NCBI RefSeq assembly: GCF_011046895.1
Contig: NZ_CP049250.1
Coordinates: 1,834,501-1,898,500 of the forward strand
Origin: Rhizobium rhizoryzae
Lineage (GTDB): Bacteria > Pseudomonadota > Alphaproteobacteria > Rhizobiales > Rhizobiaceae
DNA length: 64,000 nt
Direction of reading: 5' to 3'
Program-made: the position numbers and the translations under genes
Notes under the pieces: generated by a model
Told to the model about the DNA's origin: nothing
Seen by the model: the letters and a program-made list of their open reading frames with translations, nothing else
Databases searched by the model: none
Shown here: positions 1 through 64,000 of the stretch, piece by piece
How positions within the stretch are numbered: the first letter of the stretch is position 1
Layout of the letters: each line of letters begins with the position of its first letter

Positions 1-522
1 GACAAGAAGACCGAGACGGCCAATGCCGAAAAGCCGAGCGACAAGAAGGTTGCCGACAAGAAGCAGGAGACGGCCAAGTCTGCATCGTCCAAGCAGAGCG
101 ATTTCAATGCCGAGGACATCGCCAGCCTGCTGAACAAGCAACAGGCTGCCGGTGGCGGTGCCAAGCGCTCGCAGCAGACGGCTTCGCTGGGCGGCAAGAA
201 AACGACTGGCGGCTCCTCGCTCAGCCAGAGCGAGATGGATGCGCTGAAGGGCCAGATCCAGAACAACTGGTCGGTGATTGCCGGTGTCGATGGCGGCAAG
301 GGCATGGTGATTACCGTAACCATGAAGCTTGATCCGTCTGGCGCCATCGTTGGCAGACCGGAAGTAACATCGTCCGGCGGCAACGAGAGTGCTCGCCGCA
401 TGCTGGAAGGCAGTGCAATTCGAGCCGTCATGCGCTCTTCGCCATTCAAGAATCTTCCTGCCGACAAATATGACGCGTGGAGCGAAGTCGTTGTGAACTT
501 CGACCCGAGCGAACTGCTTTGA
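1..522 (+). CDS. tolA: TolA, C-terminal part (5' end outside window)
   Basis: Open frame 1 runs from the first base to a TGA at 520-522, so only the last 173 residues are present. The first ~60 residues are Lys/Ala/Asp-rich (repeated DKK and TAK motifs), as in the long helical domain II that spans the periplasm. The remainder, from about residue 75, is the compact C-terminal domain (..[13 protein letters not shown].., ..[13 protein letters not shown]..) that in the family contacts TolB and Pal. TolA is the inner-membrane energy transducer of the Tol-Pal system, which maintains the outer membrane during division. tolB follows 14 bp downstream, then pal and cpoB, the usual order. The identity rests on the domain plus this context. 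The true start lies upstream of the window. Confidence 0.93.
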
Positions 523-536
523 AAGGCCCCAATATC

Positions 537-1844
537 ATGCTGAAACCAACTCTCATCCGCGTCATGCTGGCCATTGCCGGTATGGCCGTGATGTTTGCAG
601 CGCCCGCCCAGGCGCGCGTGGAAATCAACATCAATCGCGGCAATGTGGAGCCACTGCCCATTGCCATCACGGACTTCATTTCCGGCAACGAACTTGGCGC
701 GCAGATTTCCGGCGTCATAGCGGCGGATCTGCAGCGTTCGGGTCTGTTCGCACCGGTCAACAAGGCCGCCTTCATCGAGAAGATCTCCGATCCGGGCAAG
801 ATGCCGCGTTTCGAGGACTGGAAGGCAATCAATGCGCAGGCTCTGGTGACAGGTCGCGTGACCCGCGAGGGCGATGGCCGCCTTCGGGCCGAATTCCGCC
901 TGTGGGATACGTTCGGCGGTACCCAGATGACCGGCCAGCAGTTCTTCACGCAGCCGGAAAACTGGCGTCGTGTCGCCCACATCATTGCGGATGCGATCTA
1001 CAAGCAGATCACCGGCGAGAACGGCTATTTTGACACCCGCGTCGTGTTCGTCTCGGAAAGCGGTCCGAAGAATGCGCGTGTGCGCCAGCTGGCGATCATG
1101 GACCAGGACGGCTTCAATGTTCGCAGCTTGACCAATGGCAAGGACATCGTTCTGACGCCGCGCTTCTCGCCGAACCGTCAGGAAGTGACCTACATGTCCT
1201 TCGAAGGACAGCAGCCGCGCGTCTATCTGCTTCAGCTTGAGACAGGCCAGCGCGAAGTCGTGGGCAACTTCCCGGGCATGACCTTCTCGCCCCGCTTTTC
1301 TCCGGATGGCCAAAAGGTCATCATGAGCCTCCAGCAGGACGGTAACTCGAACATCTACACGATGGATCTGCGCTCGCGCACAACCACGCGTCTGACGAAC
1401 ACGGCGGCGATCGACACGTCCCCGTCCTATTCACCCGACGGTGGCCGCATCGTGTTTGAAAGCGACCGGGGTGGTCGTCAGCAGCTCTATGTCATGGGTG
1501 CCGACGGTTCCGGCCAGACACGCATTTCCTTTGGCGATGGTGCCTATTCGACGCCGGTCTGGTCTCCTCGCGGTGATCTGATTGCCTTCACCAAGCAGTC
1601 GGGCGGCAAGTTCTCCATCGGCGTGATGAAGCCGGACGGTTCAGGTGAGCGCATTCTGACGACGGGCTTCCACAATGAAGGCCCCACCTGGGCGCCAAAC
1701 GGTCGCGTGCTGATGTTCTTCCGCCAGAACGCAGGAGCGGGCGGTCCGCAGCTCTATTCCATCGACCTAACGGGTTACAACGAACAGCAGATCAAGACAC
1801 CTGCCTTCGCATCCGATCCGGCCTGGTCACCGCTGCTTGAATGA
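537..1844 (+). CDS. tolB: TolB, periplasmic beta-propeller of Tol-Pal
   Basis: 435 residues from the ATG at 537. An in-frame longer reading from 477 overlaps tolA and would destroy the signal peptide, so 537 is preferred. The N-terminus ([20 protein letters not shown], then APAQA) is a Sec signal peptide with an AQA cleavage site. An N-terminal alpha/beta domain is followed by WD40-like/PD40 propeller repeats recognisable by recurring FSPDG, YSPDGG and WSPRGD motifs between residues ~205 and 430. TolB shuttles between TolA and Pal in the periplasm. It is 14 bp after tolA, so co-transcription is very likely. Length and motif order match the family. Confidence 0.97.
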
Positions 1845-1992
1845 ATGTGAATGCCTTTTCACTGCTGCTTGCCCTTGCAAAGGCGGCAGTGAAACGGTTT
1901 AGGGGAAAATTAACCATGATCGTTGGTCGTGCGTTAACCAGAAACGGTTAGATTCCGGCAACGATAAAATTCTGATCAAGGAGAGACCGGCT

Positions 1993-2532
1993 ATGAGCCG
2001 CATCGATACCCCGGCAATGAGCCGTATGCAGACCCTCGCACGCAACCCGGCTGTCATTGCCCTCACGCTCGCTCTTGCTCTGGCAGGCTGCGCGAACAAG
2101 AAGAACCTGCCGAACAGCGCTGGCGAACTGGGCCTTGGTGCCGGTGGCGCAGGTGCCGCAACGCCGGGTTCCAGCCAGGACTTCACCGTCAATGTCGGCG
2201 ACCGCATCTTCTTCGACACCGACTCCACGTCGATCCGTGCAGACGCCCAGCAGACGCTGGATCGTCAGGCACAGTGGCTGCAGCGTTATCCGCGCTATGC
2301 CATCACGATCGAAGGTCATGCCGACGAACGTGGCACGCGCGAGTACAACCTTGCTCTCGGCGCACGCCGTGCCGCTGCAACGCGCGACTATCTTGCTTCA
2401 CGCGGCGTTCCGGCCAACCGCATGAAGACCATCTCCTACGGCAAGGAACGTCCGGTCGCGGTTTGCGACGACATCTCCTGCTGGTCTCAGAACCGCCGTG
2501 CAGTCACCGTTCTCGGCGGCGCCGGAATGTAA
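1993..2532 (+). CDS. pal: Pal, peptidoglycan-associated outer-membrane lipoprotein
   Basis: 179 residues. A hydrophobic signal ends in a lipobox LAGC (Cys at about residue 33), so the mature protein is a lipoprotein. The linker is Gly/Ala-rich. The C-terminal ~110 residues form an OmpA-like peptidoglycan-binding domain with FFDTDS, IEGHADERGT and NLALGARRA motifs, which hold the diaminopimelate-binding Asp and Arg. A weak in-frame internal ATG (2026) would shorten only the pre-lipobox region. The 148 bp after tolB contains several TTAACC/GGTTA motifs and could carry a separate promoter; AAGGAGAG lies ~6 bp before the ATG. A rho-independent terminator follows. Confidence 0.97.
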   Translation: MSRIDTPAMSRMQTLARNPAVIALTLALALAGCANKKNLPNSAGELGLGAGGAGAATPGSSQDFTVNVGDRIFFDTDSTSIRADAQQTLDRQAQWLQRYPRYAITIEGHADERGTREYNLALGARRAAATRDYLASRGVPANRMKTISYGKERPVAVCDDISCWSQNRRAVTVLGGAGM

Positions 2533-2555
2533 TCGATGCCATGATGGCGCGGAGG

Positions 2556-2577
2556 AGGCGGCGTCAGCCGCCTTTTT
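2556..2577 (+). terminator. Rho-independent terminator after pal
   Basis: AGGCGGC / GCCGCCT form a perfect 7-bp stem with a GTCA loop, followed by a run of T. It lies 24 bp after the pal stop, so cpoB is probably transcribed in part from its own promoter in 2578-2715. Confidence 0.85.
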
Positions 2578-2715
2578 CGTAATCTCCATAGTTTAGCCGA
2601 AGTTGCGGGTTTACCTGCAAGCAACGGGGCCAGCTTGGATTGTTTTGTCTGGAATTCGAAAACGTCAGGGCTGCGCCATGGGGTGCGTACCCTCTAGGAA
2701 AACAGGACGGACATC

Positions 2716-3735
2716 ATGAAGAAACTTGTTCTGGCAGCGATGCTGGGGCTTGCGGCCACGACGAGCCACGCGAGTGCATTCACGCTCGGAAACCTGTTCA
2801 AGAACGATGCCGCGAAAAACGAGCAGGCAGGCCAGCAGAAAATGCAGGCACGCCAGCCGCTGGTGCTCGCCCAGAGTTCCGGTGATTCGGTACGCATCCA
2901 GCAGTTGGAGGAAACCATTCGCCAGCTGAACGGTCGCGTCGAAGAAATGAGCTTCCAGCTGCTGCAGATGCAGGAGCAGATGCGCAAGACCCAGTCCGAC
3001 AATGAATTCCGGTTCCAGGAGCTGGAAAAGGGTTCGGCTGGGGGCGGTGCTGCTCCTGCAGTTGCCGCAGCTGCTGCCGCCGGGGCAGCCGGCTCAAAAA
3101 AAAACGATGAAATCGCGAATATAATCGATCAGCCGGGGACATCTGCGGGGGCAAGACCATCTGCAGGCGCTCCGGCTTCGAACCGTTCGACGACTGCGCC
3201 GGGCGAAACGACCCTCGGTTCCATCGAAATGGACCAGAGCGGCAGACAGGTCGGTGCAAGCGTCAATCAGAACGCGCGCAATGCCGCAGCCTTGCCCGGT
3301 GTCGATTCCGGTTCTGCCCCTGCAAAGCCAACCAACCAGACGGCGTCTCTCGGTACGGAAAGCGATAGCTACCGCGCCGCCTACAACCATATCCTATCCG
3401 GCGACTACAAGACCGCCGAAGCCGAATTCACGGCCTATCTGCAGAGCTACCCCAAGAGTGCGCGCGCGGCTGACGCGAGCTTCTGGCTGGGCGAAGCGCA
3501 GTATAGCCAGGGCCGCTATAACGATTCCGCCAAGACCTTCCTCAACGCACACCAAACGTATGGTTCGTCGCCCAAGGCGCCGGAAATGCTTTTGAAGCTT
3601 GGCATGTCACTGGCCGCTCTCGATAATCGCGACACAGCCTGTGCAACGTTGCGTGAAGTTGGCAAGCGCTATCCATCTGCTTCCAAGCCCGTGACCACAA
3701 AGGTCGCAAGCGAGCTCAAGCGGTTGAGCTGCTGA
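2716..3735 (+). CDS. cpoB: CpoB/YbgF, coiled-coil TPR protein of the Tol system
   Basis: 339 residues. A signal peptide (MKKLVLAAMLGLAATTSHA) is followed by a coiled coil at roughly 55-105 (VRIQQLEETIRQLNGRVEEM..). An Ala/Gly and Ser/Thr/Pro-rich linker with a poly-Ala run follows (about 110-205). Tetratricopeptide repeats fill the C-terminus from about 215 (YNHILSGDYKTAEAEF.., DASFWLGEAQYSQGRYNDSA..). CpoB is the periplasmic protein that couples Tol function to peptidoglycan synthesis at the septum. The linker is longer than in enterobacteria, which is usual for rhizobia. An A8 run sits at about 3098-3105 inside the linker; the frame stays open through it. Confidence 0.94.
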   Translation: MKKLVLAAMLGLAATTSHASAFTLGNLFKNDAAKNEQAGQQKMQARQPLVLAQSSGDSVRIQQLEETIRQLNGRVEEMSFQLLQMQEQMRKTQSDNEFRFQELEKGSAGGGAAPAVAAAAAAGAAGSKKNDEIANIIDQPGTSAGARPSAGAPASNRSTTAPGETTLGSIEMDQSGRQVGASVNQNARNAAALPGVDSGSAPAKPTNQTASLGTESDSYRAAYNHILSGDYKTAEAEFTAYLQSYPKSARAADASFWLGEAQYSQGRYNDSAKTFLNAHQTYGSSPKAPEMLLKLGMSLAALDNRDTACATLREVGKRYPSASKPVTTKVASELKRLSC

Positions 3736-3771
3736 TTTCAGGGGGATCCCATTCTTTCTGCAGCAACTCAA

Positions 3772-5130
3772 TTGCTGTCTCCCGGCGAAGCGATCGATCT
3801 CTTTCTCGCGTCGTTGAAGAGGCCAGCGCGCCTTTTGGTGGCCATTTCCGGCGGCAGCGATTCGACGGGGCTTCTGACGGCGCTTTGCGAGGCGGCGGGC
3901 GATCCGGATGAAAGCGGCATCACCATCCTGGCCGCCACCATAGACCACCAGCTGCGCCCGGAATCGGCAGACGAGGCTTTGGCCGTCAATCTCCTTTGCG
4001 ACCAGTTTTCCGTCGAACACCGGATTCAGGCTTGGACCGGTGAAAAGCCCGAAACCGGTCGCGCCTCCGCAGCCCGTATTGCGCGCTATCAACTGCTTTG
4101 TCAGATTGCCGAAGAGCTTCAGGCTACCGCTATCGTGACCGGCCATACGCTGGACGACCAGATCGAGACCATCACCATGCGGCAGGCGCGGGATCCCGAA
4201 CGGCGGGAGCCGGAAGGAACTGCGCCACGTGAGGGCCGCAGTGGCGACGCCGGGATGTCATCCTCGGTCCTCATCAACGGCCGTTTCTGGTTGTTCCGTC
4301 CGTTTCTCAAGACAAGGCGCAACGCGATCCGTGATTTTCTGCTTCGTCGTGGCATGGGCTGGATCGATGATCCTTCCAATACGGATGAGCGGTCGGAACG
4401 GGTGCGGGTTCGTCTTGCTCTAGCCGGGCTGTCGGATGCGAAGGCCGATGCCTGGAGAACGGCTGTCGATCTGGCGCAGAACCGGCGGCGATCGGTCTCC
4501 GAGGCGGCTGCCGGTCTGCTTCGACAATCGGCCACGGTCTGGCAGGCCAGTGCTGCACGGCTTGATGCCAGGGCACTTTCTGCGCCACCGGAGGTGTTGT
4601 TCTATGCGATTGGAACGCTGATCGCGGTTCTCGGGGGGCGGGAACATCTTCCGGCGAGCGAACCCTTCGATCGCATCATGAGCCGCTATCTGCGCGGCGA
4701 AAGCTTTCGCGAAACGCTGGGACGCGTGCTTCTCTACAATAAGGACGACGGTCTTTATCTGGCGCGAGAAAGCCGCGACCTGCCCGAAATGCAGGTTTCC
4801 ATGTGGCAGCGCGAACTGTGGGACGGACGTTTCGAGATCGTCTCGCATGTTCCGGCTGCCTGTACCGTCTTGCCGGGCCAGGGGGACGTGGCGACCGGGA
4901 GCTACCCTGATGTACCGACGCTGATTGCGCGGGCAGCATGGCGGTCTTTACCCCATGTCATAGTGCCGCAGGAGTTCAAGGATGTGCAGGTGCAAATCAC
5001 GCCTGTTCTTGCGCCCTTCAGGCAATTTCTTGCGGATTTCGACCTTGGACTGGCCGATTGTCTTGCGCAATTGATGGGTTTGACGACCATTCCCCGCCCG
5101 CCACTTAACGATTTGATACGGAAAACATGA
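3772..5130 (+). CDS. tilS: TilS, tRNA(Ile)-lysidine synthase
   Basis: A PP-loop ATPase that converts C34 of the CAT-anticodon tRNA-Ile precursor to lysidine. The signature SGGSDST is at residues 26-32 counted from the TTG at 3772, followed by the TilS core (DHQLRPES.., VTGHTLDDQIET.., ARYQLLCQIAEE..) and a long divergent C-terminus. No ATG or GTG exists near the N-terminus. The TTG at 3772 has no ribosome-binding site. An in-frame ATT at 3751 lies 5 nt after AGGGGG (3740-3745) and may be the true start (see findings). The gene begins only 15-36 bp after cpoB. Family and function are secure; the start is not. Confidence 0.93.
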   Translation: MLSPGEAIDLFLASLKRPARLLVAISGGSDSTGLLTALCEAAGDPDESGITILAATIDHQLRPESADEALAVNLLCDQFSVEHRIQAWTGEKPETGRASAARIARYQLLCQIAEELQATAIVTGHTLDDQIETITMRQARDPERREPEGTAPREGRSGDAGMSSSVLINGRFWLFRPFLKTRRNAIRDFLLRRGMGWIDDPSNTDERSERVRVRLALAGLSDAKADAWRTAVDLAQNRRRSVSEAAAGLLRQSATVWQASAARLDARALSAPPEVLFYAIGTLIAVLGGREHLPASEPFDRIMSRYLRGESFRETLGRVLLYNKDDGLYLARESRDLPEMQVSMWQRELWDGRFEIVSHVPAACTVLPGQGDVATGSYPDVPTLIARAAWRSLPHVIVPQEFKDVQVQITPVLAPFRQFLADFDLGLADCLAQLMGLTTIPRPPLNDLIRKT

Positions 5131-5232
5131 TCTGGAGCCCGCCTTGCCTTGGCAAGGCCGTGCCGGGAACCTATGTTAAGGACCAAGAAAGGCAGCTGGC
5201 TTAAAGCAGGCTGTCAATGTCCGGGGAGTTCG

Positions 5233-7167
5233 ATGAACCCAAACTTTCGTAATTTCGCCCTCTGGGCGATCATAGCCCTGTTGCTGATCGCGCTGTTCAG
5301 CATGTTCCAGACCTCGCCGACTCAGACGAGTTCGCGGGAAGTGCCGTATTCGCAGTTCCTTCGGGATGTGGATGCAGGGCGCGTGCGTGACGTGGTGGTA
5401 ACAGGCAATCGCGTGCTTGGAACCTATACCGAGAGCGGAACCGGTTTCCAGACCTATTCGCCCGTGATCGATGACACGCTGATCGACCGCCTGCAGGCCA
5501 AGAACGTGACGATTGTGGCGCGTCCGGAATCGGATGGCTCGTCCGGCTTCCTGAGCTATATCGGTACGCTGCTGCCGATGCTGCTGATCCTCGGCGTCTG
5601 GCTGTTCTTCATGCGGCAGATGCAGGGTGGTTCGCGCGGCGCCATGGGCTTTGGAAAGTCCAAGGCAAAGCTTCTGACAGAAGCGCATGGCCGGGTGACA
5701 TTCGAAGACGTGGCAGGCGTGGACGAAGCCAAGTCGGATCTGGAAGAAATTGTCGAATTCCTGCGCGATCCGCAGAAGTTCCAGCGTCTGGGCGGTCGTA
5801 TTCCTCGCGGTGTTCTTCTCGTCGGCCCTCCGGGCACGGGTAAGACGCTTCTGGCGCGCGCCATCGCGGGTGAAGCCAATGTGCCGTTCTTTACGATTTC
5901 GGGCTCCGACTTCGTGGAAATGTTCGTCGGCGTCGGCGCAAGCCGCGTCCGCGACATGTTCGATCAGGCCAAGAAGAACGCGCCTTGCATTATCTTCATC
6001 GACGAAATCGACGCGGTCGGTCGCCATCGTGGCGCAGGTCTCGGCGGCGGTAACGACGAACGCGAACAGACCCTCAACCAGCTGCTGGTCGAGATGGACG
6101 GCTTCGAGGCAAATGAAGGCATCATCCTGATCGCCGCGACCAACCGTCCCGACGTTCTCGACCCCGCGCTGCTGCGTCCAGGCCGTTTTGACCGTCAGGT
6201 GGTCGTGCCGAACCCGGATATCGTCGGTCGCGAGCGCATCCTGAAGGTTCATGCTCGCAATGTGCCGCTGGCTCCGAATGTCGACCTGAAGACGCTTGCG
6301 CGTGGTACCCCCGGCTTCTCCGGTGCCGATCTCATGAACCTCGTCAATGAAGCTGCGCTGATGGCGGCCCGCCGCAACAAGCGTCTCGTGACGATGCAGG
6401 AGTTCGAAGACGCCAAGGACAAGATCATGATGGGTGCGGAGCGCCGCTCCTCCGCCATGACCGAAGCCGAAAAGAAGCTGACCGCCTATCACGAAGCCGG
6501 CCACGCGATCACGGCCCTCAACGTTCCGGTGGCGGACCCGCTGCACAAGGCAACAATCATTCCCCGTGGCCGTGCGCTCGGCATGGTCATGCAGTTGCCG
6601 GAAGGCGACCGCTATTCCATGAGCTACAAGTGGATGGTGTCGCGTCTCGTCATCATGATGGGCGGCCGTGTTGCCGAAGAATTGACCTTCGGTAAGGAGA
6701 ACATCACCTCCGGCGCGTCATCCGATATCGAGCAGGCAACCAAGCTTGCCCGTGCGATGGTAACCCAGTGGGGCTTCTCCGATATCCTCGGCCAGGTCGC
6801 CTATGGTGAAAACCAGCAGGAAGTCTTCCTTGGTCATTCTGTTTCGCAGTCGAAGAATGTGTCGGAAGCGACAGCCCAGAAGATCGATACGGAAGTTCGT
6901 CGTCTGATTGATGAGGCCTATACCGAGGCACGCCGCATTCTGACCGAAAAACACGACGCGTTCGTCACACTGGCCGAAGGTTTGCTGGAATACGAAACCC
7001 TGTCCGGTGAAGAGATCAAGGCGCTCATCCGTGGTGAGAAGCCTGCCCGGGATATGGGTGATGACAGCCCGAACGCTCGTGGCTCCGCAGTCCCGAAGAC
7101 TGGTTCGAAGAAAGACGAGCCGAAGGGTGGAGAGCCTGAAAGCGGTCTTGAGCCTCAGCCTCACTGA
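5233..7167 (+). CDS. ftsH: FtsH, membrane ATP-dependent zinc metalloprotease
   Basis: 644 residues from the ATG at 5233, which starts the first membrane segment directly ([18 protein letters not shown]). The second membrane segment is at about 110-130. The AAA domain has Walker A GPPGTGKT near residues 197-204 and a Walker B with DEIDAVGR. The second region of homology carries the AAA arginine fingers ([10 protein letters not shown]). The zinc motif HEAGH begins at residue 420. The tail is acidic/basic and disordered. FtsH degrades misfolded membrane proteins and short-lived regulators such as RpoH and LpxC in relatives. An in-frame extension from 5149 is possible but lacks a ribosome-binding site. 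Confidence 0.97.
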
Positions 7168-7191
7168 GGTTGGTATAGAGGTTGAAAATTG

Positions 7192-7221
7192 GGGGCTGCT
7201 CGAAAGAGCGGCCCCTTCTTT
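7192..7221 (+). terminator. Terminator after ftsH
   Basis: A 10-bp stem, GGGGCTGCTC with GAGCGGCCCC (one G-T pair), is closed by a GAAA tetraloop and followed by TTCTTT. It starts 24 bp after the ftsH stop. Confidence 0.9.
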
Positions 7222-7390
7222 GTCTGCAATTTATGATTTGGTAACGCTATATAATCCAGATTGACGGTAATTTATGTGTTTGAGCCGATATTCTATGGCA
7301 TGAGCACAGTATGTGGCCGCGCGTTTTTCGTTCGACGGCCACAGCTCACAAAGTCGCAGCAAATGCCGCGCAGGGCATCAAGGAGCATTC

Positions 7391-8743
7391 ATGACACGCC
7401 GTTACTTTGGCACCGATGGCATTCGCGGACAATCGAATGTGTTTCCCATGACGCCGGATCTGGCGATGCGGGTCGGGATTGCAGTCGGCACGATTTTTCG
7501 CCGCGGCAATCACCGTCACCGGGTGGTGATCGGCAAGGATACGCGCCTTTCGGGCTACATGCTGGAAAACGCGCTGGTGGCGGGTTTCACGGCTGCTGGG
7601 CTTGATGTCTTCCTGCTCGGCCCGATCCCCACGCCGGCCGTCGCCATGCTGACCCGTTCTCTGCGTGCCGATATCGGCGTGATGATCTCCGCATCTCACA
7701 ATCCCTTCGAAGACAATGGCATCAAGCTGTTCGGTCCGGATGGCTACAAGCTTTCCGATGAGCTCGAGCTTGAGATTGAAGACCTGCTCGACAAGGATAT
7801 CTATGCGCAGCTCGCCAAGCCGCACGAGATTGGCCGTGCCAAACGCGTGGACGGCGATATCTATCGCTATATCGAATTCGTGAAGCGTACGCTGCCACGC
7901 GACGTCACATTGAACGGCCTGCGCATTGCCATCGATTGTGCCAATGGTGCGGCCTACAAGGTGGCGCCAACGGCGCTGTGGGAGTTGGGCGCAGATGTCG
8001 TGACGATCGGCAACACCCCGAACGGTACGAACATCAACCTCGATTGCGGCTCCACCAGCCCGGACGCCTTGCGTCGCAAGGTGCATGAAGTGCGTGCCGA
8101 TATCGGCATCGCTCTTGATGGCGATGCGGATCGCGTGATCATCGTCGACGAACACGGTCAGATCATCGACGGCGACCAGCTGATGGCCGTCATCGCCGAA
8201 AGCTGGCTGGATGACGAAACGCTACGTGGCGGCGGGATTGTCGCAACCGTGATGTCGAACCTGGGACTGGAGCGCTTCCTGAAGAAAAAGGGTCTCAACC
8301 TGGCCCGGACCAAGGTGGGCGACCGGTATGTGGTCGAGCATATGCGCAACAACAACTTCAACGTAGGCGGCGAACAGTCCGGCCACATCGTCCTGTCCGA
8401 TTTCGGGACGACTGGCGATGGTCTTGTGGCGGCGCTGCAGGTGCTGGCGCGCGTCAAGCGTCTCGGGCAGCCGGTCAGCGAAGTGTGCCGCCGGTTCGAG
8501 CCAGTTCCGCAACTGCTGAAGAATGTGCGTTTTTCCGGAGGTAAGCCGCTGGAGGATATCATCGTGCGTCAGGCGATCGAAAGTGCAGAAGCAGAACTCG
8601 GCAAAAAGGGCAGGCTGGTTATCAGGCCTTCCGGCACCGAGCCACTCATCCGTGTCATGGCGGAGGGCGATGATCGCGCTCAGATCGAGCGGATCGTCAA
8701 CGATCTCATCGGTGTTATCTCCAACGTTCGTTCCGCTGCCTGA
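7391..8743 (+). CDS. glmM: GlmM, phosphoglucosamine mutase
   Basis: 450 residues from the ATG at 7391 (AAGGAG 6 nt upstream). The enzyme interconverts glucosamine-6-P and glucosamine-1-P for peptidoglycan and LPS precursors. The phosphoserine loop ISASHNPF places the catalytic Ser at residue 102, as in E. coli GlmM. The metal loop DGDADR and the sugar-binding GGEQSGH loop follow, and the C-terminal phosphate-binding loop [11 protein letters not shown] is intact. An upstream in-frame region back to 7313 is not needed. The ftsH terminator separates it from ftsH, so it has its own promoter in 7222-7390. Everything expected of the family is present. Confidence 0.97.
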
Positions 8744-8769
8744 GTTCAGCGGAAAGGTCAGATGATTAA

Positions 8770-8798
8770 GGGCTCGCGCCATGTCGCGGGCCCTTTTT
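8770..8798 (+). terminator. Terminator after glmM
   Basis: GGGCTCGCG pairs with CGCGGGCCC around a CCATGT loop, followed by TTTTT. It lies 26 bp after the glmM stop. Confidence 0.88.
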
Positions 8799-8860
8799 CT
8801 TATCCGCCTGTCGGGCGCATTCATGCAAAACTTACCAATCCTCTTAGCAGGGCATTATCC

Positions 8861-8875
8861 TTAATTGCTCCTTAA
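8861..8875 (+). promoter_or_regulatory. CtrA-type box upstream of the Omp25-like gene
   Basis: TTAA-N7-TTAA occurs exactly at 8861-8875, the full CtrA binding consensus of alphaproteobacteria. A further TTAA lies at 8884-8887. The box is ~85 bp before the outer-membrane protein start and is in the only promoter space for that gene. Binding is inferred from the consensus. Confidence 0.5.
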
Positions 8876-8959
8876 CCTTTATCGTTAATGATCCGGTTCA
8901 GTTTAGAACAACCTCGCCGCGCCGCGCGTCGAAGCAAACTGGAACTTGGAGTTCATGCC

Positions 8960-9808
8960 ATGAGGAATACCCTGATCGGCGCACTTGTCCTGGCCCTGAC
9001 GGCAGGTGTGGCTCATTCCGCAGATCTTTATCAGCCGCAGCCGGAGGTTCCGATGAACGCGCCGGAAGTGGCGGTTCAACAGAGCTCCAGTGGGTGGTAT
9101 CTGCGTGGCGACGTGGGTTACGGCTTCAACGACCTTCGTGGCGCAAACTTCTACCAGGGCAACGATACCAGCCGGAAGGTAGACTTCCATCGCTCCGAAC
9201 TGCGCGATGCGTTCACCGTCGGCGGCGGTGTCGGTTACCAGATCAACAACTATCTTCGCACGGACGTTACCTTCGACTACCTCTCCAAGAGCAAGTTCGA
9301 AGGCTCTACCAAGGGCGGCGGCGCTGCATTCGGCGCCTGCGTTGGCCCCTGCACATCGCGCGATATCGCCAACATGCGCGCCTATAGCCTGCTGGCCAAC
9401 GCCTATGTCGATCTCGGCACCTACGGCTATTTCACGCCTTACGTCGGCGCCGGCCTCGGTGGCACCTACGTGAAGTGGGACAAGCTGCGCAACACCTCCT
9501 GCGCCGACAATGGCATCGGCTGCGATACGACGGTTGAGCACGGCGGCAAGGGCGGCTGGCGCTTTACCTATGCGCTCATGGCCGGTGCGACGATCGACGT
9601 GACCTGCAACCTCAAGGCTGATATCGGCTATCGCTATCGCCGCGTTGAAGGTGGCGACATGTTCGGCTACGCCCAGAACGGCGGACCGGGCTATGACAAG
9701 GGCTTCGACGTTCACGAAGCACGCCTCGGCGCCCGCTACACCTTCGGCGGATGTGCTGCGCCTTACGTTCCGGAAGAGCCGGCCCCGGCCCCGATCGTCT
9801 ACAAGTAA
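8960..9808 (+). CDS. Outer-membrane beta-barrel protein (Omp25/RopB-like)
   Basis: 282 residues from the ATG at 8960; the longer in-frame reading from 8888 covers the promoter and is rejected. A signal peptide (MRNTLIGALVLALTAGVAHS, then A) precedes a short Pro-rich linker. An eight-strand barrel follows with alternating hydrophobic/aromatic strands (GWYLRGDVGYGF.., GYQINNYLRTDVTFDY.., GYFTPYVGAGLGGTYVKWD..) and ends in the strand ARLGARYTFGG plus a Pro-rich tail. Two Cys pairs sit in extracellular loops (FGACVGPC, TSCADNGIGC). Proteins of this type are abundant surface proteins of rhizobia and Brucella. The gene is monocistronic, with terminators on both sides and a CtrA box upstream. The exact subfamily is uncertain. 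Confidence 0.88.
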   Translation: MRNTLIGALVLALTAGVAHSADLYQPQPEVPMNAPEVAVQQSSSGWYLRGDVGYGFNDLRGANFYQGNDTSRKVDFHRSELRDAFTVGGGVGYQINNYLRTDVTFDYLSKSKFEGSTKGGGAAFGACVGPCTSRDIANMRAYSLLANAYVDLGTYGYFTPYVGAGLGGTYVKWDKLRNTSCADNGIGCDTTVEHGGKGGWRFTYALMAGATIDVTCNLKADIGYRYRRVEGGDMFGYAQNGGPGYDKGFDVHEARLGARYTFGGCAAPYVPEEPAPAPIVYK

Positions 9809-9824
9809 TCACATCATTCCAAGC

Positions 9825-9859
9825 AAAAAGGCCGCCGGGCGCGAACCCGGCGGCCTTTT
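9825..9859. terminator. Bidirectional terminator between the porin and DoxX genes
   Basis: AAAAA-GGCCGCCGGG / CCCGGCGGCC-TTTT: a perfect 10-bp stem with a 6-nt loop, flanked by A on the left and T on the right, between two convergent genes. It can serve both strands. Confidence 0.9.
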
Positions 9860-9878
9860 GTGTTTAACGACTCGCGGC

Positions 9879-10469
9879 TCAAAATTCTCGCTTGATGATG
9901 TTGCGATCCACCGACCACTGGCCGCCGCCGAAGGCTGCGAAGAAGAGTGCGCCGCCCATCCAGAACAGCGAGGCAAGTTCCGCCTTTGTCTGTACCTGCT
10001 CCAGGAACAGGGTGCCGCCATCTGCCAGACGCTTCACGCCCGCCGGAGTGAAGAATTCGCTTCCGCCTTTCAGTGCTGCAATGCCCTGATCAGTCAGGAA
10101 GGCATGGCCATACGGGAACGCAAAGTGGAACCAGAGCGTGATTGCCAGCATCACGCCATTTGCAAGGGCTGCCGGACGTGTGAACAGACCAAGGGCGATC
10201 AAGGCTCCGCCAAAGAATTGCATGCCCGCCAGAAGCGGTGAGAAGAGCCAGCCGGGGTGAAAGCCAAGATTTTCGACAAAGCCGACCTGCGCCATGGGCG
10301 CCATGATCTTCGGATAACCTTCAATCATCAACATGCCGCCGATGACAGCACGGAAAGCAACCCAAGCGAGTGGCTGAGCGAAGTGCTCGTAAAAGCCTGA
10401 GAGGAAGGGCAGATAGAGCGGGCTCTTCGAAGTGCCGCGTTCGTGGGTGAGCGGGACGGGGATAGCCAT
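9879..10469 (-). CDS. DoxX-family membrane protein
   Basis: 196 residues from the ATG at 10469, which has AGGA 6-9 nt upstream; earlier in-frame ATGs at 10502 and 10481 lack a site. Four hydrophobic segments are visible (around VAFRAVIGGMLMIEGYPK, LLAGMQFFGGALIALGLF, ALANGVMLAITLWFHFAF and SLFWMGGALFFAAFGGG), typical of the DoxX/DoxD four-helix fold. Family members act in redox or thiosulfate-linked membrane complexes, but the function of this one is unknown. It is single, convergent with the porin gene and divergent from serC. Confidence 0.85.
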   Translation of the reverse strand: MAIPVPLTHERGTSKSPLYLPFLSGFYEHFAQPLAWVAFRAVIGGMLMIEGYPKIMAPMAQVGFVENLGFHPGWLFSPLLAGMQFFGGALIALGLFTRPAALANGVMLAITLWFHFAFPYGHAFLTDQGIAALKGGSEFFTPAGVKRLADGGTLFLEQVQTKAELASLFWMGGALFFAAFGGGQWSVDRNIIKREF

Positions 10470-10704
10470 GATTTTCCTCATGATCTTGCAAGGCCGGTCC
10501 AACCGGACAGAAGGTTGGAGAGGCTGGGTCTGAGTGGATGCTCGCGCAAAAGGTGAATTCGGCGTCAGCCTTGGCCTGGCCGATGAGAGGAAGCTAAACT
10601 ACCAAGAAGTAATACCTGTTGATTCAGGTCAAGTTTTTTCAACAATTTTACGACTTATGTGTAATCGCCTGATTGCGACAAATTCTGTCTTGACCCGTAT
10701 TGGA

Positions 10705-10773
10705 ACTTCCCATAGAAGCAGCAGCGGGACACCTCTCCCCAACGAGAGGCTAATTACCTGGAAGGGTATCTAT
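10705..10773 (+). ncRNA. serC leader RNA motif with promoter-like region
   Basis: Directly before serC, CCTCTC (10732-10737) pairs with GAGAGG (10744-10749). A second stem, TACC (10755-10758) with GGTA (10765-10768), encloses the GAAGGG ribosome-binding site. This is the arrangement described for the alphaproteobacterial serC leader family, whose last stem overlaps the serC Shine-Dalgarno. A TTGACC at 10690-10695 with CATAGA 15 nt on could be the promoter. The leader boundary at 10705 is approximate. The ligand or signal is not known. Confidence 0.72.
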
Positions 10774-11952
10774 ATGGCTGATATCGTCGCCCCCGCCGTG
10801 CGTCCGGCAAACTCGCATTTTTCTTCTGGCCCATGCTCGAAGCGCCCCGGTTGGACGCTCGAAGCGCTCGCTGATGCCCCGCTCGGTCGCTCGCACCGCG
10901 CAAAGGTTGGCAAGAACAAGCTGAAGCTGGCCATCGACCTTACCCGTGAAATTCTGAATGTGCCTGCGGATTACCGCATCGGCATCGTTCCTGCGTCCGA
11001 CACCGGTGCAGTTGAAATGGCCATGTGGTCGCTTCTCGGCGAGCGTGGCGTCGACATGCTGTCCTGGGAAAGCTTCGGCGCTGGCTGGGTGACGGATGTC
11101 GTCAAGCAGCTGAAGCTCAGCGACGTTCGCAAGTTCAATGCCGATTACGGCCTCCTGCCGGATCTGACGCAGGTCGATTTTGACCGTGATGTGGTCTTCA
11201 CCTGGAACGGCACCACCTCTGGCGTTCGTGTTCCGAATGCGGACTTCATTCCGGCTGACCGCAAGGGCCTGACGATCTGCGATGCGACCTCTGCCGCTTT
11301 CGCGCAAAACCTCGATTTCGCCAAGCTCGATGTCGTAACCTTCTCATGGCAGAAGGTTCTGGGCGGTGAGGGTGGCCATGGTGTGATCATTCTGTCGCCT
11401 CGCGCTGTCGAGCGTCTCACCACCTACGTTCCGGCCTGGCCTCTGCCGAAGATTTTCCGCATGACGTCTGGCGGCAAGCTCATCGAAGGCATCTTCGTTG
11501 GCGAAACCATCAACACGCCTTCGATGCTCTGCGTTGAAGATTATATCGATGCGCTGAACTGGGCAAAGTCTGTTGGCGGTCTTGAAGGCTTGATGGCGCG
11601 CGCCGATGCAAATGCCAAGGTCATCTTCGATTTCGTCGAAGCCAATGACTGGATCGCCAATCTCGCTGTCGATCCGGCGACGCGCTCGAATACCTCCGTC
11701 TGCCTGAAGATCGTCGATCCGGACGTACTTGCGCTGGATGCGGACGGACAGGCTGCCTTTGCGAAGGGTGTCGTAGCCCTCCTCGAAAAGGAAAATGTTG
11801 CGCTTGATATCGGTGCCTATCGCGATGCGCCGTCCGGCCTTCGCATCTGGGCCGGTGCGACCATCGATACAGCTGACATGCAGGCTGTGATGCCTTGGCT
11901 GACCTGGGCCTTCCAGACCCAGAAGGCAGCTCTTGCAAAGGCTGCTGCCTGA
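10774..11952 (+). CDS. serC: SerC, phosphoserine aminotransferase
   Basis: 392 residues from the ATG at 10774; an upstream in-frame reading from 10534 runs through the leader and is rejected. A class V aminotransferase that makes phosphoserine from 3-phosphohydroxypyruvate, and also serves pyridoxal phosphate synthesis. The PLP lysine is in [14 protein letters not shown] (Lys 194). The N-terminus [15 protein letters not shown] and the substrate loop [12 protein letters not shown] are those of the alphaproteobacterial subtype. serA follows 83 bp later on the same strand. The serC leader hairpin over its ribosome-binding site suggests translational control. Confidence 0.96.
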
Positions 11953-12035
11953 TTTGCATTCGGTCCTGCCCCTGAGGCAGGACCCCGTTCCCCATTGTTG
12001 ATCGTTACAAACGAACTCTATCAGGAGGCCTCGTC

Positions 12036-13631
12036 ATGGCACCTCGCGTTCTCGTATCCGACGAACTTTCGGAAACCGCCGTCCAGATCTTCCGCGATCG
12101 CGGCGTCGAAGTTGATTTCCAGCCGAAGCTTGGCAAGGATAAGGACAAGCTGGCCGAAATCATCGGCAATTACGATGGTCTGGCCATTCGTTCCGCCACC
12201 AAGGCCACGGAAAAGCTGATTGCTGCCGCCACCAACCTCAAGGTTATCGGCCGCGCCGGTATCGGCGTCGATAACGTTGACATTCCTGCTGCGTCCAAGC
12301 GCGGTATCATCGTGATGAATACGCCGTTCGGCAACTCCATCACGACAGCTGAACATGCCATCGCGCTGATGTTCGCCGTTGCCCGCCAGATCCCCGCCGC
12401 CGATGTCTCCACACAGGCTGGCAAGTGGGAGAAGTCGAAGTTCATGGGTGTTGAAATCACCGGCAAGACGCTGGGCGTCATCGGTGCTGGGAACATCGGC
12501 TCCATCGTCTGCTCGCGTGCGCTGGGCCTGAAGATGCGCGTTCTGGCCTATGATCCCTTCCTGTCTGCCGAACGCGCCCAGGAAATGGGCGTCACCAAGG
12601 TCGAGCTGGATGAATTGCTGGCGCAGGCCGATTTCATCACCCTGCATGTGCCGATGACGGACAAGACACGCGGCATCCTTTCCCGCGAAGCGCTGGCCAA
12701 GACAAAGCCGGGTGTCCGCATCATCAACTGCGCCCGTGGCGGACTGGTGGATGAAGCAGCCCTTGCCGATGCCATCAAGTCCGGCCATGTGGCTGGTGCT
12801 GGCTTTGACGTCTTCGAAGTTGAGCCTGCAACGGAGAGCCCGCTCTTCGGTCTGCCAAATGTCGTCTGCACGCCGCATCTTGGCGCCTCCACCACGGAAG
12901 CTCAGGAAAACGTTGCTTTGCAGGTGGCCGAGCAGATGTCGGATTACCTCGTGAAGGGTGCCGTTTCCAACGCCATCAACATGCCTTCGATCACCGCTGA
13001 AGAAGCACCGATCCTGAAGCCGTTCATTCGTCTTGCAGATGTTCTCGGCTCGTTTGCCGGTCAGGTGACCGAGAGCCCGATCAAGGCGATCGAGATTCTT
13101 TACGATGGCCAGACAGCCTCGATGAACACTCGTGCGCTGACGTCGGCACTGCTCGCTGGCCTCATCCGCAATCAGGTTTCGGATGTGAACATGGTTTCAG
13201 CACCGATCATGGTCAAGGAAAAGGGTATCGTGCTTTCCGAAGTGAAGCGCGACAAGACCGGCGTCTATGACGGTTACATCAAGCTGACCATCACCACGGA
13301 CAAGCAGACGCGTTCCGTCGCGGGCACCGTGTTCTCGGATGGCAAGCCACGCTTCATCCAGATCAAGGGCATCAACATGGATGCCGATGTGGGTGCGGAC
13401 ATGATCTACATCTCCAACACCGACGTTCCCGGCATGATCGGTTTCGTGGGTACGACACTCGGCAATGCCGGCGTCAATATCGCGAACTTCCAGTTGGGCC
13501 GTGAGAAGGAAGGTGGCGACGCAATCGCGCTTCTGTATGTCGACGGTGCCGTCAAGCAGGACGTTCTGGACAAGCTGACTGCAAATCCGGCGATCAAGCA
13601 GGCCAAGCCGCTGACCTTCAACGTCGACTGA
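12036..13631 (+). CDS. serA: SerA, D-3-phosphoglycerate dehydrogenase
   Basis: 531 residues, the long form with an intervening domain plus a C-terminal ACT domain. It catalyses the first step of serine synthesis. The NAD fold has GVIGAGNIGSIV near residues 147-158. The catalytic Arg lies in NCARGGLVDEAAL, and the catalytic His is in TPHLGAST. The ASB/intervening region spans ~320-450, and the ACT domain begins near 455 (ISNTDVPGMIGFVGTTLGNAGVNIANF..). Start ATG 12036 has CAGGAGG 9 nt upstream. It forms an operon with serC and ends in a strong terminator. Confidence 0.97.
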   Translation: MAPRVLVSDELSETAVQIFRDRGVEVDFQPKLGKDKDKLAEIIGNYDGLAIRSATKATEKLIAAATNLKVIGRAGIGVDNVDIPAASKRGIIVMNTPFGNSITTAEHAIALMFAVARQIPAADVSTQAGKWEKSKFMGVEITGKTLGVIGAGNIGSIVCSRALGLKMRVLAYDPFLSAERAQEMGVTKVELDELLAQADFITLHVPMTDKTRGILSREALAKTKPGVRIINCARGGLVDEAALADAIKSGHVAGAGFDVFEVEPATESPLFGLPNVVCTPHLGASTTEAQENVALQVAEQMSDYLVKGAVSNAINMPSITAEEAPILKPFIRLADVLGSFAGQVTESPIKAIEILYDGQTASMNTRALTSALLAGLIRNQVSDVNMVSAPIMVKEKGIVLSEVKRDKTGVYDGYIKLTITTDKQTRSVAGTVFSDGKPRFIQIKGINMDADVGADMIYISNTDVPGMIGFVGTTLGNAGVNIANFQLGREKEGGDAIALLYVDGAVKQDVLDKLTANPAIKQAKPLTFNVD

Positions 13632-13658
13632 TAAGAATGTCCTCCCCAGGACAAGAAG

Positions 13659-13688
13659 AACCCGGCCGGAATTTTCCGCCGGGTTTTT
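13659..13688 (+). terminator. Terminator after serA
   Basis: AACCCGG with CCGGGTT, extended by CGGA/TCCG, then TTTTT; it begins 28 bp after the serA stop. Confidence 0.88.
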
Positions 13689-13808
13689 CACGTTATAGGT
13701 TTCATTCATCAAAACCGCGTCAGATCGTCTTGCGGCCTCTAAAAACTTTTCGCGATGCTCTCTATATAGATCGTAATGCCCGTGGGACGGGTTTTTGAGG
13801 AGAGAGAA

Positions 13809-14825
13809 ATGTTTGCAAAACTTCGGCGCTTCAAGCACGCCGCTTCCGTGTTGGCACTTGGCATGGTTGTGACTCTAGCCGCCGTTGATTTCGCGGAAGC
13901 CCGTCGTGCCGGTTCCAGCGGTTTCGGCAGCCGCGGCACGCGTACCTATGATGCACCTGCTACGACGAATACGGCTCCCGGTGCTGCTGCGCCGATGCAG
14001 CGTTCCATGACGCCGAACACGCAGACCAATGCTGCCAATCCCGGAGCTGCCGCCGGTCAGCAAGCTGCTGGCCAGCAAGCGCGTCGCGGCCTCTTTGGTG
14101 GCATCGGCGGTGGCATCATGGGCGGCCTGCTGTTGGGCGGCCTGTTTGGCATGATGATGGGCAATGGTTTTGGCGGTCTTGCCGGCTTCCTCGGCTTGTT
14201 GTTCCAGGGTCTGTTGATTGGCGGCATCATCTTCCTGATCATGCGCATGTTCGCGCGTCGTCAGCAGCCTGCGCCGCAGGGTGCGGCTCGTAACGCCTAT
14301 CAGGCTCCGAATGCGCAAGGCGCAGGCTTCAAGATCCCGCAAATGGGTTCGATGGCGGCCGGTGGTGCCGCTGCTGCAGCGGTGACACGCCCGAAGGTCG
14401 CTTCGCAGGCAACGGACGAAATCGGCATCAACAATGCGGATCTCGATCAGTTCGAACAGTTGTTGAAGGACGTCCAGGGTGCCTATGGCGCTGAAGATTA
14501 TGCAAAGCTGCGCGCAATCGCGACGCCGGAAGCCATGTCTTACCTGGCCGAGGAACTGGGTGAGAACGCGACGCAGGGTCTTCGCAACGACGTCAAGGAC
14601 GTGCAGTTGCTGCAAGGCGATCTGTCGGAATCCTGGCGCGAAAACGGACAGGAATATGCCACGGTTGCCCTGCGTTACCAGAGCATCGATGTGATGGTGA
14701 ACCGCAATACGGGCAAGGTTGTTTCCGGCGACCCAACCGCTCCGGTCGAAAGCACGGAAATCTGGACATTCGTCCGCAAGCCGGGTGAAGCCTGGAAGCT
14801 TTCGGCGATCCAGGGCACCGATTGA
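13809..14825 (+). CDS. Tim44-domain protein with signal peptide
   Basis: 338 residues from the ATG at 13809, which has GAGGAGAGAG just upstream; the alternative ATG at 13776 does not. A signal peptide (residues ~1-30, ending FAEA) is followed by a Ser/Thr/Gln-rich linker. A Gly-rich hydrophobic region around 85-145 (GGIGGGIMGGLLLGGLFGMM..) probably holds two membrane passes. The C-terminal 130 residues form a Tim44-like domain (DEIGINNADLDQFEQLLKDV.., LAEELGENATQGLRNDVKDV..). Bacterial Tim44-domain proteins are membrane-associated; their role is not settled. The gene is monocistronic and its probable terminator lies inside the convergent DUF1810 gene. Confidence 0.85.
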   Translation: MFAKLRRFKHAASVLALGMVVTLAAVDFAEARRAGSSGFGSRGTRTYDAPATTNTAPGAAAPMQRSMTPNTQTNAANPGAAAGQQAAGQQARRGLFGGIGGGIMGGLLLGGLFGMMMGNGFGGLAGFLGLLFQGLLIGGIIFLIMRMFARRQQPAPQGAARNAYQAPNAQGAGFKIPQMGSMAAGGAAAAAVTRPKVASQATDEIGINNADLDQFEQLLKDVQGAYGAEDYAKLRAIATPEAMSYLAEELGENATQGLRNDVKDVQLLQGDLSESWRENGQEYATVALRYQSIDVMVNRNTGKVVSGDPTAPVESTEIWTFVRKPGEAWKLSAIQGTD

Positions 14826-14827
14826 TC

Positions 14828-15244
14828 TCACAATCGGCTCAGTGTCGCCTGATCCGGTTCACCCCCATAGAATTGTTGAAGGGCTCGCTCGAAAGGCGAG
14901 CCCTTTTCACTTGCAGCCATGAAGAGCGTCATGCTTGAGCGAAACTTCAGATCGTCCGGTGAGCCGAGAATGTCATGTGCCGTGCGTCGCTTGTGGGTCA
15001 GCATGGTGTTGGTACAGTCCAGCAGGCGTTGACCGAGCGTCGGATGGCCGAGATAGGCCTTTGCTGCGTCCATGTTGGCCAATGCGTAAAACCGTGCTGT
15101 TTCCGAACGACCAAGGCCTTCGATTTGCGGGAAAATGAACCACATCCAGTGACTTCGCTTTCGACCGGCGCGCAACTCCTCGAGTGCGTCAGTATAAACC
15201 GGTTGTTGAGCATCGAGAAAGCGCTGAAGATCATGTGAACTCAT
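14828..15244 (-). CDS. DUF1810 family protein
   Basis: 138 residues, matching the whole DUF1810 domain: N-terminal LQRFLDAQQPVYTDALEELR, the conserved SHWMWFIFPQIEGLG motif, then ARFYALANMDAAKAYL and DDLKFRSSMTLF. It is soluble, with no signal or membrane segment. The function is unknown in the family. The stop is 2 bp from the convergent Tim44-domain gene, and its last 27 codons contain a perfect hairpin on the other strand. It is well conserved in rhizobia in my knowledge of the family, but no functional inference is justified. Confidence 0.9.
   Translation of the reverse strand: MSSHDLQRFLDAQQPVYTDALEELRAGRKRSHWMWFIFPQIEGLGRSETARFYALANMDAAKAYLGHPTLGQRLLDCTNTMLTHKRRTAHDILGSPDDLKFRSSMTLFMAASEKGSPFERALQQFYGGEPDQATLSRL
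14879..14907 (+). terminator. Probable Tim44-gene terminator inside the DUF1810 coding region
   Basis: AAGGGCTCGC / GCGAGCCCTT form a 10-bp perfect stem with a 7-nt loop, followed by TT. It lies 54 bp after the Tim44-domain gene stop and within the C-terminal codons of the convergent DUF1810 gene. The T run is short, so efficiency is uncertain. Confidence 0.6.
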
Positions 15245-15367
15245 AGGTGGTCCTCCTGTCCATCATACGAAACTGATCTTGCCGTTTTCGGTTGTACATG
15301 GAGGTCGTTCACGGATTTGTTAGGCTATTGATCTTTTCAATGCTGCACTGCACCCTAGGTCGGGTGC

Positions 15368-16495
15368 ATGGAACAACGACTTGAAAACATCATTGAAACC
15401 CTGATCCGCCTGACACCGAACTGGCTGCTGAGCATGATCGTTCTCGTTGCGGCGGTCATCATCGGTTACTTCGTCCATCGCCTTGTCTTCCGCCTGCTGA
15501 CCCGGCTTGTGGCGGAGCGGGATCTGTTCTGGCGGTCCCTGGTCTCGCGCAACCGCAGGCCGTTGCGGCTGGCAATCGTCGTCTGGCTGTTGACCCCTGC
15601 CGTCAACATTGCGCCTTTGACCGATGATCAGGCGGGGTTCATCCGGCACCTTTTGCTTCTTGCCTTCATCATCCTGTTGGGTTGGAGCGCCCGCACCGCC
15701 TTGCACATCTGGATGACAGTCTATCTGCGGCGCTTCAAGCTTGATGCGGAAGACAATCTTCTGGCGCGCAAGCACGTCACCCAATCGCGCATCCTCGAAC
15801 GGGTTGCCGCAACGCTCATCGTTGCGGTTGCCCTGTCGGCGGCGCTGATGACATTTCCAGCCGTGCGGCAGTACGGAGTTTCCCTCATGGCATCTGCCGG
15901 TGTTGCCGGTATCGTGCTGGGTCTAGCTCTGCAGCCGGTTCTGAAGAACCTGTTTGCCGGCATCCAGATCGCCATCACCCAACCAATCCGTATCGACGAT
16001 GCGCTGATCGTGGAAGGGGAGTGGGGGAAGGTGGAGGAGATCACCTCCACCTATGTCGTCGTGAAACTGTGGGACTGGCGCAGGCTCATCCTTCCGCTTG
16101 GCTATTTTATCGAAAAGCCGTTCCAGAACTGGACCCGCGAAGGTGCGGCGCTGATCGGCACCGTGATGATCTACCTTGATTATACGGTTCCGGTCGATGA
16201 CATCCGACGCAAGGTCGAAGAGATCGCCGCCGGTTCCAAGCTTTGGGATGGTCAAGTCATCAATGTGGCCGTCACGGATTTCCGCGAGAACGTGATGGAG
16301 ATCCGCATCCTGGTTTCCGCAGCCGATGGCGGACGTACATTCGATCTGCGCTGCGAGGTACGTGAGAAACTGATCGACTATATTCAACGAACCTATCCGG
16401 ATGGCTTGCCGAAAGTGCGCGCACAGGGCGTGGAGACCCAATCGGTCAACGCCTCCGTCGCGTCCAATGGTGCCACGCGCGTCATGCAGTCGTGA
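15368..16495 (+). CDS. MscS-family mechanosensitive ion channel
   Basis: 375 residues with an N-terminal membrane helix (LLSMIVLVAAVIIGYFVHRL), two more near 75-115, and a further pair before the pore helix. The pore-lining TM3 is GVSLMASAGVAGIVLGLALQ, with the Gly/Ala pattern of MscS. A beta domain follows (PIRIDDALIVEGEWGKVEEI, then LPLGYFIEKPFQNW) and then the alpha/beta vestibule. MscS channels release solutes on hypo-osmotic shock. It has five predicted membrane helices, more than E. coli MscS. It is a single gene between DUF1810 and mnmA, with its own 120-bp upstream region. Confidence 0.92.
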   Translation: MEQRLENIIETLIRLTPNWLLSMIVLVAAVIIGYFVHRLVFRLLTRLVAERDLFWRSLVSRNRRPLRLAIVVWLLTPAVNIAPLTDDQAGFIRHLLLLAFIILLGWSARTALHIWMTVYLRRFKLDAEDNLLARKHVTQSRILERVAATLIVAVALSAALMTFPAVRQYGVSLMASAGVAGIVLGLALQPVLKNLFAGIQIAITQPIRIDDALIVEGEWGKVEEITSTYVVVKLWDWRRLILPLGYFIEKPFQNWTREGAALIGTVMIYLDYTVPVDDIRRKVEEIAAGSKLWDGQVINVAVTDFRENVMEIRILVSAADGGRTFDLRCEVREKLIDYIQRTYPDGLPKVRAQGVETQSVNASVASNGATRVMQS

Positions 16496-16648
16496 CTCCA
16501 GCGATTGCGCTGAACGTCCGAAAGCTTGCGTTTGAGGAGCTTCCTTTCTATATCAGCGGGGTGAATGAGGCGGTGGCCGATCCCGCTGCCGGATGAGATG
16601 TGCCCGCGATGAGGCGCAGCCGCCACAACCCAGACCGAGAGAGTTCCT

Positions 16649-17845
16649 GTGAATACGCTGGATTTTAACAAGAGGCCGGAGGATACGCGCGTTGTTGTCG
16701 CCATGTCCGGCGGTGTGGATTCTTCCGTCGTTGCCGGTCTCCTCAAACGTCAGGGCTATGATGTGCTGGGAATCACGTTGCAGCTTTATGACCACGGTGC
16801 AGCGGTTCACCGTGCAGGCTCCTGCTGTGCGGGCCAGGATATCGATGATGCGCGTCGGGTTTCCGAAACGCTGGGCATTCCCCATTATGTGCTGGATTAC
16901 GAGAAGCGCTTCCGTGAAACAGTGATAAACCCGTTCGCCGAAGCCTATGCCATGGGTGAAACGCCAATTCCCTGCGTGGCCTGCAACCAGACCGTCAAGT
17001 TTGCGGATCTTCTGGCCACGGCTCAGGAACTGGGCGCCGATGCGCTGGCAACGGGTCATTATATCCGTTCGCGCCCCAATCCAACGGCAGGCAATCCCGG
17101 CCGCCGCGCGCTGTACCGCCCCGTCGATAGCGACCGCGACCAGAGCTGGTTCCTGTTTGCGACAACGCAGGAGCAGATCGACTATCTTCGCTTCCCGCTG
17201 GGCGGCATGTCCAAGGCCGAAGTGCGCGCCCTTGCCGAAGAGATGGGACTGGTTGTTGCCAAAAAGGCAGACAGCCAGGACATCTGTTTCGTGCCGCAGG
17301 GTAAATATGCCGACATCATCAACAAGGTGAAGCCGAATGCGGCGCTTGCTGGCGATATCGTGCACATGGACGGACGCGTGCTTGGCCGTCATGACGGCAT
17401 CCTGCACTATACGATTGGTCAGCGGAAGGGTCTCGGTGTTGCAACGGGCGAGCCCCTCTACGTGATCTATCTCGATGCCCGTGGCCGTCGTGTCATCGTT
17501 GGTCCGCGCGAGGCGCTCGATACGCACCGGGTCTATCTGCGCGACATGAACTGGATCGGCGATGCCGGGCTGGCCGAAGATGCCCGGGAGGGTTTCCAGT
17601 GCTTCGCCAAGGTTCGCTCCACCCGCCCGCCGACACCGGCGACGCTTCATGTGGACGAGCGTGGTATCTACGTGGATCTTCTGGTGGGCGAAGCAGGTGT
17701 CGCACCCGGTCAGGCCTGCGTACTGTATTCGGCAGAAGGGCCTGATGCGCGGGTCTGGGGTGGCGGTTTCATCGAACGGTCTGAACGGGCAGCCGAGGCA
17801 GAAGCCTCTCTCAAGGCACTTCTTTCGGCATCTGCAGCGGCCTGA
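16649..17845 (+). CDS. mnmA: MnmA, tRNA-specific 2-thiouridylase
   Basis: 398 residues from a GTG start at 16649. It thiolates U34 of the Lys, Glu and Gln tRNAs. The PP-loop is [15 protein letters not shown] (residues ~19-33). The nucleophilic Cys is in [13 protein letters not shown] and the second catalytic Cys in [12 protein letters not shown]. The tRNA-binding central domain and the C-terminal beta barrel ([20 protein letters not shown]) are complete. The start is supported by its position 9 residues before the conserved beta strand and by weak GAGAG upstream. A tRNA gene with its own promoter follows. Confidence 0.96.
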
Positions 17846-17909
17846 ACAGCCTCTCCACAGGTGTGGTGACGCTCCATGAAAAGCCTCTGCGATTTTGTCA
17901 CAAGCGCGC

Positions 17910-17939
17910 TTGACTTTGCCCGGAGCATCCCTTTATAAG
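17910..17939 (+). promoter_or_regulatory. Promoter of the CAT-anticodon tRNA gene
   Basis: TTGACT at 17910-17915 and TATAAG at 17934-17939 are spaced 18 bp (or TTATAA at 17 bp). They lie ~52 bp before the tRNA and close to the housekeeping sigma-70 consensus. Confidence 0.72.
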
Positions 17940-17990
17940 CCCGACATCGCGCCGGGCATGAAACCAGATGCCAGCAGGTTGCGCGAGTGT

Positions 17991-18067
17991 GGCGGGGTAG
18001 CTCAGGTGGTTAGAGCGTGGGATTCATAACCCCAAGGTCGGCGGTTCAAGTCCGCCCCCCGCTACCA
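17991..18067 (+). tRNA. tRNA-Met (anticodon CAT, elongator type)
   Basis: 77 nt including an encoded CCA. The acceptor stem GGCGGGG pairs with CCCCGCT (first pair G-U). The D arm is GCTC/GAGC and the anticodon loop TTCATAA. The T arm is GGCGG-TTCAAGT-CCGCC and the discriminator is A. The base-paired 1-72 position excludes the initiator tRNA, which has an unpaired end. The anticodon stem has an A-C mismatch next to the loop. A CAT anticodon could also be a TilS-modified tRNA-Ile; elongator Met is favoured by overall resemblance, but this cannot be settled by eye. Confidence 0.93.
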
Positions 18068-18092
18068 TTTCTCCCCGAATTTTGATGAAACC

Positions 18093-19133
18093 TTAAAGAT
18101 CCGGCGTGATGCAGCGATCACAGAATGATGTGTCGCCAGCCTTCAGGACACAGCCGTCGGGCCTTCTGCATTTACGGCGGTATGTCACCGGTCGTATTGG
18201 ATAAATGTCTGCATTGAGAGGTCTGCCTTCCCCGGACGAAGCGCTCTCATCACCGGTCATCCTGGTCTGGTCCGGACTGTTGAACAGGGTTCGTCCCTTG
18301 GCTGGAGAGAGGAAGGAAGCGGTCATACCGGCTTTCGCTGGGAGAACTGCTGGCAATCCAGCCGAATTAGCCATTGGCATATGCGGTTCGTGCGCAGCAA
18401 TCCCGGATCTGCTCAAGGGTGCCTGAGAACGTGGTATCGACAGGAGCACCCTCGTCATGGAGTTCTGTTCCGTCGGCGAGATGTGCCGCGACGCATGATG
18501 CGTTGCCACTCCTTCGTACTTCGAATGCCTTGGGGTGTCTTTGCCAATCATGGGGGTATTCGAACTGCCTTCGGGGAGGGCGGGGGTGCCAGCCAAGCCA
18601 TCGGTCGGGCGTATCGGGCTGATCTGTCCCAGCGGAGCAGCCTTGTCTTGGTGCCTCTCAGGAGCGGACGCTGCCGAATCTCCGGAGGATTCGTTGCCCT
18701 TGCCCATATCAGAACGGTTATGACCATCTGGCCATCCGCCTGAAATGACGCCCGGCGACGGCAGGCCGACGCGCGAGATGGTGCGGCCTTGACGATGCCC
18801 GCCGCTTCCGGAATGGATGTCCGGCCTTTCCATGCTGTGAGTGCCGACAGTCTGGCCCTGCGCATCCGAGGCAGGGCCAAGGGTGCGTGATTGATCTCTG
18901 ATGCCGATACCATCTGCTTTGGTTGGATCCCGGAGCGAGTCTCCGGACTCACCGTCCCGACCGGATGTCAGGCCCGGCAAGACACGGCGGGAGCTTGCCG
19001 GATCCAGTTGTCGCACCTGGATTCGACCGCCGGTCGTCTCTTCGGTGCGGGTCTGGTCGCTCGTTCCTGTTGGTTGCGCCTCAGGTGATTGCGCGCGTTC
19101 CCCAGACAGGGGCGATTCATTATTCAGATTCAT
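18093..19133 (-). CDS. Hypothetical low-complexity protein
   Basis: 346 residues from the ATG at 19133, which is preceded by GGAGG. Nothing in it matches a family I recognise. It is rich in Ser, Gly, Pro, Arg, Thr and Gln throughout, with no hydrophobic segment and no predicted fold. The last 30 residues are basic with four Cys (RRKCRRPDGCV.., SFCDRC), possibly a small metal-binding knuckle. Over 1 kb without a stop plus a strong ribosome-binding site argue for a real gene, but competing plus-strand frames exist. It lies next to the tRNA and shares style (disordered, Ser/Gly/Pro-rich) with the N- and C-terminal tails of the next gene on the same strand. Confidence 0.55.
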   Translation of the reverse strand: MNLNNESPLSGERAQSPEAQPTGTSDQTRTEETTGGRIQVRQLDPASSRRVLPGLTSGRDGESGDSLRDPTKADGIGIRDQSRTLGPASDAQGQTVGTHSMERPDIHSGSGGHRQGRTISRVGLPSPGVISGGWPDGHNRSDMGKGNESSGDSAASAPERHQDKAAPLGQISPIRPTDGLAGTPALPEGSSNTPMIGKDTPRHSKYEGVATHHASRHISPTEQNSMTRVLLSIPRSQAPLSRSGIAAHEPHMPMANSAGLPAVLPAKAGMTASFLSPAKGRTLFNSPDQTRMTGDESASSGEGRPLNADIYPIRPVTYRRKCRRPDGCVLKAGDTSFCDRCITPDL

Positions 19134-19147
19134 GGAGGTTATCCTCC
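19134..19147 (-). promoter_or_regulatory. Hairpin enclosing the ribosome-binding site of the low-complexity gene
   Basis: On the coding strand GGAGG-ATAA-CCTCC immediately precedes the ATG. The Shine-Dalgarno GGAGG can pair completely with the CCTCC next to the start codon (5 G-C-rich pairs, 4-nt loop), which would hide it. Confidence 0.5.
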
Positions 19148-19368
19148 GGCGATGAAGATCAGAGTAGCGACCGCTACAACTATATCTGTCAGGTCCCGAT
19201 GATGAAATGGGACGAAATTCATGCATATCTAATGTTTATTGATGGTAGATCTTCGATTATAGAAAATCAACCATAATTGTTAACATGTCTGCCGTGTGCC
19301 CTTGCGCGGCAGGATCGAAAGCGGGACGGAAGAGATCCATCCCGCTTTGCCTGTTGGCTCTTGAAGGA

Positions 19369-21321
19369 CTACTGTCCTGTGCCGGGGTCTGGCTGCCCGG
19401 GTTCCGTGCCTTTTCCATTGCCTCCGCCATCACCTGGCGGCAGCTTAATCCCGGGGCCGCCGGGGTTTGGTGCCTGGCCGCCACCTTGGCCACCGCCAAT
19501 GGGGCCGGTGTTACCTCCAGGTGAGTATTTTGCCCAACTGCTGTCGTCCACCAGACGCCGGCGATGATCTCCATTGTTCGACCAGCTTGGCTTGCCGAGG
19601 AAATCCGGTGGTGCGCCGAGAGCAGAAGCCGGATTGCTGTCGGCATGGGCCAGCGCGTTGAGATCCATGCCACTGAAGGCGCCATCGGCATCCTTCAGTG
19701 GTGTTGGTTCTGCCAGCATTTCAATGAACGGATTGTCGGATGTGATGATCTGCGAATAGGGCTGCAGGGCGCCAAATGTTCGGCGCTGATCCATATCCGG
19801 ACGGTTGGGCAGATCGATCATGGTCCCTTGATGCGAGTAGTAGAATGGCTTTCCATTCACCGACACCGCTTCTGAGATGTTGGATTCCGTGATCGGAATC
19901 TTGTCGTTGCCCGGCATGGCGCGGAACTGAGTAACGGTATTTGTCATCTCTTCCATGTTCGGTGCGCCCTTCAATCGAAGAACCTCGACCATGGGAACGT
20001 CACCAAGCGTCTTCACGCCGTCCAGCCATCTTGCGCCCTGTGTCCAGATCAGATTGGGGGATGCCGGATTGACCACTTCAGACAGGTTGGTCAGGACCGG
20101 GATGAGCTTCAGGTTGGAATAAGGGTTCTGGCTCTTCTCGATCTTGGCATCGGCCTTCTGCAATTCCTGAAGCAGTGGCGACGCCCCCCCGCGGAGGTTG
20201 GCCTGCGCGGTGGTCGAATCCGGCATGTATTTCGCGTAGATCTTGATGCCAATATTGCCTCTTACGTCCGCGTTTTCGGGACGTGACAGCATTTCGACGG
20301 CGACGAGGGAAGATTTCTCGTCCTTCGGGTCCAGCATGATGTTGACCGCATCAGCATCCTTTGTATCCGCCTTTGTCTTGCGAACATAGTCTATGACGCT
20401 CTGCAGCGTTTCCGGATATTGCTGCTTACCGCCTGCGGTCACTGCCGAAGTGCGCTCGTTCGTGACCGGGTTCCAGATGCTGAGCGGCATCCCGGCAAAT
20501 TCCTTGCTATCCACATCCGAAATGGCACGGTTGCGCGCATCGTTGGTCACGCGCCCGATTGTTTCGTCGTGCATCAGGAAGGCTACGCCGTCCTTGGATG
20601 AACGCAGATCAAGTTCAATGCCGCGGAAATTATGGGTGCGCGCATTTTCTGCTGAATTGATCGAGTTTTCGATGATGCCGCGCGAATTGTCGAAAAGGCC
20701 ACGATGAGCGACCACCTGCTTGCGCATTGTGTCGGGGCCGCCCGCCATTGTACCTGCTTCTGACGGCGTCATGAACAGGTTCTTGCCGTAGCCCCGTTCG
20801 CCTGCAATCGTGGTCAATCTGTCGACCGCTCTTGGCGGCAGGCCGTAGCTTGGTGGCCAATCGGATTTCCCTCCACCGGCGACCCATTCCCTGATCTTGG
20901 TTTCCGATGTTTCATCAATCGGAGGATTGCCGGTAAAATTGGTGACCGGCGTGAATTTGTTTAGCCCGTTTCCAGGTGTCTGGGGCGTATCATTGGAATT
21001 TGGCGTCGCGCTCAATCTGCTGAAAACCGGGCTTCGGGCCGTTCCGGTGGGAAGGATCCGTCTCGAACTGCTGGCACCGGTGGTGCTGGCTGTCGTGGTT
21101 CGTCCGCTGGCGCTGCTGGCTCCACCTCTACCGGATGGAGAGCTCTGGGACGGGCGGCCTCCATCGCCTGCGGAGGCTGTGCGTGAAGATCCACGACCTC
21201 CTGAAGATGGGCCTCCCTGGCTTGAAGGCGGATTGCTTGGACCGGTGTCACGTTGTCCGACGTCAGGATTGAGAGTGTCCGCGTTAACGTTTTTTGGTGA
21301 AAGAAAACTTATATTTTTCAT
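19369..21321 (-). CDS. Large protein with glycerophosphodiester phosphodiesterase (GDPD) domain
   Basis: 650 residues. Residues ~20-110 are a Ser/Gly/Thr/Pro-rich disordered region. A GDPD TIM-barrel begins near 200: AHRGLF (His206-Arg207), the ENS loop (Glu219), ELDLR (Glu236, Asp238) and MHDETIGRVT (His251), all expected catalytic or metal positions. The barrel continues to about 580 with an atypical C-terminal half. The last 50 residues are Gly/Pro-rich. No Sec signal or membrane segment is seen. The tail composition and AT-rich upstream region suggest an acquired, perhaps secreted, enzyme. I cannot identify its substrate. The gap to the next gene (19134-19368) shows no terminator I can support. 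Confidence 0.8.
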   Translation of the reverse strand: MKNISFLSPKNVNADTLNPDVGQRDTGPSNPPSSQGGPSSGGRGSSRTASAGDGGRPSQSSPSGRGGASSASGRTTTASTTGASSSRRILPTGTARSPVFSRLSATPNSNDTPQTPGNGLNKFTPVTNFTGNPPIDETSETKIREWVAGGGKSDWPPSYGLPPRAVDRLTTIAGERGYGKNLFMTPSEAGTMAGGPDTMRKQVVAHRGLFDNSRGIIENSINSAENARTHNFRGIELDLRSSKDGVAFLMHDETIGRVTNDARNRAISDVDSKEFAGMPLSIWNPVTNERTSAVTAGGKQQYPETLQSVIDYVRKTKADTKDADAVNIMLDPKDEKSSLVAVEMLSRPENADVRGNIGIKIYAKYMPDSTTAQANLRGGASPLLQELQKADAKIEKSQNPYSNLKLIPVLTNLSEVVNPASPNLIWTQGARWLDGVKTLGDVPMVEVLRLKGAPNMEEMTNTVTQFRAMPGNDKIPITESNISEAVSVNGKPFYYSHQGTMIDLPNRPDMDQRRTFGALQPYSQIITSDNPFIEMLAEPTPLKDADGAFSGMDLNALAHADSNPASALGAPPDFLGKPSWSNNGDHRRRLVDDSSWAKYSPGGNTGPIGGGQGGGQAPNPGGPGIKLPPGDGGGNGKGTEPGQPDPGTGQ

Positions 21322-21714
21322 ATTTGCTGCTTTCTTATTTCGATTTTACATATTTTTTGTTTGAGATTGCTATTTAAATTAGCGATTTATACTTTTCCGC
21401 TGCCTCATGATGGCGAGGTCCATAAAAGCGGTCGCTGTCGTAATCAACTTAAAATTTGAATAAAATTTGATTCGCAGAGCACATTTTCAGGCATTTTATT
21501 GCGCATTCTGCGCGCAATTCCGTAAATTCGTGCGTGTTTATGTATTTTAGCGAAATGTTTCAGGCCTGAGACTTGCACAGAAGCCTCGGAGAAGAATGGC
21601 GAATTCGCTTATGATGATGACTGTAACTAAGCTCGGTTCAGAAATAGAACGAGCGGGACATAGCCCGCTCGACAGTGATCAAATTTTCGTGAAATCGTTT
21701 TTCAAGGGACGATT
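21322..21714. other. AT-rich noncoding region
   Basis: About 390 bp with no supported gene. It is visibly richer in A and T than its surroundings (runs such as TATTTAAATTAG and AAAATTTGAATAAAATTTG). It must hold the promoter of the GDPD gene; a TATAAA on the minus strand near 21388 is a candidate -10. The composition points to recent acquisition. Confidence 0.6.
21650..21671 (-). terminator. Terminator after the small XRE gene
   Basis: CGAGCGGG / CCCGCTCG is a perfect 8-bp stem with a 6-nt loop. On the minus strand it is followed by TTCTATTT. It is 43 bp beyond the stop of the small regulator. Confidence 0.8.
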
Positions 21715-21942
21715 TTAGTGATCGCTGGAAATGCCTTGCAGCTGGAGGGCAGCAGCTACCCGCTTCAGTCGGGCAGGATCTACATCCTTTCCGTCTTCCA
21801 GAGCGGAGAGTTCGCTGACTGTTAATCCGGTGGTGATCGCCATATCGTCGAGGCTATAACCTGCTGCTTTGCGCGCGGTGGCGATTGTCTCGGCAATGGA
21901 AATTGCACGGTTATTTTCGAAATTGGTTTGAGAGATCGTCAT
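21715..21942 (-). CDS. Small XRE-family helix-turn-helix protein
   Basis: 75 residues from the ATG at 21942, which has GAAGGAG 7 nt upstream; the longer reading from 22029 lacks one. It is essentially one HTH domain (IAETIATARKAAGYSLDDMA, ITTGLTVSELSALEDGK) with a short N-terminal arm. Proteins of this size act as repressors or as antitoxin-like regulators; no toxin gene adjoins it. It faces away from the universal stress gene and sits at the boundary of the AT-rich patch. Its target is unknown. Confidence 0.85.
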   Translation of the reverse strand: MTISQTNFENNRAISIAETIATARKAAGYSLDDMAITTGLTVSELSALEDGKDVDPARLKRVAAALQLQGISSDH

Positions 21943-22190
21943 GAATACTCCTTCGGTAGTGCCGATCTTGTTCGGCAAATGGGGCAGGATAGCCCTCGTG
22001 TCAGTCCTAAAGGATGCGGCGCCGGTCACGGACCGTTACGCGGCGTCACATAAGTAGTCTCTAAAATTCATCAGGCCAAGCAAAAATATGGCCCGCTCGT
22101 GACGAGAGCGTGAACCTCAAGACGCAACAGTGGCCAAATGGTTCCCGCCAGCCCATGAAATTTCCGATTCGGACTGTTGCTCAGCTTCAC

Positions 22191-22231
22191 TTGATGAAGA
22201 TCAATTTGTCGCAATCCGGCGCGTGTAAGAT
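22191..22231 (+). promoter_or_regulatory. FNR/FixK anaerobox and -10 upstream of the stress protein gene
   Basis: TTGATGAAGATCAA (22191-22204) matches the TTGAT-N4-ATCAA consensus perfectly. TAAGAT at 22226-22231 would place the start point near 22238-22239. The box centre is then about 41 bp upstream, the classic class II activator position for FNR/FixK proteins. Confidence 0.75.
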
Positions 22232-22298
22232 AGGCACATCAGCTGGGACATGTGGGGGCGGCAGGCCCTTGGATCCCGGCGCTGCAAGGGAGTATGTC

Positions 22299-23129
22299 AT
22301 GTCGTTCAAGACCATTCTTTCCGTTATTGGAAATCGCGACCAGGAAACGGATCTCGCCAAGGCGATTGAACTGGCGCTGCAAATGGACGCCCATCTTACG
22401 GTTCTCGTGATGGACATCGCCATCACACCGACGCTCAGCGACTACCCGGTTGGCACTGTATGGCTCGATCAGCGTGTCGAGGACATGAAAGCGCTGCAGT
22501 CCACTGCCGATAAAGCCAGGAATTCCCTCGATATTGCCAATATCCCCTACGATATCGAGCACTTCTATACCGAGCGACCTTTTGCGGCGGATGTTATCTA
22601 TCGGCATGCCCTTTACGCCGATCTCGTGCTTCTCGGTGAAAAGACGCGTGAAAATTCGGCCCTTCTCTCTGCTGTCGTGGATGGTGCAGTCTTCGAAGCG
22701 CAGCGTCCGCTGCTCTTGACGTCGGCGACGGACAAGCCTGCCGCCAAGGTTCGCAAAGTGCTGCTTGCCTGGAACTCAAGGCCGGAAGCGGGCCGTGCGG
22801 CGCGAGAGGCCATGGACCTCCTGCGGCATGCGGAGGCGGTTCATCTCGTTGTGGTCGATCCGGATGCCACCTATCTCGCCAATGGCGGGGAGCCGGGCGC
22901 CGACATGGCGGCCTATCTCGCGCGCCACGGAGTGAATGTGGTGGTGGATCAACTGCCGAGCGGCGGGCGCCGCGTGCAGGACGTTCTCAACAGTCACGCG
23001 CTTGAGGTCGGTGCCGATCTGATCGTCATGGGGGCCTATGGGCATTCACGGCTGCGCGAGCGTGTTTTCGGTGGTGTTACGCAGTCGATGGTGGAGGAAT
23101 GCGAGGTTCCGGTGCTGATCGCTCGTTGA
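22299..23129 (+). CDS. Universal stress protein (UspA family)
   Basis: 276 residues from the ATG at 22299 (AAGGGAG upstream). Two tandem Usp folds are suggested: the first, starting FKTILSVIGNRDQE, lacks the ATP motif; the second (VRKVLLAWNSRPEAGRAA.. to VPVLIAR) carries the nucleotide-binding GAYGHSRLRERVFGGVTQSM, close to G-x2-G-x9-G-S/T. An alternative ATG at 22110 would read through the promoter. Tandem Usp proteins in this group are often induced by low oxygen, and the FNR/FixK box upstream agrees with this. Its stop codon abuts that of the convergent GNAT gene with no spacer. Confidence 0.92.
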   Translation: MSFKTILSVIGNRDQETDLAKAIELALQMDAHLTVLVMDIAITPTLSDYPVGTVWLDQRVEDMKALQSTADKARNSLDIANIPYDIEHFYTERPFAADVIYRHALYADLVLLGEKTRENSALLSAVVDGAVFEAQRPLLLTSATDKPAAKVRKVLLAWNSRPEAGRAAREAMDLLRHAEAVHLVVVDPDATYLANGGEPGADMAAYLARHGVNVVVDQLPSGGRRVQDVLNSHALEVGADLIVMGAYGHSRLRERVFGGVTQSMVEECEVPVLIAR

Positions 23130-23969
23130 TCAGCCCAGTTCCAGCGTGGTGACACCGAAAGCGAGGCGTTCTTCCAGGCGGGGAGGAACGCCTCTATACA
23201 TTCTTGCCGTGGTAAAGCCTTGCGTGAAGCCAAGCCCCTGAAGGTATTCACCAAATGCCGATTGGTCTTCAGGCACGTCTATATGGATCGGTGCGCCCGG
23301 CGCCAGTTGAGCCAGCGCCGCGAAGAGATGAAGCGCTTCCTCGGTCGTTTCGGCAAAAAGCGGTCCGATCTTGAAACCCTGATGGCAGGCACGGAGCACC
23401 CCGTAGCCGGAGAGCCTGCCGCGCGTTACGATTCCTAAGGCCTGATGCGGAGGGGCGATCCATGCGCCCAGAAACGCAGTTCGCTCTTCGGGAAAGGCGC
23501 GTCGGTCGAATTGCGCAATCTCTGTGAAGGCCGACGGATCAAGCGCGATTACCTTTGGCGAGACGATGGTATTCCTATCGAAAGACCCGCTCCAGCGTAT
23601 CGTATTGTATCGGGTCTCAAAGCCCATGCGCGCATAATTGGCTTGCTGCTGCGGCACCCCATCCAGTCCCACCGTCCGGCCTTCGAGATAGGCCATGCCG
23701 TGATCCCACACGCGTCGGCCCAGGCCCTTCCCGCGAAAATCCGGATGGCTGATGTAGAGACCGATGAAGCCGAATGTCTCGCCATAGCGCACGGCAGAGA
23801 TCGCCGAGGCAAGCTTTCCGTCGACGAAACAGCCGAAGAAGCCGTTCGGATCGGCGGCGAAAAAGGGCTCGGCATCATCAAGGCCGGGGTTCCATCCTTC
23901 TGCCTTTGCCCAGTCCAGCAGGGTGTGCAGGTCGGAAAGGTTCAGATTGCGGATGTGCGGCTCGCTCAT
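23130..23969 (-). CDS. GNAT-family N-acetyltransferase, two-domain
   Basis: 279 residues from the ATG at 23969, which overlaps the stop of the upstream racemase gene (ATGA). The N-terminal half is a GNAT domain with the acetyl-CoA motif HPDFRGKGLGRRVWDHG near residues 75-90. The C-terminal half resembles the YitH/HolE-type acetyltransferase domain (LAFGVTTLELG at the end; EERTAFLGAWIAPPHQA). The long in-frame upstream extension is an overlap artefact. It is translationally coupled to the ABC/racemase operon, so its substrate may be related to the imported compound, but this is inference. Confidence 0.87.
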   Translation of the reverse strand: MSEPHIRNLNLSDLHTLLDWAKAEGWNPGLDDAEPFFAADPNGFFGCFVDGKLASAISAVRYGETFGFIGLYISHPDFRGKGLGRRVWDHGMAYLEGRTVGLDGVPQQQANYARMGFETRYNTIRWSGSFDRNTIVSPKVIALDPSAFTEIAQFDRRAFPEERTAFLGAWIAPPHQALGIVTRGRLSGYGVLRACHQGFKIGPLFAETTEEALHLFAALAQLAPGAPIHIDVPEDQSAFGEYLQGLGFTQGFTTARMYRGVPPRLEERLAFGVTTLELG

Positions 23970-24709
23970 GCCAGCATCGCTTCCGGGGCAAAAGAGGCCA
24001 GAGCGCCGAGATAGGGTTTGGGGATCGGTGGTGCATAGGCGCCGATCTTCGACGTGGTGAGACCAAGCGAGATGAGACATTCCGCCTGCTTCACGGCTGC
24101 GGCCACGCCGTCGATTACCGGCACGCCGAACTCCTTGCGCAGATCCGCCGTCAGGTCCGCCATGCCTGCGCATCCCAGAACGATGGCTTCGGCCCTATCG
24201 TCGCGCAGTGCCATTTCCATCTGCTGGCACAGTCTGGCGCGGGCATTGGAGGAGGGCTCTTCCAGAGAGAGAACCGGGATATCGGCGGCCCGCACCTTTG
24301 TGCGTCCCGCCATGCCGTAGCGATGGACGAGATGTTCGAGTGGCAGGCGCGAGCGCTCCATTGTCGTGACGATCGTAATGCGTTGGGCGATGAAGGAGGC
24401 GGCGGCGAGCGCCGCCTCGCAGATGCCGATGACCGGAATGTTCGCCAAGGCGCGGGCGGCATCCAGCCCCGTATCGTCGAAACAGGAGATGATGGCCGCT
24501 TGCGCGCCAGATCTTTCACCCGCTGCGATTTCCATCAGCAGGCCGGGAATGGCAAGCGCTTCGTCATAGTAGCCTTCGATCGATACCGGCCCCATGGACG
24601 ATGTGACTGCGACGACCTCGGTGCCGTGGGCTGCAACCAGCCTCGCGGCATGGGCTGCCGTCGCAGTCATGCTGGCTGTGGTGTTTGGATTGACGAGCAG
24701 GATCTTCAT
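23966..24709 (-). CDS. Aspartate/glutamate/hydantoin racemase family protein
   Basis: 247 residues. The N-terminus MKILLVNPNTTASMTATAAH is characteristic of hydantoin racemases. The two catalytic cysteines are in AAIISCFDDTGLDAAR and VLGCAGMADL. Members racemise 5-substituted hydantoins or related amides without a cofactor. The start ATG overlaps the stop of the upstream permease gene (position 24709). Its place inside an importer operon suggests the transported solute is a hydantoin-like or amino-acid-derived compound; the sequence does not show which. Confidence 0.87.
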   Translation of the reverse strand: MKILLVNPNTTASMTATAAHAARLVAAHGTEVVAVTSSMGPVSIEGYYDEALAIPGLLMEIAAGERSGAQAAIISCFDDTGLDAARALANIPVIGICEAALAAASFIAQRITIVTTMERSRLPLEHLVHRYGMAGRTKVRAADIPVLSLEEPSSNARARLCQQMEMALRDDRAEAIVLGCAGMADLTADLRKEFGVPVIDGVAAAVKQAECLISLGLTTSKIGAYAPPIPKPYLGALASFAPEAMLA

Positions 24710-25527
24710 CAGCCGCGTGTCCTGCGGCGGTTGAGAAGGGCGATCAGACCGAGTGTTCCGGCAATCACGAGGAAAGAGAAAACGGTTGTCACGGTGCCGA
24801 GCGCATAAAGAACCGGCGTCGTGACGTTGGTCGTCATACCATAAATCTCCAGCGGCAGCGTATTGTAGGTGCCGGATGTCATCAGCGTTCGTGCAAACTC
24901 GTCATAGGAGAGCGTGAAGCCGAACAGGCCGACACCGACCAGCGATGGCGCGATCATCGGCAAAACTACATAGCGGAATGTCTGCCAGGAGGTTGCGCCC
25001 AGATCTCGCGCCGCTTCTTCGTAAGAGGGCGAGAAGCGGTTGAACACGGCGAACATGATCAGCACGCCGAACGGCAGGGTCCAGGTCAGGTGCGCGCCGA
25101 AGGCCGAAGAGAACCACGCGGGCTGTACGCCTGCCTGCTGAAACATGACGCCAATCCCGAGCGAGATGATGATCGACGGGACCACAAGGCTGGCGATGGA
25201 CAAATAGAAGAGCGCGGTTGCGCCGATGAATTTTCGGCGAAAGGCAAGGCCTGCCAGAAGCGACACCAGAACCGTGACGGCCATGACCATCAGGCCAAGC
25301 GCCGCCGAGCGCCGGAAGGAGCCGCCGAAATCGCCCACGGCCTGGGTTTCCAGCAAGTTCGCGAACCAGTGCAGTGAGACGCCGTTCAACGGAAAGGTGA
25401 GCCCGCCGTTCTCGCCCTGAAACGAGAGGATGACGATGGCCGATAGTGGCCCGTAGAGAAACAGCACGAAGATCGCGAAGAATAAGGCCAGGATATAGAA
25501 CTCGCGGGAGCGTTTGTCTGCATACAT
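24709..25527 (-). CDS. ABC transporter permease (PotC-like)
   Basis: 272 residues with six predicted membrane helices (FYILALFFAIFVLFLYGPL at the N-terminus). The binding-protein-dependent permease motif EEAARDLGATSWQTFRYVVLPMIAP is near residues 170-195. It belongs to the polyamine/putative 2-aminoethylphosphonate type. It starts 1 bp beyond the stop of the PotB-like gene and its last codons overlap the racemase start. Confidence 0.92.
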   Translation of the reverse strand: MYADKRSREFYILALFFAIFVLFLYGPLSAIVILSFQGENGGLTFPLNGVSLHWFANLLETQAVGDFGGSFRRSAALGLMVMAVTVLVSLLAGLAFRRKFIGATALFYLSIASLVVPSIIISLGIGVMFQQAGVQPAWFSSAFGAHLTWTLPFGVLIMFAVFNRFSPSYEEAARDLGATSWQTFRYVVLPMIAPSLVGVGLFGFTLSYDEFARTLMTSGTYNTLPLEIYGMTTNVTTPVLYALGTVTTVFSFLVIAGTLGLIALLNRRRTRG

Positions 25528-25528
25528 C

Positions 25529-26434
25529 TCAAAGCTCCTTGCGAATATCGACGATGCGCAGAATGCCTGCGACCATGGAAAGGACGAGGATCAGCAGAAC
25601 CACTGCATTGGCCGCCGCCGCCGGATATTGCAGCAGGGACATCTGGTTCTTCATCATCAGCGCCACGGATGCACTCTGTCCGCCGGACATGACCTGAACG
25701 GTCGAGAAATCCGCCATCACCAGCGTAACCACGAAAATGGTGCCGATGGCCATGCCGGGTTTGGCGAGTGGAATGATGACATTCGTCAGCACCTGCCAGC
25801 TTGTGGCGCCTGCATCGCGGGCTGCTTCCACCAGCGATTTATCGATGCGCATCAACGTATTGAAAATCGGCGTCACCATGAAGAGCGTGTAGAGATGCAC
25901 CATGGCCAGCACGACAGCGAAATCCGAATAGAGCAGCCATTCGACGGGTTCGGATACGAGGCCGGAATTGACGAGGCCGGAATTGATCAACCCGTTTCGC
26001 CCGAGAACCGGGATCCAGGAAATCATGCGGATGATGTTCGAGGTGAGGAACGGTACGGTACACACCAGGAACAGCACCATCTGCATCGCCGTGGTTCTGA
26101 TGTGGAATGCCAGGAAATAGGCGACCCAGAAGCCGATGAACAGTGTAATGGCCCAGACAAGGACCGCGAATTTCAAGGTATTAAGGTAAGTCTTCCAGGT
26201 AACCCAGGAACCGAGAGTCTCGACATAGTTCATGGTGAGAAAGTCGGGATACATCTGGGCGAAGTCATAGTCCCAGAAGCTGACCACGAGGATCATCAGA
26301 AGCGGAAGCGCAAGGAAGACGCCGAGAATGACCGTGAGCGGCGCGGCCTGCAGATAGGCGGCAAGCTTCGGCGAGATGCGGATGTTCCGCTTCGGCTTCG
26401 GCTCTCCAACGCCTATGAAACGTACTGTTGCCAT
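25529..26434 (-). CDS. ABC transporter permease (PotB-like)
   Basis: 301 residues from the ATG at 26434; an in-frame start at 26479 is possible but less likely. After a basic N-terminus there are six helices. The cytoplasmic coupling motif VEAARDAGATSWQVLTNVIIPLAKPG is present. It pairs with the PotC-like subunit immediately downstream to form the channel. It is separated from the substrate-binding gene by a 394-bp region filled with repeats. Confidence 0.91.
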   Translation of the reverse strand: MATVRFIGVGEPKPKRNIRISPKLAAYLQAAPLTVILGVFLALPLLMILVVSFWDYDFAQMYPDFLTMNYVETLGSWVTWKTYLNTLKFAVLVWAITLFIGFWVAYFLAFHIRTTAMQMVLFLVCTVPFLTSNIIRMISWIPVLGRNGLINSGLVNSGLVSEPVEWLLYSDFAVVLAMVHLYTLFMVTPIFNTLMRIDKSLVEAARDAGATSWQVLTNVIIPLAKPGMAIGTIFVVTLVMADFSTVQVMSGGQSASVALMMKNQMSLLQYPAAAANAVVLLILVLSMVAGILRIVDIRKEL

Positions 26435-26494
26435 GGGGAGGTTGATCCTTTCCGCTACACCTGATCCTTCAATTCTCAAGGTGGATGTGGCTCA

Positions 26495-26781
26495 CCCCCC
26501 TCTGTCCTGCCGGACATCTCCCCCTCAAGGGGGGAGATCGACTCGTGGCGCCGCCTCTAAAGAGCGTCGCGATCCTTCAGATTCGCTCCTGACGCTTTAA
26601 GTCTTTGTTTTACCGCATGTCGTTGCCGCAAAACCGCAGCACACTTTTGCGCGCCATGCTTAGACCCTACAGCCCTCGAACAAGTCGGGATCCCCGCTCG
26701 CATAGTAATGGCGCGAGCGAGTAACCATTCTGCCGATCTCCCCCGCTTCAAGGGGGAGATGCCTGGCAAGGCAGAGGGGGG
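26495..26781. repeat. RIME-like palindromic element, copy A
   Basis: Two inverted arms (26495-26540 and 26735-26781) share CCCCCCTCTG, a small hairpin, and the palindrome ATCTCCCCC-loop-GGGGGAGAT. Between them is a copy of a second repeat family. The arms match copies at 56.3 and 61.0 kb. Such elements are typical of rhizobial intergenic regions. They fill the gap 26480-26828, in which I see no gene. Confidence 0.85.
26591..26660. repeat. Second intergenic repeat family, copy 1
   Basis: About 70 bp that match 30219-30288: both contain CTTTGTTTTA(C/T)CGCATGTCGTT, CAAAACCGC(A/T)GCACA and TTTT. Inside, CGCAAAA and TTTTGCG form an inverted repeat within flanking GCATG/CATGC, so it can fold. Confidence 0.75.
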
Positions 26782-26828
26782 CGTAGGCCCCAGTCTCTGC
26801 CCCAGAGGCCGGGAGGGCTTTGTTGCCC

Positions 26829-28118
26829 TTACGCCGCGATGAATTCGTTCCAGCGGCGAACCATGTAGCGGTCTTCGTCCATGACGGAGTTCCAGCAGGC
26901 GACCTTGCCCATGCGGTCCTCGAACGAGCCGCCATCGCGCACGGCACCGGCCTTTTCCATGACCTTGCCTTCCGGCGAGAGAATGTCGCCCTTGGCGGCC
27001 TTGCCTTCGATCCAGTAGCCCCACTCGTCGTCGGTCATGAACTTCTTTGCCGTATCCATGCAGGCGGAATAGTAGCCCTGACGGTTGAGATAGCCGCCCA
27101 CCCAGCCGGAGGTGTACCAGTTGATGTATTCATAAGCCGCGTCGAGCTGCGCGCCCTTCAGATGGGCGGCAAGGCCCAGACCGCCGCCCCACGAACGGTA
27201 ACCTTCCTTCAGCGGCTGGTATTTGCAGGCAATGCCCTTGGAGCGGACGGCGGCAACCGCAGGCGACCACATGGACTGGATGACCACTTCGCCGGACGCC
27301 ATCAGGTTTACTGATTCATCGAAGCTCTTCCAGAAGGCGCGGAACTGTCCGGCCTTCTTCATTTCAATGAGGAAGGCGATGGTCTTGTCGATCTCTTCCT
27401 TCGTCATGTTGCCCTTGTCGGCATATTTGATCTTGCCGGAGGCTTCCATGATCATTGCCGCATCCATGATGCCGATGGACGGGATGTTGAGGATGGAGGT
27501 CTTGCCCTTGAAGGCTGGATCGAGAATGTCCGCCCAGGTGGTGATTTCGCGACCGACGAGGTCCGGACGAATGCCAAGCGTATCGGCATTGTAGATGGTC
27601 GGCATCATGGTGAACCATTCGGTTTCGCTCTTGGCGAAGGTCTTGGTGCCGGGCTTCTCGACATAGCCGACCGTGTGTGGCGCGGTGCCCTGCGCAATCA
27701 CGCTATCGGGCTTCAGCTTGCCATTCTTGAACAGCGGAACGACCTTGTCATAGTATTTCAGCTTCTTGACATCCATGGGCTGGATGACGCCTGCCGGATA
27801 GACCTTCTTCAGGATCCAGTATTCGATATCGGCGATATCGTAGGAATTCGGCTGCGTCACGGCGCGCTGGGCGGCGGCGTCGCTGTCGGTTGCCGTCATT
27901 TCCAGCGTGATGCCGAGGTCCTTCTTGCACTGTTCGGCAATGGCGTTGATGTTGGAAACGCCGGTGCCGAACTGGCGCAGCGTGATCTTGCTCTGCGCCC
28001 AGATGGTCGGAAAACCGGTGATGGCGCCGGAACCGGCAGCAAGGCCTGCGGCGGCGGATGCGGTTTTCAGAAGGCTGCGGCGGGTCAGGCCCGAAGGCTT
28101 GTTCGTCTTGTCGGTCAT
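26829..28118 (-). CDS. ABC transporter substrate-binding protein (spermidine/putrescine-like), Tat-type signal
   Basis: 429 residues from the ATG at 28118. A twin-arginine signal is seen (LTRRSLLKTASAAAGLAAG) and a mature region starts near QSKITLRQFG. The bilobed periplasmic binding fold of the PotD class is recognisable (WFTMMPTIYNADTLG, GEVVIQSMWSPAVAAVRSKG, WGGGLGLAAHLKG). Export by Tat implies folding in the cytoplasm. It is the second gene of the operon after the ATPase; the permeases follow across the repeat element. The solute is unknown. Confidence 0.9.
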   Translation of the reverse strand: MTDKTNKPSGLTRRSLLKTASAAAGLAAGSGAITGFPTIWAQSKITLRQFGTGVSNINAIAEQCKKDLGITLEMTATDSDAAAQRAVTQPNSYDIADIEYWILKKVYPAGVIQPMDVKKLKYYDKVVPLFKNGKLKPDSVIAQGTAPHTVGYVEKPGTKTFAKSETEWFTMMPTIYNADTLGIRPDLVGREITTWADILDPAFKGKTSILNIPSIGIMDAAMIMEASGKIKYADKGNMTKEEIDKTIAFLIEMKKAGQFRAFWKSFDESVNLMASGEVVIQSMWSPAVAAVRSKGIACKYQPLKEGYRSWGGGLGLAAHLKGAQLDAAYEYINWYTSGWVGGYLNRQGYYSACMDTAKKFMTDDEWGYWIEGKAAKGDILSPEGKVMEKAGAVRDGGSFEDRMGKVACWNSVMDEDRYMVRRWNEFIAA

Positions 28119-28168
28119 GCCATGTTCCTCTCTGGTTTTTATTGTGCTGGTATTTGTTGCGCTGCTTG

Positions 28169-29254
28169 TTATTGAGCCTTTCCGAGGACGATCACGTCCC
28201 CGGCATCCCAGGACAGCTGAATGGCTTCGCCAACCTTGATCGGTTGTTCGAAGAACTCTCTGTCGCTGATGATTGCAGTGAACTCCTCGATCCCAGCGCC
28301 GGTGGCGGTGAGCTTCACGGAGGAGCCACGATATTCGATGTTGGAGACGCTGCCGGTGAAGCCCAGCCCATCCTGCGCGGCCTTGCCGATCTGCACACGG
28401 TCGGTGCGGATGGCGATGTCGACCGGGTCGCCTTCTGGTATGCCGCAAGCCGGGGCGCTGAATGTACCGCCCGCCGGAACCGTGAGAGAAAGACCCAACG
28501 GTGTCGACGACGTCGCGCGCCCGGAGATTACGTTATGGTCGCCCATGAAGCGGGCGACGAAGGCCGTCGCCGGTCGTTCGAACACCGTGCGCGGCGCGGC
28601 TGCCTGCTCGATGCGGCCATCGTTCATGACGACGATGATATCCGCCAGCGCCATGGCCTCTTCCTGGCTGTGGGTTACGTGCACGAAGGTGATGCCGAGC
28701 GAGGTCTGCAGCTTTTTCAGTTCGGCGCGCATGCGGATCTTCAGGAAGGGATCGAGCGCCGAAAGTGGTTCGTCCAGCAGCAGGGCTTCCGGATCGGTGA
28801 TCAGCGCACGGGCAAGCGCCACGCGTTGCTGCTGGCCGCCAGACAGTTGCGCGGGACGGCGGCTGGCATAGGGCTCAAGCTGCATCAGCTTCAGCATATC
28901 CAGCGCCTTGGCGCGGCGCGTCTCCTTGTCCACGCCCTTCATCTTCATCGAGAAGGCGACATTGTCGACCAGATCGAGATGCGGAAACAGGGCATAGGAC
29001 TGGAACATCATGGCGGTGCCGCGCTCGGCAGGGGCAAGATCCGTGACATTCTTGTTGCCGAGAAGAATATCGCCACCTGATACGCTTTCGTGGCCCGCAA
29101 TCATGCGCAAGGTTGACGTCTTGCCGCAACCGGAAGGGCCAAGAAGGCAGCAGTAACTTCCAGCCGGAATCTTCAGGCTGATGGCATGAACTGCGGTTGT
29201 GTTTCCGTAGATCTTGGAAACCGACGCAATTTCTATCTCGGCTGCTTTGCTCAT
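28169..29254 (-). CDS. ABC transporter ATP-binding protein (PotA-like)
   Basis: 361 residues from the ATG at 29254, chosen because AAGGAG lies 7 nt upstream; the in-frame ATG at 29269 lacks one. Walker A is GPSGCGKTS, the signature is LSGGQQQRVALARAL, Walker B is ALLLDEPLSALD, and the switch His is in FVHVTHSQEEAM. A C-terminal TOBE domain follows (residues ~270-355). First gene of the importer operon; order ATPase, substrate protein, two permeases, racemase, acetyltransferase. A GntR regulator is divergent. Confidence 0.93.
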   Translation of the reverse strand: MSKAAEIEIASVSKIYGNTTAVHAISLKIPAGSYCCLLGPSGCGKTSTLRMIAGHESVSGGDILLGNKNVTDLAPAERGTAMMFQSYALFPHLDLVDNVAFSMKMKGVDKETRRAKALDMLKLMQLEPYASRRPAQLSGGQQQRVALARALITDPEALLLDEPLSALDPFLKIRMRAELKKLQTSLGITFVHVTHSQEEAMALADIIVVMNDGRIEQAAAPRTVFERPATAFVARFMGDHNVISGRATSSTPLGLSLTVPAGGTFSAPACGIPEGDPVDIAIRTDRVQIGKAAQDGLGFTGSVSNIEYRGSSVKLTATGAGIEEFTAIISDREFFEQPIKVGEAIQLSWDAGDVIVLGKAQ

Positions 29255-29400
29255 GCACGTCTCCTTCAAGATGAGACTTTCAATGCATGGTTCGTGCCAA
29301 GTTCATTCCCGGGGCGTTTCCGAAGCTCCGAAAGCAAGGTTCTGTTAATTTGTGCACTGCACGCACAATGAAGGAGCACGCCGTGCTCAAAATTTTTGCG

Positions 29401-29438
29401 ATCGTATACGATGCAATGGCTTTATTGTATTCGATGCA
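29401..29438. promoter_or_regulatory. Candidate GntR operator between importer and regulator
   Basis: A perfect 12-bp palindrome ATCGTATACGAT (29401-29412) and a direct repeat GTATACGATGCA (29404-29415) / GTATTCGATGCA (29427-29438), one mismatch, 23 bp apart. The intergenic space is shared by the divergent importer and the GntR gene. FadR-subfamily regulators commonly bind short palindromes containing GTATAC-like cores. Confidence 0.55.
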
Positions 29439-29509
29439 TCATTCAAACCGAACGCGCTTTCCTTTGCGCCGAATCTCAGGGTACAGTCTGGCAGAAACCG
29501 GATCCCGCC

Positions 29510-30220
29510 ATGCAGATCAGCGACAAGATTTCTCCCTTCGATATTGCCCCGGACGATCGGGCCTTGGCCATTCGGGATGCCCTGCGCAATGCTATTGTCG
29601 ACCGCCGTCTGGCGCCTGGGACCAAGCTTTCGGAAAGTGAAGTCGGCACGCTGTTCGAGGCCAGCCGCACCGTGGTGCGCGCCTCTCTTCAAATGCTCGC
29701 CTTCGAGGGTCTGGTAAAGACGGAACGAAACCGGGGTGCTTTTGTATCCAATCCGACGCCGGATGAGGCGCGTCAGGTCTTCGCCTCGCGACGCCTGCTG
29801 GAGCCCGGTATTGTTCTTGCTGCGGTGGAGCGCATCACGTCCGCCGATCTGGAGCGCTTTCGCCGGCATCTGGAGGAGGAAACGCGCTACATGAACCAGC
29901 GGGGACCCGTGGCCCGCCGCGCGGAGATCAAGGCATCCGGCGATTTCCACCTGATGCTGGCCGAGGTCTCTGGCAATGCCATTCTGCAAAGGTTCATGGA
30001 CGAACTGGTGGCGCGCTCGTCACTTGTGATTGCGCTTTATGGAAATACAGGCGTTTCGCGTTGCGGCCACAATGAGCATGCCGATATTCTGGAGGCGCTG
30101 GAAGCGCGCGATGCGGCACGGGCGAGCGCCATCATGCTGCATCACATAGACCATATCGAAGCGGATCTGGATCTGCGCGTGCGTGATGGTTTGGCTTTGA
30201 AGGACGCGCTCGATATCTGA
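29510..30220 (+). CDS. GntR/FadR-family transcriptional regulator
   Basis: 236 residues from the ATG at 29510; the longer reading from 29396 crosses the candidate operator. The winged HTH is at about 20-75 (AIRDALRNAIVDRRLAPGTK, LSESEVGTLFEASRTVVRAS). The FCD ligand domain has the metal-binding His/Asp set (SGDFHLMLAEVSGN.., CGHNEHADILEAL.., MLHHIDHIEADL). It is divergent from the PotA-like operon and most simply its regulator. FCD proteins respond to small organic acids or amino acids; the ligand here is unknown. Confidence 0.9.
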   Translation: MQISDKISPFDIAPDDRALAIRDALRNAIVDRRLAPGTKLSESEVGTLFEASRTVVRASLQMLAFEGLVKTERNRGAFVSNPTPDEARQVFASRRLLEPGIVLAAVERITSADLERFRRHLEEETRYMNQRGPVARRAEIKASGDFHLMLAEVSGNAILQRFMDELVARSSLVIALYGNTGVSRCGHNEHADILEALEARDAARASAIMLHHIDHIEADLDLRVRDGLALKDALDI

Positions 30221-30288
30221 CGTTTTAACTCTTTGTTTTATCGCATGTCGTTTTCACAAAACCGCTGCACATTTTTAGCTACGACCCT
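30219..30288. repeat. Second intergenic repeat family, copy 2
   Basis: Begins within the GntR stop codon and matches 26591-26660 over about 70 bp. The left half (CTTTGTTTTATCGCATGTCGTT) is better preserved than the right, whose inverted arm has decayed. Confidence 0.7.
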
Positions 30289-30303
30289 AAGCTCTTCATG
30301 AAA

Positions 30304-30329
30304 AAAGGGCCTCCGTGAGGAAGCCCTTT
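30304..30329. terminator. Terminator between GntR and chemoreceptor genes
   Basis: AAAGGGC and GCCCTTT enclose a smaller CTCC/GAGG-type inner helix. The stem is flanked by A on the left and TTT on the right, between convergent genes. Confidence 0.8.
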
Positions 30330-30349
30330 CATTCGGTATGCGGGGGATA

Positions 30350-32170
30350 TCAGGCGGCGCGGCTGTAGCCTTGCCTTTGCTGTCCAGCCTGGGGCAGGCG
30401 GAACTGGCCGAGCAACTGGATCAGCGCGTTCGCATCTGCCGAGAGGTTGTGCGAGGTTGCCGTCGCCTCTTCCACCATGGCCGCATTCTGCTGGGTGCCC
30501 TGATCGATGGAGTTGACGGCAGTGTTCACTTCCTGCAGGCCGGTAGACTGTTCGCGATAGGCTTCGGCAATTGCCTGAACGTTGGATGTGATCTGCTGAA
30601 CCTGCTGGACGATGCCTTCCAGTGCCTTGCCGGTATCGCCGACCAGCGACACGCCGCGGGCGACATGTTCGCTGGAGGCCTGGATCAGATCCTTGATTTC
30701 CTTTGCGGCCTTCGCGGAGCGCTGGGCTAGTTCGCGCACTTCCTGTGCCACGACCGCAAAACCCTTGCCAGCCTCGCCAGCGCGTGCCGCTTCAACGCCT
30801 GCGTTCAAGGCCAGGAGGTTGGTCTGGAAGGCGATCTCGTCGATGACGCCAATAATGTTGGAAATCTCCCCGGACGAGGTTTCAATGGCCTGCATCGCGT
30901 CCACGGCAGAGCGAACCACGCTGCCAGACTTGCGTGCATCCTCGCCGGTTGCTGTCACGAGGCGACGTGTTTCCTCGGCACGCTTTGCACCATCGCGAAC
31001 CGTCGTCGTGATTTCCTCAAGCGCGGCAGCTGTCTGCTCGATGGACGCTGCCTGCTGTTCCGTGCGACGCGCAAGATCATCGCTGGAGGAGCGGATCTCG
31101 TTGGCGCCGGCCGTGATCGCATTGGCATTGCCGCCGACCAATTGCATGGCCTCAGCCATCTTTTCCAGCGAATGGTTGAAATCGGTGCGCAAGCCGTCGA
31201 GCTTTGGCGAGAACGGACGCGTGATGCGGAAGGAAAGGTCGCCGTCTGCCAGGGCCTTCAAGCCGGATGCGAGCGACTGCACGACATCCGCCAGCACGCC
31301 TGCTTCCTCAGCCCTGATGGCTTCATTGGCGACACGCTCCGCTTCCGTCTGGCTGCGGGCTTCCTCTGCACGCTGTTCAAGCTGGATGCGCTCCAGCGAA
31401 TTCATGCGGAACACTTCGACAGTTTTTGCCATGGCGCCGATCTCGTCACCACGATCGATGCCGTCGATGGGTGCGGCTGCCTCACCGGCTGCGAGCGACG
31501 ACATGCGATTGCGAAGCTTTTCCATTGGCTGTGTGATGCCTGCATGGCTGACATATACCGCCACGCCAATCATTGCGAGGATGCCAAGCGACATGACGAT
31601 CATGCTGGTGTTAATCACGGCATCGGTGTCACTCGAAATCTGCTTGCCACCGGTTTCGACAAGATTGGTCAGGTTCGTGTTGTTGGCACCGGACTTCTCG
31701 GAGAAGGTCTGCGAAAGCTTGTCCAGTCCCCGAACCAGAGCCAGCGCTTCATCCGTCTTGCCCGCTTCCTTCGCCGCAACAACCTTATCGTACTGAGCCT
31801 TGAACTGGTCCATCAGACCCTGAAGTTCGGCCACCGCTGGCTGGGTCGCGGGAACGGATTTGGAAATGTCGACCAGCTTCTGACGAGCGCCGTCGAGGTT
31901 GCGCACGAAAGCTGCCTTTGCCTCATCATAGGCCGGAGTGCCCGGCTCGTTCAGCGCCACGCGGGAGATCGCATTGACTGCCGTCCACATGCCTGCCGAG
32001 GAGCGCGCGCCCAGGACGGCCGATGATGCCTTTTGTGCGATGAAATCGGCATAGCGGTCGTTCACGTCATCGAACCGGTTGCTGAGGTAGAGCATGCCTG
32101 CCAGCGCAAACAAGCCGAAGAAGAGGATAAGCGAGACGATCTTGGTTCGGATTGAAAGGCTGCTCAGCAT
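30350..32170 (-). CDS. Methyl-accepting chemotaxis protein
   Basis: 606 residues. TM1 is at 11-30 ([19 protein letters not shown]), followed by a four-helix-bundle-like periplasmic domain (~31-190). TM2 is near 192-212 ([19 protein letters not shown]), then HAMP. The signalling domain is long, with methylation helices and the conserved tip [36 protein letters not shown]. It ends in GYSRAA without a CheR-docking pentapeptide. It is monocistronic, not next to other che genes. The ligand cannot be read from the sequence. Confidence 0.95.
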
Positions 32171-32389
32171 GGTAAACCTTTATATTTGAGACGTGACGTT
32201 GAATACGCGTTTCATATTCAAAACCGCTAAAACAGAAGACGCTTCATCTTCTCGTTGTGTTTCAAGAAGTTGTGCAGTGGAAATGGTTAAGTGATGGTGT
32301 AATTATTCCTGATGATGCGAATAAATCGATTTACCAAGAATTGGGCGAAGGCTGGACTGTTGTGTTCCATCCGAAGCGGTTATCTTCTT

Positions 32390-32414
32390 GGAACCGGTTG
32401 GCGCGTTCGGCGTT
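32390..32414 (+). promoter_or_regulatory. EcfG/RpoE2-type general stress promoter
   Basis: GGAAC (32390-32394), 16 bp, CGTT (32411-32414): an exact match to the alphaproteobacterial general-stress consensus. The downstream start codon is at 32468. The rest of 32171-32467 shows no gene. Confidence 0.7.
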
Positions 32415-32467
32415 CTTGCCGGGATGATATTCGATTGATGTGCTCGAAAGGCGCACAAGGAGGAAAG

Positions 32468-32797
32468 ATGTTTAAGGCGATCCAGGCAGCCGGAGTGGCG
32501 CTTACCATGGCAGCAGCAGCCGTCGTCAGTTCAGTCCCGGCAGGGGCGCAGGACCTTGAATTGCGCATCGGCCCCGATGGCGTTCGCCCCGTCATTCGCG
32601 ATAATGATCGCCGTGGCCCTCCGCCGCCGCGCCGTGGCTGTGACGAGCGTCAGGCCCGTGCAGCCGCTCGTGAGGCAGGTCTGCGGGACCCGGAAGTGGT
32701 TCGTGTAACCCCCGGCCGTGTGATCGTGGAAGGCTACACGCGCCGTGGACTGGAGCGCATTACCTTCGCCAACGAGCGCGGTTGCCCGGAAATCTGA
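32468..32797 (+). CDS. Small secreted protein of unknown function
   Basis: 109 residues from the ATG at 32468 (GGAGGAAAG just upstream; longer reading from 32312 crosses the promoter). A signal peptide ends at AGAQ near residue 28. The mature part has a Pro/Arg-rich stretch (DRRGPPPPRRG) and two Cys (RGCDERQ, ERGCPE) that could form a disulfide, with a small domain between (AAREAGLRDPEVVRVTPGRV). I do not recognise a named family. The EcfG-type promoter suggests an envelope stress role. A terminator follows. Confidence 0.82.
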   Translation: MFKAIQAAGVALTMAAAAVVSSVPAGAQDLELRIGPDGVRPVIRDNDRRGPPPPRRGCDERQARAAAREAGLRDPEVVRVTPGRVIVEGYTRRGLERITFANERGCPEI

Positions 32798-32826
32798 TCC
32801 GCTAAATTACCCAAAGATCTGCAAGA

Positions 32827-32849
32827 GCCCGCCACCCGGCGGGTTCTTT
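32827..32849. terminator. Terminator between small secreted protein and GDPD genes
   Basis: CCCGCC / GGCGGG stem with a 4-nt loop, followed by TTCTTT on the plus strand; the two flanking genes converge on it. Confidence 0.7.
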
Positions 32850-32853
32850 GCGT

Positions 32854-33711
32854 TTATGTTCTGCAGCGGGCAAGCCATGCGTGTTCCGTTGCCGGAGCTT
32901 CATCGGTAGTGATCTGGTCTGGCTTCAGGCTGACCAGTGTCGAGAATCGCTGCCATTCGTCATCCGAAAAGCCTTCAGCACGATCCGCGATGTTGAAGGT
33001 CCAGGCGTCGACGGTCTTGCCGAGAGCGTGGCAAAGGCCGATGAGATCGAGGCCCGCCGCATGGCCTTCAAGGATCAGCGGCCAGGAGAGGTAGATCATC
33101 TTCGGCTCGGTTGGTCCCAGACAGTCGGCGCGCAATTCTGCTTCGACCGCTGAAGGGCCTTTCTGACGCAGGAGTGCCAGCAGTTTATTGGTCGGGTCAA
33201 TGCCGCGCTGTGCGTCGGGCAGGCGGGTCTTGATCGCTTCGATCAGATCGAGGTCAGCACCGCTGACGATCATGAACCGGCCCAGGCCCGCGAAGGTTCG
33301 AGCCAGATGATTGAGACCCTTTTCGCCAATCGTCTTCAGGTCGTCCTTCATGTCGAATTGGAGCAGCGCCTCCGGGTGAGCCGTCTGCATCAACCCCGCC
33401 AGATCTTCCGAGAGAATGGGCAGGGTTCCGCCGGACTTCATGGACAGTCCTCTGATCGTCGCCGCATCAGCCTTGCAAACCGGCCCGTAACCCGTCGTTT
33501 CGCCTTCGAGGTCACTGTCGTGCAGAACGACAAAGCCGCCATCGCCGCGCACCCGCAGGTCCAGCTCCATGGAGGCGCCGACGCGAAAACCCTCCGCCAT
33601 GGTTGCGGCCGAGAAGAGCGGGGCATCCAGCGCAAGGCGCAGGCGATGCCATTTCAGCCGTATGCGATGCCCGTCGTGGAAAATGTCGAGACCGGGCGTA
33701 TCATTCGGCAT
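32854..33711 (-). CDS. Glycerophosphodiester phosphodiesterase (GDPD) family protein
   Basis: 285 residues. The GDPD barrel is recognisable from WHRLRLA (His22-Arg23), SMELDLRVRGDGGFVVLHDSDLEG (Glu49, Asp51, His64) and LLQFDMKDDL. In typical members the first motif is H-R-G; here Gly is replaced by Leu, and the usual E-N loop after it is not obvious, so activity is uncertain. No signal peptide. It begins 21 bp after the siderophore ATPase gene on the same strand and is probably the last gene of that operon, possibly processing a phosphodiester linked to phosphate or iron-limited metabolism (inference). Confidence 0.85.
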   Translation of the reverse strand: MPNDTPGLDIFHDGHRIRLKWHRLRLALDAPLFSAATMAEGFRVGASMELDLRVRGDGGFVVLHDSDLEGETTGYGPVCKADAATIRGLSMKSGGTLPILSEDLAGLMQTAHPEALLQFDMKDDLKTIGEKGLNHLARTFAGLGRFMIVSGADLDLIEAIKTRLPDAQRGIDPTNKLLALLRQKGPSAVEAELRADCLGPTEPKMIYLSWPLILEGHAAGLDLIGLCHALGKTVDAWTFNIADRAEGFSDDEWQRFSTLVSLKPDQITTDEAPATEHAWLARCRT

Positions 33712-33732
33712 GGCGGGTTCCGTCAGAAGACA

Positions 33733-34491
33733 TCAGGTGAAATAGGTTGCGATCCGGTGCCCATCAAGGTCATGGACGGCAAAGTCCGTAGCATAGATCG
33801 ATGACAGGATCTCGGGTCGCACGATATCGTCCGGTGTTCCCTGAAGAAACAGTTTGCCATCGCGCATGACGACGATGTGATCCGCATAGCAGGAGGCGAA
33901 GTTGATGTCATGCAGGACCACGACTACGGTCTTGGCGAAATCCTTTGCGGCCCCCTTCAGAAGCTTCATCATGCCGACCGCATGGCGGATGTCGAGATTG
34001 TTCAGCGGCTCATCGAACAGCATGTAATCCGTATCCTGACACAGCACCATCGCAACGAAAGCGCGCTGGCGCTGGCCACCGGACAGTTCATCCAGATAGC
34101 GTTCGGAGAGATCACTCAGACCAAGATAGCCGAGCGCCCGTTCCACATGGCCTTGATCCTCCCGCGTCGGGCGGCCCTTGGAATAGGGGTAGCGGCCAAA
34201 GGTCACGAGATCGCGCACCGTCAGGCGGGCGACCATGTGATTGTCCTGCCGCAGAAAGGCCAGACGACGTGCCAGCGCATCGCCCGGTGTGCGGGCGACA
34301 TCCAGTCCGTCCACCATCACCTGTCCGGAATCCATGGGCAGAAGGCGGGCCACCATGGAGAGCAGCGTCGATTTGCCCGCACCGTTCGGACCGATGATGG
34401 CGGTCAGCCCACCCTTCGGCAGCGTAAGGGAAACGCCATCGACAACGACGGTGGAACCATAGGTTTTGCTGACATCACGGATCTCGATCAT
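33733..34491 (-). CDS. Siderophore ABC transporter ATPase (FecE-type)
   Basis: 252 residues. Walker A GPNGAGKSTL near 31-40, signature LSGGQRQRAFVAMVL, Walker B YMLFDEPLNNLD, switch HDINFASCYADHIVVM. This is the FecE/FhuC class of iron-complex ATPases. Its start overlaps the stop of the second permease by 4 bp (34488-34491), showing translational coupling. Confidence 0.94.
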   Translation of the reverse strand: MIEIRDVSKTYGSTVVVDGVSLTLPKGGLTAIIGPNGAGKSTLLSMVARLLPMDSGQVMVDGLDVARTPGDALARRLAFLRQDNHMVARLTVRDLVTFGRYPYSKGRPTREDQGHVERALGYLGLSDLSERYLDELSGGQRQRAFVAMVLCQDTDYMLFDEPLNNLDIRHAVGMMKLLKGAAKDFAKTVVVVLHDINFASCYADHIVVMRDGKLFLQGTPDDIVRPEILSSIYATDFAVHDLDGHRIATYFT

Positions 34492-35441
34492 CGGATTGCT
34501 CCTCTGAGCAGAAAGAGAATGAAGAACAGGCCACCGGCAAACTCGATGATGATGGAGAGTGCGCTGTTAAAGGCGAACACGCGTTCCAGAAGGGTCTGTC
34601 CGCCCACCAGCGTGATGATGGCCAGCAGGCAGGCCGCCGGAATGACGTGGCGATGCTTGGCGGACGGCATGATGATGTAAGCGAGGTTTGCGACCAGCAG
34701 ACCGAAGAAAGTGGCAGGCCCCACCAGCGCCGTCGAGACGCAAACGAGGACCGATACCAGAAGCAGGATCACGAGGGTCTGCCGCTGGTGGTCCACGCCC
34801 AGCGAGATTGCGGTCTCGCGTCCCAGCGCCATGACATCGAAGCTGTGCCCGATCCGCCAGGCGATAGCCGAGACAAGGCCGACCAGCAGGAAAGAAACAC
34901 CCAGTAACTGGCTGTCGATGGAATTGAAGCTGGCGAACAGGCGATCCTGAAGAACGAGGAAATCATTCGGATCGATGATCCGCTGCAGAAATCCGGAGAG
35001 GCTGCGGAACAGGATGCCGAGCACGACGCCCGCCAGCATCAACAGGTGCAGGCTCTTCAGCGCCCCGGAAAACAAAAGGCGAAAAAGAATGAGCGAAAAG
35101 CCCATCATGACGGTGACTTCGATCAGGAAGAGCAGGCGTGCATCGAGCCCCGAAATAAAGGCGGCCCCGAAGACCAGCACCAGCAGGGTTTGCAGCAGGC
35201 CGTAAAGCGCATCGAAGCCCATGATCGATGGTGTCAGGATGCGGTTGTTGGTGATGGTCTGGAAGAGAACGGTGGAGAGCGCGATGGCATAGCCTACCAG
35301 CACCATGCCCAGAAGCTTCGTGCCGCGGAAGGAGAGGATGAAGCTCCAGCTGCCGCGTGCGCCGATGGTCATGAAACCGATTGCCGCCGCCAGCGCGATC
35401 AGCGCCAGAATTGCCAGGATCGCCAGAGAGTTACGCCGCAC
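34488..35441 (-). CDS. Siderophore ABC transporter permease (FecCD-type), second
   Basis: 317 residues from a GTG at 35441. AGGAGG lies 7 nt before it, while the in-frame ATG at 35564 is buried in the upstream gene. Nine to ten helices of the FecCD family, with conserved GFDALYGLLQTLLVLVFG, LMLAGVVLGILFRSLSGFLQ and the cytoplasmic VGPATFFGLLVANLAYIIM. It overlaps the first permease by 11 bp. Confidence 0.92.
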   Translation of the reverse strand: MRRNSLAILAILALIALAAAIGFMTIGARGSWSFILSFRGTKLLGMVLVGYAIALSTVLFQTITNNRILTPSIMGFDALYGLLQTLLVLVFGAAFISGLDARLLFLIEVTVMMGFSLILFRLLFSGALKSLHLLMLAGVVLGILFRSLSGFLQRIIDPNDFLVLQDRLFASFNSIDSQLLGVSFLLVGLVSAIAWRIGHSFDVMALGRETAISLGVDHQRQTLVILLLVSVLVCVSTALVGPATFFGLLVANLAYIIMPSAKHRHVIPAACLLAIITLVGGQTLLERVFAFNSALSIIIEFAGGLFFILFLLRGAIR

Positions 35442-36414
35442 GGCTCTGCCTCCTGAAGAGGAGGAACAGGAAGAAGGCGCTTCCCAGCACGCCCAGCACC
35501 GCGCCCACTGGCACTTCGAAGGGCCAGACAACGATGCGACCAATGATATCGCAGGCCAGCACAAGTCCCGCGCCGAGGATCGCCGTCCAGGGCAGGGTGC
35601 GGCGCAGGCTGTCGCCCATGATCATGCTGATGACATTCGGCACGATGAGTCCGAGGAAGGGAATAACGCCCGCCGTGACGACGACGCAGGCCGTGACCAT
35701 GGAAACGATGATGAGCCCCAGCATCATGATGCGGCGATAATTCAGCCCGAGATTGGTGGCAAACTCCTCGCCCAATCCGGCAAGCGTGAAGCGGTCGGCT
35801 GCCACATAGGCGGCTATCGTCATGACGAGCGAGAGCCAGAGGATTTCGTAGCGTCCGCGAAGCACAGAGGAGAAGTCGCCACTTTCGAAGGCGGCGAGCG
35901 ATTGCATGAGGTTCAGGCGATAGGCGATGAAGGCGGCAACCGAATAGATCACGCCTCCCAGCATCAGTCCCACCAGCGGCACCATGATGACCGAGCGCAG
36001 CGGAATGCGACGCAGGATGGCGAGGAAAAGGGCGGTTCCAAGCAGAGCAAACCCGGCGGCGAAGGCCATTTTACCCATTACGGGCATGTTGGGTGAGATG
36101 ATCAGCGCAATCAGCATGCCGAGGCTGGCGGATTCCACCGTGCCTGCGGTGGAGGGTTCGACGAACCGGTTTCGCGCCAGCATCTGCATCAGCGTGCCAC
36201 AGACGGCGAGGCCCGAGCCGGCGAGAACGAGCGCCAGCGTGCGGGGAAGGCGGCTTGCCAGAAGCACCAGCACGGCCTTCTCGTCTGCCTCACCGCTCAA
36301 CAGGGCAAGCGGGGAGATGTCACTCACGCCGAAGAACAGGCTGGTGATGCCGAGACAGAGAAGGGCGATGAGGGCAAGTGTCAGGCGCATGGGCTTATGA
36401 GAAGCAGGCGGCAC
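35431..36414 (-). CDS. Siderophore ABC transporter permease (FecCD-type), first
   Basis: 327 residues, possibly 319 from the ATG at 36390. A FecCD permease with SRLPRTLALVLAGSGLAVCGTLMQ and EPSTAGTVESASLG near the N-terminus and GVIPFLGLIVPNVISMIMG near the C-terminus. It forms a heterodimer with the next gene. The 24-bp gap to the substrate-binding gene supports one operon. Confidence 0.93.
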   Translation of the reverse strand: MPPASHKPMRLTLALIALLCLGITSLFFGVSDISPLALLSGEADEKAVLVLLASRLPRTLALVLAGSGLAVCGTLMQMLARNRFVEPSTAGTVESASLGMLIALIISPNMPVMGKMAFAAGFALLGTALFLAILRRIPLRSVIMVPLVGLMLGGVIYSVAAFIAYRLNLMQSLAAFESGDFSSVLRGRYEILWLSLVMTIAAYVAADRFTLAGLGEEFATNLGLNYRRIMMLGLIIVSMVTACVVVTAGVIPFLGLIVPNVISMIMGDSLRRTLPWTAILGAGLVLACDIIGRIVVWPFEVPVGAVLGVLGSAFFLFLLFRRQSRAA

Positions 36415-36438
36415 ACCGAGGGCGCGCCGCCCATCGGC

Positions 36439-37353
36439 TCAGGGCTTTGCGAGCGCGGTGTTCAACTGGTCCACCGTGTTCTGAAGCGCGGTCAGGCCGC
36501 CACCCACCACATAGAGCGACAGGCCGTCGAGATAGACGACATGCCCCTTCTGCCAGGCGGTGGTGCGGCGCACGATGTCATTGTCCAGAAGCTTGGAGGC
36601 CGCTTCGCCCTTGTTGCCGATCGAGGCATCGCGGTCGATGACGAACAGCCAGTCCGGGTTCTTTTCCAGAATGTACTCATAGGAAATCGGCTGCCCGTGA
36701 TTGTCTGCCTTGATCGTGGCATCGGCGGGCGTCATGCCGTAGTCGGAAAACAGGACGCCGAAACGGGAGCCTGGACCATAGGTGCTCATCTTGCCGCCGG
36801 TCGTCAGCACCAGCAGGCCCTTGCCGGCATTCTTCGTCTTCTGCTTCAACTCGGCGGTCGAGGAATTCAGCTTTTCGATGAGTCGGTTAGCTTCGCTTTC
36901 CTTATTGAACACTTTAGCCAGTGTTCGGATATTCGCTTCCGATTGCTTCAGGAAGTCATTGCCGTCGACGGAGAGATCCACGGTCGGAGCAATCGCGGAT
37001 AACTCCTTGAATTTCGAGGCGGAACGGGCCGTTACGATAATCAGGTCCGGCTGAAGCTCGGCAATTGCCTCGTAATCCGGTTCGAACAGCGTGCCGACCT
37101 TGGGCACAGGGCCGATTACGTATTTCTGCAGGTAATCGGGCATCAGCGCCTTCGGCACGCCTGCCACGGGAACGCCCAGCGCATCCATCGTATCGAGGGC
37201 GGCGAGATCGAAGGTCACCACTTTCTTTGGGGTTTCGGCAAGCTTCGTCTCGCCCTGTGCGTGGCGAATGGTGATGTCAGCCGCCAGGGCCTGAGAGGCA
37301 CCGAGTGCCAGCGCAGCGGAAAGAGCAAATTTGCGAACCGTCGAGAGCAACAT
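36439..37353 (-). CDS. Siderophore ABC transporter substrate-binding protein (FatB/CeuE-like)
   Basis: 304 residues from the ATG at 37353 (AAGGA upstream; the longer start at 37404 precedes the signal). A Sec signal ends at QALA. The class III binding fold is seen: VVTFDLAALDTMDALGVPVAGVPK, PDYEAIAELQPDLIIV, then a long helix and GQPISYEYILEKNPDWLFVIDRD. The pattern is that of catecholate-siderophore binding proteins. First gene of the operon with two permeases, ATPase and a GDPD gene. A palindromic box lies ~60 bp upstream. Confidence 0.93.
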   Translation of the reverse strand: MLLSTVRKFALSAALALGASQALAADITIRHAQGETKLAETPKKVVTFDLAALDTMDALGVPVAGVPKALMPDYLQKYVIGPVPKVGTLFEPDYEAIAELQPDLIIVTARSASKFKELSAIAPTVDLSVDGNDFLKQSEANIRTLAKVFNKESEANRLIEKLNSSTAELKQKTKNAGKGLLVLTTGGKMSTYGPGSRFGVLFSDYGMTPADATIKADNHGQPISYEYILEKNPDWLFVIDRDASIGNKGEAASKLLDNDIVRRTTAWQKGHVVYLDGLSLYVVGGGLTALQNTVDQLNTALAKP

Positions 37354-37412
37354 GGGGACTGATCCTTGGCACCCATCCGGTGAGGCCTGAAAAAGGCCAT
37401 CCACCGGCGTTT

Positions 37413-37439
37413 ATAAGTTGAGAAGCTGAGTTCACTTAT
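37413..37439. promoter_or_regulatory. Candidate iron-regulator operator
   Basis: ATAAGT (37413-37418) and ACTTAT (37434-37439) form an inverted repeat 15 bp apart, with TGA and TCA inside the arms. It lies between the divergent siderophore importer and esterase genes. RirA, Irr or Fur are the plausible proteins; the inner TGA-TCA spacing is 10 rather than the 9 of the usual RirA box, so the regulator is not assigned. Confidence 0.5.
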
Positions 37440-37469
37440 TTAAAGCAGTGTAACTCCGTCAAGAATTAT

Positions 37470-38453
37470 ATGCCGCAACCGATCACAACCCCGGGAAATC
37501 ACCATGCACTGTCCCTGATGTCTGTTGAAAAGCGAGGAACCATGCTCCCCGTCGCGCTCGCCCGCCGTTCTGTTCTCACCGGATTGCCATTGCTGATCAT
37601 GTCGACTGTGACAAAGCCAAGCCTGACCTATGCCCAGATGCGGGTCGCGGAAACGACGCTGGATATCTTCACGCAAGATGTGCCAACGCATCGTCTCGAC
37701 AATCGCGCCGTAACGCTTTCGAACGGGCGCAGTTTTCGCATCTTCCGGGCGATACCCAAGACAGCCGCACCTCCTCCGGGCTTTCCCATCCTGTATCTGC
37801 TGGATGGAAACGCGATCTTTGATGACCTGACTGTGGAACTGCTGGCCCGGGCCCCCGGGCTCATCGTCATCGGCCTTGGCTATGATACGCCGCGCAAGTT
37901 CGCCATGGCGGAGCGTACGCTGGACTATACACCGCCAAGAACCGGCGAGGGGCCGCAGCCGGACCCGCTGCGACCGGAGCGGAGGATCGGCGGCGCCTTC
38001 GAGTTCCTGCCGCTTTTGACCGGCGACTTGCGTAGCCTGTCGGAAGAGGGGCTGGTGGTCGATCCCAGCCGCCGGGCGCTCGGTGGGCACTCGTTCGGTG
38101 GGTTGATGACGTTGATCACTCTCTATCGGCAGCCGGACGCCTTCAGTGCCTATGCGCCGATCAGCCCCTCGCTCTGGTGGGCCATGGAGCCGATGGAACG
38201 GCTGGAGCGGCTGGCCGACTGGAACCTCAAGAGCAGCAAACGCCTGTTCATATCTCTTGGCGACAAGGAACAGCGCTCAAACGACAAAGGACCGCCGCCG
38301 ACAGGACCTGCAACGGAAACCATGGATCTCATCCGGCGGCTTTCATCAGTGCCGCAGCTTTCCGTGTCATCGCGTGTGCTGGAAGGCCATGTCCATGGCG
38401 CGACGCTTCTGGGTGCCTTGCCCCAAATTCTTGATTGGGCACGCACAGCCTGA
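37470..38453 (+). CDS. Alpha/beta hydrolase, siderophore-esterase-like (IroE/Fes type)
   Basis: 327 residues from 37470, or 303 from the ATG at 37542. The region LARRSVLTGLPLLIM resembles a Tat or Sec export signal. The esterase-D fold is seen: FPILYLLDGNAIFDD, LIVIGLGYDTPRKF, the nucleophile elbow LGGHSFGGLMTLI (catalytic Ser), and a C-terminal His in EGHVHGATLLG. Periplasmic IroE-like enzymes cut ester-linked siderophores to release iron. The divergent siderophore importer and shared palindrome support that role. Substrate is inferred, not shown. Confidence 0.82.
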   Translation: MPQPITTPGNHHALSLMSVEKRGTMLPVALARRSVLTGLPLLIMSTVTKPSLTYAQMRVAETTLDIFTQDVPTHRLDNRAVTLSNGRSFRIFRAIPKTAAPPPGFPILYLLDGNAIFDDLTVELLARAPGLIVIGLGYDTPRKFAMAERTLDYTPPRTGEGPQPDPLRPERRIGGAFEFLPLLTGDLRSLSEEGLVVDPSRRALGGHSFGGLMTLITLYRQPDAFSAYAPISPSLWWAMEPMERLERLADWNLKSSKRLFISLGDKEQRSNDKGPPPTGPATETMDLIRRLSSVPQLSVSSRVLEGHVHGATLLGALPQILDWARTA

Positions 38454-38569
38454 GTCGATCACGCATCTTGCCGTATCTGCCGCGATGATGCCGAAAACCG
38501 GTACGCCCATCCTGCCGTAGTGTGGGATGGGTAAGGCAACGGGCCGGTGATCGGAGCGGCGAGACTGGA

Positions 38570-39166
38570 ATGGGCGCAATGTCGGAGTTGATGCAGCAAT
38601 ATGGTGCGTGGGTTTATGTGATCCTCTTCCTCTATTGTGCGCTCAAAAGCGGTAGCCTGCCACTTCTCGCAGGCTACGCAGCCCAGGCACAGCTCCTCGA
38701 CCTGTCCCTTGTCCTCGGGGTCACTTTTGCGGGCGGCTATCTGGGGGATGAAGCGCGCTTCCTAGCCGCCCGGCGCTATGGCATCGCCTGGGTGACGCGG
38801 TATCCGCTCTTTCGCAAGCCGATGGCTATCTCCAATGCGCTCATCCAACGCTATGGAAAAGCATACATCTTTCTCTATCGCTATCCCAAAGGCATGCGGA
38901 CCATCGGGGCGCTTCCCGTCGGGCTTGGGACGATGTCCTGGCCTGCCTTCACACTCTGCAATGCGGCATCCGCATTGGTCTGGACTCTCTGTCTCGTGAT
39001 GGTTGGGTTCGTGTTCGGCAGGCAGGTCGAGCAAGCCGCACTGGCTGGCTGGGGTTTCGCCAGTGTCATTCTGCTTGTCGTCATGGTCGCGGGCATCGCC
39101 TTTGCCTGGTGGCGTATCAATCGGTTCCCCATCTCCAATTATGAAGACGGACGCAACTTCTCATAG
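38570..39166 (+). CDS. DedA-family membrane protein
   Basis: 198 residues from 38570 (ATG at 38579 is equally possible; neither has a strong site). Four or more membrane helices; the DedA/SNARE-associated motif region is GYLGDEARFLAARRYGIAWV.., followed by FLYRYPKGMRTIGALPVGLGTMSWPAF with the conserved Arg and Gly/Pro residues. DedA proteins are lipid-carrier flippases or related transporters (undecaprenyl phosphate in studied members). Its role here is not resolved. It is upstream of a stress-type SDR gene, which has its own promoter. Confidence 0.88.
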   Translation: MGAMSELMQQYGAWVYVILFLYCALKSGSLPLLAGYAAQAQLLDLSLVLGVTFAGGYLGDEARFLAARRYGIAWVTRYPLFRKPMAISNALIQRYGKAYIFLYRYPKGMRTIGALPVGLGTMSWPAFTLCNAASALVWTLCLVMVGFVFGRQVEQAALAGWGFASVILLVVMVAGIAFAWWRINRFPISNYEDGRNFS

Positions 39167-39178
39167 CCCCTCAGGACT

Positions 39179-39203
39179 GGAACATCGCGGCCACCCCCGA
39201 GTT
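39179..39203 (+). promoter_or_regulatory. EcfG-type promoter (near-consensus) for the SDR gene
   Basis: GGAAC (39179-39183), 16 bp, AGTT (39200-39203): one mismatch at the weakly conserved first base of the -10. Start codon at 39251. Confidence 0.5.
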
Positions 39204-39250
39204 GAACCTCCGACCTCAATCGGACACGCCAACACAAAAGGTGAGACTTC

Positions 39251-40111
39251 ATGAACCAGAACCATCCCACGCCGCCGTTCCCGCAGGAAAAGATCGAGAT
39301 GCCGGGGCTGACGCGCCAGATGCAGCCGGTGCCGGATCATGGCGAGAATTCTTACAAGGGTTCCGGCCGCCTGCAAGGCATGAAGGCAGTGGTGACCGGC
39401 GCCGATAGCGGGATCGGGCGCGCCGTTGCCATCGCCTATGCGCGGGAAGGCGCGGATGTGCTGATCTCCTATCTCAATGAAGATGAGGATGCGCAGGAAA
39501 CCAAACGGTTGGTGGAAGAGGCTGGTCGCAAGGCTGTGCTGGTCTCGGGTGATCTGCAATCGGCGGATCATTGCCGCAAGATCATCGAGACGGCTGTTCG
39601 CGAGTTGGGAGGCATCGACATCCTCGTCAACAATGCCGCGCATCAGGCCACCTTCTCCGATATCGACGAGATCCCCGACGAGGAATGGGAACTGACCTTC
39701 AAGGTCAACATCCACGCCATGTTCTATCTGACGAAAGCTGCCGTGAAGCACATGAAGCCCGGCTCGGCCATCGTGAACACGACCTCGATCAATGCGGATA
39801 GTCCAAACCCTTCGCTTCTGGCCTATGCCACGACGAAGGGCGCGATCCAGAACTTTACGGCAGGTCTTGCGCAGATGCTGGCGGAAAAGGGTATCCGCGC
39901 CAATGCGGTTGCGCCGGGACCGATCTGGACGCCGCTCATTCCCTCGACGCTTCCCGAAGACTCCGTCAAGAACTTCGGCAAGCAGGTGCCGATGAAGCGA
40001 CCGGGTCAACCGGCAGAGCTGGCAACCGCCTATGTCATGCTGGCAGACCCGCTGTCTTCCTATGTCTCGGGCGCTACGATTGCCGTCACAGGCGGCAAGC
40101 CGATTATTTGA
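39251..40111 (+). CDS. Short-chain dehydrogenase/reductase (YghA-like)
   Basis: 286 residues (AAGGTGAG 6 nt before the ATG). A 40-residue N-terminal extension (HPTPPFPQEKIEMPGL) precedes the Rossmann fold, as in the YghA/general-stress SDRs. The cofactor motif is TGADSGIGRAVAIAYA, then NNAA, the catalytic Ser in NTTSINA and YATTKGA with Tyr and Lys. The C-terminus has the substrate-loop PGPIWTPLIPSTLP. Proteins of this group reduce aldehydes or similar stress products. The EcfG-type promoter upstream fits. Confidence 0.93.
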   Translation: MNQNHPTPPFPQEKIEMPGLTRQMQPVPDHGENSYKGSGRLQGMKAVVTGADSGIGRAVAIAYAREGADVLISYLNEDEDAQETKRLVEEAGRKAVLVSGDLQSADHCRKIIETAVRELGGIDILVNNAAHQATFSDIDEIPDEEWELTFKVNIHAMFYLTKAAVKHMKPGSAIVNTTSINADSPNPSLLAYATTKGAIQNFTAGLAQMLAEKGIRANAVAPGPIWTPLIPSTLPEDSVKNFGKQVPMKRPGQPAELATAYVMLADPLSSYVSGATIAVTGGKPII

Positions 40112-40157
40112 ACTCGATCAGGTGCGCCCGGTCTTCCGGGCGTACCTGTGCCAGACA

Positions 40158-40442
40158 CTATCGTTGCTGGCCAACATGCCGCGCAAGCTCTTCGAAGCTT
40201 GGATGGACACCCTTTTCGGCTGCCTCGTTTGCCACGGACAAGAGACGGATCGGAAAGGCAACTGCCTTCGAATGGGAAGGTGAAACGTTATGCGCGTTAG
40301 GATCATTGATCACCGCACGTTCCACCTCGGCCAGTGTTTCCCGGATCTCTTCGTGCGTCAGCAATTGCTTCTCGACCAGAAGCCGGTTGATGGCGGCCAA
40401 GGCCATATAGAGACCTTCCAGTTGCGGGTTTGCCGTATTCAT
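40158..40442 (-). CDS. Small conserved hypothetical protein
   Basis: 94 residues. All-helical by composition (LEGLYMALAAINRLLVEKQLLTHEEI, EEIRETLAEVERAVI), soluble and acidic; no known domain. Its ATG overlaps the NDH-2 stop by 4 bp, so it is translationally coupled to that gene and probably functions or is regulated with it. I do not recognise the family. Confidence 0.78.
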   Translation of the reverse strand: MNTANPQLEGLYMALAAINRLLVEKQLLTHEEIRETLAEVERAVINDPNAHNVSPSHSKAVAFPIRLLSVANEAAEKGVHPSFEELARHVGQQR

Positions 40443-41791
40443 GTCTCGCTCCTGTGTGTCGTGGCAGGCAATCCGGTTGCTGCGTTTTCGTCAATGAGAC
40501 GGGCGCCCCTCTGCCTCGTCACGTAGCGCCATAGCCATTGGACCGTGACCAGCAGGCGTTTTTCGAAATTGACGAGCAGAAAAACATGGACAATTGCCCA
40601 GAGCAGCCAGGCAAGCCGCCCTTTCAGGCGACGATTGCCGAAATCGAAAATGGCGGCGTGGCGTCCTATGACCGCAGTGTTTCCGCGATTGTGAAAATGA
40701 AACGGCTCTGAAGGCCTGCCGTCGAGCAATTGTTCGCGCAAAGCCTTGCCCAGATATTCGCCCTGCTGCTTCGCCACCTGAGCGAGGGCGGGAAGCGGCT
40801 TGCCCTCATCATCGATGCGAAGCGCGGTATCGCCTAGTGCGTAGATGCCTTTCGTTCCTTCGACCTGCAGATCGGGACCAACTGGAATGCGTCCGCCCAT
40901 CTTCGCCTCCAGCCCCAGCCACTTGTGAGCTGGCGATGCCTTGACGCCCGCACCCCACAGGATATTGCCCGCCGGAATGGTGCCGCCGGAGGTCTGAACG
41001 CTGCCTCGCGTGATGTTTTCAACACGTACACCGGTGCGAATGTCGACGCCGAGCTTCGCAAGCTCATGCCATGCATAATCCGTCAGCTCGTCGGGAAAGG
41101 CCGCTAGGATCTTCGGTCCGGCCTCGATCAGGATCACGCGGAAATCCTCCGGGGCAAGTTTTCGAAAGTCCCGGGTGATCATATAGCGGCCCAGTTCCGC
41201 GATGGCGCCTGCCAGCTCGACGCCTGTCGGGCCGCCACCAATGATGACGCTGGTGAGGAGCGCTTTCTTCTCCGTGGCATCTTGCGAGAGTTCGGCTCGC
41301 TCGAAGGAGAGCAGAAGCCTTTGCCGGATCAGCCGCGCCTCGTGGATTGTCTTCAATCCGGGCGCGACGGCGCGCCATTCGTCATGGCCGAAATAATTGT
41401 ATTCGGAACCGGTCGCGATGATCAGGTGATCGTAGGCAACCGGAGCGCCGTCCTCCAGAAGGACGTGCCGGGCCGTCTGGTCCACGCCGGTGACCTCCGC
41501 AAGCATCACCCTGATATTCTTGTATCGACCCAGCGTGCGCCGGATTGGTTCGGCAATATCGGCGGGAGAAAGGGCGGCAGTCGCAACCTGATAGAGCAGC
41601 GGCTGGAAAAGGTTGTGATTGCGTCGATCAATGACCGTCACCTCAAGCACGGTATTGCCAAGCTCTCGTGCGACCGCCAATCCGCCAAACCCTGCCCCAA
41701 TGATGACGATCCGGGTCGGACGCCCGACAACCGTCGGAGGGGTTTCCTGCGGCCCTCTCTGGAGAACCGAGGTATCCGGGTGAAAGCTCAT
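40439..41791 (-). CDS. ndh: Type II NADH dehydrogenase (NDH-2)
   Basis: 450 residues from the ATG at 41791 (GAGGAT upstream); the in-frame extension to 42178 runs over other genes. FAD fold RIVIIGAGFGGLAVARELGN at about 27-46. NAD fold SVIIGGGPTGVELAGAIAELG near 165-185. FAD-binding ALGDTALRIDDEGKPLPALAQVAKQQGEY and a C-terminal membrane-anchoring amphipathic region (LAWLLWAIVHVFLLVNFEKRLLV). NDH-2 feeds electrons to quinone without pumping protons. An EcfG-like promoter sits upstream, divergent from that of the micro-proteins. The C-terminal 20 residues are unusually polar. Confidence 0.94.
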   Translation of the reverse strand: MSFHPDTSVLQRGPQETPPTVVGRPTRIVIIGAGFGGLAVARELGNTVLEVTVIDRRNHNLFQPLLYQVATAALSPADIAEPIRRTLGRYKNIRVMLAEVTGVDQTARHVLLEDGAPVAYDHLIIATGSEYNYFGHDEWRAVAPGLKTIHEARLIRQRLLLSFERAELSQDATEKKALLTSVIIGGGPTGVELAGAIAELGRYMITRDFRKLAPEDFRVILIEAGPKILAAFPDELTDYAWHELAKLGVDIRTGVRVENITRGSVQTSGGTIPAGNILWGAGVKASPAHKWLGLEAKMGGRIPVGPDLQVEGTKGIYALGDTALRIDDEGKPLPALAQVAKQQGEYLGKALREQLLDGRPSEPFHFHNRGNTAVIGRHAAIFDFGNRRLKGRLAWLLWAIVHVFLLVNFEKRLLVTVQWLWRYVTRQRGARLIDENAATGLPATTHRSET

Positions 41792-41863
41792 TCGACATCC
41801 TCTTGGTACGGGCTGACATGCTTGGCACACGGTCTTTGCATGCCGCTTCGAAAGCATCCGCTC

Positions 41864-41888
41864 AACCAGCCGCTGGCTGGAAGGTTCC
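41864..41888 (-). promoter_or_regulatory. EcfG-like promoter for NDH-2
   Basis: On the minus strand GGAAC, 16 bp, GGTT; the -10 differs from CGTT at its first base. Transcription would start near 41857, ahead of the ATG at 41791. Confidence 0.45.
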
Positions 41889-41900
41889 CGCACAGGTCTT

Positions 41901-41925
41901 GGAACCTTTTGCTGCCCTTGCCGTT
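41901..41925 (+). promoter_or_regulatory. EcfG/RpoE2-type promoter for the micro-protein pair
   Basis: GGAAC (41901-41905), 16 bp, CGTT (41922-41925): exact consensus. The first 24-codon gene starts at 41958. It lies 12 bp from the oppositely oriented candidate for NDH-2. Confidence 0.7.
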
Positions 41926-41957
41926 GATGATGCGAAACGCAAGGGAGCTTGGGAAAA

Positions 41958-42032
41958 ATGAACAGCATCGTCTGGCTCGTGGGAGCCGTCGTTATCGTAA
42001 TTGCGGTCCTGAACCTGATCGGTCTTTCCTGA
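41958..42032 (+). CDS. 24-residue single-helix membrane micro-protein, copy 1
   Basis: Starts at the ATG 41958, with AAGGGAG 10-16 nt upstream, and ends at TGA 42030-42032. It is MNSIVWLVGAVV, then IVIAVLNLIGLS: one hydrophobic helix after a short polar start. 17 or more of 24 residues match copy 2, 57 bp downstream. The first 13 codons differ only at third positions, so the peptide is under selection. No function is known to me. It is likely co-transcribed with copy 2 from the EcfG-type promoter. Confidence 0.78.
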   Translation: MNSIVWLVGAVVIVIAVLNLIGLS

Positions 42033-42088
42033 TCACACGCGCCATCCGGGCGCCCATTCTCGTCATTCTTCAAACCCTGGAGGGAAAC

Positions 42089-42163
42089 ATGAACAGCATC
42101 GTTTGGCTCGTCGGAGCCGTTGTCATCGTTCTGGCCGTTCTGTCGTTCGTCGGCATCGCCTGA
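42089..42163 (+). CDS. 24-residue single-helix membrane micro-protein, copy 2
   Basis: ATG at 42089 with GGAGGG 5-6 nt upstream; TGA at 42161-42163. Begins with the same 14 residues as copy 1 (MNSIVWLVGAVVIV) and then LAVLSFVGIA. The DNA of the two copies differs at several synonymous sites, so this is an old duplication under protein-level selection. A strong terminator follows 20 bp later, which closes a two-gene transcription unit of about 280 nt. Confidence 0.8.
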   Translation: MNSIVWLVGAVVIVLAVLSFVGIA

Positions 42164-42183
42164 ATTGAACGCAAGCAAATTTC

Positions 42184-42217
42184 AAAAAGCGCTGGTTGGA
42201 AACAACCGGCGCTTTTT
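42184..42217 (+). terminator. Terminator after the micro-protein genes
   Basis: AAAAAGCGC(T/C)GGTTG-GAAA-CAACC-GGCGCTTTTT: about 14 bp of stem with one mismatch, GAAA loop and T5. Confidence 0.9.
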
Positions 42218-42245
42218 GCTGTTCAGGACATTCGTCAAGAGAAAT

Positions 42246-42266
42246 CCCTCCCCGGTCGGGGGAGGG
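42246..42266 (-). terminator. Terminator after treY
   Basis: CCCTCCCC with GGGGAGGG, 5-nt loop; read on the minus strand it is followed by ATTTCTC. It lies 23 bp after the treY stop. Confidence 0.7.
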
Positions 42267-42288
42267 GTCGGGTAGCGTGGTCGTGGCC

Positions 42289-44967
42289 TCAAGCCTTGCC
42301 GAGAAGCACCGCGTAGGGGCGCTCGGAGAAAACATCGTCCAGCATCAGGCGCTCGCCCGGTTCGAAACCTCTGCCCGAAAACACATCTTCCAGACCACCG
42401 TCGAAGCGCAAATCGCGCAGGGACACGCCGGTTCCGTACCAGAATTCGGCGGAAGGCAGAGCGTTCATTCCCTGTATGCCTGCCAGCACAAAGCGCGGGG
42501 CAATGACGAGGAGTGTCTGTTTGCCGAGCTTTCGAGCGAAGGCCACGGCGTGATCCCGCTTTTCTCCGGCAATGGTCAGCGGTGTATAGTCGCCGTGCCA
42601 GAAGAGATCCGGATTCTGCTGGCGCAGTTTCAGCAGTGTTGCAATGAGATGCTGCTTCAGATGGCCTGTCAGCCAGGTTTCAGTGTCTGCAGCGTCCGGC
42701 GTATGATCGAGCATGTCCTGCAATCGATCATAGTCGGGCATGCGACGATTGTCAGGATCGACAAGGCTGAGATCCATGGTTTCGCTGCCCTGATAGATGT
42801 CAGGGACCCCCGGAGCCGTGAGCTTGATCAAGGTTTGCGTGACGGAGTTGACGGCCCCTGCCAGCATGACGGGACGCATGCGGTTGAGGAAATCTTCACG
42901 GAAGGCCAGCGTTTCCGGAGCAAGCAGACGGGAGGCATAGGCCAGCACTGCCTTCTCATAGCCTGCATTCTGGTTGTTCCAGCTGGTCTTGAGCTTCGCT
43001 TCCCGCAATGATTTTTCGACGTAAGGCAGGAAACGCTCCTCGAGTGCTTTCAACCCCTCGGCGTGTCCTGGATCAAGATCATGCGGCCAGACACCGACGA
43101 GGGCCTGTAGCAACAGCCATTCAACTTCCGGCTCCGGAGCGGCTCCGTCGTTCAGTTGAACGAGGCCGACAGAATTCTTCTCGCGCCAGTCGTTGATGGC
43201 AGCGGCGAACCCGTCCGGTTGTTCCGTCAGAGCGTAAAGGCGTGCGCGGGCATCTTCGCCCCGCTTCGTATCGTGTGTCGTGCTGGCGGAAAGTCCTTCC
43301 GGCTGCTGGGCCTGGCGCAGTTTCATGTCTGCATGAAAGTTCTGCAGGCTGAAGCTGCGGGGCAGAGGTTCTGCGCCGACTTCGTTGAGGGCAAGCACCG
43401 GGTTGAGGCGGAAGAACAAAGTGTCCTCGATGGACTTTGCCATCAGCGGACCCGTGAGTTGCTGGAAGCGTGTCCTGAAGACGGCAGCTCTTGCTTCCGA
43501 TGTCTGGTCGACATCTCCGATCAGAATTCGGGCAATCATCGACAGAGCCTCAGCATCCGGTGGTTCTTTGCCGTCCCGAACCTTGGTCAGAACCTCGCTC
43601 AGTCGCTGACGGTCCGCGGGCTCCAGACCAATCGCATGGCCATAGGTTCTGTAGATCGGGAAAGCGATCAGCAGCTCGCGAAGTGCATGTGAAAATGCCG
43701 CGTCATCCAGTGCAGCGCTGCCCTGTCCCTGATGCGTCTGTGCAATCTCCAGCCCCGTGGTGACCAGAGTCCGGAACTCGCCTTCGAAGTTGACATCCGC
43801 CATTAGCCCCTTGGCCTTGCGGATTTCCTGCTCCACGTCGATCGGCTGACCGGCAAGCTCCGCGTAGCTCCGCCGCATGGTCTCCAACCCGGAGGGCTCA
43901 ATCAGGACATCAGACACGGAGGAGATGAATTCATAGCCGGTGGTGCCGGAAATAGGCCATTTCGCCGGAAGGCTTTCTCCGTGAGCCAGGATTTTCTCCA
44001 CCAGCAGCGTGCATTTGGGACCAACTTCATCCCGCAGGCGCGCGAGATAGCGACCGGGATCCGCCAGACCGTCCACATGGTCGATGCGCAGGCCGTCTAC
44101 CTGTCCGTTTTTCACCAGTTCCAGCGTCAGGCGGTGGCTTTCAAGGAAAACCTCCTCGTCTTCGACACGCAGTCCCGCGAGCCCTGTAATTTCGAAGAAC
44201 CGGCGATAGCTGAGGTCGCGCGGCGCATCACGCCAGGACATCAGGCGATAGGGCTGCGCCTCATGCAGGCTGGCAAGGAACGTCTTGTCGGATGCCAATT
44301 GCGCGAGGGACGCGTTCAGACGTTCTGCTTGCTCGGCACTCAAAAGGCTGCGCACCGACTGGTGGAATGCGTCTTCCTCTTCGGGCTTTGCATCCCGTGC
44401 AAGCGCGATCAGGGCATCCGCCTGAGGGTGGTCGATACTGCCGAGCGCCAAGGCATAGGTAGAGGGGGCAATCGGATAGTGGCTCTCGAAATAGCCAAGT
44501 GCGAGGCAGCCCTGTTCTGCGTCGTAGAGCAGGGTGATATCACCGGCGTCGAGCACCTGTTGAAAGTCGTCGCCCAGAAAGGGAAGGGTCAGCCTGCGCA
44601 TCCAGTTGACGTCGAAGAAGTGGCTGAAGCGGCTGTCCTTGCCCCATTCCACGATGCTGCGCCACCAAGGGTTTTCGAGAGCGGATGCCATATGGTTCGG
44701 GACGATGTCGATGATGAGGCCAAGGCCCGCCTCCTTCAAGGCAGCACTCAGCCGGTCAAAGCCTTCGCGCCCGCCGATTTCGGGCTCGATCTCGTTGCAA
44801 TCGGCGACGTCATAGCCGTGAGTAGAGCCCTTGGCGGCGGTGAATACAGGAGAGGCATACAGATGGCTGATGCCAAGGTCGCGCAGGTAAGGAACAAGCT
44901 CGACAGCCTTGTCGAAGGTCATGCCATTGCGGAACTGGATCCGGTAGGTGGATGTAGGGATCGTCAA
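42289..44967 (-). CDS. treY: TreY, malto-oligosyltrehalose synthase
   Basis: 892 residues from a TTG at 44967 (GGAGG about 10 nt upstream). It rearranges the reducing-end alpha-1,4 bond of malto-oligosaccharides to alpha-1,1, first step of TreY/TreZ trehalose synthesis. The GH13 core is clear: STYRIQFRNGMTFDKAVELV, LIIDIVPNHMA, LRIDHVDGLADPGRY (nucleophile Asp), LVEKILAHGE (acid Glu) and TTHDTKRGEDARAR. The C-terminus (LTAPGVPDIYQGSETMDLSLVDPDNRR) is complete. No treZ or treX is in the window. An EcfG promoter upstream fits the role of trehalose as a stress protectant. Confidence 0.95.
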   Translation of the reverse strand: MTIPTSTYRIQFRNGMTFDKAVELVPYLRDLGISHLYASPVFTAAKGSTHGYDVADCNEIEPEIGGREGFDRLSAALKEAGLGLIIDIVPNHMASALENPWWRSIVEWGKDSRFSHFFDVNWMRRLTLPFLGDDFQQVLDAGDITLLYDAEQGCLALGYFESHYPIAPSTYALALGSIDHPQADALIALARDAKPEEEDAFHQSVRSLLSAEQAERLNASLAQLASDKTFLASLHEAQPYRLMSWRDAPRDLSYRRFFEITGLAGLRVEDEEVFLESHRLTLELVKNGQVDGLRIDHVDGLADPGRYLARLRDEVGPKCTLLVEKILAHGESLPAKWPISGTTGYEFISSVSDVLIEPSGLETMRRSYAELAGQPIDVEQEIRKAKGLMADVNFEGEFRTLVTTGLEIAQTHQGQGSAALDDAAFSHALRELLIAFPIYRTYGHAIGLEPADRQRLSEVLTKVRDGKEPPDAEALSMIARILIGDVDQTSEARAAVFRTRFQQLTGPLMAKSIEDTLFFRLNPVLALNEVGAEPLPRSFSLQNFHADMKLRQAQQPEGLSASTTHDTKRGEDARARLYALTEQPDGFAAAINDWREKNSVGLVQLNDGAAPEPEVEWLLLQALVGVWPHDLDPGHAEGLKALEERFLPYVEKSLREAKLKTSWNNQNAGYEKAVLAYASRLLAPETLAFREDFLNRMRPVMLAGAVNSVTQTLIKLTAPGVPDIYQGSETMDLSLVDPDNRRMPDYDRLQDMLDHTPDAADTETWLTGHLKQHLIATLLKLRQQNPDLFWHGDYTPLTIAGEKRDHAVAFARKLGKQTLLVIAPRFVLAGIQGMNALPSAEFWYGTGVSLRDLRFDGGLEDVFSGRGFEPGERLMLDDVFSERPYAVLLGKA

Positions 44968-45015
44968 GCTTGATGCGCCTCCGACGCGGGGTCTGATACT
45001 GATGCCGAGCCATCG

Positions 45016-45040
45016 AAACGTCAGTCAGGGCAAGCAGTTC
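45016..45040 (-). promoter_or_regulatory. EcfG/RpoE2-type promoter for treY
   Basis: On the minus strand GGAAC (45040-45036), 16 bp, CGTT (45019-45016): exact consensus, 49 bp before the TTG start. It lies just downstream of the metallophosphoesterase stop. Confidence 0.7.
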
Positions 45041-45069
45041 CCGCGCTGCAACCGAATTACTGGCCGCGC

Positions 45070-45831
45070 TCAAAGCTCGATGATGGCGTAGGGCTTTCCG
45101 TTCGGCTTCTCGATGTGGGCCGCCACATTGTAGACGGGCGCGCCGCCCGGGGTTTTCCCCTCGAAGCGGCCGCGATGGGCGTGGCCGTGCACAACGGCAC
45201 TCACGGGAAAACGGTCAATGGTTTCTGCAAGTCGTGAGGAACCCAGGAACGGGTAGATCTCCTTCGGCTCACCCTCCACTGTTTCCGGGATGGGGGCGTA
45301 ATGGAGAACGACCATGGCGCGTTCGGACCGCACCTGGCGCAATGCGTTTTCCAGGCGCATGGTTTCTTCCACGCTTTCGGCGACCATGGCCTTGATCGCG
45401 GGTTCACCGAAGCTGCCCAACATGTGGCGCCCGAACCCGCCTGCAAAGCCCTTTACGCCGGCAAAGCCAACACCGTGAATCTCGACCGCCTGACCTTCCA
45501 GAAGGTGAACGCCAGCCCCTTTCAGAATACTACGAACCTCGTCCACGGCCCCGCATTCGAAATCATGGTTCCCCAGCACCGCCACCATTGGAATGGTGCA
45601 GGCCCGCAGATCAGCGGCCAGCAGTTCCGCTTCGGCCTTCTTGCCGAGGTCTGTCAGATCGCCCGCCATGACAAGAATGTCGGCCTCGGTGGAAATTTCC
45701 GTGAAGAGATCCTTGTAGGAGACGGACCCCGTTTCCTTGACGTGCAGATCGGCGACGGCGGCAATCCGGACCTTGGCGGGGGCCGCCTTTGTATTCGTTT
45801 CTGCCTTTCGGCTCTGGGTCGGTTTCGTCAC
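45070..45831 (-). CDS. Metallophosphoesterase (calcineurin-like)
   Basis: 253 residues from a GTG at 45831 that overlaps the upstream stop (GTGA) and has AAGGGG 7 nt upstream. After a 20-residue Lys/Gln-rich start, the metal motifs are AAVADLHVKE (D-x-H), VMAGDLTDLG (G-D), VLGNHDFECGA (G-N-H-D), VVLHYAPIPE (H) and AVVHGHAHRG (G-H-x-H), all in order. It is a two-metal hydrolase of unknown substrate. Translational coupling to the nucleotidyltransferase suggests a linked function. Confidence 0.9.
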   Translation of the reverse strand: MTKPTQSRKAETNTKAAPAKVRIAAVADLHVKETGSVSYKDLFTEISTEADILVMAGDLTDLGKKAEAELLAADLRACTIPMVAVLGNHDFECGAVDEVRSILKGAGVHLLEGQAVEIHGVGFAGVKGFAGGFGRHMLGSFGEPAIKAMVAESVEETMRLENALRQVRSERAMVVLHYAPIPETVEGEPKEIYPFLGSSRLAETIDRFPVSAVVHGHAHRGRFEGKTPGGAPVYNVAAHIEKPNGKPYAIIEL

Positions 45832-46682
45832 AGCAAAGCCCCTTCCTGTTCCTGCCTCAACTCGCCTTCGCCGCCCACATCGGCGAAGCCCCATTCCTTC
45901 ACGTCGATCTCGAAATCGATGCGCGAGAACATGCGGCCGCGGCATATCTTCATCTGCGGCAGGGGCAATTGGCGTTGCGCGGCAAGGCGTTCCAGCAATT
46001 CATCGAGCAGCCAGTCCGGCACCTTGTCTCGCTCGGTTGGATAGATCCAGCGGAAGTTCAGAAGGTGCATCAGGAGCACCTCCCAATGCACTTCCATGTG
46101 GCCCAGCAGGCGGCGCCAGTCGATCTGGTCGTGCGCCCGCAGGATGACGTGGACCACATCGGCGCCGTCATAGCGGTGGCGCAACTGGACGAAGCATTTC
46201 GACCAGATGAGTTCGGTCGGAGCCACCACGCGCACCTTATGGCCATTGAAATCCATCTGACGCGCGTTTTCGAACCATGCGTCACCAATGGGCATCGTCC
46301 CGTTCGATCCGGCAAAGATCACGTCGAAGAAATGCTCGCCCTGCTTGACCTTCCCAAGCCAACGGTCGTCCTCGACTTCAATGTCGAAGCCCTTGCTCTT
46401 GAAATGGGCGAGAATGCGATTGAAATCACCCGCCTTGCAGAAGATATCGAGATCCTTGGTCGGACGGGAAATGCCCGTATAGGCGCTGACGGCGTAGGTG
46501 CCGGCCAACAGGAACGGAATGTGGGAGGAGGCAAGCTCCTCTACCGACAGCGCCACAAAATCCTGAGCATCTGCGGTTGCCAATGTGGGCGCCGCGCGTG
46601 CCTGAATATGCGGCACACCCTCCAGGTTCGGGTCGGCTGGCCGTGGCGTTGGGCTCATGTCGCGGTCAGTCGGGTCGTTCAT
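45828..46682 (-). CDS. Nucleotidyltransferase-fold protein
   Basis: 284 residues. After ~50 variable residues the motif IPFLLAGTYAVSAYTGISRPTKDLDIFC (Gly61, Asp77, Asp79) is a nucleotidyltransferase active site with the metal-binding D-x-D, close to the AbiEii/MNT superfamily though the second Gly of the usual GG is Thr. A third acidic residue is likely in EHFFDVIFAG. The C-terminal half is helical with Trp-rich segments (HMEVHWEVLLMHLLNFRWIYP). Function unknown; such folds modify RNA, proteins or small molecules. It overlaps the phosphoesterase gene by 4 bp. A weak EcfG-like site lies upstream. Confidence 0.82.
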   Translation of the reverse strand: MNDPTDRDMSPTPRPADPNLEGVPHIQARAAPTLATADAQDFVALSVEELASSHIPFLLAGTYAVSAYTGISRPTKDLDIFCKAGDFNRILAHFKSKGFDIEVEDDRWLGKVKQGEHFFDVIFAGSNGTMPIGDAWFENARQMDFNGHKVRVVAPTELIWSKCFVQLRHRYDGADVVHVILRAHDQIDWRRLLGHMEVHWEVLLMHLLNFRWIYPTERDKVPDWLLDELLERLAAQRQLPLPQMKICRGRMFSRIDFEIDVKEWGFADVGGEGELRQEQEGALL

Positions 46683-46708
46683 GAATGATCCTCCGTTGGT
46701 CGCGGAAG

Positions 46709-46733
46709 AACACCGGTCGCGGCATCTGGTTCC
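46709..46733 (-). promoter_or_regulatory. Possible EcfG-type promoter for the nucleotidyltransferase pair
   Basis: Minus strand GGAAC, 16 bp, TGTT: one mismatch in the -10. The ATG is at 46682, giving a leader of about 20 nt. Confidence 0.4.
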
Positions 46734-46758
46734 GCCGCGCCGGTTTGTGCATCAGATT

Positions 46759-47028
46759 TCAACGCTCGGGATTGTCGGCGTTGGCCATGGGGCTCGGGCG
46801 ACCATCCGAGGCGTCCGTGTCGACGCGTTCGTCAAGATCTTCGAGATCGCTTTTCACGAGATAGGTATCGCCGCCGCCGAGGCGCGATGCTTCCATCACT
46901 GCCTTGTGGTTCGTTGTGTCAGGCTGCGTGTGAAGCGCATCTTCTGCACGTTCGCGGCCTTCCTGTTCAAACCGGCGCGAGCCTTCATCCGTCATCTTGT
47001 CACGGGCTGTCATGTTGTCGTTGTCCAT
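46759..47028 (-). CDS. Small hydrophilic protein of unknown function
   Basis: 89 residues from the ATG at 47028 (GAAGGAAAC upstream); the longer reading from 47361 crosses the DUF3008 gene. Strongly acidic and hydrophilic (DKMTDEGSRRFEQEGRERAED, LVKSDLEDLDERVDTDASDG), no hydrophobic core, probably disordered, like many desiccation/stress-type proteins. It is divergent from the DUF3008 gene, and both have EcfG-like sites. No family recognised. Confidence 0.75.
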   Translation of the reverse strand: MDNDNMTARDKMTDEGSRRFEQEGRERAEDALHTQPDTTNHKAVMEASRLGGGDTYLVKSDLEDLDERVDTDASDGRPSPMANADNPER

Positions 47029-47079
47029 GGCTGTTTCCTTCGCTCTTGACGGCTGCGCCATCGCAGCCTTTGGCGAGAC

Positions 47080-47105
47080 AACCCGGCGGGGCGCGATTGG
47101 GTTCC
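47080..47105 (-). promoter_or_regulatory. Possible EcfG-type promoter for the 89-residue protein
   Basis: Minus strand GGAAC, 17 bp, GGTT. Spacing of 17 is allowed, the first -10 base deviates. Distance to the ATG at 47028 is about 50 bp. Confidence 0.4.
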
Positions 47106-47128
47106 TCCTGGGCGTAACCAAAAGCAAC

Positions 47129-47153
47129 GGAACCTGACGTCTGAATTTCCGTT
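47129..47153 (+). promoter_or_regulatory. EcfG/RpoE2-type promoter for the DUF3008 gene
   Basis: GGAAC (47129-47133), 16 bp, CGTT (47150-47153): exact consensus, 35 bp before the ATG. Confidence 0.7.
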
Positions 47154-47187
47154 CGAACCGCATTGGACCTCGACCAAGGAGTTTGTC

Positions 47188-47376
47188 ATGCCTGCAAAAT
47201 CGAAAGCACAGCAGAAGGCTGCCGGTGCAGCGCTTGCTGCCAAGCGCGGCGACATCGAGAAAAGTGAACTCAAAGGGGCTTCGAAAAGCATGGAGAAATC
47301 CATGTCCGAGAAGGAGCTTCACGACATGGCGTCCACCAAGCGCAAGGGAAAGCCGCAGCATGCGGCCAGCCAGTAA
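47188..47376 (+). CDS. DUF3008 family protein
   Basis: 62 residues (CAAGGAG before the ATG). The start MPAKSKAQQKAAGAALAAKRG and the middle SMEKSMSEKELHDMASTKRKGK match the small basic DUF3008 family, common in proteobacteria and of unknown function. It is Lys-rich and without secondary hydrophobic core, reminiscent of stress-induced small proteins. The perfect EcfG promoter upstream supports membership in the general stress regulon. Confidence 0.88.
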   Translation: MPAKSKAQQKAAGAALAAKRGDIEKSELKGASKSMEKSMSEKELHDMASTKRKGKPQHAASQ

Positions 47377-47388
47377 GTCTCTTGTGGC

Positions 47389-47748
47389 TCAGGTGCTGTC
47401 CGGTCTCGTGACAATGAAGATCGAGGAGCCGGCCAAAATGGCGAGCACGAGCAACGCTCGCCACAGAGGCGGGGAGGTGCCGAACAGGAAGATGCCGTAG
47501 CTGACAGCCATCATTCCGACTGCCAGCATCTTTGCGCGGCGCGGTATCGCCCCTTTTTCCCGCCAGGCAATGAGCGGCGGGCCGAAGCGCGGATGGTTGA
47601 GAAGCCAGGCTTCCAAACGTGGTGACGAGCGGGTGAAGCAGGCAATGGCCAGAAGCAGGAAGGGCGTTGTGGGAAGCAGCGGCAGAAACGCACCCAGCAG
47701 ACCCAGACCTACGAAGAACCAGCCGAGAGCCAAGTAGACCAATCGCAT
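47389..47748 (-). CDS. DUF454 (YbaN) family inner-membrane protein
   Basis: 119 residues from the ATG at 47748. Three membrane helices are likely: VYLALGWFFVGLGLLGAFLP, MLAVGMMAVSYGIFLFG and LLVLAILAGSSIFIV. Between them is the DUF454 signature PTTPFLLLAIACFTRSSPRLEAWLLNHPRFGPPLI. The function is unknown. It is convergent with DUF3008 (12 bp between stops) and divergent from galE. Confidence 0.9.
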   Translation of the reverse strand: MRLVYLALGWFFVGLGLLGAFLPLLPTTPFLLLAIACFTRSSPRLEAWLLNHPRFGPPLIAWREKGAIPRRAKMLAVGMMAVSYGIFLFGTSPPLWRALLVLAILAGSSIFIVTRPDST

Positions 47749-47912
47749 GAGAAATGCCGCATCCTGTTTGTTGCCTCGCACGATAGCCGAGACGCAAGCG
47801 TGGCGGAAATCTTTTCTTCGTGTCTCAACTTCCCCGGCATCGCGCAATGCTGGCATTTGCTACAGCCAGCTATATAGTCGCGCCGTGGATTTTGGGGAGC
47901 TTCGAATCATTC

Positions 47913-48902
47913 ATGGTACAAAAGAAGGTGCTGGTCGTCGGCGGTGCGGGATATATCGGTTCTCACACCTGCCTTGTGCTGAATGAGCGTGGCTACCAGC
48001 CCATTGTCTTCGATAATCTTTCCAACGGGCATTCCGAATTCGTACGCTGGGGACCTCTGGAAGAGGGCGATATTCGCGACCGCGCACGGCTCGATGAAGT
48101 TTTTGCAACCCATAAGCCGGATGCCGTCCTGCATTTCGCGGCGCTGATCGAAGTGGGAGAATCGGTCAAGAATCCGGTCGCCTTCTACGACAATAACGTC
48201 ATCGGCGCGCTTACCCTCCTTTCTGCCGCCATGGATGCAGGGGTGCAGAATTTCGTCTTCTCCTCCACCTGCGCGACCTATGGTCTGCCGCAACAGGTGC
48301 CGATGGACGAAAGCCACGGGCAGGCACCCATCAACCCCTATGGCCGTACGAAGTTCATCATCGAGCAGGCACTGAAGGATTACGGGCAATACAAGGGCCT
48401 GCGCTCCGTCATGCTGCGTTATTTCAATGCGGCCGGTGCCGATTTCGAAGGGCGTATCGGCGAATGGCACCAGCCAGAGACGCATGCGATACCGCTCGCC
48501 ATCGATGCGGCACTCGGTCGCCGTCAGGGCTTCAAGGTCTTCGGTTCCGATTACGATACCCGCGACGGCACCTGCGTGCGCGACTACATTCATGTGCTGG
48601 ATCTGGCGGATGCGCATGTGCGCGCCGTGGATTATCTCTTAAGCGGTGGCGAGACGGTGGAGTTGAACCTTGGCACCGGCACGGGAACGACAGTGAAGGA
48701 GTTGCTGGCGGCGATTTCTGCCGTCTCCGGCCGACCTTTCCCGGTGGAGTATGTTGACCGCCGCGAGGGCGACTCCACATCTCTTGTTGCTAACAACGAC
48801 AAGGCAAGGGCTGTGCTTGGCTGGGAGCCTCGTTACAGTCTGGACGATATCATTCGCTCCGCCTGGAACTGGCATTCGCGCAGCAACCATCCGATTACCT
48901 GA
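47913..48902 (+). CDS. galE: GalE, UDP-glucose 4-epimerase
   Basis: 329 residues from the ATG at 47913; upstream in-frame codons to 47820 lack a ribosome site. NAD motif [11 protein letters not shown] at 10-20, catalytic SSTCATYG (Ser/Thr) and YGRTKFI (Tyr, Lys). Further family motifs RYFNAAGAD and [17 protein letters not shown] are complete. It supplies UDP-galactose for surface polysaccharides. ung follows 16 bp later and is probably co-transcribed. Confidence 0.95.
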
Positions 48903-48918
48903 AGCGGAGCAGACGAAC

Positions 48919-49614
48919 ATGACGGAGCAGACTGTGAAACTGGAAGAGAGCTGGAAGGCCGCTCTCTCCGGCGAATTCAACAGCGCCTACATGTCCGACC
49001 TGCGGGCCTTTCTGCTCAAGGAAAAGGAGGGGGGGAAGCATATCTTTCCCAAAGGCTCCGAATATTTCCGTGCGCTGGACCTGACGCCGCTCGATCAGGT
49101 GAAGGTCGTGATCCTGGGACAGGATCCCTATCATGGCGCGGGCCAGGCCCATGGCCTGTGCTTCAGCGTGCAGCCCGGCATCCGCATCCCGCCTTCGCTC
49201 GTGAACATCTACAAGGAAATGCAGAGTGACCTTGGCATTCCTCCGGCAAAGCATGGTTTTCTGGAACATTGGGCAAAGCAGGGCGTACTGCTGTTGAACA
49301 GTGTTCTGACCGTGGAAGAGGGCAAGGCTGCCGCCCATCAGGGCAAGGGATGGGAGCGCTTTACCGACGCGGTCATCCGCGCCGTCAACGAGGACTGCAG
49401 CCATGTTGTCTTCATGCTCTGGGGGTCTTACGCGCAGAAGAAGGCCGCCTTTGTGGATCAGCGCCGTCATCTGGTGCTGAAAGCACCGCATCCATCGCCG
49501 CTTTCGGCTCATAACGGCTTTTTCGGATCAGGCCATTTTTCCAAAGCCAACGCCTATCTCATCTCCAACGGACGGGAGCCGGTGGATTGGCAATTGCCGG
49601 AACGACCAGCTTAA
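48919..49614 (+). CDS. ung: Ung, uracil-DNA glycosylase
   Basis: 231 residues from the ATG at 48919. The water-activating motif [18 protein letters not shown] is at ~70-87 and the leucine-loop [21 protein letters not shown] carries the catalytic His. Family-1 UNG length and order. It removes uracil from DNA. A longer in-frame reading from 48751 overlaps galE and is rejected. Confidence 0.96.
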
Positions 49615-49618
49615 ATTA

Positions 49619-49656
49619 GTTCACTCCAATTTGTGAACAATGCGTTCTGATTGTTC
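49619..49656. promoter_or_regulatory. Three-half-site operator candidate
   Basis: GTTCAC (49619-49624) and GTGAAC (49633-49638) form a perfect inverted repeat with 8-bp spacer; GAACAA (49635-49640) and TTGTTC (49651-49656) form a second with 10-bp spacer. Together there are three TTGTTCA-like half-sites ahead of the dioxygenase gene. Confidence 0.5.
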
Positions 49657-49746
49657 AGTCTATGAAACCTTTGCGTCTCGCGCCATCTTCCGGTTCAGAC
49701 AAGCGGCGCGAATAACCGCAGCCGCAGGGATCGAAAGAGTTCTGCC

Positions 49747-50673
49747 ATGTTGAACCAGATCAAGGGACTGCATCACGTTACGTCGATGGCAGCCAATGCC
49801 AAGACCAACAACAGCTTCTTCACTGATACGCTCGGCCTTCGCCGGGTGAAGAAGACCGTCAACTTCGATGCGCCGGATGTCTATCATCTCTACTACGGCG
49901 ACGAGGTTGGCACGCCCGGCTCGGTCATGACCTATTTCCCGTTCCCGCACATCGCCAAGGGGCGTCCCGGCACGGGCGAAGTTGGAACAACCGTCTTCTC
50001 CGTGCCGCAAGGATCGCTCACCTATTGGGGCAATCGTCTGGCCGCCAAGGGCAATCTGGAACTGAAGGCCGATGAGGCTTTCGGGGAAAAGCGCCTGAAC
50101 TTCTTTGGTCCGGATGGCGATGGCTTCGCACTGGTCGAGGTGAAGGATGACGATCGCGCTGCCTGGACGGGCAATGGGGTCGATATCGACCACGCCATTC
50201 GTGGTTTTCACTCCGCTTCCATGCGGTTGCGGGACGAAGGCGCGACGGCCGAGCTCCTGAAGTTCATGGGTTATGAGGAAGTGGATCGCGCCGATGGGGT
50301 GGTGCGTCTGGGCATTCCCGGAGGCAATGGTGCCGATTTCATCGATATCGAGACGATGCCGAACATCGCGCGTGCCAATCTCGGTGCCGGCTCGGTGCAT
50401 CACATCGCGTTTGCCGTCGAAAACCGTGAAAAGCAGCTGGAAGTCCGCAAGGCTCTGATGGACACCGGTTATCAGGTGACCCCGGTTATCGATCGCGATT
50501 ACTTCTGGGCCATCTATTTCCGCACACCGGGTGGCGTGTTGTTCGAAATCGCCACCAATGAGCCCGGTTTCGACCGCGACGAAGATACCGCGCATCTGGG
50601 CGAAGCACTCAAGCTGCCAACGCAGCATGCGCATCTTCGCTCCTATCTCGAAGAGCATCTGGAAAAGCTTTGA
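49747..50673 (+). CDS. Ring-cleaving dioxygenase-like VOC protein (MhqO-type)
   Basis: 308 residues with two vicinal-oxygen-chelate domains. The metal ligands are His10 region (GLHHVTSMA), a second His in SVHHIAFAVEN and Glu in LFEIATNEPGF. The N-terminal VYHLYYGDEVGTPGSVMTYF pattern matches the glyoxalase/MhqO group, which protects against quinones and hydroquinones in Bacillus relatives. A carboxylesterase-like gene follows 18 bp later, the same pairing as mhqO-mhqD. Function is inferred from this pairing and fold. Confidence 0.88.
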   Translation: MLNQIKGLHHVTSMAANAKTNNSFFTDTLGLRRVKKTVNFDAPDVYHLYYGDEVGTPGSVMTYFPFPHIAKGRPGTGEVGTTVFSVPQGSLTYWGNRLAAKGNLELKADEAFGEKRLNFFGPDGDGFALVEVKDDDRAAWTGNGVDIDHAIRGFHSASMRLRDEGATAELLKFMGYEEVDRADGVVRLGIPGGNGADFIDIETMPNIARANLGAGSVHHIAFAVENREKQLEVRKALMDTGYQVTPVIDRDYFWAIYFRTPGGVLFEIATNEPGFDRDEDTAHLGEALKLPTQHAHLRSYLEEHLEKL

Positions 50674-50691
50674 AGCTTGAGGATTTCGACC

Positions 50692-51300
50692 ATGACAATG
50701 GAAAGCTATGTGCACCGGGCGCGGCCCGGTGCGACCGGAGCGCCGATCTTTTTTGTCTTCCATGGTACAGGTGGCGATGAGAACCAGTTCTTCGATTTCG
50801 CCAGCCGGTTGGCGCCGAATGCCACGGTGATCTCCCCCCGTGGCGATGTGGCAGAACGCGGCGCGGCGCGCTTTTTCCGGCGCAAGGCGGAAGGGGTCTA
50901 CGATCTGGATGATCTGGCGCGGGCGACAGTCCAGATGGCCGCCTTCGTCGCCGCCTGCAAACAGCACTACCAGTCTGGCCCTGTCATCGGGCTTGGTTTC
51001 TCGAACGGTGCCAATATCCTCGCCAATGTGGTGATCGAAAAGCCGGACCTGTTCGAGGCTTCCGTGCTGATGCATCCGCTGATGCCGTTCGAGCCCAACC
51101 CACGATCTGGCCGCGGCAAGGTTCTGATCACCGCAGGCGAGAACGATCCGATCTGCCCGGTTCCCCTGACCCAGGCGCTGGCGGATTATTTTGCCGCGCA
51201 GGGCGAAGAGGTTCAGGTGGAATGGCATCCAGGCGGGCATGAAATCCGCGGCAATGAAATCGAGGCGGTGAAAGCGTTCCTCGCGCCATACACAGCCTGA
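50692..51300 (+). CDS. Alpha/beta hydrolase (carboxylesterase/MhqD-type)
   Basis: 202 residues from the ATG at 50692 (GAGGA 8 nt upstream). Phospholipase/carboxylesterase fold: FVFHGTGGDENQFFDFA, the nucleophile elbow GLGFSNGANIL, catalytic Asp in GENDPICPVP and His in HPGGHEIRG. With the preceding VOC gene it forms a likely two-gene operon of the quinone-detoxification type; substrate unknown. Confidence 0.9.
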   Translation: MTMESYVHRARPGATGAPIFFVFHGTGGDENQFFDFASRLAPNATVISPRGDVAERGAARFFRRKAEGVYDLDDLARATVQMAAFVAACKQHYQSGPVIGLGFSNGANILANVVIEKPDLFEASVLMHPLMPFEPNPRSGRGKVLITAGENDPICPVPLTQALADYFAAQGEEVQVEWHPGGHEIRGNEIEAVKAFLAPYTA

Positions 51301-51503
51301 TCGGCGTCTGAGGCGGTGCTGTCGCCGCCTCATACTATCCATCAGAGTATTTCTTTTCCGCATTACTTTTGATTGTACGCGCTGAATTTTGCGCGGGTCG
51401 TGTACAAATGAACTGTATGCAGTCTATACCTAAAATTTGACACATGTTAACGTGGTCCCACCGAAAAGTATATGACATTGCTTCATATTTGGAGGGATTG
51501 GGC

Positions 51504-52696
51504 ATGCCGACGAATTATTATACAGACAGCTCTCAGGATGGTCTCTCGGCTGCCGAACTTGAGCTCTACAACCTCATCATGAACTATCGGGCGACGCTGG
51601 GTCTGCCCTCCATTCCGCTCTCTGTCGGATTGACCATCACGGCAGGTCGCCATGCGCTGGACCAAAGCGAAAACATGGGCGGCTATAACGGCCACAGCTG
51701 GAGCGATGCGCCTTACGACAGCAACAACAATGCGACCTGGACCAACATGTGGTTGGCCCCGCAGCGCTTGAACACGAGCTACAAGGCTTCCACGGGCATC
51801 GACTTCTACGGATACGAATCAGCACGGGCATTCCTAATAACGGCGGGACCATGACCCCGGCTGATGCGCTGAAAAGCTGGCAGGGTTCGGCACCGCATAA
51901 CGATGTCATCACCAACAAGAATACCTGGTCGACCATGACCTGGAACGCCATCGGTGTCGGCATCTACAAGGGCGTTGCGCATGTCTGGTTCGGCAAGGCT
52001 GCGGACCCGGCAGGGGCGCCGGTCGTCACCGGACCCATGACCGGCGGCGAGGGGAACGACATCCTCTCCGGCAACGACCAGAACAATGTGCTGCAGGGTT
52101 TTGGCGGCAATGATCGTCTGAACCAGAGTGGTGGCGCGGACACCATGGATGGCGGCAATGGCGTGGATACGGCCGTCTATACAGGCAAGCGCTCGGATTA
52201 TCGTCTCGATACGACATCGACCGTCAGGATCGACAAGCTTGGTGGCGGCACCGATACGCTGATTTCCATCGAGCGCATTCAGTTTTCCGATGGCACGCTA
52301 GCCTTCGACAAGGGCGCCGGGGAGATTGCCGGTTCGGCCTATCGCCTGTATCAGGCGGCCTTCGAGCGTACACCGGATACCGGTGGGCTGTCCTTCTGGA
52401 TCAAGGAAATGGACAAGGGCGTCCGCCTGAAGAATGTCGCGGAAAACTTTCTGGCGTCGCGAGAATTCGTGCAGACCTACGGCACGGCGGCCACGGTTAC
52501 CAACACCAAATATGTCGAGCTTCTATACCAGCATACGCTGGGTCGCGCCTTCGACCAGGGCGGCCTGAATTTCTGGGTTTCCCGCCTGGACACAGGCACG
52601 AATGACCGCGCCGATCTTCTGGTCCAGTTCTCGGAAAGCCCGGAAAACCAGGCGCGCGTTTCGGCAGCCGTGAAGGATGGCATCTGGTACGTGTGA
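51504..52696 (+). pseudogene. CAP-domain / RTX-repeat / DUF4214 protein, frameshifted
   Basis: Starts at the ATG 51504 (GGAGGG 7 nt upstream). Frame 1 gives a CAP/SCP-like segment (LSAAELELYNLIMNYRATLG, ITAGRHALDQSENM, GGYNGHSW) and stops at 51852-51854. The other frame continues without loss from about 51819 (ISTGIPNNGG.., ALKSWQGSAPHN..), then RTX-type nonapeptides (GGEGNDILSGNDQNN, GGNDRL) and two DUF4214 units. Inserting one A after 51817-51818 would restore TAC GAA ATC AGC and a 397-residue protein. RTX repeats imply type I export. It may be a real pseudogene or a sequencing error in a short A run. Confidence 0.85.
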
Positions 52697-52752
52697 TCCG
52701 CATCCGGCGGTGCTAAGTTCTTTATGATTTTAAAGAATCACGGGAGCCTCGA

Positions 52753-53163
52753 ATGCCGGACAGCGTAAAACAGGTCTTCAACCCGCCATCGGTCCGCAAG
52801 CCTTTCGGGGCCTACAATCATGGGCTTCTGGTGCCGCCGGGAGCCTCACTGCTGGTCACATCCGGCCAGCTTGGCATTGCGCCTGATGACAGCATACCAC
52901 GGGATGTGACGGCGCAGGCCGAACTGTGCTTCGAGGCGATCAGGGCCATTCTGGAAGAGGCCGGCATGACATTTGCCGATGTCATCCGCATATCGGGCTT
53001 CGTGACGAAGCGTGAGGATTTTGCCCCGTATATGGCGGTGCGCGATCGCTACACGCTGGATCCGAAACCGGTCTCGACGCTGATCATCGTCAGCGGCTTC
53101 ACAAGACCTGAGTTTCTGGTGGAGGTGGAAGTCACGGCGGCAAAACTGCCGGAAGTGCTCTAG
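52753..53163 (+). CDS. RidA family protein
   Basis: 136 residues (GGAG before the ATG). A single RidA/YjgF domain: FGAYNHGLLVPPGASLLVTSGQLGIAPDD, then AELCFEAIRAILEEAGMTFADVIRISGFVTKREDF and STLIIVSGFTRPEFLVEVEVTA. The latter segment bears the usual Arg that binds the substrate carboxylate. RidA enzymes hydrolyse reactive enamines/imines. It is convergent with the pyruvate kinase gene, with 3 bp between stops. Confidence 0.92.
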   Translation: MPDSVKQVFNPPSVRKPFGAYNHGLLVPPGASLLVTSGQLGIAPDDSIPRDVTAQAELCFEAIRAILEEAGMTFADVIRISGFVTKREDFAPYMAVRDRYTLDPKPVSTLIIVSGFTRPEFLVEVEVTAAKLPEVL

Positions 53164-53166
53164 GAA

Positions 53167-54687
53167 TTACCACGAGTTCAACGCCCGCAGCATCGGCGTC
53201 TTCTTGACCATGTGCTCGTCCATCTTGGCGAGCAAATAGTCCAGCAGTTCGACGGCCTCGGCCACAGCTGGTCCTTTGTTCAGCATCACGCATTCGGCGC
53301 GGGCGGCCATCGCGGCATCCGTCATTTCGCCGCGGGAGGGAAGGCCGTCCTTGACCAGATCTTCCAGAACCTGCGTGGCCCAAATTGTGGGAACGGATGC
53401 TGCCTCGCAGATCCAGAGGATTTCCTCCTGCATTTCCGCCACGCGCTCGAAACCCAGTTCCGCCGCCAGATCGCCACGGGCAATCATGACGCCGAAGGGG
53501 CGGTGCGAGCCGGCGGCAGCGGCAATGAGTGCCGGGAGATTGTGAACCGCCTGCGGATGCTCGATCTTGGCAACCAGCCCAAGCGGCGTCTTCCGGGGCG
53601 GTAGTTTCTCAAGGGCTGCCTCCAGCAGATCAATGTCCTCCGGCCTGCTGACGAAGGAATAGCCGATCATGTCGGCGCAGGTGACGACGGTGGCCAAGTC
53701 GGTTTCATCCTTGGCGGTCAGGGGAGAGAGGCCCAGCACCGTATCCGGCAGGTTCAGACCCTTCTCGGGCTTCAGGCGGGTTCCGCCGGTCTTGCAACGG
53801 TTGACGCGGATGAGTGCCTCACCGCGGGTCAGCGCCTCCACGGTGCCTTCCAGCTTGCCATCGTCGTAGCGGACCCGATCTCCGATCGAAAGGCGGGTTA
53901 CGATTTCCGGCAGGGAGACAGACGCGGATGCCTTGACCTCGTTATCGAGAAAGGGCTCGCCATTGGCCACCAGTCGCAGCATGTCGCCCAGTTGCAGCTT
54001 GAGCTTCTTCTCCGGCAGCACTTTTTCCGTTCGGATCTTCGGGCCTGCGATATCCATGAGGATCTTGACGGGCGAACCGAATTTTTGCGCCGCCGCCCGC
54101 ACATGCCCCGCCATGGCAAGCCAGCATTCGGGATCGTCATGGGCGCTGTTGATACGAGCGATGTTCATGCCACGGCGGACCAGATCCTCGATGAATTCCG
54201 GCCTTCCCGCAGCATCGCCCGGCAGCGTTACCATAATACGGCCGCGCCGGTGGGCAGGGGCGGCACCCAGCAGGCGCTCGGCTTCACGCGCCAGAGCAGC
54301 TTCGCCGAAAAAGAAAGTGTCTTCGTTCGGTCTGGCGTGTGGTGTCGTCGTGTCGGCGTGAGGGGCAAGCGTTGCCAGCACGGCATCCAGCGTCGGCAGA
54401 ACGCGCCCTTCCAGACGCCCCAGCGAAGAAAGACCCTGCACCATCAGCCGCCTTTGCAAGGGGCGCAGATCACGCCTGCGCAGGGCAAGATAATGCAGGA
54501 GGTTCAGGGTACGCCGGGTTTCGGAGGCGTCCAGATCCTTAGCCTGCAACTGCTCGGTAAACGCTGCGCCCGCTTCCTCGGCCACCTCTTCGCGCAAGGA
54601 AAGAAGCTCGGCGTAAAGCGCCGCCATCTCGGTAGAACCGGCTCTGCTGTCACCGAGAGAATGGATCTGTGGCTGAATCGTTGGCAT
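53167..54687 (-). CDS. Divergent pyruvate-kinase-family protein
   Basis: 506 residues from the ATG at 54687 (GGAGAGACG upstream). Residues ~1-145 form a helical N-terminal extension not found in canonical pyruvate kinase. The barrel starts at GRIMVTLPGDAAG, with RGMNIARINSAHDD, ILMDIAGPKIRTEKV, the B domain, VAKIEHPQAV (catalytic Lys), MIARGDLAAELG and TIWATQVLEDLVKDGLPSRGEMTDAAMAA. It ends right after ECVMLNKGPAVAEAV, without the ETA-x-G loop and the C-terminal allosteric domain. The activity may therefore differ from classical Pyk. It is a single gene with its own promoter region (54703-54849). Confidence 0.87.
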   Translation of the reverse strand: MPTIQPQIHSLGDSRAGSTEMAALYAELLSLREEVAEEAGAAFTEQLQAKDLDASETRRTLNLLHYLALRRRDLRPLQRRLMVQGLSSLGRLEGRVLPTLDAVLATLAPHADTTTPHARPNEDTFFFGEAALAREAERLLGAAPAHRRGRIMVTLPGDAAGRPEFIEDLVRRGMNIARINSAHDDPECWLAMAGHVRAAAQKFGSPVKILMDIAGPKIRTEKVLPEKKLKLQLGDMLRLVANGEPFLDNEVKASASVSLPEIVTRLSIGDRVRYDDGKLEGTVEALTRGEALIRVNRCKTGGTRLKPEKGLNLPDTVLGLSPLTAKDETDLATVVTCADMIGYSFVSRPEDIDLLEAALEKLPPRKTPLGLVAKIEHPQAVHNLPALIAAAAGSHRPFGVMIARGDLAAELGFERVAEMQEEILWICEAASVPTIWATQVLEDLVKDGLPSRGEMTDAAMAARAECVMLNKGPAVAEAVELLDYLLAKMDEHMVKKTPMLRALNSW

Positions 54688-54849
54688 ATCGTCTCTCCGC
54701 ATTGGGCACGTTCATGCTGTGCCGTGCAGATGACATGGATATGATCGCAACCGTCGCAACCTTGCGGTTAAACAAATCCGCACGCCCGGATCACAAGAAA
54801 AGTTTATGAAACAAGCATTTTGCGTGAGCTTTGCGGATTTCGTGAAGGG

Positions 54850-55419
54850 TCAATAACCACAGGCGCGCAATTGCCGCTCATAACGTTCGGCTATGCCTGC
54901 GGAGCGCTGGGCTGCTGCACGAATGGCCGAGGTGAACTGGCCGCGCTCATAGCCTTTGTGTCCCGCGTAATAGGCAAGATAGAGGCGATAGGTATCATTG
55001 AGCGCTATGCCGTTCCGCTTGTTGCTCTTGTTGTGATACCAGCCGACGAAGTGAATGCTATCGCCGAAATTACTGCGGCTTGCGCCCCAGCTGCCGGTTT
55101 CGCGCTTGTAGACCGCCCAAGTGCCATCCAGCGCCTGTGCGTAGCCGTAAGCTGTGGACGGCCTGCTCCACGGAATGAATCCGAGCAGATACGTCCGCTT
55201 CGGCCGTGCATAGGCCCGGAAGCTGGATTCAGTGTAAATCGTGGCCATCAAGACCGGTACAGGCACGCCATATTGGCGGGAAGCATGTCGTGCTTCTCGT
55301 GCCCAGTTGTTGAAGAGCCCGTCGCGCTGCTTGAAGATTGCACACGCATTATCAATCCTGCTTGGCGCTGTTCCGCAGCCAGCAAGAAAGAGAAGGGCGA
55401 TGAAAAACGCATAACGCAT
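54850..55419 (-). CDS. Lytic-transglycosylase-like lipoprotein
   Basis: 189 residues. Lipobox LAGC (Cys15) after MRYAFFIALLF. An SLT-like domain follows: VPVLMATIYTESSFRAYARP has the catalytic Glu, then RPSTAYGYAQALDGTWAVYK and FVGWYHNKSN, YLAYYAGHKGYERG. It probably cuts peptidoglycan from the outer membrane side. Length is short for the family, consistent with a bare SLT domain. No operon partner. Confidence 0.88.
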   Translation of the reverse strand: MRYAFFIALLFLAGCGTAPSRIDNACAIFKQRDGLFNNWAREARHASRQYGVPVPVLMATIYTESSFRAYARPKRTYLLGFIPWSRPSTAYGYAQALDGTWAVYKRETGSWGASRSNFGDSIHFVGWYHNKSNKRNGIALNDTYRLYLAYYAGHKGYERGQFTSAIRAAAQRSAGIAERYERQLRACGY

Positions 55420-55501
55420 CGCTGGTCCTCTCGATCTGACAGAACCATGACAGCTAAGTTTTAACTAAACCTTTACGGATTGCGCCCTCCCGAACTCGTG
55501 T

Positions 55502-56083
55502 TCAGAAGGCTTCCATATGCGCCTTGACGCGGGCCATGAAGGCGGCGCGCGTCTCATCCGTGCAATTGTTCATGTCATAATGGGCGAGATAGGAAACGGG
55601 CGCGCCAGGCTTGATCTGCACCCGCATCACGCGGGTTACGATCTTCTTCGGCGGATTGCCTGCCAGAAAGGCACGCATGGGTGTGGCGCCATAGGTCACA
55701 ACGGCGGAAAGTTTGCGAATGTGCCGCAGCGTCGGGATCAGTTTTCCTTCCTTGAGATCGAAGGAAACACCCGGCAGCCAGACGCGGTCGAAGTAGCCCT
55801 TCAGCATGGCCGGGAAACCGAAGTTCCAGATCGGCGTGCAAATGACGAGGCCCTCCGCCTTCAGAAGGCGTTCCACATAGGTTTCCAACCCCGCCATGTT
55901 CTGCGGATAATCATGATAGATCCGCCGTCCCTCCGCGCTCAGCACGGGATCGAAACCCTCGGCATAGAGATCGCAAGCGTCCACCTCATGGCCTGCATGG
56001 CGAAGGCTGTCGCAGGTCAGGCGAAACAGGGATTTGCCGAAGCTTTCTTCGACAGGGTGGGAATGCAGAACAAGAACGCGCAT
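55502..56083 (-). CDS. NAD(P)H-dependent flavin oxidoreductase (flavodoxin-like quinone reductase)
   Basis: 193 residues. The flavodoxin-like fold of the MdaB/KefF/NQO group: MRVLVLHSHPVEESFGKSL (FMN phosphate loop), AEGLVICTPIWNFGFPAMLKGYFDRVWLPGVSF and VVTYGATPMRAFL. Enzymes of this type reduce quinones by two electrons. Long leader (56084-56204) with two hairpins and an upstream ORF (see the separate entry). GGAG lies 10 nt before the start. Confidence 0.9.
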   Translation of the reverse strand: MRVLVLHSHPVEESFGKSLFRLTCDSLRHAGHEVDACDLYAEGFDPVLSAEGRRIYHDYPQNMAGLETYVERLLKAEGLVICTPIWNFGFPAMLKGYFDRVWLPGVSFDLKEGKLIPTLRHIRKLSAVVTYGATPMRAFLAGNPPKKIVTRVMRVQIKPGAPVSYLAHYDMNNCTDETRAAFMARVKAHMEAF

Positions 56084-56105
56084 GAGTCAAAGCTCCAAAT
56101 CTTGC

Positions 56106-56204
56106 GGCCTCCTGCTGGAGGCCAGATCAAAGACTTCCGCGCCGTTTGTCCCAGCGGTTTCCTGCCTCGCCGCCCAGCCGAGGCAAAGAAACCGCCATAT
56201 TCAT
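56106..56204 (-). promoter_or_regulatory. Structured leader with 25-codon upstream ORF
   Basis: The upstream ORF starts at the ATG 56204 (a second in-frame ATG is at 56198) and stops at 56127-56129. Its codons overlap a strong hairpin, 56154-56195: GCGGTTTC/GAAACCGC and GCCTCG/CGAGGC stems with a 9-nt loop. A second hairpin GGCCTCC-loop-GGAGGCC is at 56106-56123, directly between the uORF stop and the reductase start at 56083. The peptide ends WDKRRGSL. Co-transcription with the reductase is assumed. Confidence 0.5.
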
Positions 56205-56295
56205 GAGCCGGATCTGCTCCGGCCGGGAGTACCTTCGGAATGGTGTTGTGGTGGCGGTGGCTTATCTTTTGTTCCTGAATTCCTTTTGTAAACGA

Positions 56296-56469
56296 CCCCC
56301 TCTGTCCTGCCGGACATCTCCCCCTCAAGGGGGAGATCGATTTGCGGCTCCCGACCGCTCTCCGTCAGGCTGGGCGGGCGCGGCAAAGACAGTTGGCAAG
56401 CTGGACGAGCGATCGCTCCTTGCCAATCTCCCCCCTTGAGGGGGAGATGCCCGGCAGGGCAGAGGGGGG
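56296..56469. repeat. RIME-like palindromic element, copy B
   Basis: Inverted arms at 56296-56339 and 56425-56469 with the same CCCCCTCTG, small hairpin and ATCTCCCCC/GGGGGAGAT parts as copies A and C; the ~85 bp between is unrelated. The whole 56205-56496 gap shows no gene. Confidence 0.85.
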
Positions 56470-56496
56470 TGCTTCTATGACGCGATGCTGAGCGTT

Positions 56497-57912
56497 TTAC
56501 TCCCCCGCTTCGGCAAAGGACTGAAGGCCGGGGAAGAGGTAGTTCTTGCCCGCCTTGAAATCGAAATCCGGGTTCTCCCAGGCAATCATCTTGCCGGGGT
56601 TCAGCAGGCCCTTCGGATCGGTTTCCTTCTTGAAGGCAAGCTGTACCTCGTCCGTCTGCTTCATGCCGCCTTCTTCCAGCGTATAGCGGTGCGGGTTGAA
56701 GATCGGGCAGCCGTGATCCTCATGGATCTTGATGATCTCTTCCAGCCGTTCCTTCGTGGTGTAGCGCACGAGCGGCAGACCGGCGCACTGGATGTTGCCA
56801 TCGAACTTGATGAATTCCAGATGGCCCGGAACTTCATCGCCGAAGATTTCCACCATCTTGCCCACCTTCGCCACGTGATCCGGACTTGGGTACTGGACCT
56901 GAAGATAGGTAAAGCTCGGATCGACCTTCAGGGCGCGCAGCGTCGTGTGGTTCCAGCCAAGCTCATAAGCATGTGGTATGCCCTTCATGCTTTCCACCTT
57001 GTCGGAGCGGAAGAGGATTTCGCCCTTCATACGCTCCGTCAGTGCCGTAAACGCATCGATGGCATGCGGCGCAATCATCACCACGACAATGGACTGGCCG
57101 CGATGACGGATGAACGGCTTGTGGCGTGGGAAGTAGTCATAGGGGATAGGGGCTGCAATCGGCGCGATTTCCTTCAGCAGCAGCCCGTTCTTATGGGCCA
57201 GCGTATCGGCAAAGCGCACTGCATCCATGAAATCATCATAGCCCACCAGCACATCCACCCAGTCATAGGCGGGTGCGAGCGGCATTTCCACCTCGGTGAT
57301 AATGCCATTGGTGCCATAGGCATGGCTGACCTTCTGGAGATCCCAGGCCGTCAGTTCCAGCACACGCGGCTCTGCTTCCATGGTCACGACGCGAAGTCTA
57401 AGGATGTTGCCGAGATCGCGGAGACCGCCCCAGTGGATGGAGCCGACGCCACCGGAACCGCCGGCGATGAAGCCGCCAATCGTCGCCGTCTGTGCAGTCG
57501 AGGGATGGAAACGAAGCTCTTGCCCGGAATGGGCCTTCGTCTGCCGGTCGAGTTCGGCGATGATGATGCCGGGTTCGCAGATCACGCGGCCGGGGTGAAT
57601 TTCCTTCACCTTGTTCATGTTGATGAGGTTGAGCACGATGCCGCCGGACAGCGGCATGGCCTGACCATAATTGCCGGTTCCTGCACCGCGTGGCGTTACC
57701 GGTACGCCATGGGCAAAGGCTACTTTCAGCGTGCGGATAACCTCTTCTTCCGTGGTGGGGGAAACCACCAGATCACCCGTCACGCTGTCCAGCTCTTCTT
57801 TCAGGATTGGAGAGTACCAGTAGAAATCGCGGCTTTTCTGGCGCACCAGAGCCGGATTATCTTCTACCGCGATGCCTTCCAGTTCCTGTTTGATCTTTGC
57901 GTAATCGGCCAT
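56497..57912 (-). CDS. FAD-binding oxidoreductase (GlcD/DLD-type)
   Basis: 471 residues from the ATG at 57912; a GTG at 57921 overlapping the deaminase stop (GTGA) is an alternative. FAD-binding PCMH domain: LVVSPTTEEEVIRTLKVAFAHGVPVTPRGAGTGNYGQ, then GRVICEPGIIIAELD and ATIGGFIAGGSGGVGSIHWGG. The FAD-linked C-terminal domain ends with GLLNPGKMIAW. Members oxidise alpha-hydroxy acids to keto acids. As the last gene of an importer-deaminase operon it probably oxidises a downstream product; the substrate is unknown. Confidence 0.88.
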   Translation of the reverse strand: MADYAKIKQELEGIAVEDNPALVRQKSRDFYWYSPILKEELDSVTGDLVVSPTTEEEVIRTLKVAFAHGVPVTPRGAGTGNYGQAMPLSGGIVLNLINMNKVKEIHPGRVICEPGIIIAELDRQTKAHSGQELRFHPSTAQTATIGGFIAGGSGGVGSIHWGGLRDLGNILRLRVVTMEAEPRVLELTAWDLQKVSHAYGTNGIITEVEMPLAPAYDWVDVLVGYDDFMDAVRFADTLAHKNGLLLKEIAPIAAPIPYDYFPRHKPFIRHRGQSIVVVMIAPHAIDAFTALTERMKGEILFRSDKVESMKGIPHAYELGWNHTTLRALKVDPSFTYLQVQYPSPDHVAKVGKMVEIFGDEVPGHLEFIKFDGNIQCAGLPLVRYTTKERLEEIIKIHEDHGCPIFNPHRYTLEEGGMKQTDEVQLAFKKETDPKGLLNPGKMIAWENPDFDFKAGKNYLFPGLQSFAEAGE

Positions 57913-57917
57913 GGCGC

Positions 57918-59225
57918 TCACTTCATCAGGATTGGGTCAAGGTCACGATAATCCGGCAGGCGGCGGTCGATGCCCATGCCATTCCGCATTACGATGCGGT
58001 CCGCCTGCGGACGGGAAAGAAACTCGCTCCAGCGACGGGCGCTGAACAGAATGAGGTCTGCCGGTCCACCCGGCTTGATGCGGCCAATGTCAGGTCTTCC
58101 GAGAATGTCGGCCGGGGTGGTGGTTACCACGCGCGCTGCCGTATCCAGCGGATGGTCGAGGTGGAGAATGCGTACGGATTCGCGGAACACTTCCACGCCA
58201 TCCAGATCGCCATAGGCGTAGAAGGGGTCACGGGTGTTGTCGGAGGCCACGGCAGTCTTCACGCCCGCTGCTGCCAGTTCGTGAAACAGCGTTACGCCCC
58301 GCCAGCGCGGCGTTCTGCCTGCATGGCGATCCTGCAGATACATGTTGCACATGGGCAGCGAGACAACCGAAAGTCCGGCCTTGGCCACGAGATCTATCGT
58401 TTGCTTGGCGAGATCATCATCCTGTCGTGCCAGCGAGCAGCAATGGCCGACGGTGACCGCACCGTCGAAGCCGGTTTTCAGCTTTGTTTCGGCAATGGTC
58501 TTCAGCGTCAGGACCTGCTTGTCTTCCGTCTCGTCCACATGGAGATCAATGTCTAGACCGTTGTCGGCAGCTGCGCGAAACAGCGTTTCCAGGATCTTTT
58601 CGAAATCCGGCAGAATGCGTGTCGCACCGCCCAAGAGACCGCCGTGGCGCTTGGTGACCGCAACGATATCGCCGAAAACGGTTTCATCGAGGACTGATTC
58701 CAGGGGCAACAGGGCCACGGCTTGCAGGGCGATCCTGTCCTTCCAGTCGTGCTTCAGCTCCGAAAAAACCTCGAAGGAAATGCCGTGCTGCGGCGGAATG
58801 CTGTCCAGATGCGTGCGGATCAGCTTCGTGCCGTGGGCATAGGCCGTCTTCAGTGAGAACTCCATGCGCGCGCGCACGTCATCAGCTGACCAGTTGGCAG
58901 CGCGATCTGCGCCGACATTTTCCAACGCGCCCATGAAAGAGCCATCCGGGTTGCGCCGACGCTCCCAGATATGGCCCTTGTCCAGATGCGTGTGCATATC
59001 CACCAGGCAGGGCCAGACCATGCCGTCGCGCATGTCGAGGCTGGGCAGGGCAGCGGGCGCTGTGCCGGGGGAAAGCACGCTTTCCACCTTGCCATCGCCG
59101 ATCACCAGGTCGGCAGTCACAAGCCCTTCTTTTGCGGGGCCAGAAAAGCCTTCCACCGTCACGGCGGGCAGGGTGGCGTTGGCCAGCACGAAATGGGGGG
59201 CGTCGGGCAGTTCGCAAAAGCTCAT
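57918..59225 (-). CDS. Cytosine-deaminase-like amidohydrolase
   Basis: 435 residues. Metal motif MHTHLDKGH (His78, His80, Asp82), then ADNGLDIDLHVDETED, VGHCCSLA and ASDNTRDPFYAYGDLDG, in the order of the CodA family. The enzyme family deaminates cytosine or isoguanine, and some members also act on creatinine. The start ATG overlaps the permease stop at 59225, and it overlaps or abuts the FAD gene, so it is tightly coupled with the importer. The imported compound may therefore be a pyrimidine- or creatinine-like amine, but this is inference. Confidence 0.9.
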   Translation of the reverse strand: MSFCELPDAPHFVLANATLPAVTVEGFSGPAKEGLVTADLVIGDGKVESVLSPGTAPAALPSLDMRDGMVWPCLVDMHTHLDKGHIWERRRNPDGSFMGALENVGADRAANWSADDVRARMEFSLKTAYAHGTKLIRTHLDSIPPQHGISFEVFSELKHDWKDRIALQAVALLPLESVLDETVFGDIVAVTKRHGGLLGGATRILPDFEKILETLFRAAADNGLDIDLHVDETEDKQVLTLKTIAETKLKTGFDGAVTVGHCCSLARQDDDLAKQTIDLVAKAGLSVVSLPMCNMYLQDRHAGRTPRWRGVTLFHELAAAGVKTAVASDNTRDPFYAYGDLDGVEVFRESVRILHLDHPLDTAARVVTTTPADILGRPDIGRIKPGGPADLILFSARRWSEFLSRPQADRIVMRNGMGIDRRLPDYRDLDPILMK

Positions 59226-60043
59226 CAGTTTTCTCTTTTCAGGCTGCTTTCATGCCAGCGGTGAAGACTGAGCCAGGCGATGAAAGAGGTGATACCGAAG
59301 ATCACAACGCCAAGGACGGACAAGAGGATCAGTGCCGCGAACAGGCGTGGAATGTTCAGTCGATACTGCGCTTCCAGAAGACGGAAAGCGAGGCCAGAAC
59401 CGGCACCGGCGGAACCGGCTGCAAACTCCGCCACCACCGCGGCAATCAGCGACAGGCCGCCACCAATGCGTAGGCCGGTCATGAAGTAAGGAAGCGATGC
59501 CGGGAGCTTCAGATAGATCAGCGTCTGCCAGCGAGAGGCGCCATAGAGATCGAACAGGTTCAGGAGGTTGTGATCGACGCTCTTCAACCCCTGCACCATG
59601 TTGGAGAGAATGGGGAAGAAGGCGACGAGAAAGGCGCAGACAAGCAGCGCCACCTGTGTCGTCGGCGCATAGATCAGGATCAGCGGCGCGATGGCGACGA
59701 TCGGCGTGACCTGAAGGATGACGGCAATGGGATAGAAGGCCGTCTCGATCCATTTCGACTGGATGAGGAAGACGGCGATACCCACCCCGCCGATCAGCGC
59801 CAGCGCGAGCGCCGCCAGCGTAATCTGCGTCGTGACCCAGAGCGCCGGGGCGAGCGTGCCCCAGTCTTTCACCATTGCCCCGGCCACGGCGCCCGGGCTT
59901 GGCAGAATATATTGCGGCACGCCGGAGAGCGTCACCGTCAGGTGCCAGATGAGGATCAAGGCCACAACCACGCCGACGGGGATCAAGACGCGCAGGACCG
60001 TTTCGCGGTGCTGGCGGGCGAGGGAGGGTGACGCGGCATTCAT
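59225..60043 (-). CDS. ABC transporter permease (SsuC/TauC-like)
   Basis: 272 residues from the ATG at 60043, which overlaps the ATPase stop (ATGA); the longer frame from 60289 is an overlap artefact. Six helices (VLIPVGVVVALILIWHLTV at the start) and the coupling loop LFDLYGASRWQTLIYLKLPASLPYFMTGLRIGGG near 165-200. It belongs to the nitrate/taurine/NMT1-type importers. Confidence 0.92.
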   Translation of the reverse strand: MNAASPSLARQHRETVLRVLIPVGVVVALILIWHLTVTLSGVPQYILPSPGAVAGAMVKDWGTLAPALWVTTQITLAALALALIGGVGIAVFLIQSKWIETAFYPIAVILQVTPIVAIAPLILIYAPTTQVALLVCAFLVAFFPILSNMVQGLKSVDHNLLNLFDLYGASRWQTLIYLKLPASLPYFMTGLRIGGGLSLIAAVVAEFAAGSAGAGSGLAFRLLEAQYRLNIPRLFAALILLSVLGVVIFGITSFIAWLSLHRWHESSLKREN

Positions 60044-60879
60044 CAGTGCATCTCCATGGCGGCACCGGGCCCCATCGCTTCGAGAAGAGAGGCCGAGACT
60101 TTCTCGCAGGCGGCGCGATATTCTTCCGATGTGCGGTAGAGCGGCCCGCGCTCGAGGCTGGTTTCCAGCGGGAAATCCGCATGCACGCGCCCCGGACGCG
60201 CCTTCATCACCACGATGCGATTGGAAAGATAGGCGCTTTCGAACACGGAGTGGGTGACGAAGATGACGGTGATGCCGGTTTCCCGCCACAGGCGCAGCAC
60301 ATCATCGTTCAGCTTCTGGCGCGTAATCTCGTCGAGTGCCGCGAAGGGTTCGTCCATCAGCAGCAGCTTCGGCTTGGTCACGAGCGCGCGGGCGATGGAA
60401 ACGCGCATCTTCATGCCGCCGGACAGCTCCCGCGGATAGGCCTTGGCGAAATCCTTGAGGCCCACGGTTTCCAGCGCTGCCATGATTTCATCGCTCGCCT
60501 GAGCTTTGGAAACGCCTCGCAATCTCAAGGGAAGGTAGACATTGCCGAACACCGTCTGCCAGGGCATCAGCGTCGGTTCCTGAAACACGAATGAGATGTC
60601 GCCTTCCGGCAGGCCCTTGGCGTTGATGCGGGAACTTGGCCAGTCGATGCTGCCGGTCGTCACGTCACCCAGACCGGATATGATGCGTAGCGCCGTGGAT
60701 TTGCCGCAGCCGGAGGGGCCGAGCAGGCTGACGAACTCACCGCCAGCGACGGTCAGCGACATATCCGACAGCGCAAGCGTGCCGCTGGAGAAGCTTTTCG
60801 AGACATTCGTCATCACCACGAGCGGGCGCTTGTGCGGAGTGCTGGGTGGCGAGGCTTCAGGCGATTGCAAATCTGTCAT
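60043..60879 (-). CDS. ABC transporter ATP-binding protein (SsuB/TauB-like)
   Basis: 278 residues. Walker A LLGPSGCGKSTAL, signature RELSGGMKMRVSIARAL, Walker B KLLLMDEPFAALDE, switch VTHSVFESAYLS. The tail (residues ~220-278) is typical of the Tau/Ssu class. It is separated from its substrate-binding gene by the third RIME-like element, so the operon may be partly interrupted. Confidence 0.93.
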   Translation of the reverse strand: MTDLQSPEASPPSTPHKRPLVVMTNVSKSFSSGTLALSDMSLTVAGGEFVSLLGPSGCGKSTALRIISGLGDVTTGSIDWPSSRINAKGLPEGDISFVFQEPTLMPWQTVFGNVYLPLRLRGVSKAQASDEIMAALETVGLKDFAKAYPRELSGGMKMRVSIARALVTKPKLLLMDEPFAALDEITRQKLNDDVLRLWRETGITVIFVTHSVFESAYLSNRIVVMKARPGRVHADFPLETSLERGPLYRTSEEYRAACEKVSASLLEAMGPGAAMEMH

Positions 60880-60941
60880 TCCGTCACGCGATCAGGAGGT
60901 CGGTTTTTCGGTATTCTTGCAGACGACAAACGGGTGTAGTC

Positions 60942-61154
60942 ACCCCCCCCTCTGTCCTGCCGGACATCTCCCCCTCAAGGGGGGAGATCGATGTTTGGCT
61001 CCTGCTCTCTTCCTACCAAAACCCTTGTCTTCGCAGGATGCTATTTCCCAGTCTATCGCTTCGTTCAGGATGCTCGCGATGATGGGTGGCGAAGAGGGTG
61101 CCATTTGCAAATCTCCCCCCTTGAGAGGGAGATGTCCGGCAGGACAGAGGGGGG
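60942..61154. repeat. RIME-like palindromic element, copy C
   Basis: Inverted arms at 60942-60990 and 61110-61154, same motifs as copies A and B. It occupies the 293-bp gap between the ATPase and substrate-binding genes; no gene is seen there. Confidence 0.85.
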
Positions 61155-61172
61155 TAACATGTGCCAGCGAAT

Positions 61173-62189
61173 TTATTTCTTCAGCGCCATGCCAACGCCC
61201 TTGCAGACGAACTTGGTGGTGTAGGCCTTCTTGTAATCCAGATCCTTCGGCAGCGCGTTGATCTGCACCATCTCATCGAAGAACTGCTTGTAGCGCGCAT
61301 CCGTCATGCAGCCGATGCCTTTGGTCAGAGCCTCGCCGGATTCCAGAATGCCGTATTCCTTCATCTTCTTGATGGAATAGGCGATCTGGCCATCCGTCAT
61401 TTCCGGATTGTCCTTCTTGATCAGTTCGTTGGCCTTCTTGTTGTCGCCGTAGATATAGTTGTACCAGCCTTCGATGGAGGCATCGACGAAGCGCTGCACC
61501 ACATCCGGCTTCTTGTCGATCATGCCTTGAGTGGTGGTGATCATGGTGGAGTAGGGGCTGTAACCCGCGTCAGCCAGCAGAAACACCTTCGGTGCCCAAC
61601 CGGCCTGTTTCTCGATCTCGTAGGGTTCCGAGGTCAGATAGCCCTGCTGGGCAGACTTCTTGTCTGCAATGAACGGCGCCGGGTTGAAGGTATAGGGCTT
61701 GTACTGCTCTTCCTTGAAGCCCTTGAAGTTCTTCTTCATCCATTCGAAATAGGTGACGTAGCCGTCCTTGCCCATGAAGATGGTATCGAGCTTGGCCAGA
61801 TCCTCGAACTTCTCCACGCCAGCATTGGGATGCGCCAGCAGAACCTGCGGGTCCTTCTGGAAGATCGAGGCGACCGAAATCATCGGAATGCCTTCCTTGA
61901 CGGCATCCATGTCGCCCAGCGGGCCGCCCATGTAGAAATCCACCTTGCCCGCAATCAGCAGCGAGCGGTTGGCAGCATTCGGACCGCCCTGGATGATCTT
62001 CACCTTCAGGCCGTGCTTCTCGTAGGTGCCATCGGCTACGGCCTGATAGAAACCGCCGTGTTCTGCCTGCGCCAGCCAGTTGGTGCCATAGGAAACCTCA
62101 TCGAGGGCAAGCGCGGGGCCGGTGCCCGCCAGCATCAATCCCATGGCCAGTGCGGCAAGCCCGGTTTTCGACATCATGTGCTGATCCAT
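61173..62189 (-). CDS. ABC transporter substrate-binding protein (NMT1/THI5-like)
   Basis: 338 residues from the ATG at 62189 (AAGGGAACAG upstream); the longer frame to 62330 lacks a site and crosses the promoter. Sec signal to PALA. Mature protein: VSYGTNWLAQAEHGGFYQAVADG, ANRSLLIAGKVDFYMGG, DTIFMGKDGYVTYFEW, DKKSAQQGYLTSEPYEIEKQ, typical of NMT1/THI5 family binding proteins for pyrimidine precursors and related amines. It starts the operon; a divergent LysR gene lies upstream. Confidence 0.92.
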   Translation of the reverse strand: MDQHMMSKTGLAALAMGLMLAGTGPALALDEVSYGTNWLAQAEHGGFYQAVADGTYEKHGLKVKIIQGGPNAANRSLLIAGKVDFYMGGPLGDMDAVKEGIPMISVASIFQKDPQVLLAHPNAGVEKFEDLAKLDTIFMGKDGYVTYFEWMKKNFKGFKEEQYKPYTFNPAPFIADKKSAQQGYLTSEPYEIEKQAGWAPKVFLLADAGYSPYSTMITTTQGMIDKKPDVVQRFVDASIEGWYNYIYGDNKKANELIKKDNPEMTDGQIAYSIKKMKEYGILESGEALTKGIGCMTDARYKQFFDEMVQINALPKDLDYKKAYTTKFVCKGVGMALKK

Positions 62190-62263
62190 CCGTCTGTTCC
62201 CTTTTTTGGTGAGGTAAGCCGTCAACGACTTCCTTTTCTGCATTTCAGCCATTGCAATTGCGC

Positions 62264-62279
62264 TTTGAAAAGCATCAAA
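62264..62279. promoter_or_regulatory. Candidate LysR box
   Basis: TTTGA-N6-TCAAA (62264-62279) is a perfect inverted repeat that contains the T-N11-A core of LysR-type sites, between the divergent substrate-binding and LysR genes. Confidence 0.45.
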
Positions 62280-62371
62280 ATTCGCTCGGATTGATGCCTT
62301 TCCGGCATCGCTCGCCAAATGTTTGCCCAAGGGCCACGCAGTGATGAAAGCTTAAGCAGCAGGTTGACCCC

Positions 62372-63334
62372 ATGTTACATTCGCGCAAGCTTCAATATAT
62401 TGACGAAATTGCCCGTTGTGGCTCCATTCGGAAGGCGGCGGCGCATCTGAATGTCGCCTCTTCTGCCATCAATCGTCAGATCCTGGCACTGGAAGAAGAG
62501 TTGGGCGTGCCGATTTTCGAACGCCTGCCGCGCGGCCTCAAACTCACGGCTGCCGGTGAATTGTGCATCGAACATATTCGCGATGTGTTGAAGGCCTATG
62601 ACAAGCTGGAAACGCGCGTGCGCGGTTTGAAGATGCCGCAGGCGGGGCGGGTGTCACTCATCTCCACTGTCGGGCTGGCGGCGGGGCCGCTTCCGGAGAT
62701 CGTCGCCAAATTCGTGGAAAGCCATCCGCGGGTGCGCATCCAGCTGGCGATTGACGGTGCGACGACGACGGCCAATCCTGTTCTTGCCGGTGAGGTGGAT
62801 ATCGGCATCGGCTTCAATATTCCGGCGATACCAGGCCTCAGAACGATTGCGACTTTCGACATACCCATCGGGGTCGTGCTACCGCCGGATCATCGGCTGG
62901 CGAAGGAGGCGGGACCGATCGACCTCGTCAAAGTGGTGCAGGAACCGCTCGTGCTGGCCCAGCCGGGAATGAGCCTGCGCAACATGATCAACCTCATTCT
63001 GGCACCATTGCCGGTTCCGGTGGAGCCTGTCGTAGAATCAGCAGGGCCTGAGACGCTGCGCTATCTGGTGAAAAAGGGCGTGGGGCTGACATTCCTCAAC
63101 CCGCTCGATGTGATTGGCGAATGCCAGCGCGGCGAGCTTGTGTTTCGTCCGCTGACGGAAAGCTATCGCCGTCACCAGCCGATGAAGCTGTTTGCCCGTT
63201 CGCGCGCCACGCTGGATACGGCAACCAGCCTGTTCATCGAGTTTCTGCTGGCCGAGCTGACGCAGATCGTTGCGGAACTGGAGGCAAAGGGCCATGTGCC
63301 GAAGCAGGGCAGTGCTGTTTCGCAGCGGGATTGA
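62372..63334 (+). CDS. LysR-family transcriptional regulator
   Basis: 320 residues. Winged HTH at 1-60 (LQYIDEIARCGSIRKAAAHLNVASSAINRQILALEEELG). Substrate domain: VSLISTVGLAAGPLPEIVAKFVESHP, then a type-2 periplasmic-like fold to ~300. It is divergent from the NMT1-type importer and likely controls it. Its stop codon touches the creatininase-family stop with no spacer (TGATCA). Confidence 0.93.
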   Translation: MLHSRKLQYIDEIARCGSIRKAAAHLNVASSAINRQILALEEELGVPIFERLPRGLKLTAAGELCIEHIRDVLKAYDKLETRVRGLKMPQAGRVSLISTVGLAAGPLPEIVAKFVESHPRVRIQLAIDGATTTANPVLAGEVDIGIGFNIPAIPGLRTIATFDIPIGVVLPPDHRLAKEAGPIDLVKVVQEPLVLAQPGMSLRNMINLILAPLPVPVEPVVESAGPETLRYLVKKGVGLTFLNPLDVIGECQRGELVFRPLTESYRRHQPMKLFARSRATLDTATSLFIEFLLAELTQIVAELEAKGHVPKQGSAVSQRD

Positions 63335-64000
63335 TCACGGCGTGTAGAGGTTCGAAAGCGGATAGTTCTGCAGATCCTGCAGCAGCTCTATGAAGCCGGC
63401 CACCTGATGTTTGCAAATGGCTTCGCCCTTCGAGGCGGTGCCATTGGCGGCATTACCGACCACGCCGTCCGGGTTGAGGTCATGGGCGATCCACGCCAGC
63501 GAGTGGGGCGGAAGGGGTTGCAGGAAGCGCGATCGGCTCTTCATCCATTCGGCTTTCGATTCGAAATTCTGCGCATGTTCCATATGCACAAGCTCTGGCC
63601 GGAAGTAGAGCATCAGCGATGTTTCCACGTCGCCGCCATGAATGCCGAAAGCCTGCTCGTGCGCGCTGACCATGCCTTCCGGGTGGCCGAAGCGACCCCA
63701 CTGGGTTGCAACCGCGGCCATGCCGAAGCGCACGCGCATCTCGCGCGAGACGATGCTCATGATGTCCAGATTGCCGCCATGGGAATTGACCATGACCAGC
63801 TTTTTCACGCCTGCCTGCGAAACCTTTTCACCGATTGCCGTCCACATGGGGATCAGAAGGTCGGCGCCGTAGGAAAGCGTGCCCGGACCATAGATATGTT
63901 CATTGGCCTTGCCGATTTCCTGCGTGGGAAGAACGAGAATATCGAGATCGTCCGGTCGCTGGTTCTTCAGTTCCGCCAGCATGCCGTTGGCAATGGCCAC
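63335..64000 (-). CDS. Creatininase-family protein (N-terminus outside window)
   Basis: 221 residues of the C-terminal and central part; the start lies beyond 64000. The signature of the creatininase/amidohydrolase fold is seen: LPTQEIGKANEHIYGPGTLSY, VKKLVMVNSHGGNLDIM (His), and HGGDVETSLMLYFRPELV (His-Gly-Gly-Asp, Glu). These include metal ligands of the family. Members act on creatinine, mycofactocin or other amide substrates. Adjacent to the deaminase-containing operon, it may share its substrate range. Confidence 0.88.
   Translation of the reverse strand: MAIANGMLAELKNQRPDDLDILVLPTQEIGKANEHIYGPGTLSYGADLLIPMWTAIGEKVSQAGVKKLVMVNSHGGNLDIMSIVSREMRVRFGMAAVATQWGRFGHPEGMVSAHEQAFGIHGGDVETSLMLYFRPELVHMEHAQNFESKAEWMKSRSRFLQPLPPHSLAWIAHDLNPDGVVGNAANGTASKGEAICKHQVAGFIELLQDLQNYPLSNLYTP

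Follow-up and report, generated by a model that had tools for sequence, protein, structure and literature searches.

What, if anything, is encoded by two adjacent open reading frames of only 25 codons each, and what might their products do? The question was raised by a first-pass annotation of the window (the whole stretch of DNA analysed here, 64,000 nucleotides), in which two such ORFs with starts 131 bp apart were read as a duplicated pair of small membrane proteins lying between a promoter and a terminator. The ORFs were confirmed at 41958-42032 and 42089-42163, and the features of the locus are as follows.

40439-41791, minus strand: NDH-2, 450 aa, a divergent neighbour and not a conserved partner
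41901-41925, plus strand: EcfG-type promoter GGAAC-N16-CGTT, GGAACCTTTTGCTGCCCTTGCCGTT, an exact match to the pattern, 32 nt 5' of ORF A
41941-41947, plus strand: Shine-Dalgarno-like AAGGGAG, recognised from the sequence, 10 nt 5' of ORF A
41958 (ATG) to 42032 (TGA), plus strand: ORF A, 25 codons, 24-aa micro-protein MNSIVWLVGAVVIVIAVLNLIGLS, N19-L20 subtype
42033-42088, plus strand: intercistronic A-B spacer, 56 nt, without an EcfG promoter of its own
42079-42084, plus strand: Shine-Dalgarno-like GGAGGG, recognised from the sequence, 4 nt 5' of ORF B
42089 (ATG) to 42163 (TGA), plus strand: ORF B, 25 codons, 24-aa micro-protein MNSIVWLVGAVVIVLAVLSFVGIA, S19-F20 subtype
42184-42217, no strand assigned: intrinsic-terminator-like hairpin AAAAAGCGCTGGTTG-GAAA-CAACCGGCGCTTTTT, bidirectional and common to the convergent treY
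42289-44967, minus strand: TreY-like maltooligosyl trehalose synthase with an alpha-amylase domain, a convergent neighbour, presumably TreY

The first 14 residues of the two products are identical, not the same 'bar one position' as had been stated, and divergence sets in from residue 15 onward. Codons 1-14 show 5 synonymous and 0 non-synonymous differences, which bears out the earlier claims that the copies differ in DNA at synonymous sites and that the duplication is kept at the protein level; over the whole length there are 11.25 synonymous differences over 19.5 sites and 7.75 non-synonymous differences over 49.5 sites. Each ORF has a candidate ribosome-binding site as proposed (AAGGGAG before A, GGAGGG before B), and the description of the peptides as single hydrophobic helices is supported for both 24-residue products. 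Neither product has a charged side chain, which disfavours an amphipathic pore. ORF A and ORF B are the only clear copies of the family in the window's genome.

The micro-protein family was found in all 58 genomes of the genus that were searched and the tandem A-B pair in 44 of these, with starts 104-140 nt apart; relatives carrying the pair include strains of Neorhizobium, Rhizobium and Pseudorhizobium. An A-type copy, assigned by profile score and position, is kept in 58/58. Over 30 tandem loci pN/pS was 0.083 for ORF A and 0.112 for ORF B, and the variable columns at first, second and third codon positions numbered 10, 0 and 22 in A and 7, 1 and 20 in B. Residue 19 is N or K in A copies and S in B copies; A and B have thus diverged, and both have been retained. 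It had been reasoned that absence of the peptide from relatives, or an excess of non-synonymous change, would tell against the pair; instead the peptide is present throughout the genus and beyond it, and non-synonymous change is depleted. As judged from these codon comparisons ORF A and ORF B are each under protein-level purifying selection, and conservation in 58/58 genus genomes and far outside the genus confirms that the coding pair at 41958-42163 is real and well beyond chance.

These data also bear on the idea that the transcript is a regulatory RNA in which the ORFs are incidental. This idea draws on a weak Rfam match that takes in ORF B and the terminator (42068-42215, plus strand, against RF02503 Atu_C9; 21.4 bits against a gathering score of 40, E 0.0013) and on the predicted structure of the region, with a z of -2.5 that includes the terminator. 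The Rfam alignment is however best in the terminator hairpin, variation falls mainly on third codon positions and the protein sequence has been conserved from class to class, and we regard such an RNA as extremely improbable.

The reach of the family was assessed with a profile (A1) built from members that include ORF A and ORF B, which score 46.9 and 51.6 bits as two of its own sources. Members were found in the order (clear matches in 102/397 genomes), in 24/337 genomes of the class and, outside the class, in 8 of 200 genomes sampled from the phylum. Besides the genus, carriers thus include further Rhizobiales and Alphaproteobacteria as well as some members of the Gamma- and Betaproteobacteria. 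Named carriers are Mesorhizobium, Microvirga, Devosia, Rhodobacteraceae, Acetobacteraceae, Halospina and Marinobacter, together with metagenome bins, a few of which are possibly mislabelled. The product is exactly 24 aa long in 321 of the 331 copies detected. Among 180 distinct 24-mers, with a majority sequence of MNSII(Y/W)LVG(L/A)VVIVLAILSFLGLR, residues M1, G9 and G22 are invariant, V12 is present in 179 and L18 in 178; ORF A and ORF B share the length of exactly 24 residues and G9, V12, L18 and G22. No significant helical periodicity of conservation was detected (p=0.59), so a single conserved helix face is not proven. Tandem micro-gene pairs occur in other genera also (L036/L140, L215 and L218), where they appear to have arisen independently. 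Relatives of 22 residues that lack the SFxGLR tail were seen at L231, L107, L114 and L115.

The models of Pfam and NCBIfam all stay below cut-off on the micro-protein family, and a PDB profile search with it gave no match. A tblastn search of a plasmid database with the 24-aa query also gave no match, a result of little weight because in a database of that size the cut-off is hardly reachable for so short a query. The expectation that such genes are easily missed by annotation was borne out in public plasmid records, where most of the micro-gene copies that allow a judgement are unannotated; on a conjugative plasmid of R. etli 8C-3 (NZ_CP017242.1, L286:1463-1639, minus strand) a 'hypothetical protein' has been annotated antisense across the micro-gene. 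Literature searches by sequence fragment and by topic found no paper describing the family. This is apparently a so far undescribed family of stress-linked small membrane micro-proteins, with a paralogous pair in the genus.

The link to stress comes from the promoter. The EcfG promoter that had been placed upstream of the pair was recovered as an exact pattern at 41901-41925 and is the sole one found for the A-B pair. In the genus it lies 29-33 nt before ORF A in 30/30 tandem loci, a second EcfG promoter was found in the A-B spacer (32-65 nt) in 0/30, and a Shine-Dalgarno-like site precedes ORF B in all 30. A family-wide scan of 226 non-redundant upstream regions for GGAAC-N15-18-(C/T)GTT gave a match in 103, in most cases at 25-55 nt from the start codon; the rate was 1.3% in 9615 control windows taken from these loci, and on the opposite strand 16/226 regions matched. 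Roughly half of the upstream regions in the family, among them those of the Gamma- and Betaproteobacterial copies, lack the match. The pair itself combines a GGAAC-N16/17-CGTT promoter with a conserved distance, as is characteristic of the EcfG regulon, and regulation of the pair by EcfG is probable on this sequence evidence. The window's genome (G000) also carries a PhyR gene adjoining an ECF sigma factor gene (C4:1620589-1621362).

Downstream, the strong terminator that had been reported after the pair was found as a near-perfect hairpin at 42184-42217 flanked by an A run and a T run. The strict terminator pattern was present in 11/30 tandem loci of the genus, and such a strong hairpin is therefore not universal. 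A further EcfG-type pattern is seen at 45017-45041 on the minus strand, just upstream of the treY-like gene, and both of the convergent units around the terminator may therefore be stress-induced. Within flanks of 1.5-5 kb TreY adjoins the locus in 45/45 A-type loci and NDH-2 in 34/45, while neither was found near any of the other 232 family loci. The suggestion that NDH-2 might be the membrane partner of the micro-proteins was consequently rejected, as its adjacency is not conserved across the family. A Pfam scan of 62 neighbouring genes that lie outside the partner operon described below revealed no common neighbour, only scattered matches, the commonest being MscS-type channels (4) and DUF1206 (3).

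Clustering of the flanking genes did reveal one recurrent arrangement, in which the micro-gene lies directly 5' of a gene for a multi-helix membrane protein of approximately 190-360 aa with the motifs YVDW, GGYLAGRMR, RDGxHG and GGxHRD. This gene is directly downstream on the same strand in 47/133 micro-loci of the order, in 45/397 genomes (loci L206, L220, L228, L244, L255 and around 40 others), with 3-81 nt between the model ends. No Pfam or NCBIfam family covers the protein, a PDB profile search with it gave just two weak and implausible matches (best E 0.043), and an AlphaFold2 model built from 3 sequences had a mean pLDDT of 51, a quality that does not permit a fold search. A profile of the partner (A2) detects the family in 126/397 genomes of the order; it was built from genes adjoining micro-genes, so the ranking of its matches is biased, and diverged homologues elsewhere may escape it. 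Counted over genomes from the matches listed and ignoring phylogeny, 57 have both families, 45 the micro-protein only, 41 the partner only and 254 neither, a strong association with an odds ratio of 7.8. Genes for DUF3618, YqjE/holin-like and DUF883/ElaB-like proteins, the last so labelled on resemblance alone, follow the micro-gene in some loci. Neither these genes nor that of the partner were found to adjoin the pair in the window's genus. The window's genome holds a distant homologue of the partner family with an internal TGA (G000:C4:721277-722086, minus strand).

The multi-helix protein is the likeliest direct partner of the peptide in the operon-bearing families of the order. It may be proposed more generally that the peptide is a dedicated small subunit of this protein and that the Neorhizobium-type pair is a decoupled remnant serving a distant paralogue. 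The 47 closely spaced pairs and the co-occurrence of the two families speak for this proposal, but the bias of the profile weakens the comparison, 45/102 micro-bearing genomes of the order have no partner among the matches listed, and the only match in the window's genome is the distant one interrupted by TGA. Close homologues of the partner are moreover absent from approximately half of 21 genus genomes, and the conserved adjacency expected of a subunit was not found in the window's lineage. A dedicated subunit throughout the family thus seems unlikely. With the partner non-adjacent and often absent, and the adjacency of NDH-2 not conserved, neither protein can serve as the general target in the genus.

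A short hydrophobic peptide in tandem copies also recalls the repeated Ibs/TisB-type toxins, and the pair could be conceived of as a type I toxin repressed by antisense RNA. No opposite-strand sigma-70-like promoter was found at the pair, in a scan that covers E. coli-type promoters only, and inheritance at one locus genus-wide, strong purifying selection, the stress promoter and the operon partner seen in other lineages would all be atypical of such a toxin, which makes this explanation very unlikely.

The reading that we prefer, with a probability of roughly 0.6, is that a bicistronic EcfG-dependent stress mRNA yields two membrane peptides which, through helix packing, adjust the membrane or a membrane complex under stress. 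EcfG, the sigma factor of the general stress response that is set free through PhyR, would transcribe the pair as one short message that starts just past 41925 and ends at the hairpin (42217). Translation would begin separately at the ribosome-binding site of each cistron, and each 24-residue product would insert into the inner membrane as a single helix. Packing would involve the small-residue positions G9/V12/A16/S19 and G22, either between like peptides and between the two paralogues (A with B) or between a peptide and a target protein in the membrane, and would adjust the membrane or membrane complex during stress. In a model helix G9, V12, A16 and S19 fall on one side, a placement that suits close helix contact. 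In other families of the order the first gene of an operon with the multi-helix membrane protein encodes the peptide. The basis of this reading is what can be read from the DNA, namely coding constraint, fixed length, an EcfG-type promoter and gene linkage, and it is firm as far as coding and probable regulation; from these we infer expression under stress, single-pass insertion into the inner membrane, helix packing and a physiological effect. A bolder and rather doubtful extension is that a two-part stress membrane complex of the 24-residue peptide and the multi-helix protein is widespread and a common output of the general stress response in Alphaproteobacteria, and that duplication of the peptide in the Neorhizobium-type genus produced two co-expressed variants, which form a hetero-oligomer and function without the larger subunit.

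To our knowledge much of the EcfG regulon has no assigned biochemical role. The family described here, which is very short, under strong constraint and for the most part unannotated, recurs behind EcfG promoters, and its genes often adjoin those of another, equally unnamed membrane family; the case shows the extent of overlooked protein-coding content below about 30 codons.

Several known systems invite comparison. Atu_C9, a Rhizobiales sRNA of Agrobacterium, resembles the pair in being a short transcript with a similar terminator hairpin, but differs in that the score of the pair against its model stays below gathering and the alignment is best in the terminator. The Atu_C9 consensus itself seems to hold a short hydrophobic ORF behind a ribosome-binding site, and some Rhizobiales sRNAs may therefore be micro-protein mRNAs. 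CydX, KdpF, MgtS and AcrZ are single-helix peptides made beside, or acting on, a larger membrane protein. In the present family a predicted single-helix peptide is likewise often encoded next to a larger membrane protein, but here the larger protein is uncharacterised and often absent and there is no Pfam or NCBIfam match above cut-off.

A YohP-like function entails lowered membrane potential and altered lipids upon production of the peptide. YohP of E. coli is a stress-induced protein of 27 aa with one transmembrane helix and no catalytic residues, which forms dimers by way of its glycines and reduces the membrane potential (PMC12719787). Like the present family with its predicted helix, YohP (PF25659) is linked to stress, has fewer than 30 aa, a single transmembrane helix with glycines and no catalytic residues; it differs in its 27-residue sequence MKIILWAVLIIFLIGLLVVTGVFKMIF, in not being under EcfG and in being a single gene. 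Homology is not supported, since no adequate sequence match to the PF25659 model was obtained (one match among 27 family members, E 0.14), and the family profile gives YohP 7.3 bits, a value equalled or exceeded by 21/2000 shuffles. By analogy the micro-proteins are most likely non-homologous functional analogues of YohP. A narrower version, in which they have no protein target at all and simply accumulate, dimerise and lower membrane potential or fluidity to save energy, is favoured by the YohP precedent (PMC12719787), by the shared size class, by the stress promoter and by a single helix that carries glycines and no charge, but it lacks support from homology and the near-invariant sequence exceeds the needs of a bare hydrophobic helix, so that it is at best a tentative alternative to the packing helices that we favour. 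Closer to hand is SEP6 of Sinorhizobium meliloti, a translated protein of fewer than 30 aa with a predicted transmembrane helix that is found in the membrane/ribosome pellet fraction and is conserved in Hyphomicrobiales (PMC10117765). Compared by its description only, SEP6 resembles the family in size, predicted helix and Hyphomicrobiales conservation, and it could be a member of the 24-aa family.
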